Both the position numbers and the translations under genes were made by a program. This document shows positions 1 to 31,937 of a stretch of 31,937 nucleotides of DNA, piece by piece. Numbering within the stretch: the first letter of the stretch is position 1; each line of letters starts with the position of its first letter. This DNA is from a virus: positions 1 to 31,937 of IMG/VR virus record IMGVR_UViG_3300047668_000712. The stretch is one strand, 5' to 3'. The notes beneath the pieces are model-generated. The model ran no database searches, was not told where the DNA came from, and saw only the letters and a program-made list of their open reading frames with translations.

Positions 1-113
1 TTCAGACAAACAAAGAAAGTTAATTCAAGATTACTTAGAGTACTACTATTCTAAGCATCACAAATCAACTGAAAAATTATCTTTGAAAAATCAGTTAGAA
101 CTACTGTATCATT
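1..113. repeat. Terminal direct repeat, left copy (circular junction)
   Basis: These 113 bases are identical to the last 113 bases of the window (31825-31937). The repeat falls inside a small ORF that is intact only when the ends are joined. This is what an assembler gives for a circular or circularly permuted genome, so it is probably an assembly overlap. A true short terminal repeat cannot be excluded from sequence alone. Unit length after removing one copy is 31,824 bp. Confidence 0.95.
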
Positions 114-190
114 ACACGACACATTTAGCACCTTTGAATCAAGGACAAATTGCTCGTTTAAAGGGTACGAATATGAAAAACAGTAATTAA
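2..190 (+). CDS. Small early-type protein, 3' part (gene crosses the circular junction)
   Basis: This is the C-terminal part of a 65-aa protein whose ATG is at 31817 at the other end of the window; joining the 113-bp overlap restores one uninterrupted frame that stops with TAA at 188-190. The protein starts MKISDKQRKLIQDYLEYYY, is rich in Lys, Gln and Leu, and looks mostly helical. I recognise no family. It is the first gene behind the composite early promoter at 31735-31777 and has an AGAACA box two bases before its start, so early expression is likely. A GC hairpin (200-217) follows the stop codon directly. Confidence 0.8.
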   Translation, partial: SDKQRKLIQDYLEYYYSKHHKSTEKLSLKNQLELLYHYTTHLAPLNQGQIARLKGTNMKNSN

Positions 191-199
191 TAATAATCA

Positions 200-217
200 G
201 GGGGGAAACCCCCTTTT
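200..217 (+). terminator. G5/C5 hairpin with GAAA loop and T tract
   Basis: G200-G204 pairs with C209-C213 around a GAAA tetraloop, followed by TTTT. It sits just after the stop codon at 190, in the context TAATAATCAGGGG that recurs at 1395 and 24975. The T tract is short and the next start codon is only 12 nt downstream, so it may be a leaky terminator or an RNA-processing or stability hairpin rather than a full stop. Confidence 0.6.
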
Positions 218-229
218 AAATTTTAAATT

Positions 230-442
230 ATGAATCAGTCTTTAGATATTTTGAATAACCCAAATGAGATTTTTGAAAATGATTTTTGCATCATTAATTT
301 ATGGACAGAGCATATTACTTGGAAACCTGCTAAATTTAATCCTAAGATGGAAAAAATGATTTACTATTGGTTGGACGAAAAAAGAATTAATAAAAATAAG
401 GTTTCAGAATACGTTTCAATATTTCACTATTACAATAAATAA
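230..442 (+). CDS. Small hypothetical protein (70 aa)
   Basis: Unrecognised protein of 70 aa, rich in Asn, Lys, Trp and Tyr, with no signal peptide or membrane segment. The ATG follows an A/T-only leader (AAATTTTAAATT) with no Shine-Dalgarno sequence, the usual situation in this genome. It lies second in the run of small early-type genes, between the hairpin at 200-217 and a structured intergenic segment at 454-503. Its coding status rests on the open frame, tight packing and codon use like its neighbours. Confidence 0.65.
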   Translation: MNQSLDILNNPNEIFENDFCIINLWTEHITWKPAKFNPKMEKMIYYWLDEKRINKNKVSEYVSIFHYYNK

Positions 443-453
443 TAATTTAAGTA

Positions 454-503
454 GGTGTAGCTGACTTTTAATACTGTCGCAAGTTATGAGGTATGGCTAC
501 ATC
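454..503 (+). ncRNA. Candidate structured RNA element between small genes
   Basis: GGTGTAGC (454-461) pairs with GCTACATC (496-503), 8 bp including one G-U pair. Directly inside, TGACTT (462-467) pairs with AAGTTA (481-486), 6 bp including one G-U pair, around a 13-nt loop, leaving a 9-nt bulge (487-495) on the 3' side. Five T residues follow within a few bases. It occupies the gap before the Cys-rich gene at 525. It could be a weak terminator or a cis-regulatory leader. No known RNA family is recognised, and without homologues there is no covariation support. Confidence 0.35.
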
Positions 504-524
504 ACTTTTTAAAATATAATAGAT

Positions 525-761
525 ATGGAAAGCAATTGTTGTGGTGCTGAACCGAGTTATCTTAGTGATGAACTATGTGGCGAGTGTTTAGAATGGGCTG
601 AGTTTGAAGACGAAGATACAGTTAAATGTGAAATGTGTAATTACGAAAACCATATAGACAATTTTTGTTGTGGTGGTGAAGATTGCGGAATACCTTTAGA
701 TTTAGAAATAACAGAAAACTCTTTTGGGTTGCCTGAAATTAAACAAAAAAATATATGTTAG
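525..761 (+). CDS. Cys-rich zinc-ribbon-like small protein
   Basis: This 78-aa acidic protein has its cysteines in clusters: CC near residue 5, CxxC at 18-21, CxxC at 35-38, and a CC...C group near 48-54. Such paired cysteines suggest one or two zinc-binding knuckles, as in small phage zinc-ribbon proteins, but I cannot name a family. The stop codon overlaps the start of a tiny hydrophobic ORF (755-850), suggesting translational coupling. It is part of the early-type small-gene run, and a candidate structured RNA lies just upstream. Function unknown. Confidence 0.75.
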   Translation: MESNCCGAEPSYLSDELCGECLEWAEFEDEDTVKCEMCNYENHIDNFCCGGEDCGIPLDLEITENSFGLPEIKQKNIC

Positions 762-850
762 TAGTTATTAAGGTAGTTTTATGGTACACATTAGCTAGGG
801 CTTTTATGTGGCTAGGTGCGAAAATGAATCAGGATAAAGACACATTTTAA
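755..850 (+). CDS. Tiny putative membrane peptide (31 aa)
   Basis: The ATG at 755 lies within the last codons of the Cys-rich gene (7-nt overlap). The product begins MLVVIKVVLWYTLARAFMWL, an almost continuous hydrophobic helix, and ends in a short charged tail. This is compatible with a single-pass membrane peptide. At this length chance cannot be excluded; the coupled overlap and the composite promoter starting only 18 nt after its stop are the main support. Function unknown. Confidence 0.45.
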   Translation: MLVVIKVVLWYTLARAFMWLGAKMNQDKDTF

Positions 851-867
851 AAACTTTTTAAAAATAA

Positions 868-929
868 GTTATAAAATGTTTTGTTAATAAGAATAAAAGT
901 ATTATCTTTGAGTAATGGCAATTAAGTCA
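868..929 (+). promoter_or_regulatory. Composite early promoter, copy 1
   Basis: The -33 box TTTG (880-883) and -7 box TATCTTTG (903-910) are 19 nt apart, matching the Bacteroidetes promoter consensus. The -33 box lies inside a GTTAT-N14-ATAAG inverted-repeat frame (868-891). TGGCAATTAAGTCA (916-929) begins exactly 6 nt after the last base of the -7 box, at or just past the expected start of transcription. The same layout recurs at 24575-24636 and 31735-31796, and without the downstream box at 31105-31147. It should drive 947 onward. Confidence 0.85.
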
Positions 930-946
930 TACGTAAATCAGAACAA

Positions 947-1177
947 ATGTATACTCAAAATTATTTAAATTCAAAATCTAAAGTTGAAATATTGCAAGTT
1001 GCTTTTAATAATTCACCATCTCAAAAAACTGCAATTGCTTTAACTAAGGCAAAAATTGAATTAGAAGAATTATCATATAATCATTTAATGTTTACTTTAG
1101 AATATAGAGAAGCAAAACAACAAGCCTCTGTTAATTCATTAGTTGAATGTTTAGTAAATGGAAATTTTAGAAAATAA
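947..1177 (+). CDS. Small early-type protein (76 aa)
   Basis: First gene behind the composite promoter at 868-910. An AGAACA box (940-945) ends one base before the ATG. The protein looks largely helical (residues 24-65 have a Leu/Ala/Glu/Lys pattern), is soluble, and has a single Cys near 68. No family recognised. Promoter-proximal position suggests immediate early expression and perhaps a role in host takeover, but that is inference from position only. Confidence 0.7.
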   Translation: MYTQNYLNSKSKVEILQVAFNNSPSQKTAIALTKAKIELEELSYNHLMFTLEYREAKQQASVNSLVECLVNGNFRK

Positions 1178-1202
1178 TAATTAATAATTAAAATCAGAAA
1201 TT

Positions 1203-1391
1203 ATGAAAACTTTAAGAACGATTACATTAGGAAAAGTAGAAATCAGATTAGACCAAGTATCTTCAAACGGAACAGTTTTAGGTTATATGATAAGTAAATT
1301 TGAAGATGGATTAAGATATTATTTATCTTCGCCAACTACCATAGAAGAAACAAAAGAACATTTTGCATTTTATATTAATGTATATAAATAA
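1203..1391 (+). CDS. Small early-type protein (62 aa)
   Basis: Unrecognised 62-aa protein with alternating hydrophobic residues in its first half (TLRTITLGKVEIRL), suggesting a small beta-rich fold. It follows the 947 gene by 25 nt and its leader contains AGAAAT, a variant of the AGAACA box. Its stop codon is followed directly by the TAATAATAATCA plus GGGG/CCCC hairpin cassette at 1401-1420. Confidence 0.65.
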   Translation: MKTLRTITLGKVEIRLDQVSSNGTVLGYMISKFEDGLRYYLSSPTTIEETKEHFAFYINVYK

Positions 1392-1400
1392 TAATAATCA

Positions 1401-1420
1401 GGGGTTTCAAAGCCCCTTTT
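1401..1420 (+). terminator. GGGG/CCCC hairpin with TTTT
   Basis: GGGG (1401-1404) pairs with CCCC (1413-1416) around an 8-nt TTTCAAAG loop, followed by TTTT. It is preceded by AATAATAATCA immediately after a stop codon. The element matches those at 200-217 and 24981-25000 in stem, flanks and position. It probably acts as a weak terminator or processing hairpin; the next ATG is 13 nt downstream. Confidence 0.55.
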
Positions 1421-1433
1421 AAATTTTAAAATT

Positions 1434-1559
1434 ATGGAATGGTATGACGATTTAAACCCAATAGATAGATTAGGCGGTGAATGTGGGACTTGTGGAACTG
1501 AAATAGATGTGGATAAGGATTTTTGCTCAAGTACCTGCTATGAAGCCGATATGAGGTAA
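1434..1559 (+). CDS. Tiny Cys-rich zinc-knuckle-like protein (41 aa)
   Basis: The protein is 41 aa, acidic, with CGTC at 17-20 and CSSTC at 31-35. The CxxC...CxxxC spacing fits a single zinc knuckle resembling the four-Cys end motifs of small phage zinc-finger proteins. The ATG follows an A/T-only leader downstream of the 1401 hairpin. A sequence identical to a DnaA box occurs inside it at 1508-1516, but as coding sequence this may be coincidence. It is the last small gene before the terminator/attenuator at 1614-1692 and the tail operon. Confidence 0.6.
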   Translation: MEWYDDLNPIDRLGGECGTCGTEIDVDKDFCSSTCYEADMR

Positions 1560-1613
1560 AGAGGTATAAATATAACAATATAGTGTAAGTATAAAATTGG
1601 GTTGCTTACTCTT

Positions 1614-1692
1614 AAAGGATAGTCCTTTTGGCATAAATCTAAATAAACAAAATTGTTTAAAGGGTGGTCAGAAATGGCTATCCTTTTTTTTT
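1614..1692 (+). terminator. Intrinsic terminator with competing upstream pairings (possible attenuator)
   Basis: AAAGGGTGGTCA (1659-1670) and TGGCTATCCTTT (1675-1686) form a 12-bp stem (three G-U pairs) closed by a GAAA tetraloop. The T tract runs from 1684 to 1692. Upstream, AAAGGATAG (1614-1622) can pair with CTATCCTTT (1678-1686) for 9 bp. TCCTTT (1623-1628) can pair either with AAAGGA (1614-1619) or with AAAGGG (1659-1664). These alternatives are mutually exclusive with the terminator in the manner of an attenuator. The terminator is well supported; regulation is inferred. Confidence 0.8.
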
Positions 1693-1725
1693 GTATATTT
1701 ACTTTTATAAAAAACAAAATTAAAT

Positions 1726-1735
1726 ACGTTATATA
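1726..1735 (+). promoter_or_regulatory. Late-type element ACGTTATATA, copy 1
   Basis: ACGTTATATA lies three bases before the ATG at 1739, the first gene of the tail module, and downstream of the terminator at 1659-1692. Copies sit at 8981, 9773 (variant), 12136 and 27544, always just before a start codon. Copies 1 and 2 share 19 identical bases around the core. It may be a phage late promoter giving nearly leaderless mRNAs, or a translation signal. Confidence 0.6.
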
Positions 1736-1738
1736 AGT

Positions 1739-2386
1739 ATGATTAAATTAACAATTCCAACATCACTAAAAGATATAACCTTAAGGGATTATAAAAAATT
1801 CTTAGATGTTGAAAAAGAAAACAAAGGCGACAGATTTCTAAATGCTAAACTAATACATATATTTTGCAAAATCAGTCTTGAAAAAGTTATGCTTTTAGAG
1901 TTAAAGGATGCAGAAGATATTGTAAAAACAATAAGCGATATGTTTAACGAAAAACCTGCATTGGTTAAAAAGTTTAAAATAGGAAAAACTGAATATGGTT
2001 TTCACCCTGAATTAGATTCATTAACTTTAGGTGAATACATTGACCTTGACACTTTTATAGGCGATTGGGACAATATGGAAAAAGCAATGAATGTGCTTTA
2101 CAGACCGATTTTAGTAAGTGTAAAAGAAAGATATTCTATTGATGAATATAATGTAGATAATTTTGCTGATGCTTTGGATATGCCGATGGATGCTGTTATG
2201 AGTTCTATTTTTTTTTTGTGGAATTTAGGGCTAGAATTATCAACAGTTATGACGAATTATTTGGACAGTCAGGAGGTGGAACACTTGACGCAGCATCTCA
2301 ATTCACAAGCAAATGGGGTTGGTACGGAACAATTTTTGCACTCGCTCAGGGCGACCTTAGACGATTTCAAGATATCACTAAATTAA
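1739..2386 (+). CDS. Putative tail assembly chaperone, zero-frame product
   Basis: This 215-aa soluble protein begins MIKLTIPTSLKDITLRDY. It is first in the tail module and is followed by an ORF in the -1 frame that overlaps its last 169 nt. A run of ten T residues (2208-2217) containing T TTT TTG (2212-2218) lies at the point where the second frame opens. This two-frame arrangement ahead of tail genes is the hallmark of tail assembly chaperones (lambda G/GT type), which bind the tape measure during tail polymerisation. Sequence similarity to that family is not obvious to me, so the call rests on architecture and position. A homopolymer sequencing error is the main alternative. Confidence 0.6.
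   Translation: MIKLTIPTSLKDITLRDYKKFLDVEKENKGDRFLNAKLIHIFCKISLEKVMLLELKDAEDIVKTISDMFNEKPALVKKFKIGKTEYGFHPELDSLTLGEYIDLDTFIGDWDNMEKAMNVLYRPILVSVKERYSIDEYNVDNFADALDMPMDAVMSSIFFLWNLGLELSTVMTNYLDSQEVEHLTQHLNSQANGVGTEQFLHSLRATLDDFKISLN
2212..2218 (+). other. Candidate -1 ribosomal frameshift site T TTT TTG
   Basis: In the zero frame the codons here read TTT TTG TGG. Slipping one base back gives TTT TTT then GTG GAA, continuing into the ORF that ends at 2472. T TTT TTG fits the X XXY YYZ slippery pattern. I see no obvious strong hairpin directly downstream, though tail chaperone frameshifts do not always need one. The run of ten T residues is also a likely place for sequencing error. Confidence 0.55.
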
Positions 2387-2472
2387 CTATGCACGAATGT
2401 TTTATGATGCTTTCTTTTCTGAAAGACAAGGCAGATGTAGAATCTAAAGAAATTAGAAAAAAATTCAATTAA
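2218..2472 (+). CDS. -1 frame extension of the tail assembly chaperone
   Basis: This frame opens right at the T run and ends at 2472, overlapping the ATG of the next gene. It contains a distinctive protein-like segment (FTSKWGWYGTIFALAQGD) followed by a charged helical tail, unlike the shadow of another gene. No ATG occurs until near codon 57, so independent initiation would need the GTG at 2218; fusion by -1 frameshift from the 1739 gene is more likely and would give a product of about 244 aa. In lambda-like phages the extended chaperone contacts tail-tube protein. Confidence 0.6.
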   Translation: MEFRARIINSYDELFGQSGGGTLDAASQFTSKWGWYGTIFALAQGDLRRFQDITKLTMHECFMMLSFLKDKADVESKEIRKKFN

Positions 2473-2942
2473 TGGCAAATCAAGGCGTAAGAGGTTTTTA
2501 TCAATTAACAGAAACGATAAAAGAAGAACTTTTAAGGGACGTAAATATCAATACTGTTACAACGGGAGATATTACAGATGTTAATTTAAACAAGCAGGAT
2601 ATGTTCCCACTAGGGCATATTATAATTAATAGCGTAACTGACGATGAAAATGTTTTAAATTTTAATATAAGTATTTTGGCTTGTGATATTGTAGACCAAA
2701 GTAAAGAACTAACGGTTGACAGGTTCGTTGGCAATAATAATGTTCAAGATATCCTTAACACACAATTGGCTGTCTTAAACCGTCTTATTCAGCGTTTAAG
2801 AAAGGGAACTCTTTACACAGAGATGTATCAATTAAACGGAAGCCCAAGTTTAACCCCTTTTTATGACAGATTTGAAAACCAATTAGCAGGTTGGACTGCA
2901 ACAATGGATATACAGATTTACAATGACATTTATATTTGCTAA
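2472..2942 (+). CDS. Phage tail-completion-like structural protein
   Basis: The 156-aa protein has no membrane segment or cysteine-rich motif. The C-terminal part (FENQLAGWTATMDIQIYND) has the beta-strand style typical of small tail terminator or completion proteins in Bacteroidetes phages. The ATG overlaps the last base of the upstream frame, and the next gene begins directly after its stop, so it is tightly co-translated in the tail module. Assignment as a tail terminator is inference from size and place; minor head-tail joining protein is the alternative. Confidence 0.6.
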   Translation: MANQGVRGFYQLTETIKEELLRDVNINTVTTGDITDVNLNKQDMFPLGHIIINSVTDDENVLNFNISILACDIVDQSKELTVDRFVGNNNVQDILNTQLAVLNRLIQRLRKGTLYTEMYQLNGSPSLTPFYDRFENQLAGWTATMDIQIYNDIYIC

Positions 2943-3476
2943 ATGAAAAACAAATTATTAGAAAAAGTTTTAGACAATTTTGCTTCACAAGTGGTTTCAA
3001 GTGCTAAAAAAAATTTAGTAGATGAAAAAAAAAGCAGAGGTGATTTATATAAAACTTTAAAATATGAGGTTACGGTATCAAAAGATTTATTTTTAATTGA
3101 TTTTTTAATGGAACCGTACGGTGTATTTGTGGACAAAGGAGTGAAGGGAAAAACCTCAACATACCCTGAAACACAGACAGCATTATCAAAATTTCAATAC
3201 GGAAGCGGTACAGGACCAAAAGGTGGTTTAACGAAGGGCATAAAAAATTGGCTTAATAAGAAAAAGTTTCAATGGCGAGACAAAGCTACGGGCAGATTTT
3301 TAAGTTATGATGCTATGAGTTATTTAATAGCAAGAAGTATATATAACAAAGGAATAAAAGCAACGATGTTTTTTTCAAAACCTTACGAACAATCACTAAA
3401 AGGATTAGATTCTAAAATTACAAAATCTTTCTTTTTAGATGTAGAAAATGCAATAATACTAGGAACAAAAAAATAA
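2943..3476 (+). CDS. HK97 gp10-like tail/neck protein (putative)
   Basis: The protein is 177 aa and basic. An N-terminal helical segment (residues 1-30) is followed by YGVFVDKGVKGK near 59-70, similar in style to the gp10-type neck/tail-completion proteins, whose members often carry a Tyr..Phe.(D/E).G motif. A Lys/Gly/Thr-rich middle and a helical end follow. Its start directly abuts the previous stop codon, and the capsid-tail joining family commonly occurs next to a tail terminator. Not certain from sequence alone. Confidence 0.5.
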   Translation: MKNKLLEKVLDNFASQVVSSAKKNLVDEKKSRGDLYKTLKYEVTVSKDLFLIDFLMEPYGVFVDKGVKGKTSTYPETQTALSKFQYGSGTGPKGGLTKGIKNWLNKKKFQWRDKATGRFLSYDAMSYLIARSIYNKGIKATMFFSKPYEQSLKGLDSKITKSFFLDVENAIILGTKK

Positions 3477-3479
3477 ACA

Positions 3480-4487
3480 ATGGCACTAATAGCATTAAGA
3501 AACCCACAATTCAAATCCATTTTAATACCTTCAGGAGTGCTGTCAGTATCACTTGACATTACAATTAACACAGTTTTAATTTATAGGATTGTAAAAAACG
3601 TGGCTCAAGGTGAAACAGCATCATTTGATATATCAGAGATTTCAAGGGATTACCTAAACATTACTTACGCATCAGGTTATGGTGCTCAAACGGTTGCAAT
3701 TAATACGGTAATAACAAAATATTCAGGTGCCAATGCAACAGGAACAATTGTAGGCTCTGCAGTAAATTCATCAGACATAGGAGTTGAGGCATACGGAACT
3801 TTTTTAGAAGGTGTAAATCCTACATTGCCATTTTTAGATTCTAGTCCAACTTGGCTAATATCAAAAAATTATTCAAATAATATACACGAAATATTTGTAC
3901 CTGAAAATACAAGTGGCACAATACCTTATATTTATGATGGTGGACAGGGTGATATAATAGGGGTGGTAAATTTTAGTAGCACAGATGATGAAGTAGATGG
4001 CGCACCAAATGTAAATACTGACGTAAAAATTAATAGAATAAATTGCACAAAATACGGAATAGGTACAAAGGTTATTTTTATAAATAAATTTGGAGTTCAG
4101 CAAGACCTTTGGTTTTTCTTAAAAAGCACTAAAAAACTAAATAAAACAAGTACTGATTACAGTTCAAACACATTGATTTTATCAGGGGGTAGCACATCAT
4201 ACGGATTAAAAAATGCTTCTAAAAAAATATTTAATACTCAAGCCAAACAATCTCAAACTTTAAGTTCAGGTTTTTATCCTGAATTTGCGGTTGAATATTT
4301 TGAGCAACTATTATTAAGCGAGTACGTTTGGATTGAAAGAACAATTGAAGCAAACGGCACTGTTACACAAGTTCCTGCAATAGTAAAGAGTTCAAGTATT
4401 GAAATTAAAAAGTCTGTAAATGATAGGCTAATAGAATACACAATAGAATTTGAAGATGCTTTTGACTACATAAATAACATACGATAA
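3480..4487 (+). CDS. Tail-associated structural protein (335 aa)
   Basis: Long beta-rich protein with many Ser, Thr, Asn and Ile, no membrane segment and almost no Cys, typical of virion proteins. The C-terminal quarter has alternating strand patterns (SSSIEIKKSVNDRLIEYTIEFEDAF without interruption of polarity). It sits between two tail-completion genes and the very large FN3 protein, so a distal-tail, baseplate or tail-tip role is plausible. I do not recognise a named family. The major tail-tube candidate is elsewhere (11516). Confidence 0.6.
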   Translation: MALIALRNPQFKSILIPSGVLSVSLDITINTVLIYRIVKNVAQGETASFDISEISRDYLNITYASGYGAQTVAINTVITKYSGANATGTIVGSAVNSSDIGVEAYGTFLEGVNPTLPFLDSSPTWLISKNYSNNIHEIFVPENTSGTIPYIYDGGQGDIIGVVNFSSTDDEVDGAPNVNTDVKINRINCTKYGIGTKVIFINKFGVQQDLWFFLKSTKKLNKTSTDYSSNTLILSGGSTSYGLKNASKKIFNTQAKQSQTLSSGFYPEFAVEYFEQLLLSEYVWIERTIEANGTVTQVPAIVKSSSIEIKKSVNDRLIEYTIEFEDAFDYINNIR

Positions 4488-4503
4488 CATAGAAATAACA
4501 TAG

Positions 4504-6987
4504 ATGCAAAAAGTAATATTATATATCGAAGGGGAACGGATTGAATTATTTAAAGACGAAAGCGTTTCTTTAACTCAAACGATTCAAAATGTAAAAGATA
4601 TAGGCTCTATATTTACTGATTTTTCTAAAAGTTTTTCAGTTCCTGCAAGTTCCACAAATAACAAAATATTTAAACATTATTACAATTTTAATATTGAAAA
4701 TGGATTTAATGCAAATGATAAAAAATCTGCTGAAATATATTTAAATTCTTTTTTATTTAGAAAGGGATATATTGCTTTAAATGGTGTATCAATGAAAGGT
4801 AACAGCCCTGACAATTATAAACTTACTTTTTTTGGGGAAACGGTTGATTTAAAAAAGAAATTAAAAGAGGTTACATTACAGAATATATATGAATCTTCAA
4901 CAAGTTTTGATACTGATTATAACATTGCAACTGTAAAGACAGGGCTAACTACAAGCCTTGCAAATGGAGATATAATATACCCTTTAATTTCACATACAGA
5001 AAGGTTTTATTATGATACAACTACTAATGGTGAAGATACTAGAAATTTACATTATCAATCTTCAGGAACAGGTGCTAATAATAAAGGAGTAGATTTTACA
5101 GATTTAAAACCTGCATTAAAATTATCTACTATAATCACTCAAATAGAAAATTATACTGCTCAAAGATTTAACGGTGATGGACTTGTTTTTGAAAGAACAG
5201 GAAAGAGTTTTTTTAACATTGATAACACAAGTGCTGACTATAATGAAATTTACGATAATATGTTTCTATGGTTGGCGAGAGAAAAAGGGCTAGCAGGTAA
5301 GGATTATACGGGTGAGCAGGTTTATAGAATTGCAATAAACTCTATGACAGCACCATCTTTTCAAAGTTGGAATCCATTTTGCTACACTTATAATGAAAAT
5401 GCAGGAGGTACAACAGGAAGTTGTACTAATAGTGAAATTGTAAATGGAATTTGGACTATAAGACCAAGAATAAGTTACGACAAACGTGCATCATTTGGTT
5501 ATCGTTTTAATGTGGTGGGTTCGGGTGGTGGTACGTTTAGCATTATAGTAGAAGATGTTACAGGACAAACAACAGTACTAAATTCAGCAGCAGATTTAGC
5601 AGCAGATGGAACTACAAGCACTCAAATATCAAATTTTAATTTAGGAACAAATAATCAAAATAGCAGTTACAGATTTGTAATAGAAGCAACATCTCCAAGT
5701 TTTTCATATACCTGTACAATACAGCTAGATTTAGACGAAACAATACCTGACTATTATGACGGACCTGAATCTAATAATTATTCATCTTTTATTACAACAG
5801 TAGCACCGACAGGTGTTTTAGATAAAATAATAGTAAGCGACCAAATGCCAAAGATGGGCGTTTTACCATACCTTACAAGTCTTTTTAAGATGTTTAATTT
5901 AACTGCATTTGTTCAAGATGACGGTAAGATAATGGTGCAGACTTTAGACAGCTATTATGATGGCGGAAATACAATTGACATATCTGAATATGTAGATACC
6001 AAAAGTGGCTCTATTGATTTTGCCCCACCTTATGAAGAAATTGCATTTAGAAATTCAAAACCTACAACATTTTTTGCAGTTAATTTTTTCGAGTTAAACA
6101 ACACCGTATTTGGAAACTTAGAAAATAGTACAAGTTCGGGTGGTGTACAATCAACAGACAGAGGTTCTAAGTACGTTGTTAAAACAGAATTTGAAAAAAT
6201 ATTATATGAACGTTTGTCAGGAACACCAATCCAATGGGGTTGGAGTGTAGATGTAAACCAATTACCTATATTAACTGCACCAATGATTTTTGTAAATCAA
6301 AGCACAAGTACAACCTCTACCCCTATATCTTTTATAGACGGAATTTCTGACGGTACAGCAAGTCAAGTTACAACCTATAACAGACCGTCAAATAGTATGA
6401 ATATAGAAACGATAAATTTTGGCGCAGAGATTGACGAATTTACAGGTTTGGTAAAAACGGAAAGTCTATTCGCAGAAAACTATTTAACGTACATTAGTGG
6501 AATCTTTAACTACAACAGAAGATTAACTACTGTCAAAGCATTTCTGCCTTTAAAGGTGCTTGTAAATTACTCTCTTGCAGATTTATTTGTAATCAATGGA
6601 AACAAATATAATATCAATAGTATAAACACAAATTTACAAACAGGTGAAAGTAAGTTAGAATTATATAATTTAGTGGACTTAGCGAGTTCAGGAGGCGGTT
6701 CTACACCACCACCAACAGGTCTAGTAATAACTGTAAATAACTTAGGCACAACTTCAGTAGAAATTGATGTTTCATCATATACAGGGGGCGGTCAAACTGA
6801 TATTTATGAACCCGTTGTAAATGGAGTTAATAATCAAGATGACTTTAATAAAACAAGTAGCCAAATGAGATACACATACACAGGATTAACTGCAAACACA
6901 ACCTATACATTACAAATTAAGGGGGTTGAAAATAACGGGACATTGGTTGAATCTTCAAACATTTTAACTGTTGTAACAAGTAACTAA
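4504..6987 (+). CDS. Large tail tip/baseplate protein with C-terminal FN3 domain
   Basis: At 827 aa this is the second-largest protein of the phage. Residues 1-130 form a strand/helix region beginning QKVILYIEGERIELF; the middle is Ser/Thr/Asn-rich beta structure. A Gly/Pro linker (GGGSTPPPTG, about 725-737) leads to a single fibronectin type III-like domain to the end, with the typical YTGLTANTTYTLQIKGVE core near 793-810. FN3 domains on phage tail proteins often aid attachment to bacterial surfaces. Order is unusual in that it precedes the tape measure gene. Likely part of the tail tip or baseplate hub (host recognition). Confidence 0.65.
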   Translation: MQKVILYIEGERIELFKDESVSLTQTIQNVKDIGSIFTDFSKSFSVPASSTNNKIFKHYYNFNIENGFNANDKKSAEIYLNSFLFRKGYIALNGVSMKGNSPDNYKLTFFGETVDLKKKLKEVTLQNIYESSTSFDTDYNIATVKTGLTTSLANGDIIYPLISHTERFYYDTTTNGEDTRNLHYQSSGTGANNKGVDFTDLKPALKLSTIITQIENYTAQRFNGDGLVFERTGKSFFNIDNTSADYNEIYDNMFLWLAREKGLAGKDYTGEQVYRIAINSMTAPSFQSWNPFCYTYNENAGGTTGSCTNSEIVNGIWTIRPRISYDKRASFGYRFNVVGSGGGTFSIIVEDVTGQTTVLNSAADLAADGTTSTQISNFNLGTNNQNSSYRFVIEATSPSFSYTCTIQLDLDETIPDYYDGPESNNYSSFITTVAPTGVLDKIIVSDQMPKMGVLPYLTSLFKMFNLTAFVQDDGKIMVQTLDSYYDGGNTIDISEYVDTKSGSIDFAPPYEEIAFRNSKPTTFFAVNFFELNNTVFGNLENSTSSGGVQSTDRGSKYVVKTEFEKILYERLSGTPIQWGWSVDVNQLPILTAPMIFVNQSTSTTSTPISFIDGISDGTASQVTTYNRPSNSMNIETINFGAEIDEFTGLVKTESLFAENYLTYISGIFNYNRRLTTVKAFLPLKVLVNYSLADLFVINGNKYNINSINTNLQTGESKLELYNLVDLASSGGGSTPPPTGLVITVNNLGTTSVEIDVSSYTGGGQTDIYEPVVNGVNNQDDFNKTSSQMRYTYTGLTANTTYTLQIKGVENNGTLVESSNILTVVTSN

Positions 6988-6992
6988 AAATT

Positions 6993-7145
6993 ATGATAAA
7001 AAATATATTAGATTTGCTTAAAATAGCAAAAGGAGATACTGAAAATATTAGAATTGCACAAGGAAAATTCGCATTACCAAAAGATATGAAACAGGCTTTT
7101 AGATTAATTAAAAAAACAGTAAACAATGGTAGTAAAGGAATATAA
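6993..7145 (+). CDS. Small protein upstream of tape measure (50 aa)
   Basis: Begins MIKNILDLLKIAKGDTENIR and is basic and helical. It starts 6 nt after the FN3 protein and its end overlaps the tape measure start by 20 nt in another frame, so the two are probably co-translated. The frame is well formed and uses codons like its neighbours. No family recognised; its position next to the tape measure suggests a tail-assembly helper. Confidence 0.6.
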   Translation: MIKNILDLLKIAKGDTENIRIAQGKFALPKDMKQAFRLIKKTVNNGSKGI

Positions 7146-8958
7146 ATTAAAACTTGATACAAAAGATGCTCAAAAAAATGTTAAAGGATTAAATGAATCT
7201 TTTAAAGAAGGCGATAAAGGTGTTAAAAATTATAGTGGCGGACTAGGTGCTTTAGATAAAGTAACAGGAGGTATGGCTTCTAAATTTACGGGAATGACTA
7301 AGTCGCTAAGCGGTGCAACAAAAGGATTAAACCTTATGAAGGTCGCTATCATTGGAACAGGAATAGGGGCGTTGCTTATCGGTATTCTAGCTGTATCTAA
7401 GGCATTTACATCTTCAGAAGAAGGACAGAACAAATTTAATAAAATACTAGGAATTATCGGTGCTACTGTTTCTGTCTTTACAGATAAATTAGCTGATTTA
7501 GGTAGTTTTATTATTGGAGTTTTTGAAAATCCAAAACAGGCTTTACTTGATTTTAAAGATGCATTTGTAAAAAATATAACCAACAGAATTTCAAGTGCAA
7601 TTGAAACAATAGGATTTTTAGGTAGTGCAATTAAAAAGGTATTTAGCGGAGATTTTAGCGGTGCAATGGATGATGCAAAATCAGCAGGTAGTTCTTACGT
7701 TGATACATTAACAGGTGTTAAAGACACCATTGGAAAAGTCAAAGAATCGGTCAAAGAATTAACAACCGAAATAATAACAGAAGGAAAAGCTGCAGGTGTA
7801 ATAGCAGACCAAAGAGCAAAGGCAGATAAATTAGATAGAAATTTATTAGTTGAAAGAGCAAAAGCAAATAGAAAAAGAGCAGAATTATTGGATAAAATTG
7901 CTCAAAGGGAAAAATTTACAGCTAAAGAAAGAATAGAGTTTTTAAAAGAAGCTGCATTAGTAGAAGAAGAAATTACGAATAAAGAAATAGCTGCTGCTTC
8001 ATTAAGACTAAGTGCAAAACAGGCAGAAAATGCTTTAGGGCTTTCAACAAAAGAAGATTTACAAGAAGAAGCTCAATTAAAATCAAATCTTATAAATTTA
8101 GAAACTGCAAAATTACGAAAAGCAAAGTTGGTTTCTACTCAAATGATAACCGTTAGTAAAGAAGAAGCTGCTGCAAAAAAAGCAATAGATGACGCTGCAA
8201 AATTAGCAACAGATGAATCAGATAAAGCTGAAGCGGAAAAGAAAAAAGAATTAAAAACTTTACAAGAAGAAATAAGAAATGCAGAAGCGGTCACAGCAGA
8301 TGAAAAAAGGGCTTTAGAAATTGAAAAAGTTACAGAGCATTATGATAAATTAATTGAAGAAGCTAAAAGACTTGGATTAGCAACTGAAGGTTTGGCAAGA
8401 GGTAAAGCAAATGCCTTAAAAAAATTCGATAAAGAAGTTGCCGAAAACGAAATCAGTTGGTCTGAAATGACAGCTGAACAAAAAGGTAAGATTGCAAAAG
8501 ATGGTTTTAATAATCTTGCAACTATTTTAGGTGAAGAAACTGCAGCAGGAAAAGCAGCTGCAATCGCATCAGCAACAATAAGCACTTTTCAATCGGCACA
8601 AAGTTCTTATAATTCTTTAGCAGGGATTCCAATAATTGGACCTGCTTTAGGTTTTGCAGCAGCAGGTGCAGCAGTTGTTTCAGGTTTTAAACAAGTAAAA
8701 GCAATAACAGCAACAAAGGTGCCATCCATTGGAGGTAAAGCAGCACCATCTTCAGGAGGTGGCTCACCATCTGCACCTGCAGGGGGTTCTTCATCACCAC
8801 CTAAATTTAACATAGTTGGTTCTTCAGGAACAAATCAATTAGCTGATGCAATAGGAAGTCAAGAAAAAAAACCCGTTAAGGCTTTTGTAGTTGCAGGTGA
8901 TGTAAGTACCGCACAAGAAATGGACAGAAATGTAATTTCAGATGCATCAATAGGTTAA
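7126..8958 (+). CDS. Tail tape measure protein
   Basis: 610 aa with the classical tape measure layout. A Lys/Gly-rich N-terminus is followed by a hydrophobic stretch at 73-90 (VAIIGTGIGALLIGILAV), long alpha-helical coiled-coil sequence (about 205-455, Ala/Glu/Lys-rich) and a second hydrophobic Ala/Gly stretch around 497-521. A Gly/Ser/Pro-rich linker and short tail close it. Tape measures set tail length at roughly 0.15 nm per residue, giving about 90 nm, consistent with a siphovirus. It is the last gene of the tail segment; the late element ACGTTATATA starts 22 nt after its stop. Confidence 0.85.
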   Translation: MVVKEYKLKLDTKDAQKNVKGLNESFKEGDKGVKNYSGGLGALDKVTGGMASKFTGMTKSLSGATKGLNLMKVAIIGTGIGALLIGILAVSKAFTSSEEGQNKFNKILGIIGATVSVFTDKLADLGSFIIGVFENPKQALLDFKDAFVKNITNRISSAIETIGFLGSAIKKVFSGDFSGAMDDAKSAGSSYVDTLTGVKDTIGKVKESVKELTTEIITEGKAAGVIADQRAKADKLDRNLLVERAKANRKRAELLDKIAQREKFTAKERIEFLKEAALVEEEITNKEIAAASLRLSAKQAENALGLSTKEDLQEEAQLKSNLINLETAKLRKAKLVSTQMITVSKEEAAAKKAIDDAAKLATDESDKAEAEKKKELKTLQEEIRNAEAVTADEKRALEIEKVTEHYDKLIEEAKRLGLATEGLARGKANALKKFDKEVAENEISWSEMTAEQKGKIAKDGFNNLATILGEETAAGKAAAIASATISTFQSAQSSYNSLAGIPIIGPALGFAAAGAAVVSGFKQVKAITATKVPSIGGKAAPSSGGGSPSAPAGGSSSPPKFNIVGSSGTNQLADAIGSQEKKPVKAFVVAGDVSTAQEMDRNVISDASIG

Positions 8959-8980
8959 AAAGCAAATTTTAGAATTAAAT

Positions 8981-8990
8981 ACGTTATATA
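8981..8990 (+). promoter_or_regulatory. Late-type element ACGTTATATA, copy 2
   Basis: This copy lies three bases before the ATG at 8994, in the short gap after the tape measure gene. The surrounding AATTAAATACGTTATATAA is identical to the corresponding sequence before 1739, which makes chance resemblance unlikely. It marks the start of the head-maturation segment. Confidence 0.6.
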
Positions 8991-8993
8991 AAT

Positions 8994-9602
8994 ATGAAAA
9001 TAATTGAGCTAGTATTAGATGAAGAACAAGAAGAAAGTGGAATTGAAGCTATTTCAATAGTAGAAAACCCTGCCATAGAATCTGACTTTGTTGCCTTAAA
9101 AACTGAAGAAATTAAATTAGCAGAAGTAAGTTCTGAAAAAAAAATATTGCTAGGTGCATTATTAATTCCAAATAAACCTATTTATAGAAGTGGGGACGAT
9201 GGTGAATATTATATTTTTTTCTCAAAAGACACAGTTGCTAAAGCATCACAGATGTATCTTAAAAATGGGTATCAAAATAATTCAACCTTAGAACACGACA
9301 AGGCTTTAAATGGACTGACTTTAGTAGAAAGTTGGCTAGTAGAAGACGAAGTACACGATAAATCTCGCAAGTATGGGCTAAACGTACCCGTTGGTACTTG
9401 GATGGGTGCGGTAAAAGTGAACAACGATGATGTTTGGAATGAATACGTTAAAACAAATAAGGTGAAAGGCTTTTCAATAGAGGGTTACTTTGCTGATAAA
9501 ATGGAAAGACCTAAACAATTAGCTAAAGATGAACTGTCAGAAAATGAAAAAGAAATCATTTTAGTAAACCAAATAAAAGAAATTCTAACAAATGGCGAAT
9601 AG
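8994..9602 (+). CDS. Prohead serine protease (XkdF/S78-like)
   Basis: A 202-aa protein similar in pattern to XkdF-like prohead proteases. Visible hallmarks are ENPAIESDFVAL near 24-35, HD at 101-102 in the NNSTLEHD stretch, GLTLVESWLVED near 107-118, and GFSIEGYF at 159-166. By analogy with S78-type proteases, H101 and S161 are the best candidates for catalytic His and Ser. It would process scaffold and capsid precursor during head maturation, fitting its place just before scaffold-like and major capsid genes. The stop codon overlaps the next small ORF. Confidence 0.8.
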   Translation: MKIIELVLDEEQEESGIEAISIVENPAIESDFVALKTEEIKLAEVSSEKKILLGALLIPNKPIYRSGDDGEYYIFFSKDTVAKASQMYLKNGYQNNSTLEHDKALNGLTLVESWLVEDEVHDKSRKYGLNVPVGTWMGAVKVNNDDVWNEYVKTNKVKGFSIEGYFADKMERPKQLAKDELSENEKEIILVNQIKEILTNGE

Positions 9603-9744
9603 AGAAGACGTAAAGATAGGAAGCAGAACGTCACCTAAAGGGGGGCAAAGGGCTTGTTTATGTTGGGATGAAAATACATATTCAATAAAGTGCTGTGACG
9701 GTTCTATGAGGGCGCAAGGCATAGGAGTTATCACAAAAGAATAA
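9592..9744 (+). CDS. Small Cys-containing phage protein (50 aa)
   Basis: The ATG lies within the last codons of the protease gene (11-nt overlap), indicating coupled translation. The product carries CLCW at 22-25, a CC pair at 34-35 and CCDGSMRAQGIG, the kind of short Gly/Cys motif seen in small proteins encoded in Bacteroidetes phage capsid segments. A zinc site is possible. Function unknown. Confidence 0.65.
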   Translation: MANREDVKIGSRTSPKGGQRACLCWDENTYSIKCCDGSMRAQGIGVITKE

Positions 9745-9772
9745 GCGAAAATACAAATTTTAATAAATAAAC

Positions 9773-9785
9773 CGTTATATATATA
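9773..9785 (+). promoter_or_regulatory. Late-type element, variant CGTTATATATATA
   Basis: CCGTTATATATATAATT precedes the ATG at 9789 of the scaffold-like gene. It keeps CGTTATATA but has C instead of the leading A, and a longer A/T run separates it from the start codon (3 nt after the extended TATATA tract). It is therefore a weaker match than copies 1, 2, 4 and 5. Confidence 0.45.
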
Positions 9786-9788
9786 ATT

Positions 9789-10448
9789 ATGAAAAGTAAA
9801 CTAAATCAAATTAAAGAACTTTTAAACATTCAGGTTAAACTTGAAGAAACAAAGTTAGAAAATGGTACAGTTATTAGTGCTGAATCATTTGAAAAAGACA
9901 ATGAAATTTTTATTGTTACAGACGATGAAAAAGTAGCAATGCCTGTTGGCGAGTATTTACTTGAAGATGGACGTTTAATTGTAGTTTCTGAAGAAGGAAT
10001 TATAGCAGATGTTAGAGATGTTGCAGACGATGCACCTGAAAAGGAAACTGAAGAAGGTGAAGAAATTACTGAAGACCTTGAAGGCGACCATTCTGAAGAA
10101 AAAAAATATGCCGAAGAAGCTGACGTTGCTGATTGGCAAGGAATGGAAAAAAGGATTCAAAACCTTGAAGATGCTATCGCAGATTTAAAAGGAGACAAAG
10201 AATCTAAAATGACTGATGTAGAAGAAGAACAAGAATTAGAGGTTGAACCTCAAAATGTTTTAAAATCACGAACTGTAAAAGAAGAATTTTCTGAAGTTGA
10301 AAAAGCAGACCTTTCACAAGCATCTGCTAAACCAATTAAACACAATCCTGAAACAGTTGGAAAAACTAAGAAAAAAGTTGAATTTGTAAAAAACAACAAA
10401 TTTGGAGCATCAGCATTGGACAGAGTATTAAGTAGATTAAATAAATAA
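9789..10448 (+). CDS. Probable capsid scaffolding protein
   Basis: 219 aa, strongly acidic (Glu/Asp-rich, especially 75-160), with a helical/coiled-coil segment around 115-140 and a basic C-terminal end (about 185-219, rich in Lys, ending in DRVLSRLNK). Acidic coiled-coil bodies with a basic C-terminal helix that binds coat protein are typical of phage scaffolds. It sits between the prohead protease and the major capsid gene, exactly where scaffolds are found. The identity is from composition and position rather than motif. Confidence 0.7.
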   Translation: MKSKLNQIKELLNIQVKLEETKLENGTVISAESFEKDNEIFIVTDDEKVAMPVGEYLLEDGRLIVVSEEGIIADVRDVADDAPEKETEEGEEITEDLEGDHSEEKKYAEEADVADWQGMEKRIQNLEDAIADLKGDKESKMTDVEEEQELEVEPQNVLKSRTVKEEFSEVEKADLSQASAKPIKHNPETVGKTKKKVEFVKNNKFGASALDRVLSRLNK

Positions 10449-10460
10449 AAAATAAACAAA

Positions 10461-11438
10461 ATGAGTAAATTAAACGAAGTAAAATTAGCAACAGCTACTA
10501 ACATCACTACTACATATGCAGGCGAATTTGCAGGTGAATATATAGCAGCAGCATTATTGTCAGCATCAACTATTGATGACGGAGGATTAACAGTAAAGGC
10601 AAACATCTCCTTTAAAGAAGTGATTAAGAAATTGGCTACGGGTGCTTTAGTAACGGCAGCAGGATGTGATTTTGCACCAAATAGTTCTGTAACATTAACA
10701 GAAAGAATTATTCAGCCTGTTGAATTACAAGTAAACTTACAATTATGTAAATACGATTTTGTAAACGATTGGGAATCTCAAAGTATGGGTTACGGTTTAG
10801 GTCAAACTTTACCTCCAAAATTTGCAGATTTTATGATTGCACACGTTGCATCAGAAGTAGCACAAAATACTGAATTTAATATTTGGCAAGGTGATACGGC
10901 AGCAGCTTCTAACAATTCATTTGATGGATTCGAGAAATTAATCGCAGCAGCAGTATTAGCAGGTGATATTCCTGCAGGTCAAGCAATCGGTGGTGGTGTA
11001 GCATTAACAGCAGCAAATATAATTGAAAAACTATCTGATACGGTAGCAGTAATTCCTGCAGCTTTATATGGAAAAGAAGATTTATTTCTTTACATTGGTA
11101 GTAAAGCAGCTAAATTGTATGTTCAAGCATTAGGAGGCTTTGCAGCTAACGGACTTGGCGCAAATGGTGTTAACGGAATGGGTACACAATGGTGGAATAA
11201 CGGTAGTTTAACGGTAAACGGTGTTAAAATCTTCGTTGCTCAGGGACTAAGTGATGACAAAATGTATGTAGCAAGACGTTCAAATTTATATTTTGGAACA
11301 GGTTTGCTTAACGATACAAATTCTGTGAAGGTTTTAGATATGGCTGACCTTGATGCTTCAAACAATGTAAGAATGGTTATGAGGTTTACAAGTACAGTTC
11401 AGTTTGGAATCGCTTCTGACATCGTATCTTATACTTAG
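10461..11438 (+). CDS. Major capsid protein
   Basis: 325 aa, Ala/Gly/Val/Asn-rich, mostly beta with an N-terminal arm, no signal peptide. It directly follows protease and scaffold-like genes and is followed by a strong terminator (11464-11494), consistent with the most abundantly expressed head protein. Glycine/Asn-rich loops (GGFAANGLGANGVNGMGTQWW, about 228-248) and a beta-rich end fit an HK97-type coat protein of a Bacteroidetes phage. I infer the fold from context and length; no single invariant motif proves it. Confidence 0.8.
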   Translation: MSKLNEVKLATATNITTTYAGEFAGEYIAAALLSASTIDDGGLTVKANISFKEVIKKLATGALVTAAGCDFAPNSSVTLTERIIQPVELQVNLQLCKYDFVNDWESQSMGYGLGQTLPPKFADFMIAHVASEVAQNTEFNIWQGDTAAASNNSFDGFEKLIAAAVLAGDIPAGQAIGGGVALTAANIIEKLSDTVAVIPAALYGKEDLFLYIGSKAAKLYVQALGGFAANGLGANGVNGMGTQWWNNGSLTVNGVKIFVAQGLSDDKMYVARRSNLYFGTGLLNDTNSVKVLDMADLDASNNVRMVMRFTSTVQFGIASDIVSYT

Positions 11439-11463
11439 AATTAATAATTAATCAATAAAAAGA

Positions 11464-11494
11464 GGGTACGTAGTTTATCTACCTACCCTTTTTT
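11464..11494 (+). terminator. Strong intrinsic terminator after the capsid gene
   Basis: GGGTACGTAG (11464-11473) pairs with CTACCTACCC (11479-11488), with one C-C mismatch, around a TTTAT loop, and is followed by six T residues. It would trim transcripts after the capsid gene. The tail-tube gene downstream has no copy of the late element, so readthrough or an unseen promoter supplies it. Confidence 0.85.
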
Positions 11495-11515
11495 CATTAA
11501 AAAACAATAAAAACT

Positions 11516-12046
11516 ATGGCGTGTGCATTAACAACGGGTAGAAAAGTACCCTGCAAATCAGCATTTGGAGGCATAAAAACCGTACTATTCGCAGACTTTG
11601 GAACGATTGCAAGTATTGCAGTAGATTCAACAACAAAAGAGGCGACTATTACAGATGGTTCACCTGCCCCAACTTGGTATGAGTACGATGTGAAAGGAAA
11701 TTCTAGTTTAGAAACTAGTGTTACCTCAAGCAGAGAAAATGGTACAACATTTTACACTCAAACTTTAAATTTAACATTAACCTATTTAGACGCTAAAACT
11801 CAAGCGGAATTACAGTCACTTGTTTTAGGTCGCCCTTACATTGTAGTGGTTGACTACTACGGCAATAACTTTCTTTGTGGACTAGAAAATGGAATGGAAG
11901 CTACGGGCGGTACGGTTGTGACAGGAGCAGCAGCAGGAGACCTTTCAGGATTTACTTTAACGTTTGAAGGAATGGAAGAAACTGCACCTTATTTCTTAAG
12001 TACGGCAGTAACAGCTTCAGCTACTCAAATTGACCCAACTGAATAA
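11516..12046 (+). CDS. Probable major tail (tube) protein
   Basis: 176 aa, Thr/Ala/Gly-rich and beta-rich, with the short conserved-looking start MACALTTGRKVPCKSAFGGIK and a middle segment LGRPYIVVVDYYGNNFLCG that resembles tail-tube proteins of Bacteroidetes phages. It stands alone between two strong terminators directly after the major capsid gene, a configuration expected for a highly expressed tail-tube protein. The N-terminal Cys pair (3 and 13) is unusual for a tube protein. Sequence-only confidence is moderate. Confidence 0.65.
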   Translation: MACALTTGRKVPCKSAFGGIKTVLFADFGTIASIAVDSTTKEATITDGSPAPTWYEYDVKGNSSLETSVTSSRENGTTFYTQTLNLTLTYLDAKTQAELQSLVLGRPYIVVVDYYGNNFLCGLENGMEATGGTVVTGAAAGDLSGFTLTFEGMEETAPYFLSTAVTASATQIDPTE

Positions 12047-12074
12047 TTAAAATTTTATTTTAGTTAGTAAATTA

Positions 12075-12103
12075 AGCATCCTTTATTGGGTGCTTTTTTT
12101 TTT
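12075..12103 (+). terminator. Intrinsic terminator after the tail-tube gene
   Basis: AGCATCC (12075-12081) pairs with GGGTGCT (12088-12094), including one G-U pair, around a TTTATT loop. A run of ten T residues follows (12094-12103). It would stop transcription from the capsid/tail-tube segment and lies just before the late element at 12136. Confidence 0.85.
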
Positions 12104-12135
12104 GGATAATGATTTTACAAATTACTAAAATTATT

Positions 12136-12145
12136 ACGTTATATA
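12136..12145 (+). promoter_or_regulatory. Late-type element ACGTTATATA, copy 4
   Basis: This copy starts 33 nt after a strong terminator and ends 4 nt before the ATG at 12150. Because transcription must restart here to express the portal operon, this copy is the best argument that the element is part of a promoter. No TANNTTTG box is visible in the 46-nt gap. Confidence 0.65.
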
Positions 12146-12149
12146 TGTA

Positions 12150-12578
12150 ATGATTATACTTACAACATCAGAATTAGCACAAAGCCTATCAGTAGTACCT
12201 AGAGAATATGCAAACTCATTTTCTATGAGTATTAGAGATGACAGCACCAATGTTACAAAAATTTACAGTATTATTGATGCAATAAAAGAAGGTAATTATT
12301 TAACCTTTGAGAATATATTTAACCCTAAATTAATTGAAGCTCATTATTTTAACCTATCTTTATTTGTTGATTACAATGTTTGGAATACTAATTACGAATT
12401 TTGGGAGTTAGACAATTTTAAATGGAATGAAAACGAAAGACAAATTTTAGACATTTATAATGATAAAATATTCTGTACAGACCAAGATGTAAACCAATTG
12501 CAAAATGACCATTACAAACTAAATAAAGGTCAGTATATAGAATACGAAGGATTTGATAATACTTATACAGTACCATAA
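12150..12578 (+). CDS. Conserved-type structural protein upstream of portal (142 aa)
   Basis: 142 aa with no Cys clusters. The C-terminal half (HYFNLSLFVDYNVWN, EFWELDNFKWN, FCTDQDV) is rich in aromatic residues, a pattern I associate with structural proteins of Bacteroidetes phages. First gene of the portal operon, immediately after the late element, and 2 nt before the portal start, so probably a head-tail joining or minor structural protein. Specific role unknown. Confidence 0.6.
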   Translation: MIILTTSELAQSLSVVPREYANSFSMSIRDDSTNVTKIYSIIDAIKEGNYLTFENIFNPKLIEAHYFNLSLFVDYNVWNTNYEFWELDNFKWNENERQILDIYNDKIFCTDQDVNQLQNDHYKLNKGQYIEYEGFDNTYTVP

Positions 12579-12580
12579 AT

Positions 12581-14707
12581 ATGGAAAATAAAAGACCAAG
12601 AAATAACAAAGGACAATTTAAAAAAGCATCAAAAGTTTCAGAGTTTGGATTTGTAAATTTAAGTACATATACAAGCCCTGAAATTAAAGAAGTAAATGGC
12701 GAGGACTATATCGAATATGGGGCGGATAACAATTACTTTCAGTATCTAATAGACAGATATAATGGAAGCCCAACCAATAACGCTGCAATCAACGGTATAA
12801 GTCAAGCTATTTACGGAAAAGGATTAAATGCTACTAATTCAAGCAGAAAACCAAATGAGTATGCTCAAATGATTTCTTTGTTTAAGAAAAATGTAGTACG
12901 AAAACTTTGTTATGATTTAAAATTAATGGGACAATGTGCTGTTCAGATTATTTATTCAAAGGATAGGAAGAAAATTGCTCAAATAGAGCATATGCCTATT
13001 GAAACTTTGAGAGCAGAAAAAGCAAATTCAGACGGAGATATTCCTGCTTACTATTATTTTAAAGATTGGGCTAATATTAAAAAAAGCGATGAACCATTAA
13101 GAATACCTGCTTACGGTATGTCAAATGAAAATATAGAAATATATTACATCAAACCTTATAAATCAGGATTTTATTACTATTCACCTGTCGATTATCAGGG
13201 GGGGTTACAGTACGCAGAACTTGAAGAAGAAGTTTCTAACTACCATCTTAATAATATACTTAACGGTCTAGCACCTAGTATGTTAATTAATTTTAACAAC
13301 GGTACTCCAAACCAAGAAGAAAGACAATTAATAGAAAATAAAATTGCTCAAAAGTTTTCAGGCTCAAGTAACGCAGGAAAATTCATTTTAGCATTTAATG
13401 ACAATAAAGAAAGTCAAGCGGAAATTACACCCGTTCAACTTTCAGATGCTCATAACCAATACCAATTTTTATCAGACGAAGCTACAAAGAAAATAATGGT
13501 TTCTCACCGTATTGTTTCACCTATGTTATTAGGGATAAAAGACGGTTCAGGCTTAGGGAACAATGCAGAAGAAATTAAAACTGCATCTTTATTAATGGAC
13601 AACACCGTTATTAGACCTTTTCAGGAACTTTTAATAGATGCCTTTGATGATATGTTAAGTTTCAATGATATTAGCTTAAACCTGTACTTTACAACGTTAC
13701 AGCCTTTAGAATTTACTGAAGTTGATTCATCTATTCAAGACAAAGAAACAATTGAAGAAGAAACGGGGGTTGAAATGGAAAAATTTAGCCTAAAAAAAAT
13801 TGATGGACAAGAAGTTTACAACACTAAAGAAGAAGCAGAAATAAAAGCTAAAGAGATTGGTTGCTCAGGTTTTCACGAAATGGAAATTGAAGGCGATATT
13901 TATTTTATGCCTTGTGAAAATCATACGGAATTAAAGTCACCTTGTTGGGATGGTTACGAACAGATTGGTATGAAGACTAAAGATGGTAAAGAAGTACCGA
14001 ATTGCGTACCGTTATCAAAAGAAAAATTGTGCTGTTCTTCAGATTCAACAGAAGACGATGAAAAAGTAGCAAGTAAGTTAATTGCTTTAGGTGAAGATAT
14101 TGACGAAGAAAAATGGGAAGCTATTTTTGAACAAGATGTAGATTACCAAAAAGAAGATGCTATTGACAACATAATAACTGAATTAGGACAAAACGAATTT
14201 ATCGAAGAAAGTAAAAGAAAACTATCTACTATTCAAAAAATAGTTAATTTAGTAAGTACAGGAAGTGCATACCCAAATAGTCCATCTGCTCAAGACAAAA
14301 AAGTTGGTGAAAATTATTTTAAAGTAAGGTATTTTTACAGCCCTAGAAAAGTAGGCTCAAATGCAAGAAGTTTTTGCAGAGCAATGAAAAATGCTAATAA
14401 ATTATATCGTAAAAAAGACATAATAGCAATGGGTACTCAAACTGTAAACAAAGGTTGGGGACCTGAAGGTGCAGACCAATATTCAATTTGGCTTTATAAG
14501 GGTGGCGGAAATTGCCATCATTCGTGGAGACGGGTAACATATAAAAGCAAGTTATCTGAAACAAGTACAAAAGATGCTCAAGATATTATAGGAACTAGAC
14601 AGGCTGCTATTTTAGGGTATAAAGTTACAAATCCTTACCAAGTTTCTATACAGCCAAGAAATTTACCAAACAAGGGTTTTTTACCTAATAACCCTCAAGG
14701 AAAATAA
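12581..14707 (+). CDS. Portal protein with unusual C-terminal extension
   Basis: 708 aa. Residues about 20-395 fit a phage portal: an N-terminal GADNNYFQYLIDRYNGSPTNNAAIN region, the central LMGQCAVQIIYSKDR segment and a stem-like helical part. Beyond that, three unusual pieces follow: a Cys-containing domain at about 410-445 (KEIGCSGFHEMEIEGDIYFMPCENH), a Cys-containing segment at about 455-488 (CWDGYEQIGMKTKDGKE), and a C-terminal domain at about 577-660 with GNCHHSWRRVTYKSK. Portals form the dodecameric DNA channel. The fused domains may anchor the packaging motor or a structural element. Length is well beyond that of a typical portal (400-500 aa). Confidence 0.8.
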   Translation: MENKRPRNNKGQFKKASKVSEFGFVNLSTYTSPEIKEVNGEDYIEYGADNNYFQYLIDRYNGSPTNNAAINGISQAIYGKGLNATNSSRKPNEYAQMISLFKKNVVRKLCYDLKLMGQCAVQIIYSKDRKKIAQIEHMPIETLRAEKANSDGDIPAYYYFKDWANIKKSDEPLRIPAYGMSNENIEIYYIKPYKSGFYYYSPVDYQGGLQYAELEEEVSNYHLNNILNGLAPSMLINFNNGTPNQEERQLIENKIAQKFSGSSNAGKFILAFNDNKESQAEITPVQLSDAHNQYQFLSDEATKKIMVSHRIVSPMLLGIKDGSGLGNNAEEIKTASLLMDNTVIRPFQELLIDAFDDMLSFNDISLNLYFTTLQPLEFTEVDSSIQDKETIEEETGVEMEKFSLKKIDGQEVYNTKEEAEIKAKEIGCSGFHEMEIEGDIYFMPCENHTELKSPCWDGYEQIGMKTKDGKEVPNCVPLSKEKLCCSSDSTEDDEKVASKLIALGEDIDEEKWEAIFEQDVDYQKEDAIDNIITELGQNEFIEESKRKLSTIQKIVNLVSTGSAYPNSPSAQDKKVGENYFKVRYFYSPRKVGSNARSFCRAMKNANKLYRKKDIIAMGTQTVNKGWGPEGADQYSIWLYKGGGNCHHSWRRVTYKSKLSETSTKDAQDIIGTRQAAILGYKVTNPYQVSIQPRNLPNKGFLPNNPQGK

Positions 14708-14722
14708 AATAAAAAAAGAACT

Positions 14723-15229
14723 ATGGCAACAGTATTATTTATAAACAGAACTGATTTAGTAAGAAATTCGATTATTGACGGCAACGTTGACACGGACAAA
14801 TATATTCAGTTTATAAAACTTGCTCAAGAAATTCACATACAGAATTATATGGGTACAAAATTATATGAGGGTTTGACGGTGGCTATGCCTAATATTGATT
14901 TACCTGCAAATGCTCGTTGGAAAACCTTACTAGACGAATATATTGTACCTATGGAAATTTGGTTCGCTCAAGTAGATTATATACCCTTTGCAAGTTACCA
15001 AATAAAAAATGGAGGAATGTACAAGCACCGTTCTGAAAATGCTGATTCAGTTAGCAAAGAAGAAGTTGATTATTTAGTAGAAAAAGCAAGAACAAATGCA
15101 GAATGGTATTCAAGACGATTTATTGATTTTATGAGTTTTAACCAAACACTTTATCCTGAATATACACAAAATTTGAATGACGATATTTACCCTAGTACAG
15201 ATGCAACATTTAACGGTTGGGTATTATGA
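14723..15229 (+). CDS. Probable head-tail connector (DUF6712-like)
   Basis: 168 aa, largely helical, with repeated aromatic residues (NAEWYSRRFIDFMSFNQTLYPEY, about 120-142) and LAQEIHIQNYMGTKLYEGL near 33-51. The pattern and position after the portal match Bacteroidetes phage connector proteins often annotated DUF6712. Such adaptors join the portal to the tail. The leader reads AAAGAACT just before the ATG, close to the AGAACA box but in a late context. Its stop overlaps a tiny Lys-rich ORF. Confidence 0.55.
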   Translation: MATVLFINRTDLVRNSIIDGNVDTDKYIQFIKLAQEIHIQNYMGTKLYEGLTVAMPNIDLPANARWKTLLDEYIVPMEIWFAQVDYIPFASYQIKNGGMYKHRSENADSVSKEEVDYLVEKARTNAEWYSRRFIDFMSFNQTLYPEYTQNLNDDIYPSTDATFNGWVL

Positions 15230-15330
15230 TTTACAAACCAAAAGAAAAGAACGTTCAGAAACTTAAAACTTTCTTAAAAAAAACTGAAAATAATAAAACA
15301 AAAAAAATAAAAAATGGCAACTCTATTTAA
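15226..15330 (+). CDS. Tiny Lys-rich ORF (34 aa), doubtful
   Basis: ATG overlaps the stop codon of the connector gene (ATGA) and the frame ends 17 nt inside the fibre gene. The product, MIYKPKEKNVQKLKTFLKK and onward, is nearly half Lys/Asn. Coupled overlaps favour translation, but the A-rich sequence gives open frames easily, so it may be only leader sequence. Confidence 0.35.
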   Translation: MIYKPKEKNVQKLKTFLKKTENNKTKKIKNGNSI

Positions 15331-18103
15331 TACTAGAATATCTGATACATACGAGGGTTTAATAAAAACAATTGATAATGCAGCTATTTCTGCATCTTTA
15401 AAAGAACTGTCAGATGGTTCAGGAAATTTAACGGGTTTATTTTTAAATTCAGCAGGAGATTTTAAGGTTACTAATATTTTAGAGTTTGGTACTTTAAAAG
15501 ATTCTAATAATGTAGGAATATTAACTTTTATTACAGCAGCAGATGGAATTGAAAATTTTGATAATGATATTTCTGTACCTACAACAGCAGCGGTTAAGTT
15601 ATATGTAGATACCAAATTTGCTACAACAGATACTTTAGCAGAGATTTTAGTATTTGGAAACACAACAAGCGGAACGGATATTGAAATTACTGCAGGTGAC
15701 GATATTAAAATTTCAGATTCAAGTAAATTATTATTTGGTAATGGTGCTACAGATTTTGAGATTTACCACGATGGTACGGGTTCTTTTATTTCAGATTTAG
15801 GAACGGGTAATTTAGAAATTGCTAGTAATTTATTAAAAATATTAAGTGCTACGGGGGAAAATATGATTTTAGCCCAACAAGATAATGGGGTACAATTGTA
15901 TTGTGATAATTCAAAGAAACTTGAAACAACGTCTGTGGGGGCAACTGTGACGGGTAGCTTAACAGTTACTAATAAAATCTTAGGAGAACTAGACACAACA
16001 GTAATAGGGACAACTCAGGCGGTTGCAAATAACTCTACTTTAATTGCAACAACTGCATACGCAGATTTAGCTAATTTAGCTCAAATAAATTCTAATAGTT
16101 CAAATATTAATACGATAAATACAAATATTAATACGATAAATACTACCGCAGAGTTTTTAGTAAATAAAGGACAACCTAGCGGTTATGTACCTCTAGACGC
16201 AGGGGGTAAAATTTTAGAATCATATTTGCCTGCATCCATTATTGGACAGTTAAATTATGTAGGTACGTGGGACGCAGCTAATGATACGCCAACACTACCA
16301 AACCCTACCACAGTTAATGGCGATTATTATATTGTAAATGCAGCAGGAACTTATTTAGGTGTTTCTTACGGTATAGGCGATTGGATAGTCTCCAATGGTA
16401 TTGCGTGGCAAAAAATAGACAACACAGAATCGGTTTCTACAGTTTTTGGTAGACTAGGTAATATTTTAGCTAACTCGACAGATTATGATGCTTTTTACCC
16501 AACGCTTACAAATTTACCAAACTTAGTAGCTAATAATGCAGCAGTTGCAGCAAACACTTTAAAAGTAGGAATTACTACACAGCAAGCGGCAGACATAACT
16601 ACAAACAATGCTAAAATTTCATTTGATACTACAAGCTCTACTAGGCTAGCTAATACAAGCGGTACAAACACAGGCGACCAAAATTTAGCAGAGGTTTTAA
16701 GTTTAGACAATACTACAAATGGAAACGATATTGCTATAAGTGCAGCCGATAATATTACACTTACTGACACTAGTAAAATTATAATGGGTGCAGATAGTGA
16801 TTTAGAAACATACCACGACGGCATTAAAGGTCATATTAAAAATATTACAGGAGCTTTAAATATAGAATCTAATAATATAGAGATTGGTACTTTTAATAAT
16901 TCAGCAACGGGTCTACGGTCTATAGCAATAGGTGCTAACACAACAGCTAGTAATACCGACGCTATAGCAATGGGAGAAAATACTACAGCAACAGGTATTA
17001 GTTCTACTGCAATTGGTAAAGCAACCAACGCAAGTGCAGACGGAGCTACATCAATGGGAAATGGAACTACTGCAAGTGGAGTAAATTCTACGTCTATGGG
17101 GGTTAATACGTTAGCAAGTGGAGCGTACTCTACGTCGACAGGAAATAATACTACCGCTAGTGGTGACAATTCTTTTTCGGCAGGAGCTAACACAACAGCA
17201 AGTGGCGAGAGGTCTACAGCAACAGGAAACAATACACTCGCAGGTGGTAATTCAGCTACCGCAATAGGGACTAATACAGAAGCAAGAGCTACAAGTTCTT
17301 TTGCTACAGGTATTAATACGTTAGCAAGTGGAAATCACTCTACGGCAATGGGAAATGGAACAGTAGCAAGTGGTACAAATTCTATATCAGCAGGTTCAAG
17401 TACTACGGCAGGTGGTAACCAATCTTTTGCAGTAGGTTTTTCTACAACAGCTAATGGTAATGTTGCTACAGCAATGGGAAATTCAACAGTAGCGAGTGGT
17501 GTTTCGTCTACCGCAATGGGGCTTTATTCAGTAGCAAGTGGGGTTGCATCTACAGCAACAGGTTATGATACCGAAGCAAGCGGTGCTAACTCTACAGCAA
17601 TGGGAAAAGAAACGACAGCTAGTGGTCTAAATTCTTTTGCTACAGGTGGTTCAACTACCGCATCGGGAGATTATTCTACCGCATCGGGTAGAAGTACATT
17701 ATCAAGCGGTAGCCACTCTTTTGCAGCAGGTTTTTCTACTATAGCAAGTGGAGAGTCTTCTACAGCTATGGGTGTTAACTCTACAGCAAGCGGCGATAAA
17801 TCAGTATCAATAGGCGATAACACTATAGCTAACTCGTTTTCAGAAATAGCGATAGGTAGAAATCCTGTAGCAAAAACAGGTAATGCAACAATATGGGTTG
17901 CAACGGATAGGTTATTTAGTATTGGTAACGGGGCGTCAGCAAGTTCGCAAAGTATGGCTTTAGAAATATTAAAAAATGGTATAACTGTTTTACCTGCAGT
18001 AGTTTCGTTAAACTTTGCAGACGATACAGCAGCCGCTACAGGTGGTGTGCCTGTTGGTGGTTTATACCATACATCGGGTGCTATAAAAATAAGACTAACA
18101 TAA
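15314..18103 (+). CDS. Tail fibre / receptor-binding protein with YadA-like beta-roll repeats
   Basis: 929 aa, the largest protein. The N-terminal half (1-530) is Ser/Thr/Asn/Ala-rich beta structure, with a short Asn/Ile coiled-coil-like stretch (NINTINTNINTINT) near residue 270 and a GTWDAANDTPTLPN...GDWI region near 315-360. Residues about 532-856 hold 22-23 repeats of about 14 residues with the pattern (S/T)xAxGxxTxASGxx, like the left-handed beta-roll of YadA/trimeric autotransporter heads. The last part is a C-terminal end piece. Such fibres are trimeric and bind the host surface. Expression would be late, from the portal operon. Confidence 0.8.
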   Translation: MATLFNTRISDTYEGLIKTIDNAAISASLKELSDGSGNLTGLFLNSAGDFKVTNILEFGTLKDSNNVGILTFITAADGIENFDNDISVPTTAAVKLYVDTKFATTDTLAEILVFGNTTSGTDIEITAGDDIKISDSSKLLFGNGATDFEIYHDGTGSFISDLGTGNLEIASNLLKILSATGENMILAQQDNGVQLYCDNSKKLETTSVGATVTGSLTVTNKILGELDTTVIGTTQAVANNSTLIATTAYADLANLAQINSNSSNINTINTNINTINTTAEFLVNKGQPSGYVPLDAGGKILESYLPASIIGQLNYVGTWDAANDTPTLPNPTTVNGDYYIVNAAGTYLGVSYGIGDWIVSNGIAWQKIDNTESVSTVFGRLGNILANSTDYDAFYPTLTNLPNLVANNAAVAANTLKVGITTQQAADITTNNAKISFDTTSSTRLANTSGTNTGDQNLAEVLSLDNTTNGNDIAISAADNITLTDTSKIIMGADSDLETYHDGIKGHIKNITGALNIESNNIEIGTFNNSATGLRSIAIGANTTASNTDAIAMGENTTATGISSTAIGKATNASADGATSMGNGTTASGVNSTSMGVNTLASGAYSTSTGNNTTASGDNSFSAGANTTASGERSTATGNNTLAGGNSATAIGTNTEARATSSFATGINTLASGNHSTAMGNGTVASGTNSISAGSSTTAGGNQSFAVGFSTTANGNVATAMGNSTVASGVSSTAMGLYSVASGVASTATGYDTEASGANSTAMGKETTASGLNSFATGGSTTASGDYSTASGRSTLSSGSHSFAAGFSTIASGESSTAMGVNSTASGDKSVSIGDNTIANSFSEIAIGRNPVAKTGNATIWVATDRLFSIGNGASASSQSMALEILKNGITVLPAVVSLNFADDTAAATGGVPVGGLYHTSGAIKIRLT
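16909..17883 (+). repeat. Tandem 14-residue coding repeats (about 22-23 units) in the fibre gene
   Basis: Each unit encodes roughly (S/T)-x-A-x-G-x-x-T-x-A-S-G-x-x, 42 nt long. Units are imperfect, with conserved Gly, Thr and Ala-Ser-Gly positions and variable outer residues such as Met/Ala/Thr/Val before Gly. The design matches YadA-head beta-rolls. Nearly identical spacing with variable surface positions suggests expansion by duplication and diversification for receptor binding. Confidence 0.8.
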
Positions 18104-18145
18104 AAAAATTTAGTATATTTACAGCTAACTTTAAAAATATTTAAA

Positions 18146-18388
18146 ATGTCTAAAATCACAGAGGTAGAATTAAAAAATTTACAAGAACAGGAGCAAAAAA
18201 AGGGTGCGATTTTGCACGACTTGGGATTACTACAAACTCAAACACATAGTTTAAATCACTATTACGTTGAATTAATGGTAGAACAAGAAAAATCTAAAAA
18301 GGGACTTGAAGAAATTTACGGTGAAATAAACATAAATCTTAAAGACGGTTCTTTTGAATTAATCAATAAAGATGAAAAAAATAAGTAA
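18146..18388 (+). CDS. Small coiled-coil-type protein (80 aa)
   Basis: 80 aa, very hydrophilic and helical: heptad-like segments from residue 4 to about 55 (EVELKNLQEQEQKKGAILHDL and after) suggest a coiled coil. Overlaps the endolysin start by 17 nt. Small coiled-coil proteins beside lysis genes occur in Bacteroidetes phages, but no specific role can be given. The only upstream promoter-like sequence is a weak TATATTTAC and I do not list it. Confidence 0.55.
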   Translation: MSKITEVELKNLQEQEQKKGAILHDLGLLQTQTHSLNHYYVELMVEQEKSKKGLEEIYGEININLKDGSFELINKDEKNK

Positions 18389-18833
18389 GCATATTTCTTT
18401 TAAGGAAGCAACTCATTCAAATTACGCCAAACAATATGGCATAGCAAATAAGCCTAAACCTGAACATATTGAAAATATGAAGTTATTGGCTGAAAAGGTT
18501 TTTGAGCCGTTAAGAGAGTGGGTTGCAGCCCCTATAAGGGTTAACAGTATGTTTAGAAGTAAAGAGTTAAATACGGCTTTAAAAGGCAGTCATACATCAA
18601 GTCATTTAAAGGGCAAAGCAATTGATATTACATCTATTGATGGAGCGAGTAATTTAGAGATGTTTCACTACATAAAAGATAATTTAGATTTCGACCAACT
18701 TATTTGGGAGTATGGAACAGAGCCTAAATGGCTTCACGTTTCTTACGAAAATGAAAAAGATAACAGAAATCAAATTTTAGTTATTAAAAAAAGAGGTGTT
18801 TATTATACATATTCTGAATGTAAAACTTGTTAA
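18372..18833 (+). CDS. Peptidase M15-family endolysin
   Basis: 153 aa with the M15A D-Ala-D-Ala carboxypeptidase-type motif SHLKGKAID (S77, H78, D85) and WLHVSY with H122. H78, D85 and H122 are the expected zinc ligands. RVNSMFRSKELN near 56-67 fits the conserved Arg/Ser region of this fold. Enzymes of this family cut peptide stems of peptidoglycan, consistent with a lysin. It has no signal peptide, so a holin is needed; two small membrane proteins follow. Translation start overlaps the previous gene. Confidence 0.85.
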   Translation: MKKISKHISFKEATHSNYAKQYGIANKPKPEHIENMKLLAEKVFEPLREWVAAPIRVNSMFRSKELNTALKGSHTSSHLKGKAIDITSIDGASNLEMFHYIKDNLDFDQLIWEYGTEPKWLHVSYENEKDNRNQILVIKKRGVYYTYSECKTC

Positions 18834-18834
18834 A

Positions 18835-18990
18835 ATGGCTAACGATTATAAAACTTTAATTTTAAATGCAGGAACATTTACACTTTCAATGACAAATATT
18901 GATGTATTTTTAAAAATTATTTTACTAAGTGTATCAATTTTATATACTGTGCATAAATGGTATTTATTAAATGAAAACAAAAAAGAATAA
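18835..18990 (+). CDS. Small single-membrane-span protein, holin-like (51 aa)
   Basis: 51 aa starting MANDYK; a single hydrophobic segment at about 21-40 (NIDVFLKIILLSVSILYTVH) is followed by a charged tail (KWYLLNENKKE). I chose the ATG at 18835, one base after the endolysin stop, over an upstream start that would overlap the endolysin. The next gene starts in its stop codon (TAATG). It may be a holin-class helper or an antiholin-type membrane partner. Confidence 0.55.
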   Translation: MANDYKTLILNAGTFTLSMTNIDVFLKIILLSVSILYTVHKWYLLNENKKE

Positions 18991-19415
18991 TGAAAAAAAA
19001 ATTTTCTGAAACTAAGGTTGGTAAATTCCTGAAAAGCATTGGCTCAGGAATATTTGGTACCGTTGGAGATATATTACCTAATGACGGATTATTAGGTGTT
19101 TTAAAGGGCTTGATTACAAATGGTAACACATTAAGTGAAGAAGATAAGAAAATGGCTCTAAAGTACCTAGAAATGGATATAGCAGAGATGCAAGAGGTTT
19201 CTAAAAGGTGGGCTTCAGATATGACGTCAGACAGTTGGCTTTCTAAAAACGTAAGACCATTGACATTAATCTTTTTTTCGATTGCTTATGTAGTGGGTTG
19301 GTTTTTAAATTACTCTTTAGAAAATATTACGGGGTTGCTTTCCTTAATTGTTGGGGCTTATTTTGGTTCTAGAGGTTTGGAAAAATTTAAAAGTATTCAG
19401 AACAAAAAAAATTAA
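18990..19415 (+). CDS. Holin, GTA 3-TM type (putative)
   Basis: 141 aa. A 70-residue N-terminal soluble part is followed by KRWASDMTSDSWLSKNVRP (near 71-89), the signature-like Trp-Ser-Asp...Arg-Pro segment of the 3TM holin family found in gene-transfer agents and phages, then two visible hydrophobic spans (about 90-106 and 113-128). It overlaps the preceding stop codon (TAATG), supporting coupled expression with the lysis genes. It would make membrane holes that release the M15 endolysin. One of the three spans is not obvious. Confidence 0.7.
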   Translation: MKKKFSETKVGKFLKSIGSGIFGTVGDILPNDGLLGVLKGLITNGNTLSEEDKKMALKYLEMDIAEMQEVSKRWASDMTSDSWLSKNVRPLTLIFFSIAYVVGWFLNYSLENITGLLSLIVGAYFGSRGLEKFKSIQNKKN

Positions 19416-19492
19416 AATCCCAAAGTCATTATTTTTAGTTATATTTTTAGTTTTATATTTAGATATATTTTTTGATATATTTCTAATAATTC

Positions 19493-19528
19493 AAGTAATT
19501 AAAAAGTTCGAAGTTATTACTTTTTTTT
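19493..19528 (+). terminator. Intrinsic terminator after holin gene
   Basis: AAGTAAT (19493-19499) pairs with ATTACTT (19516-19522) and a T run reaches 19528. The loop contains the palindrome TTCGAA. It lies in the 129-nt gap after the holin gene, 16 nt before the NinG-like gene. Confidence 0.6.
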
Positions 19529-19544
19529 AAAACAAAAAAATTAA

Positions 19545-19940
19545 ATGGCAAAAAAGAAACTTACAAGAAGTAAAATAGTTAAAAAACTAGATACAATTTT
19601 TAGTCAGTATATAAGACTGAAAGATTCTAACAATGAGGTATCAACCTGCTTCACCTGCGGAAAACAGGACCATTGGAAAAAGCTACAAAACGGACACTTT
19701 CAATCACGAAGACATTATTCGACTAGATGGGACGAAACAAATTGTCAAGTACAATGTGCGGGCTGCAATGTATTCAAATACGGGGAGCAATATATATTCA
19801 GTAAAAACTTAGATTCTAAATTTGGCGAGGGTACAGCTCAGGAACTACATATTCAAGCTCAACAGATAGTGAAGTTTTCGGATGAAGATTTAAAAGAAAT
19901 GATAAAAAATTACGAAAAACTTGTACAGCAATTAATTTAA
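19545..19940 (+). CDS. ninG: NinG/Rap-like recombination protein
   Basis: 131 aa. C35-x2-C38 (in TCFTCGK) and C71-x2-C74 (CAGC), with NGHF at 49-52 and the pattern RRHYSTRWDETNCQVQC, are hallmarks of the lambda NinG family, an HNH/treble-clef-like endonuclease involved in Holliday-junction resolution and recombination. Zinc-binding Cys4 architecture supports a DNA-binding fold. It lies between the lysis terminator and another terminator, after late genes rather than in the early block, a possible late recombination or DNA-processing role. Confidence 0.75.
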   Translation: MAKKKLTRSKIVKKLDTIFSQYIRLKDSNNEVSTCFTCGKQDHWKKLQNGHFQSRRHYSTRWDETNCQVQCAGCNVFKYGEQYIFSKNLDSKFGEGTAQELHIQAQQIVKFSDEDLKEMIKNYEKLVQQLI

Positions 19941-19951
19941 TCTTACATTTG
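19921..19951 (+). promoter_or_regulatory. Candidate promoter inside the NinG-like gene 3' end
   Basis: TTG (19921-19923), then 20 nt, then TACATTTG (19944-19951), a full match to TANNTTTG. Transcription would begin near 19957 and meet a hairpin terminator about 20-50 nt on, giving a very short RNA. The -33 part lies inside coding sequence, so it might be a chance match. Confidence 0.4.
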
Positions 19952-19978
19952 TAGTGTTCTGTTTTTAATTACTAAGAG

Positions 19979-20008
19979 AGGGTTTGCATCAGCATTCCCT
20001 TTTTTTTT
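19979..20008 (+). terminator. Hairpin plus long T tract after the NinG-like gene
   Basis: AGGG (19979-19982) pairs with CCCT (19997-20000); a TT/TT internal loop separates it from TGC/GCA closed by an ATCA loop, then eight more T residues follow. The stem is weak but the T tract is long. Probable end of the structural/lysis transcript or of a very short RNA from the 19944 promoter. Confidence 0.6.
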
Positions 20009-20028
20009 GTTTTTTTTTCACTTTTAGC

Positions 20029-20059
20029 TTGTGGTTATCAACTAAAGTGTTTATATTTG
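20029..20059 (+). promoter_or_regulatory. Early-type promoter for the replication block
   Basis: TTG (20029-20031), then 20 nt, then TATATTTG (20052-20059), matching the Bacteroidetes consensus. The leader GTGTATAATTAA after the -7 box is shared with the promoter at 31105. It has a diverged form of the GTTAT/ATAAC frame and no TGGCAATTAAGTCA box. It sits just after terminators and before 20089, whose leader carries an AGAACA box. Confidence 0.75.
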
Positions 20060-20088
20060 TGTATAATTAATAATTAAAATAGAACAAA

Positions 20089-20385
20089 ATGAATATTACT
20101 CAAAGAATCAACACGCCAAGTTACACAAAGCAAGAAAAGAAAAATGCAAAAAAAATGCATCAATATTTTCGATATGAAAAATTAATGAAACAAGCGAGAA
20201 GTAATAAAGAAGATTATTTAGATTGTTTAGCAAAAAATCCTGAAAAGTTAAATTACAAAAATAGAATTGCTTTGGCTGATTTGATAGTAATATTTCACCA
20301 AGATGCTTTAAAATATTGGAATAAAGCAGAAGCGTTAAGAAATGAATACCCTTTTCTTAATGAAATGATTAAATTAAAAAAATAA
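20089..20385 (+). CDS. Early-type hypothetical protein (98 aa)
   Basis: 98 aa, strongly basic, rich in Lys/Asn/Tyr, with helical segments at 15-55 and 58-90. First gene after the early-type promoter at 20029-20059; an AGAACA box (20081-20086) ends two bases before the ATG. Its last codon overlaps the start of the next small gene (TAATG). The basic composition suggests nucleic-acid contact, but no motif is seen. Confidence 0.65.
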   Translation: MNITQRINTPSYTKQEKKNAKKMHQYFRYEKLMKQARSNKEDYLDCLAKNPEKLNYKNRIALADLIVIFHQDALKYWNKAEALRNEYPFLNEMIKLKK

Positions 20386-20516
20386 TGGAAAATTTAATCG
20401 AAAAAAGAGAAAAAATTGCTTACAGATTAAGGTATGCAAATAGACAAGGTTGGGCAACTGAATTATTAGAAAAAGAATTTGAAGATATTAAAAACGAAAT
20501 TATCAATAATAATTAA
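20385..20516 (+). CDS. Small early-type protein (43 aa)
   Basis: Starts by TAATG overlap with the 20089 gene. 43 aa, Glu/Lys/Arg/Asn-rich, helical, with no family I recognise. The overlap suggests coupled translation. It forms with the next two tiny ORFs a series of helical, charged early peptides. Confidence 0.55.
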   Translation: MENLIEKREKIAYRLRYANRQGWATELLEKEFEDIKNEIINNN

Positions 20517-20528
20517 AACAGAACAAAA

Positions 20529-20678
20529 ATGGAAACACAGGACATCACTTTACAGAAAGAAATTAAGAGTTTAGAAGAAGCATTGCATTTTGCAGTTTAT
20601 AATGGAGACGCATTTGAACAAATGTCTTTACATAAAAAATTAGAGATTGCTAAATCAACATTATTAAACATCAAGTAA
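20529..20678 (+). CDS. Small early-type protein (49 aa)
   Basis: An AGAACA box (20520-20525) ends 3 nt before this ATG. The 49-aa protein looks helical: an acidic/Lys mix with repeated Leu (LQKEIKSLEEALHFAVY). Its stop codon overlaps the following start (TAATG). No family recognised. Confidence 0.55.
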   Translation: METQDITLQKEIKSLEEALHFAVYNGDAFEQMSLHKKLEIAKSTLLNIK

Positions 20679-20797
20679 TGGAGACAGAAAAATCACTTAT
20701 AGAAAATTACGAAAATAGAGTAAATGCACTATTAACCAAAATTGATTTTTTGGAGGCACAATTAGAAGTATCAAAAGAATTTTATTTTAACAATTAA
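20678..20797 (+). CDS. Small early-type protein (39 aa)
   Basis: 39 aa, starts within the previous stop (TAATG). It is a single amphipathic helix by pattern (LIENYENRVNALLTKIDFLEAQL). It resembles 20529 in size and style, and both start MET, but they are not clearly homologous. Function unknown. Confidence 0.5.
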   Translation: METEKSLIENYENRVNALLTKIDFLEAQLEVSKEFYFNN

Positions 20798-20808
20798 ATA
20801 TATAAATT

Positions 20809-21192
20809 ATGAACAGAGACAAATTATTAGACCTTTACAAAAAGTATGATTTATCAAAAGATGACGTATTTAAGCATCAGCATTATGTAATTATTACAAG
20901 ACAAGGAATTGACAAGATTCAGGGGGTTGAACAAATCGAAATTAAATACGAGGTAATTAAATGCGAATCTAGTTTTGCGGTATTTAAAGCAATTGCATCA
21001 AAAGGTGAAAAAAGAATTGAAACATTCGGTTCAGCATTAAAAGCACCAAATTATAAAGACGGAAATTGTAATAGTTGGTACGTTGCTGAAATGGCTGAAA
21101 AAAGAGCAATGAGCAGAGCAGTTTTAAAATTAACAGGATTCTATGAGCTAGGAGTTTTTGGCGAAGATGAATCAGATAGCTTTAAAAAATGA
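20809..21192 (+). CDS. Phage protein, possible ssDNA-annealing or recombination factor
   Basis: 127 aa. Segment AEMAEKRAMSRAVLKLTGFYELGVFGEDE (about 93-121, given here as motif only) resembles the Ala/Lys/Arg helix of single-strand annealing families such as Erf/Rad52-type proteins, but I cannot confirm it. Recombination fits the neighbourhood: SSB and the ATPase follow. The next small membrane gene starts inside its stop codon (ATGA). Confidence 0.45.
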   Translation: MNRDKLLDLYKKYDLSKDDVFKHQHYVIITRQGIDKIQGVEQIEIKYEVIKCESSFAVFKAIASKGEKRIETFGSALKAPNYKDGNCNSWYVAEMAEKRAMSRAVLKLTGFYELGVFGEDESDSFKK

Positions 21193-21308
21193 TTGAATCA
21201 ATAGGATGGTTTGCGGTAGCAATATTTACAATATATATTTCAAAAATAATAGCAAGAAAATTGTTTCCTGAAGATTGGAGAAATGACGATGATTTTTGGA
21301 TGAAGTAG
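21189..21308 (+). CDS. Small membrane peptide (39 aa)
   Basis: ATG overlaps the stop of the 20809 gene (ATGA). The 39-aa product has one membrane helix (WFAVAIFTIYISKIIA, about 7-22) followed by an Asp-rich C-terminus (EDWRNDDDFW). Coupled overlap plus a clean single-span design supports a real gene, of unknown role. Confidence 0.55.
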   Translation: MIESIGWFAVAIFTIYISKIIARKLFPEDWRNDDDFWMK

Positions 21309-21324
21309 GTAAAAATTACCTTCG
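21295..21324 (+). promoter_or_regulatory. Weak promoter candidate upstream of SSB
   Basis: TTTG (21295-21298), then 18 nt, then TACCTTCG (21317-21324), one mismatch from TANNTTTG. AATTAC/GTAATT around CTTC also forms a 6-bp hairpin over the -7 box. It is weaker than the other promoters and is listed because the SSB gene otherwise has a 74-nt leader with no other signal. Confidence 0.3.
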
Positions 21325-21382
21325 TAATTAGAACAAGAGTAAATAATTAAAAATAAATATTAACTAAATTAAATTTAAAATT

Positions 21383-21685
21383 ATGAGTACATTAATCAAT
21401 GCAAGTATTAGAGTTGACAGATTACCAAAAGAGAAATTCATCAAAGGAAAAGATGGAGCAGTTTATTACAACCTTACTATTTCAGTTCAAGACGATACGA
21501 GATATGGTAATAATGTTGCCTTTACAGATTCACAGACTAAAGAAGAAAGGGACGCTAAAGTCGCTAAAACTTACTTAGGTAACGGAAAGGTTGTTTGGAC
21601 AGACGGAGTTGTTAAATTGGCTGAAAAAGAGGTTAAAGAACAAGTGCTTGTTGGTGCAACCGAAGATGACGATATGCCATTTTAG
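21383..21685 (+). CDS. ssb: Single-stranded DNA-binding protein
   Basis: 100 aa. The acidic C-terminal tail ends in DDDMPF, the characteristic SSB tip that docks partner proteins. The N-terminal part has the strand pattern of a small OB fold (INASIRVDRLPKEKF, YYNLTISVQDD). It would coat single-stranded DNA during replication and recombination. It is shorter than cellular SSBs but typical for phages. A strong GGGGG/CCCCC terminator follows at 21696-21721. Confidence 0.8.
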   Translation: MSTLINASIRVDRLPKEKFIKGKDGAVYYNLTISVQDDTRYGNNVAFTDSQTKEERDAKVAKTYLGNGKVVWTDGVVKLAEKEVKEQVLVGATEDDDMPF

Positions 21686-21695
21686 TGAAAATTCA

Positions 21696-21721
21696 GGGGG
21701 CTTAAAAACCCCCTTTTTTTT
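21696..21721 (+). terminator. Strong terminator after ssb
   Basis: GGGGG (21696-21700) pairs with CCCCC (21709-21713) around an 8-nt loop and is followed by eight T residues. It is the strongest of the G/C cassette hairpins; the TTCAGGGGG context relates it to 200, 1401 and 24981, but the long T tract makes it a real intrinsic terminator. Confidence 0.85.
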
Positions 21722-21762
21722 ATTAATTAGTAAAACAGACAATCCCTATTAAAACAAAACAA

Positions 21763-22599
21763 ATGACAGAACAAGAAACAGAACATAATATGCTAATGCA
21801 GTTAATTGAAAAAGACTGTTATGTAGGTATAAAAGAAAAAATAGAATACCCACCCGTTTGCCTTTCAATGGGCGAAAAGGTTTTAAAATCTGACAAAGGA
21901 GATACAATATTACCAATACCGATTGGAACTTACGGTAATTTATCAGTTGTTACTGCTCCACCAAAAACAAAGAAAACATTTTTTATCTCACTATTAGCTT
22001 CGGTTTATTTAAGTGGCGATAATATTTATGGCGGTAAAATCAAAGGTCACAGAGGCGATGGTAGTTTAGTCCATTTTGATACAGAGCAAGGGCTTTGGCA
22101 TTGTCAAAAGGTGTTTAAAAGGCTGTACGATATGGATTCTACAATAGATTCAGAAAAATATCATACCTTTGGCTTAAGGTCTATTAATTATAAAACAAGG
22201 ATTGAGTTTATAGAATATTATTTATCACAAAAAATTAACAGACCATCATTGGTTATTATAGACGGTATTGCAGATTTGTGCTCAGATGCAAATAATATAC
22301 AAGAATCAAATGAAGTTGTGCAGAAATTAATGGAATGGAGCGCAAAATATAAGGTGCATATAATTAATGTAATACACCAAAATTTCGGAAGCACAAAATT
22401 AGGTACAGGACATTTAGGTTCGTTTTTAGAAAAGAAAGCGGAAACAGTTATAAGTTTAGAGGCTAATACAGTAAACAAAGAATGGGTAACTGTAAGATGT
22501 GGACGAAGCAGAGGTTATGCTTTTGAAAAATTTAGTTTTGAAGTAAACGAAAGAGGCTTACCGATAGTTGTAGGCAATTTGTACGACCCACTTGAATAG
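21763..22599 (+). CDS. RecA-like ATPase (RepA/AAA_25-type) with degenerate Walker A
   Basis: 278 aa. RecA-fold features in order: APPKTKKT (65-72) where a Walker A GxxxxGK(S/T) should be, with both Gly replaced; HFDTEQG (104-110), Walker B LVIID (163-167) with D167; HQNF (205-208); and GTGHLGSFLEKKAETVI near 214-230. This layout matches replication/recombination helicase-like ATPases of phages and plasmids. It may load or power replication. The missing glycines may still bind nucleotide, as in related families. AAACAAAACAAATG leader; the preceding terminator makes its own promoter likely but unseen. Confidence 0.7.
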   Translation: MTEQETEHNMLMQLIEKDCYVGIKEKIEYPPVCLSMGEKVLKSDKGDTILPIPIGTYGNLSVVTAPPKTKKTFFISLLASVYLSGDNIYGGKIKGHRGDGSLVHFDTEQGLWHCQKVFKRLYDMDSTIDSEKYHTFGLRSINYKTRIEFIEYYLSQKINRPSLVIIDGIADLCSDANNIQESNEVVQKLMEWSAKYKVHIINVIHQNFGSTKLGTGHLGSFLEKKAETVISLEANTVNKEWVTVRCGRSRGYAFEKFSFEVNERGLPIVVGNLYDPLE

Positions 22600-22601
22600 T
22601 T

Positions 22602-23108
22602 ATGAAAAATAAGATAATATTGATTGCGGAAAAAAATGAAATTTGGATTGACATAGTGCAGTCATTTGGTTGTACTAAGGAGACCGCAGAAGATATTGTG
22701 CAGGAAATGTATATAAAAATACAGAAAACACTTAAAAACGGTGTTGCTGTTGATATTATGTACAATGGTGAAGAAATCAATTACTATTATATATTTAAAT
22801 GTTTAAATTCTATTTTCATAGATTTAAAAAGGCGAGAAAAAAACAGAACAATGGTATCAATAGAGGATTACGAAAAATTAGGTGTGAAATGGGGCTTAGA
22901 CCTTGAGGTTGATTTTGAACAAGCATATAGTAAAATGCAGATTGAACTTAAAAAAATGTATTGGTACGACAGAAAAGTTTTTGAAATAATAAATTCAGGT
23001 GAAAGTATTGCAGAATTATCTAGACAATCAGACATTCCGTATTATTCACTTTATAATACATATCATAAAGTAAAGGATAAACTAAAAAAAATTTACAATG
23101 AGATTTGA
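22602..23108 (+). CDS. Sigma-70-like transcription factor (putative)
   Basis: 168 aa. Residues 18-42 (IVQSFGCTKETAEDIVQEMYIKI) resemble sigma region 2 (core binding), residues 60-82 the 2.3/2.4 end (YYYIFKCLNSIFIDLKRRE), and residues 124-164 a region-4 type helix-turn-helix (KVFEIINSGESIAELSRQSDIPYYSLYNTYHKVKDKL). Regions 1, 3 and most of 2 are missing or short, so it is an ECF-like or reduced sigma. Co-translated with the ATPase gene (2-nt gap) and overlapping the next start. It is the best phage candidate for recognising the late element ACGTTATATA. Another HTH regulator is the alternative. Confidence 0.6.
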   Translation: MKNKIILIAEKNEIWIDIVQSFGCTKETAEDIVQEMYIKIQKTLKNGVAVDIMYNGEEINYYYIFKCLNSIFIDLKRREKNRTMVSIEDYEKLGVKWGLDLEVDFEQAYSKMQIELKKMYWYDRKVFEIINSGESIAELSRQSDIPYYSLYNTYHKVKDKLKKIYNEI

Positions 23109-23514
23109 AAGCAGTAATGATATACAAAGAGAACAGAAAGCAATAAGATTGTTTACAGAACAGTTTAATGGCGGATTTATTAAGTTGGGCGAGAATGATG
23201 TAGATTTTACAATAGTCACTAAGGACGGTACTGTAATCGCTTATGCAGAGGTTAAAGGTAGGAATAGAAAAATAAAAGATGCATTCCCTTTACCCGTTGC
23301 TGCTCGTAAAGTGGTTAAACTAATGGACAAGTGTAAAGAGGTAGAACCCGTTATGATTTGGGCTTGTTTGGATGGAATTATATACGGAAAGATTAAACAG
23401 CTTGGAGGCGTCTTAAAAATAGGTGGCAGGAAACCAAGAGAACACGCTTCAAACGATATTGAAGCAATGGTTTATTATTATGAAACAGCAGATTTAAAAA
23501 AAATAACATATTAA
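23098..23514 (+). CDS. PD-(D/E)XK-like nuclease (putative)
   Basis: 138 aa. VDF with D36, followed after 14 residues by EVK (E51, K53) in AYAEVKGRN, matches the PD-(D/E)XK active-site spacing of phage Holliday-junction resolvase-like and VRR-NUC-like nucleases. The start overlaps the sigma-like gene, so the two are co-translated. It may resolve or trim replication intermediates. Beyond the core motif there is no family assignment. Confidence 0.55.
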   Translation: MRFESSNDIQREQKAIRLFTEQFNGGFIKLGENDVDFTIVTKDGTVIAYAEVKGRNRKIKDAFPLPVAARKVVKLMDKCKEVEPVMIWACLDGIIYGKIKQLGGVLKIGGRKPREHASNDIEAMVYYYETADLKKITY

Positions 23515-23525
23515 AAAAATAAAAA

Positions 23526-23801
23526 ATGGCAACAATTATGAGAAACATACAAGGTGGTATTGAAACATTAAAAGAAATATCAGGTAACTTTTTAGAAGAA
23601 ATTAAAACGGAAATACCAAAAGACAAAATTGTAGAAGATTTAAAACGAGAATTTGACATACGTAGCTGTATTGGTATTAATAAATACAAAACAACTCTAC
23701 AAGACAATAATTCAGATGACTTTTTACAACATCTAAAGGAGGAATTAATGGATGCAGCATTGTATATTCAAAAAATTCAATCTCAAAACTTAAATAAATA
23801 A
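23526..23801 (+). CDS. MazG-like small helical protein
   Basis: 91 aa, helical, with KYKTTLQDNNSDDFL (about 53-67) followed by HLKEELMDAALYIQKI (about 69-84). EE..D in KEELMD resembles the metal-binding EExxD helix of all-alpha MazG-type NTP pyrophosphohydrolases, which would control nucleotide pools. The match is short, so it may be only a helical phage protein. It starts 12 nt after the nuclease gene. Confidence 0.45.
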   Translation: MATIMRNIQGGIETLKEISGNFLEEIKTEIPKDKIVEDLKREFDIRSCIGINKYKTTLQDNNSDDFLQHLKEELMDAALYIQKIQSQNLNK

Positions 23802-23803
23802 TT

Positions 23804-23950
23804 ATGAAATTAGGAGACATTATTTTTTATATAACAAAATATACGGGTATCAAATGGATGGTTGACAAATATCATAAATACAAAGGAACGAAATGCAAAT
23901 GCCCTGAAAGACGAGAGGCTTTAAATAACATAAAAATTCAAAGATGGTAA
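23804..23950 (+). CDS. Small Cys-Cys basic protein (48 aa)
   Basis: 48 aa, basic, with CKCP at 31-34 and a Lys/Tyr-rich middle. The ATG is two bases after the previous stop and the frame overlaps the next gene by 7 nt. Single CxC would allow metal contact only in a dimer; function unknown. Confidence 0.55.
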   Translation: MKLGDIIFYITKYTGIKWMVDKYHKYKGTKCKCPERREALNNIKIQRW

Positions 23951-24165
23951 CAGATAATAAATTTGACGAATATGATTACAAAGATTGGGGCTTTTTCAGA
24001 ATGGGTACAAACGATGTCATATCCGCAGCAGAATTTGAGTTGGTGTGCCAATTACACTCAAAATATCACCAACACGGTTATTACAAACCTTGTACCTGCA
24101 ACCCAAAAATAATAAGACAATGGATTAAAGATTTAAACGTTATCTTTGAGAATGGGAATAAGTAA
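23944..24165 (+). CDS. Small aromatic/His-rich protein (73 aa)
   Basis: 73 aa; HSKYHQHGYYKPCTCNPKI (about 38-56) gives His and CxC residues that could bind metal. It overlaps both neighbours by a few nt, so coupled translation is likely. No known family recognised. Such His/Cys segments are seen in small phage DNA-processing proteins, but no specific claim is possible. Confidence 0.6.
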   Translation: MVTDNKFDEYDYKDWGFFRMGTNDVISAAEFELVCQLHSKYHQHGYYKPCTCNPKIIRQWIKDLNVIFENGNK

Positions 24166-24568
24166 AATAAAGAAGTTAGAACAGGCGGTTGTTACAGTAT
24201 TGAATTTTGATGGTTGGGATTTAAAAATTCCTGAAGATAATTTTTCAAGATATGATGCCTATGGCACAACTCCAAAAGGTAAAAAGTGCGTAATTGAAAT
24301 GAAATTCAGAAATAAGCATTACGAAGATAAAATGCTTGAAAAAGATAAATACGATGCATTGATGGCTTTAGACGATGACATTGTAAAAATTTATTTTGTA
24401 GCAGATACGAAAGGAAACTTTATGTATTGGCTAAATACTTTAAAGATGCCTGAAACGGTTAAAAAATATTGCCCTGACACTACAATGTGGACAAAGAAAA
24501 GGTTGCTTAAAGATGTTTATTTACTTCAGGAAAAATATGCAAGTGTAATTAATTTCAATAAAAATTAA
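24152..24568 (+). CDS. PD-(D/E)XK-like nuclease-fold protein, second
   Basis: 138 aa from the ATG at 24152; a TTG six bases upstream is an alternative start. YDAYG with D35, then VIEMKF with E49 and K51, gives the D...ExK spacing of PD-(D/E)XK enzymes. Aromatic-rich ends. Overlaps the 23944 gene by 14 nt. Two such genes within 1.5 kb suggest separate nuclease roles or old duplication, although the sequences are not similar outside the motif. Followed by the composite promoter at 24575. Confidence 0.55.
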   Translation: MGISKIKKLEQAVVTVLNFDGWDLKIPEDNFSRYDAYGTTPKGKKCVIEMKFRNKHYEDKMLEKDKYDALMALDDDIVKIYFVADTKGNFMYWLNTLKMPETVKKYCPDTTMWTKKRLLKDVYLLQEKYASVINFNKN

Positions 24569-24574
24569 AAAAAT

Positions 24575-24636
24575 CTTATAAAATACTTTGTGGATAACTT
24601 TATTTGTTTTATATTTGAATGTTGGCAATTAAGTCA
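24575..24636 (+). promoter_or_regulatory. Composite early promoter, copy 2, with exact DnaA box
   Basis: CTTAT-N14-ATAAC frame (24575-24598); TTTG (24587-24590), 19 nt, TATATTTG (24610-24617); TGGCAATTAAGTCA at 24623-24636, 5 nt after the -7 box as in copies 1 and 3. TGTGGATAA (24589-24597), the exact reverse complement of the consensus DnaA box TTATCCACA, overlaps the -33 box. This element serves the gene at 24657 and perhaps the following small genes. Confidence 0.85.
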
Positions 24637-24656
24637 CACTTTAAAAATAGAATATT

Positions 24657-24971
24657 TTGGAAAATTTAAAAGAATTATTAGGAATTTTAAAAGTAGGTGG
24701 TACATTAACTTTTACACACAAAAGCTCATTAGGATTAGGAGACCCTGAATTGTATGTAATTAGAAAATTTAATGAAGGTTCAGGCGAAAGGGGTGCTATT
24801 GATTCAGGTTTTTCAGTTTGTAGATATGATAACTCAGAGGGAGCGATGAATACTAGGTCAATTTCAAGGGGTTACTTAAACCTTTACACTTTTGATATGT
24901 TTGATAATCTAATCACCACAAGAATAATTGTAAGGGATATGACATTGGTTGCAGTAGATGTTGAAGAATAA
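24657..24971 (+). CDS. Early-type protein with TTG start (104 aa)
   Basis: 104 aa beginning ENLKELLGILKVGG after a TTG start (24657); no in-frame ATG is near, and ATT at 24654 is the only other alternative. The leader has AGAATA (24648-24653), a variant of the AGAACA box. Mixed beta/helix with a Gly/Ser-rich middle. First gene behind the composite promoter with DnaA box. Followed by the G/C hairpin cassette (24981). Confidence 0.65.
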   Translation: MENLKELLGILKVGGTLTFTHKSSLGLGDPELYVIRKFNEGSGERGAIDSGFSVCRYDNSEGAMNTRSISRGYLNLYTFDMFDNLITTRIIVRDMTLVAVDVEE

Positions 24972-24980
24972 TAATAATCA

Positions 24981-25000
24981 GGGGTTTAAAAGCCCCTTTT
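24981..25000 (+). terminator. GGGG/CCCC hairpin with TTTT, third cassette copy
   Basis: GGGG (24981-24984) pairs with CCCC (24993-24996) around an 8-nt TTTAAAAG loop; TTTT follows. AATAATAATCA precedes it just after a stop codon, as at 1401. An AGAACA box (25007-25012) then leads to the ATG at 25015. Probably leaky, because the next gene has no separate promoter. Confidence 0.55.
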
Positions 25001-25014
25001 AAAAACAGAACATT

Positions 25015-25191
25015 ATGTTAGAAAAGTATAAACAAAATTTAAGAATAGACGGAGACAAAGTTTGGAGTTATACAACTCACGTTGCAACAATTTCAGGTTC
25101 AAAATTATTTCAACTAGGTTATTGGAGTATGACTACTCAAAAGCATATCAACTATGTTGCAAATCAATTAGATTTAGACCTAGTAAAATAA
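25015..25191 (+). CDS. Small early-type protein (58 aa)
   Basis: 58 aa; AGAACA box two bases before the ATG. Mostly soluble with aromatic residues (KVWSYTTHVATISGSKLFQL). Stop overlaps the next start (TAATG). An overlapping frame starting inside it is rejected in favour of this frame, which has the leader box. No family recognised. Confidence 0.6.
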   Translation: MLEKYKQNLRIDGDKVWSYTTHVATISGSKLFQLGYWSMTTQKHINYVANQLDLDLVK

Positions 25192-25367
25192 TGAGAGGCA
25201 ATTATAATATGCGGATTTCTGAAATGAAAACGGGCGGATTAAAAATTAGAATTGAAAACCTAAAAACAGAAAAAGTTGCAGTATTTGAGGCAAGTAAAAA
25301 AGCAATATTAAATGGAAAATTATTTTTTTGGAAATTTAGTTTTGCTATAAATAAAACCCTAGCCTAA
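25191..25367 (+). CDS. Small basic early-type protein (58 aa)
   Basis: 58 aa, basic, beginning MRGNYNMRISEMKTGGLKIR. I place the start at the ATG overlapping the upstream stop (TAATG), not at the TTG near 25062, which would overlap the whole previous gene. The next gene overlaps its stop in the same way. Strand-forming N-terminal half; role unknown. Confidence 0.6.
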   Translation: MRGNYNMRISEMKTGGLKIRIENLKTEKVAVFEASKKAILNGKLFFWKFSFAINKTLA

Positions 25368-25516
25368 TGAAAATAAATGATGCATTATGGAGCGAGGTTA
25401 AAAAAAGAATAGAAAAACATATTCAGGACGATGAAAATATTACTGATGTGAATATAAAATTAAACATCAAAGAATCAATAGAAAGGAATTATTTACAAAT
25501 CAATTTAACAATTTAA
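25367..25516 (+). CDS. Small early-type protein (49 aa)
   Basis: 49 aa, a Lys/Glu/Ile/Asn-rich helix followed by a short strand (NYLQINLTI). Starts in the stop codon of the upstream gene (TAATG), 10 nt before the next start. Function unknown. Confidence 0.55.
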   Translation: MKINDALWSEVKKRIEKHIQDDENITDVNIKLNIKESIERNYLQINLTI

Positions 25517-25526
25517 AACAGAACAA

Positions 25527-25790
25527 ATGAGAAACAGAATTATATTAAAAGATGACATAAGCATATTAGGTGACAGGACTGTAAGCGGATTTAACTTTGA
25601 TTGGGATGCAGAAGATATGGAATACAGTTGCAGGGGGACGGTTTACTATGATGATGACCACGATGAAATGTGCGACCCAAGATTAGAGGATGCAGCAATG
25701 GAACTAGAAAACCAATTAGAAGACAGAGGTTTTATTACAAGTTACGAGGCAGGCGAAAAGGGATGGGTTTATATTAGAATACACGATTAA
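25527..25790 (+). CDS. Acidic small protein (87 aa)
   Basis: 87 aa and strongly acidic, with a DDDHDE run near 42-47. The AGAACA box (25520-25525) ends one base before its ATG. Acidic small early proteins in phages are sometimes DNA mimics that block host enzymes, but no motif supports that here beyond composition. Its stop overlaps the next start (TTAATGG). Confidence 0.65.
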   Translation: MRNRIILKDDISILGDRTVSGFNFDWDAEDMEYSCRGTVYYDDDHDEMCDPRLEDAAMELENQLEDRGFITSYEAGEKGWVYIRIHD

Positions 25791-26023
25791 TGGAAACACA
25801 AAGAAAAAAGATTTTAGAAGCAAAAGAGTTTTTAGAATCACAAGGATATTCCGCAATGTTTTTATGGCATACAGATGACGTTTGCAATAATTATGATGTA
25901 GACCAAGACGAGGCTTTAAATATCTTAGAAGATGCATTGCAGTCAGGATATATAACCTCACAGATTTTTGAAGCAATTGATGTTATAGCAGAAATAAATG
26001 GACATAAACCTAAAAATGAATAA
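25790..26023 (+). CDS. Small conserved-type phage protein (77 aa)
   Basis: 77 aa with a helix-rich N-terminus and the segment LWHTDDVCNNYDVDQDEALNILEDAL (about 24-49, given as motif); this pattern of LWHxDDV...Y...DEAL resembles a widespread small phage protein family of unknown function. It overlaps the previous stop by one base and precedes 26025. No enzymatic motif. Confidence 0.65.
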   Translation: METQRKKILEAKEFLESQGYSAMFLWHTDDVCNNYDVDQDEALNILEDALQSGYITSQIFEAIDVIAEINGHKPKNE

Positions 26024-26024
26024 A

Positions 26025-26330
26025 ATGAATTTACAAGAACAATCAGAACAAGAAAGAATAATTCAGAACACAAAAGAATTAAACGAAAGAATAGACCACT
26101 TAGAAAAAAGGTTACACGATGCATTACATCATACATACGTTGGAGAAACTTATGATTTATATGCAATGAATGGAGAATTACATATTACTTATCGGGGTGG
26201 AGAAAGAGAACTGACAATGTGTACTGAATCCCTTTTTAAGGACTTACCTTTCATTATTGACCAAGTTTGTAAGGAACAGAAGAAGATGAATAAAATGTAC
26301 CTTAAACAGATTAAAAATACCTTAAAATAA
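26025..26330 (+). CDS. Small phage protein with coiled-coil N-terminus (101 aa)
   Basis: 101 aa from the ATG at 26025, one base after the upstream stop; earlier ATGs at 25998 and 26016 would overlap that gene more. Helical, Glu/Gln/Arg-rich N-terminus (about 1-40, heptad-like HLEKRLHDAL), then a compact beta-like segment (YGEL...TYRGGERELTM) and a basic end. The next gene starts within its stop codon. Confidence 0.6.
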   Translation: MNLQEQSEQERIIQNTKELNERIDHLEKRLHDALHHTYVGETYDLYAMNGELHITYRGGERELTMCTESLFKDLPFIIDQVCKEQKKMNKMYLKQIKNTLK

Positions 26331-27043
26331 TGATTTTACTTGTAGATGCAGACAGCTTGATATTTGCAAGTTGTTATAAAAAAAGGGAAACCCCTGAAGA
26401 TGAAAAATATTATACAGATATATTAGATTCAAAAAAGAAATTTTACAATCAATATATGCAAATAATTAATCATTTAGAAACAATGTACCCCATTGACAGG
26501 GTGATAACGTTTAGCGGTTCTTTAGGGAACTTTAGGAAGCTAATAACTAAGAAGTATAAAGCTAACAGAAGTGATGACCTTAGACCTCCGCTTTTAGGTG
26601 AAATGCATCAACACGTAAAAGAACATTACGATAGTGTTTTTGGCTATGGAATTGAAACTGACGATATGGTTGCAAGATATTGGAAACAACTTTCTACCGA
26701 GTTTGGCAGAAATGACGTAATGATTGTTTCGATTGATAAAGACTATAAACAGTTTCCTTGTTTGATGTATAATTACCATTATAAACATAAAGAAGTTTTA
26801 GACATTTCAGAAGACGAGGCAAGATATAATTTCTATGAGCAAATGATTGCAGGAGACACAGCAGATAATGTAAATTATTTTAAAGGTAAAGGTAAAAAAT
26901 TTGCTGAAAAATACTTTGCAGACTGTCATTCTGAATATTCATATACCAAAAAATTATATCAATTATTTAAAGAAAAATACAAATCAAAAGCAAAAGAAAA
27001 ATATTCTGAATGCTATAATTTATTGAAACTAAGAACTGATTAA
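26330..27043 (+). CDS. FEN-type 5'-3' exonuclease
   Basis: 237 aa, a phage FEN/T7 gp6-like 5'-3' exonuclease or flap endonuclease. Visible motifs: VDADSL with D6 and D8; an Arg/Lys-rich KANR segment near 77-80; IETDDMVA with E109, D111 and D112; SIDKDYKQ with D136 and D138; and AGDTADNV with D176 and D179. The Asp/Glu clusters are metal ligands of this family, which trims 5' flaps during replication and degrades host DNA. Starts with the previous stop codon (TAATG) and is followed one base later by the DnaA-like gene. Confidence 0.8.
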   Translation: MILLVDADSLIFASCYKKRETPEDEKYYTDILDSKKKFYNQYMQIINHLETMYPIDRVITFSGSLGNFRKLITKKYKANRSDDLRPPLLGEMHQHVKEHYDSVFGYGIETDDMVARYWKQLSTEFGRNDVMIVSIDKDYKQFPCLMYNYHYKHKEVLDISEDEARYNFYEQMIAGDTADNVNYFKGKGKKFAEKYFADCHSEYSYTKKLYQLFKEKYKSKAKEKYSECYNLLKLRTD

Positions 27044-27044
27044 A

Positions 27045-27554
27045 ATGATAAACATAAGACCTGAAGAAATAGTAAGAAAAATAACAAACTTATCAGGGTA
27101 CGACCCCTATGAGAATACGAGAAAAAGAAACCAAGTAGAAGTTAGGGCTTTGGCTTGTTATCTAATGAGAGAAAAGCTAAATATGAGGTGGACGAATATT
27201 ACTAAAGTTTTTGAAGATAATGGCAAACAGATGCATCACGCTTCTGCTATCCATTTGGTAAAGAACTATAAATTCTATAAATTAGCAAATAAAGATTTAC
27301 AAAAATATGAAGATTCTTTTAATTTTTTACAGGGATTGGATTACGAAGAAGTAAATAGGATAAGCTATTTAGAAGATAAACTATCAGAATTGCAAGATAA
27401 ATATGACACGCTTGAAGAAAATTTACAACATCCATTAGTGAAATTGGTTTCAGATATTACAGATGAAAAAAACAAGTGGGAATTAGCAGACCAAATTGTA
27501 ATTGTAAAAAAATCGTGGGCTTGGAAAAATAAAACTAATTTAAACGTTATATAG
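27045..27554 (+). CDS. DnaA domain IV-like DNA-binding protein
   Basis: 169 aa. Residues about 25-72 match the pattern of DnaA domain IV (DNA-box-binding HTH): KRNQVEVRALACYLMREKLNM then WTNITKVFEDNGKQMHHASAIH, where the DHTTV-like signature is HHASAIH (64-70). DnaA domains I-III (AAA+ ATPase) are absent, and a helical C-terminal part (90-168) follows. It would bind DnaA-box-like sites without melting an origin. Its targets may be the exact DnaA boxes at 24589 and 31749. Last codons of this gene contain the late element for the next gene. Confidence 0.65.
   Translation: MINIRPEEIVRKITNLSGYDPYENTRKRNQVEVRALACYLMREKLNMRWTNITKVFEDNGKQMHHASAIHLVKNYKFYKLANKDLQKYEDSFNFLQGLDYEEVNRISYLEDKLSELQDKYDTLEENLQHPLVKLVSDITDEKNKWELADQIVIVKKSWAWKNKTNLNVI
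27544..27553 (+). promoter_or_regulatory. Late-type element ACGTTATATA, copy 5
   Basis: This copy lies in the last codons of the DnaA-like gene (Asn-Val-Ile-stop) and ends 3 nt before the ATG at 27557. It would start the ParB-methyltransferase-glycosyltransferase-terminase operon, consistent with late packaging genes. Confidence 0.55.
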
Positions 27555-27556
27555 AT

Positions 27557-28144
27557 ATGAAGATTGAAAAGGTAAAAATAAATAGCATCACAGAAAACCC
27601 TGATAACCCTAGAACAATAAAAGGTGAAAAATTTAACAAATTAGTTAAGAGTATAAAAGACTTTCCTGAAATGTTAAAAATTAGACCAATTGTTGTAAAT
27701 GATGACAATGTGATACTTGGCGGAAATATGAGATATAAGGCGAGTATTCGAGCAGGTTTAAGTGAAGTCCATATTATTAGAGCAAGTGGCTTGACAGATG
27801 AGCAACAGAAGGAATTTATAGCAAAGGACAATGTAGGTTTTGGCGAATGGGATTGGGATGTTTTAGCTAATGAATGGGATGTAGAAAAGCTTGAAGATTG
27901 GGGTATTGAAGTACCATCTTTAAATGATTTTATGGATGAACACGAACCTGAAATAGAATTTAGCGAGTTTTTAGATGAAAGCAATAACTATGTGGTTTTG
28001 TTCTTTAAAAATGATATTGATTGGCTACAAGCGCAAACTCATTTTAGTTTAAAATCAGTAAGCTCTAAACGTTCAAACGGAAAGGCTTGGAGTAAAGGAA
28101 TCGGACGAGTAATTAATGGAGCAGAATATTTAAACAAAAAATAA
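27557..28144 (+). CDS. ParB/Srx-fold N-terminal domain protein
   Basis: 195 aa. NPDNPRTI (14-21), LVKSIKDF, PIVVNDDNVILGGNMRYKASI (about 44-64) and GGNMRYKA at 55-62 match the ParB N-terminal nuclease-like fold (GG(N/H)xR motif). Such phage ParB-domain proteins can be nucleases or CTP/DNA-binding adaptors and are common beside DNA methyltransferases and modification genes. It lacks the ParB central HTH. First gene behind the late element at 27544; overlaps the methyltransferase start by one base. Confidence 0.75.
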   Translation: MKIEKVKINSITENPDNPRTIKGEKFNKLVKSIKDFPEMLKIRPIVVNDDNVILGGNMRYKASIRAGLSEVHIIRASGLTDEQQKEFIAKDNVGFGEWDWDVLANEWDVEKLEDWGIEVPSLNDFMDEHEPEIEFSEFLDESNNYVVLFFKNDIDWLQAQTHFSLKSVSSKRSNGKAWSKGIGRVINGAEYLNKK

Positions 28145-28719
28145 TGCAAAATAATTTAAAAGAAGTTAGGGAACGTATTTATTTTAATAAATCAACATTA
28201 AAAGATATTGAATTTGATATTTTAAACAGGCGACATATTGAAAGATATGCTTTAATTAGACAGTATTTGTATGGTGATGTTTTAGATGTGAGTTGTGGCT
28301 CAGGATATGGCTCTTATTTAGTTTCTAATAACCCTGACATAAATAGTGTGCTAGGTTTGGATATAAGCAAAGAAGGTATTGATTGGGCTAAAGCTAATTT
28401 TGAAACTGAAAAGGTAAAATTCCTGCAAAAGAGAATTGAAGACCATACAAGTAAAGCAGATGTTTTAGTAAGTATTGAAACAATTGAACATTTAGAAAAT
28501 CCGCATATATTAAATGATTTAGCAGAAAGGTGTCAGGTTGACCAAATAATTGTTTCTTACCCAAGTAAAAAAACAACTCATTATAATTCATTTCATTTTA
28601 GTGATTTTATAGATGACGAAATTATTAGAATATTCTCAAATTTTAAACTTGTGGATGTTATAGATTTACACAGAGAATGTAGAATTTTAAAATTACAAAG
28701 ATATGATTCAAGTTTATAG
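28144..28719 (+). CDS. Class I SAM-dependent methyltransferase
   Basis: 191 aa. Motif I VLDVSCGSGYG (46-56), D73 in GLDISKEG (acidic loop) and SIETIEHL (110-117) show a Rossmann-fold class I SAM methyltransferase. There is no (N/D/S)PPY motif of the amino-methyl DNA methyltransferases, so its target may be a small molecule, a modified base, or a sugar. The next gene begins inside its end (overlap 17 nt). Its pairing with the glycosyltransferase suggests a joint modification step. Confidence 0.75.
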   Translation: MQNNLKEVRERIYFNKSTLKDIEFDILNRRHIERYALIRQYLYGDVLDVSCGSGYGSYLVSNNPDINSVLGLDISKEGIDWAKANFETEKVKFLQKRIEDHTSKADVLVSIETIEHLENPHILNDLAERCQVDQIIVSYPSKKTTHYNSFHFSDFIDDEIIRIFSNFKLVDVIDLHRECRILKLQRYDSSL

Positions 28720-29446
28720 CCCAAGTTACAAAAGAGCAGGTATTTGCAAAACTCATAAATATCTGCCCTTTATAACCTATGTGGTTATGGAAAGCGAAGC
28801 AGAAGATTACAAAAAAGTTCACGATAAAATTTGGGTAATACCTGATGAGGTACAAGGAAATTTAGCAAGAGTTTGGAACTACATAAAGGACAATTCTGAA
28901 TCTAAAAATATAGTCACAATAGATGACGACATAAAATATATAGGCAGATGGAATGGTGAAAAACAAAACAAATTAGATGCGGACGGGGTTTTAAGCCTAA
29001 TACAAGAGGGTTTCCAATTAGCTGAAGATTTGGATGTTAAATATTGGGGACTAAATTGTTTAATGGATAAGGGCTCATATAGGGAATATACTCCATTTGG
29101 AACTGTATCTTACATAGGTGGACCATTTCAAGCACACGCAGATAATGATTTACGATACGATGAAGAAATACCTTTAAAAGAAGATTACGATATGACGTTG
29201 CAAATATTGAGTAAATACAGAAAAAATCTTAGATTAAATATGTACCATTATGTTTGTGAACAAGCAACAATAGTTGGCGGATGTGCTGATTACAGAAATG
29301 TAGATAAAGAAAAAGAAATGAATATTTTGTTGCAAAAAAAATGGGGTTCTAAAATAATAAAACAAGATAATAGTCAAAAGAAAAATAGCAGGAAAAGAAA
29401 ATACGATTTTAACCCAATATTAAAAGTACCAATAAAAGGCATCTAA
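28703..29446 (+). CDS. TET-associated-type glycosyltransferase (TAGT-like)
   Basis: 247 aa. SPSYKRAG (6-13), IDDD (73-76; a DxD-like metal/nucleotide-sugar motif), GGPFQA (139-144) and LRYDEEIPLKEDYD (150-163) match the pattern of the phage TET-associated glycosyltransferase family, which is proposed to glycosylate modified DNA bases. Predicted activity is sugar transfer to hydroxylated bases or another acceptor. No TET/JBP oxygenase or hydroxymethyl-pyrimidine synthase is visible here, so the acceptor is unclear. Overlaps the methyltransferase, so both are co-translated. Confidence 0.7.
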   Translation: MIQVYSPSYKRAGICKTHKYLPFITYVVMESEAEDYKKVHDKIWVIPDEVQGNLARVWNYIKDNSESKNIVTIDDDIKYIGRWNGEKQNKLDADGVLSLIQEGFQLAEDLDVKYWGLNCLMDKGSYREYTPFGTVSYIGGPFQAHADNDLRYDEEIPLKEDYDMTLQILSKYRKNLRLNMYHYVCEQATIVGGCADYRNVDKEKEMNILLQKKWGSKIIKQDNSQKKNSRKRKYDFNPILKVPIKGI

Positions 29447-29602
29447 ATGGAATCTAAAATAATATTAACTTCAATAAATGGAAAAGATGCTTACAAGAAA
29501 GGAGTTGACGGTTACTGTTATACATTTAATAAAAACGAAAAAAGTAGAATAAAAGCATATGATAATGCTAATAAATCTTACATAAGCAATGGACGAAAGT
29601 AG
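29447..29602 (+). CDS. Small protein before terminase (51 aa)
   Basis: 51 aa, beginning MESKIILTSINGKDAYKKG and Lys/Asn/Tyr-rich. It starts directly after the glycosyltransferase stop codon and overlaps the terminase small subunit start by 14 nt, indicating coupled translation. Too short for a firm identification. Confidence 0.55.
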   Translation: MESKIILTSINGKDAYKKGVDGYCYTFNKNEKSRIKAYDNANKSYISNGRK

Positions 29603-29948
29603 ACACATAAAAAAGGAATCATTATTAAAATCATTAGAGCAGAGTTTGGGTATTGTGACGGTAGCTTGTAAGAAAGCAAACATACCTAGAAGTACGTATT
29701 ATAAATGGCTAAAAGAAGATGAGGCATTCGCTATTGAAGTTAAGGATATTGAAAACATTGCTTTAGATTTTGCAGAGTCACAATTGCATAAACAGATTGG
29801 TGCGGATAACACAAGTGCTACCATATTCTATTTAAAGACTAAAGGTAAAAATAGGGGGTACATTGAAAGGCAAGAGATAACAGGTGCTGATGGTATGCCT
29901 ACTAATTTTCAAATTGAAATAATTGGAGCAACTAAAGATAAAGACTAA
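29589..29948 (+). CDS. terS: Terminase small subunit
   Basis: 119 aa. An N-terminal HTH (about 18-45, LEQSLGIVTVACKKANIPRSTYYKWLKED) is typical of small terminases binding packaging sites; the segment TSATIFYLKTKGKNRGYIER (about 80-99, used as motif) fits the family. It would recognise phage DNA and present it to TerL. It overlaps the TerL frame by 26 nt and lies next to it, the usual order. Confidence 0.75.
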   Translation: MDESRHIKKESLLKSLEQSLGIVTVACKKANIPRSTYYKWLKEDEAFAIEVKDIENIALDFAESQLHKQIGADNTSATIFYLKTKGKNRGYIERQEITGADGMPTNFQIEIIGATKDKD

Positions 29949-31086
29949 TATAGTTTACGACCATTTATTAAGAACAGATAAAAAAATTGTAGTTGAGCAA
30001 GGCGGAACAAGGTCAGGCAAAACTTACAATATTTTGTTGTGGATTATATTCGAGTACTGTACACGTAATGAAAATAAGATTGTAACGATTTGTAGAAAGT
30101 CATTCCCATCACTTAGGGCAACTGTTATGAGAGATTTTATTAGCATATTACAAGGACAGAATATGTACAAAGAAAGTAATCATAACAAGTCTAATTCTGA
30201 ATATTATCTATTTGGAAACCTGATTGAATTTATTTCACTTGACCAACCTCAAAAGGTCAGGGGACGGAAAAGGGATTTACTATTTGTGAATGAAGGAAAC
30301 GAATTGTATTACGAAGATATGCAACAATTACTCTTTAGAACTCAAGACAGGGTAATATTAGACTTTAATCCATCAGACGAATACCATTGGATATACGATA
30401 AACTAATTACAAGGGCTGACTGTGTTTTTCATAAAACAACTTATTTAGACAATCCTTTTATTGAACAAACTATTATTGATGAAATAGAAAGACTAAAAGA
30501 TACAGATGAACAGTATTGGCAAATCTATGGACTAGGTGAAAGGGCTTCAAGTAGGTCTACAATCTTCAATTACACAGAAGTCAACCAAATCCCTATTGAA
30601 GCAAATTTAGTGGCATACGGAATGGATTTCGGTTATACGAATGACCCGAGCACTTTGGTTTCAGTTTATACTTGGGATTATAACCTTTATGTGAAGGAGC
30701 ATCTTTACAGAACTCAAATGACAACTCAAGACATAAACACGTTTCTAAGGGACGAAGAACTTGAAAGTAACCCAATATATGCTGATAGTGCAGAACCTCG
30801 CTTAATCGAAGAATTAAGACGTATGGGACATAATGTATTCTCAAGTGTAAAAGGTAAAAATTCCATCAATGCAGGAATTGATTTATTAAAGAGATACAAG
30901 ATACACATACTTAAAGATTCTACAAATGCTATTTCAGAGTTTAGAAACTATAAATGGAAGGAAGACAAAAGCGGTACACTAACAAATGTACCTGAAGATA
31001 AGCATAACCATATTATTGACCCAACACGTTACGCTACTTATTCTATTTTGTCAAGACCAAACTTTGGAAAATATACCCTACATTAA
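29923..31086 (+). CDS. terL: Terminase large subunit
   Basis: 387 aa. Walker A GGTRSGKT (27-34), Walker B-like DLLFVNEGNE (118-127) and the nuclease-domain segment GMDFGYTNDPS (about 233-243, with D235) define a PBSX-type packaging ATPase/nuclease. The start is the TTG at 29923, directly after an in-frame TAA; there is no ATG before Walker A, so a non-ATG start is required. The 26-nt overlap with terS favours coupling. It is slightly short but has both domains. Confidence 0.85.
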   Translation: MEQLKIKTNIVYDHLLRTDKKIVVEQGGTRSGKTYNILLWIIFEYCTRNENKIVTICRKSFPSLRATVMRDFISILQGQNMYKESNHNKSNSEYYLFGNLIEFISLDQPQKVRGRKRDLLFVNEGNELYYEDMQQLLFRTQDRVILDFNPSDEYHWIYDKLITRADCVFHKTTYLDNPFIEQTIIDEIERLKDTDEQYWQIYGLGERASSRSTIFNYTEVNQIPIEANLVAYGMDFGYTNDPSTLVSVYTWDYNLYVKEHLYRTQMTTQDINTFLRDEELESNPIYADSAEPRLIEELRRMGHNVFSSVKGKNSINAGIDLLKRYKIHILKDSTNAISEFRNYKWKEDKSGTLTNVPEDKHNHIIDPTRYATYSILSRPNFGKYTLH

Positions 31087-31104
31087 AATCTTTTTTTAAA
31101 ATAA

Positions 31105-31147
31105 GTTATAAAATGCTTTGTTGATAACTTTTAATCATATATCTTTG
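31105..31147 (+). promoter_or_regulatory. Composite early promoter without downstream box
   Basis: GTTAT-N14-ATAAC frame (31105-31128) with TTTG at 31117-31120, then 19 nt, then TATCTTTG (31140-31147). TGTTGATAA (31119-31127) differs from the DnaA box reverse complement at one base. The TGGCAATTAAGTCA box is absent; the leader is GTGTATAATTAA, shared with 20052. It follows the TerL stop by 18 nt and drives 31170 onward. Confidence 0.8.
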
Positions 31148-31169
31148 GTGTATAATTAAAAACAATATT

Positions 31170-31313
31170 ATGAAAATTTCAAAAGAACAATTAATCAAAC
31201 TTTCAAATTTAAGAACTAATTTAATTGAATTGTACAACAAAAATGAAGGTGGAATCAACTACACAATGATTAGAGATTTAGACGAAACAATTGAAGAAAT
31301 CATTAAAAAATAA
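31170..31313 (+). CDS. Small early-type protein (47 aa)
   Basis: 47 aa; begins MKISKEQLIKLSNLRTNLIEL and is an all-helix, charged small protein. The first seven residues resemble those of the junction gene (MKISDKQRKLI), possibly a shared ancestry or just similar composition. First gene behind the promoter at 31105-31147. Confidence 0.55.
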   Translation: MKISKEQLIKLSNLRTNLIELYNKNEGGINYTMIRDLDETIEEIIKK

Positions 31314-31318
31314 ATATT

Positions 31319-31465
31319 ATGACAGAAGCACAGAGAGACCAAAAAAAGATTGAGAGAATAGAGGGTTTAAAAGTTATGCAAGAGTTGCAAAAGGACTTAG
31401 GAAATACCACAAGGGCTGAAATGATGCAGTCAAAAATTGATATATTAACTTCACAATTAAAATAG
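31319..31465 (+). CDS. Small early-type helical protein (48 aa)
   Basis: 48 aa, charged and helical throughout (MTEAQRDQKKIERIEGL...). Starts 5 nt after the preceding stop; its stop codon lies inside the AGAACA box of the next gene (TAGAACA). Function unknown. Confidence 0.55.
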   Translation: MTEAQRDQKKIERIEGLKVMQELQKDLGNTTRAEMMQSKIDILTSQLK

Positions 31466-31471
31466 AACATT

Positions 31472-31735
31472 ATGGGATTCAGATACAATTCAAACGAAGA
31501 TATAAAAGTAGCATTAAAAGACAGTAACGGGATTCGTTTAACGTATGAATTAATGCATATAAAAAATAACATTATAAACAATTATGTGATTCAGGCAAAA
31601 ATTGGTGGTTTACTTGACTGTAAAGAAAGGGGACTTTTTATAATAGCAACATCGTGTGAACGGTTGAATAATAATGAAGAAACTATGACAGATGAATATG
31701 CAATAGATTTATTAGAAGATTATTTACAAGAATAG
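31472..31735 (+). CDS. Small early-type protein (87 aa)
   Basis: 87 aa; AGAACA (31464-31469) ends two bases before the ATG. Mixed strand/helix protein with a beta-like middle (YVIQAKIGGLLDCKERGLFIIATSC) and acidic end. No family recognised. Its stop codon overlaps the start of the GTTAT frame of the next promoter. Confidence 0.65.
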   Translation: MGFRYNSNEDIKVALKDSNGIRLTYELMHIKNNIINNYVIQAKIGGLLDCKERGLFIIATSCERLNNNEETMTDEYAIDLLEDYLQE

Positions 31736-31796
31736 TTATTAAATGCTTTGTGGATAACTAAAAAAGTATTATCTTTGAATAATGGCAATTAAGTCA
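31735..31796 (+). promoter_or_regulatory. Composite early promoter, copy 3, with exact DnaA box
   Basis: GTTAT-N14-ATAAC frame (31735-31758); TTTG (31747-31750), 19 nt, TATCTTTG (31770-31777); TGGCAATTAAGTCA at 31783-31796, again 5 nt after the -7 box. TGTGGATAA (31749-31757) is an exact DnaA box reverse complement at the same place as in copy 2. It drives the gene that crosses the circular junction. Confidence 0.85.
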
Positions 31797-31816
31797 TTGT
31801 TTAAAAACAGAACAAA

Positions 31817-31937
31817 ATGAAGATTTCAGACAAACAAAGAAAGTTAATTCAAGATTACTTAGAGTACTACTATTCTAAGCATCACAAATCAACTGAAAAA
31901 TTATCTTTGAAAAATCAGTTAGAACTACTGTATCATT
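31817..31937 (+). CDS. Small early-type protein, 5' part (gene crosses the circular junction)
   Basis: The ATG at 31817 starts a 65-aa gene that continues into 2-190 of the window start once the 113-bp overlap is joined. AGAACA (31809-31814) ends two bases before it. See the 3' part at 2-190. It is the first gene behind promoter copy 3. Confidence 0.8.
   Translation, partial: MKISDKQRKLIQDYLEYYYSKHHKSTEKLSLKNQLELLYH
31825..31937. repeat. Terminal direct repeat, right copy (circular junction)
   Basis: Exact copy of bases 1-113 at the other end. See the left copy. Cutting one of the two copies yields the circular 31,824-bp unit. Confidence 0.95.

Follow-up and report, generated by a model that had tools for sequence, protein, structure and literature searches.

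The stretch of DNA analysed here, referred to as the window, is the complete IMG/VR record IMGVR_UViG_3300047668_000712, a virus contig of 31,937 bases. It carries a 113-base terminal direct repeat, so that the genome closes into a circle of about 31,824 bases. We infer a Flavobacteriia-type host, because the promoters are of the Bacteroidota type and the only named nucleotide relatives are Flavobacterium phages, which match over one 345-bp stretch. The phage group that carries the element described below is uncultured and Flavobacteria-type. Among isolate phages, none had a terL above 60% identity and no relative of the protein encoded at 27045 was detectable; the group therefore has no cultured model. 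Among the proteins scanned, no integrase and no lysogeny module could be recognised. Tandem 42-nt repeats at 16917–17794 correspond to a 14-residue repeat in a 929-aa protein at 15314, whose repeat part we take to resemble a YadA-head-like fibre.

Promoters and DnaA-box matches in the window

Four host-type promoters of the form TTTG-N19-TAnnTTTG, with their TTTG at 880, 24587, 31117 and 31747, belong to a 75-nt repeat family (D3) with copies at 856, 24563, 31093 and 31723. The first, third and fourth lie in a stretch of small genes that separates terL from the structural genes, and the second precedes the gene run 24657–31086, which includes 27045. The features are as follows:

868–891 (+): palindromic element copy 1, GTTAT-N14-ATAAG, arms 869–872 and 887–890, TTTG 880–883; variable pair TA, without a DnaA box
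903–910 (+): −7 box of promoter 1, TATCTTTG
915–930 (+): 5′ leader hairpin of promoter 1, ATGGC-AATTAA-GTCAT
1508–1516 (−): third exact DnaA-box match, inside an ORF (1434 onwards) and away from the TTTG-N19-TAnnTTTG promoters
24575–24598 (+): palindromic element copy 2, CTTAT-N14-ATAAC around TTTG 24587–24590; exact DnaA box 24589–24597 on the right arm
24610–24617 (+): −7 box of promoter 2, TATATTTG, upstream of the 24657–31086 gene run
24623–24636 (+): 5′ leader hairpin of promoter 2, TGGC-AATTAA-GTCA
27045–27554 (+): 169-aa protein with a DnaA domain IV fold (residues 1–96) and a predicted leucine-zipper helix
31105–31128 (+): palindromic element copy 3, GTTAT-N14-ATAAC around TTTG 31117–31120, right after terL; variable pair TG, one mismatch from a DnaA box
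31140–31147 (+): −7 box of promoter 3, TATCTTTG
31735–31758 (+): palindromic element copy 4, GTTAT-N14-ATAAC around TTTG 31747–31750; exact DnaA box 31749–31757
31770–31777 (+): −7 box of promoter 4, TATCTTTG
31782–31797 (+): 5′ leader hairpin of promoter 4, ATGGC-AATTAA-GTCAT

The promoters share with those read by the Bacteroidota primary sigma factor the −33 TTTG, the −7 TAnnTTTG, their order and the spacing of about 19 nt (PMC2483708, PMC6847099, PMC9723704), although in the phage a conserved mirror-image element encloses the −33 motif, which a survey of F. johnsoniae reported to be much less evident than the −7 motif (PMC6847099). In each of the four, an inverted repeat (G/C)TTAT-N14-ATAA(G/C) straddles the TTTG, giving a two-fold symmetric site that overlaps the promoter; this symmetry does not extend to the inner parts of the arms. 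A further promoter at 20029–20059 (TTGTGGTTATCAAC...TTTATATTTG, with GTTATCAAC in the spacer) has similar counterparts in L001, L003 and L019 and may represent the same half-sites arranged in a second way.

The original prediction centred on exact DnaA boxes within these promoters. Matches to TTATCCACA on the minus strand are indeed present at 1508–1516, 24589–24597 and 31749–31757, and the expectation of fewer than one by chance was sound (0.32 in dinucleotide shuffles, three being reached in 2 of 100). The boxes at 24589 and 31749 share one offset within the promoters, as proposed, and the imperfect copies also exist, with one mismatch to TTATnCACA at 31119 (TTATCAACA) and two at 882 (TTATTAACA). 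As copies of family D3, however, the two promoter boxes are not independent. Exact-box enrichment was thus set aside as a main argument, being modest and including two paralogous copies among three, and with up to one mismatch allowed the window is not enriched in DnaA boxes (14 versus 10.1 ± 2.9). The copy at 1508, coding and without a promoter, was judged to be a chance match.

A stem-loop with an AATTAA loop lies at the predicted mRNA 5′ end of three of the four promoters. Among 88 unique leaders of relatives, 20 contain a hairpin (shuffled mean 6.4, maximum 14), and the stem covaries in 18 aligned leaders, with 23 double-change cells against 8.3 in shuffles, in a set that is biased in that most leaders were picked for pairing. 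The structure is perhaps an mRNA-stabilising 5′ hairpin.

Conservation of the element in related phages

Relatives were first found by homology to the 27045 protein and terL, independently of any motif. The 73 unique regions after terL (terL above 70% identity) are the counterpart of the window's copy at 31117, and 32 of them carry an in-register TTAT-N8-TTGT-N2-ATAA, against 0.05 in shuffles. In contrast, the exact DnaA box was found at this promoter position in two of the 73, both from the closest relatives (terL 97% identity or more); such a scarcity at the equivalent site had been named beforehand as evidence against the prediction. Most relatives read TTTGTTTATAA in its place. The variable pair that decides whether a DnaA box is formed is TT in 21 of the sites after terL, TA in 6, GG in 2, GT in 2 and TG in 1. 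In a wider collection, biased by motif search, GG ranks second among the states, with 14 of 59 unique sites, and we regard it as a recurrent variant that is frequent in the window's lineage.

The arms were assessed in 42 related promoters chosen by their −33 and −7 boxes and their position after terL only, with the arms left free. TTAT stands at −11 in 36 and ATAA at +7 in 32, and the base just outside the arms is G or C in 37 (TTAT side) and 35 (ATAA side), in DNA of about 30% G+C. Mirror symmetry peaks at the axis of the element, with an overlap of 0.72 compared with 0.35–0.53 at shifted axes. On sequence evidence, these counts, together with the box in two of 73, indicate that the palindrome is the conserved feature and the DnaA box a variant of its right arm; the comparison of relatives thereby shows the TTATCCACA matches to be one of the forms that the right half-site can take.

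A matrix built from relatives only (terL 70–95% identity), with the −33 positions masked, ranked the four window promoters top on the plus strand (26.1, 25.6, 25.0 and 19.1) and picked the same four on the minus strand (19.2, 16.6, 12.0 and 10.3); 8 random sequences scored 11.9 at best. In a scan of IMG/VR with the left arm, the right arm was present in 59 of 120 unique promoters, and +4 was always T. A −7 box at the element's spacing accompanied 70 of 201 matches in viral loci but none of 81 chance matches in bacterial genomes; the element is phage-specific. Matches to the 22-bp pattern in a genome-wide host scan occurred in all phyla, none with a −7 box, and were discarded as chance; one promoter-pattern match with an exact box in a Flavobacterium genome (L594) falls inside an apparent ORF. 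Taken as a sequence pattern, the repeat is very probably a conserved operator-like element.

The regions after terL of five phages (L033, L043, L045, L070 and L073) have a −7 box TAnnTTGY instead of TAnnTTTG. TAnnTTGY is the form reported for SM5, an alternative sigma motif of F. psychrophilum (PMC9723704), and a different host sigma factor may serve these phages.

The DnaA domain IV-like protein

The original prediction also described the 27045 product as resembling DnaA domain IV without an AAA+ domain, and both statements hold. An AlphaFold2 model computed from 15 relatives, with a mean pLDDT of 81.9 and values of about 90 for residues 11–90, has the domain IV fold: structures of DnaA domain IV on DnaA boxes match it best (VIA Z 12.4 and 12.0, rmsd 2.4–2.7, 88–89 residues), 1J1V coming first (Z 12.4, rmsd 2.4, 89 residues). 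DnaA accounts for all six top entries, and the next entry, an unrelated one, reaches a Z of 6.5. Foldseek alone gave no match below E 0.001 (E 0.026). The protein matches Pfam Bac_DnaA_C at 8e-6, under the gathering score, and all 15 relatives match this model (best 9.4e-10). With 169 aa and Pfam and NCBIfam matches to the C-terminal domain only, it has the fold of domain IV but not the AAA+ ATPase domain III of a DnaA initiator.

The alignment uses an E. coli DnaA sequence and residue numbering that are in part presumed. Compared with DnaA domain IV (PDB 1J1V, 3PVP), the protein keeps the equivalents of Arg399 (Arg26, invariant in all 35 phage proteins aligned) and His434 (His65, kept in nearly all of them), whereas Asp433 and Thr435 are replaced, extra residues precede the recognition helix and a predicted leucine zipper is added. 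The latter is a heptad I/L/Y pattern over residues 106–127 (I106, L109, L113, L116, Y120, L123 and L127); it suggests that the protein could be a dimer, as an inverted repeat needs. In DnaA, Arg399 reads TTA and the recognition helix reads TnCACA (PMC5742627), and the retention of TTAT and loss of CACA in the phage site fit an invariant Arg399 equivalent combined with changed recognition-helix residues. No clear rule linked recognition-helix residues to the GG state among the aligned phage proteins.

Members of the 27045 family occur in 14 of the 16 records with the element and also in 10 of the 11 that lack a near-exact match to it, several of which have degenerate versions after terL. Of 21 records with a 22-bp match (mostly chance), five have a DnaA-like match, three of them strong; in these three and in one of the two weak cases the sites have a degenerate −7 box. 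Co-occurrence was not accepted as proof of binding by 27045, because 27045 and the sigma-like protein 22602 are both core genes of the group and 27045 is no better than 22602 in its co-occurrence with the element. A search of 199 Flavobacteriaceae genomes, run without a positive control, gave no DnaA-like protein at 1e-12, and a literature search for a phage DnaA-domain-IV regulator returned nothing relevant.

Possible functions of the element

From these observations, we tentatively propose, at a confidence a little below an even chance, that the elements are early-promoter operators for a phage regulator, with 27045 as the candidate and repression as the simplest action. In this hypothetical scenario, (i) the host's main sigma factor would recognise the sites as early promoters, and each would contain an operator, namely the inverted repeat of roughly 24 bp, conserved as sequence, with the half-site 5′-(A)(G/C)TTATWAA and centred on the −33 element; (ii) a phage-encoded dimer would bind the repeat and block or time early transcription, since the repeat covers the −33 TTTG and sigma contact would most simply be blocked; (iii) the dimer may be 27045, a stand-alone DnaA domain IV with a leucine zipper, whose Arg26 would read the TTA of each half-site and whose diverged recognition helix would account for the loss of the CACA part; and (iv) the bound dimer would shut off the early genes, with feedback on the gene run behind promoter 24587. 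Binding by some phage protein is somewhat more likely than not, and, given binding, repression is favoured over activation. That this protein is 27045 is a conjecture somewhat short of probable, although it is the best-fitting candidate. Read as facing 9-mers, TTATWAAAT and TTATnnACA, 4 bp apart, the element would place the recognition-helix contact regions 10 bp apart; this is one turn of DNA and thus the usual spacing of helix-turn-helix dimers. The early operators of the lambda OR/OL type likewise overlap early promoters as palindromes and are repeated at several of them, but their half-sites and DNA-binding fold differ from those considered here.

The strongest alternative, which we consider unlikely but worth weighing, is that no regulator is involved and the site acts as a host promoter of very high strength, having an extended, ompA-like −33 (TTTGTWWATAA) and an upstream A/T-rich RNA polymerase contact (TTATTAAAT). 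Nine of the 11 full-pattern matches in 397 Flavobacteriaceae genomes stand ahead of a gene for an OmpA-like protein and read TTTGTTAATAA or TTTGTTGATAA; a host tRNA promoter has the extended −33 TTTGTnnATAA too; and early phage promoters are expected to be strong, as has been reported for the ompA promoter of F. johnsoniae (PMC2483708). The right arm may in part simply reflect promoter strength. Yet the extended −33 is rare in host promoters, the left side of ompA lacks GTTATWAA, and the mirror symmetry, the fixed G/C flanks and the near-invariant left TTAT are left unexplained. The OmpA-like gene promoter of the Flavobacteriaceae genomes (L583–L593) has the extended −33 TTTGTTAATAA in common with the phage early promoters.

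It is rather improbable that the palindrome serves a different phage-encoded factor, for instance a small uncharacterised early protein or the sigma-like protein 22602–23108 (PHROG 1740 at 3.7e-6; 54–68% identity across the group). The latter is present in 16 of 18 records tested and weakly matches NCBIfam sigma-factor models; however, the −7 box is of the ordinary host type and thus needs no alternative sigma factor, a mirror-image site is not expected for a sigma factor, and the structural genes carry a different candidate motif. This ACGTTATATAAGTATG-like repeat (families D12 and D18) stands just before structural genes at 1723–1741, 8980–8997, 9770–9787 and 12133–12151 and is a candidate late-gene promoter or translation signal, perhaps for 22602.

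Improbable to a slightly greater degree is that host DnaA binds the boxes at 24589 and 31749 and couples early transcription to host replication, or that the phage protein competes with it. Two of the four promoters have perfect consensus 9-mers, GG promoters recur in several lineages, and the frequency of GG in the wider collection exceeds that predicted from independence of its two positions. On the other hand, the copies at 880 and 31117 lack an exact box, as do all but two of the 73 relatives, GG is replaced by TT, TA, TG or GT while the arms stay, and in one Flavobacterium genome the 9-mer is not in excess of a reversed control (39 versus 51). Compared with the DnaA box TTATnCACA of E. 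coli oriC (PMC5742627), which the phage sites match exactly twice, TTAT and, on the right arm, ACA are kept in most copies, but AA usually takes the place of the CC pair (giving TTATAAACA on that strand), and the sites are inverted pairs within promoters rather than an origin cluster. A replication origin with iteron-like initiator sites for the DnaA-like protein is very unlikely: 27045 adjoins a 5′–3′ exonuclease gene and about 1.6 kb of the circular map holds three of the four sites, but all four are locked to promoters at the exact −33 register ahead of genes, many relatives have a single site, the three exact boxes are not clustered, and the GC-skew check suggested for the origin gave no switch, the cumulative skew rising steadily along the co-oriented genes.

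In summary, the promoters, the repeated −33 element and the domain IV fold without AAA+ stand from the earlier reading, but the DnaA box is not the conserved feature, and a phage protein paired with the palindrome fits better than competition with host DnaA. A more specific version of the operator reading, which we offer as speculative and rather doubtful, is that a DnaA DNA-binding domain without its ATPase and with a leucine zipper acts as a dimeric transcription regulator on inverted pairs of half DnaA boxes, the right half-site in the window's lineage having drifted or been selected to a perfect host box that would allow cross-talk with host DnaA. The DnaA-box story thus gives way to a well-supported regulatory element common to an uncultured phage group, together with a candidate protein. 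If the pairing of the two holds, the DNA-binding domain of a replication initiator would have been turned into a stand-alone phage regulator, and this would provide a tool to control strong promoters in Bacteroidota.
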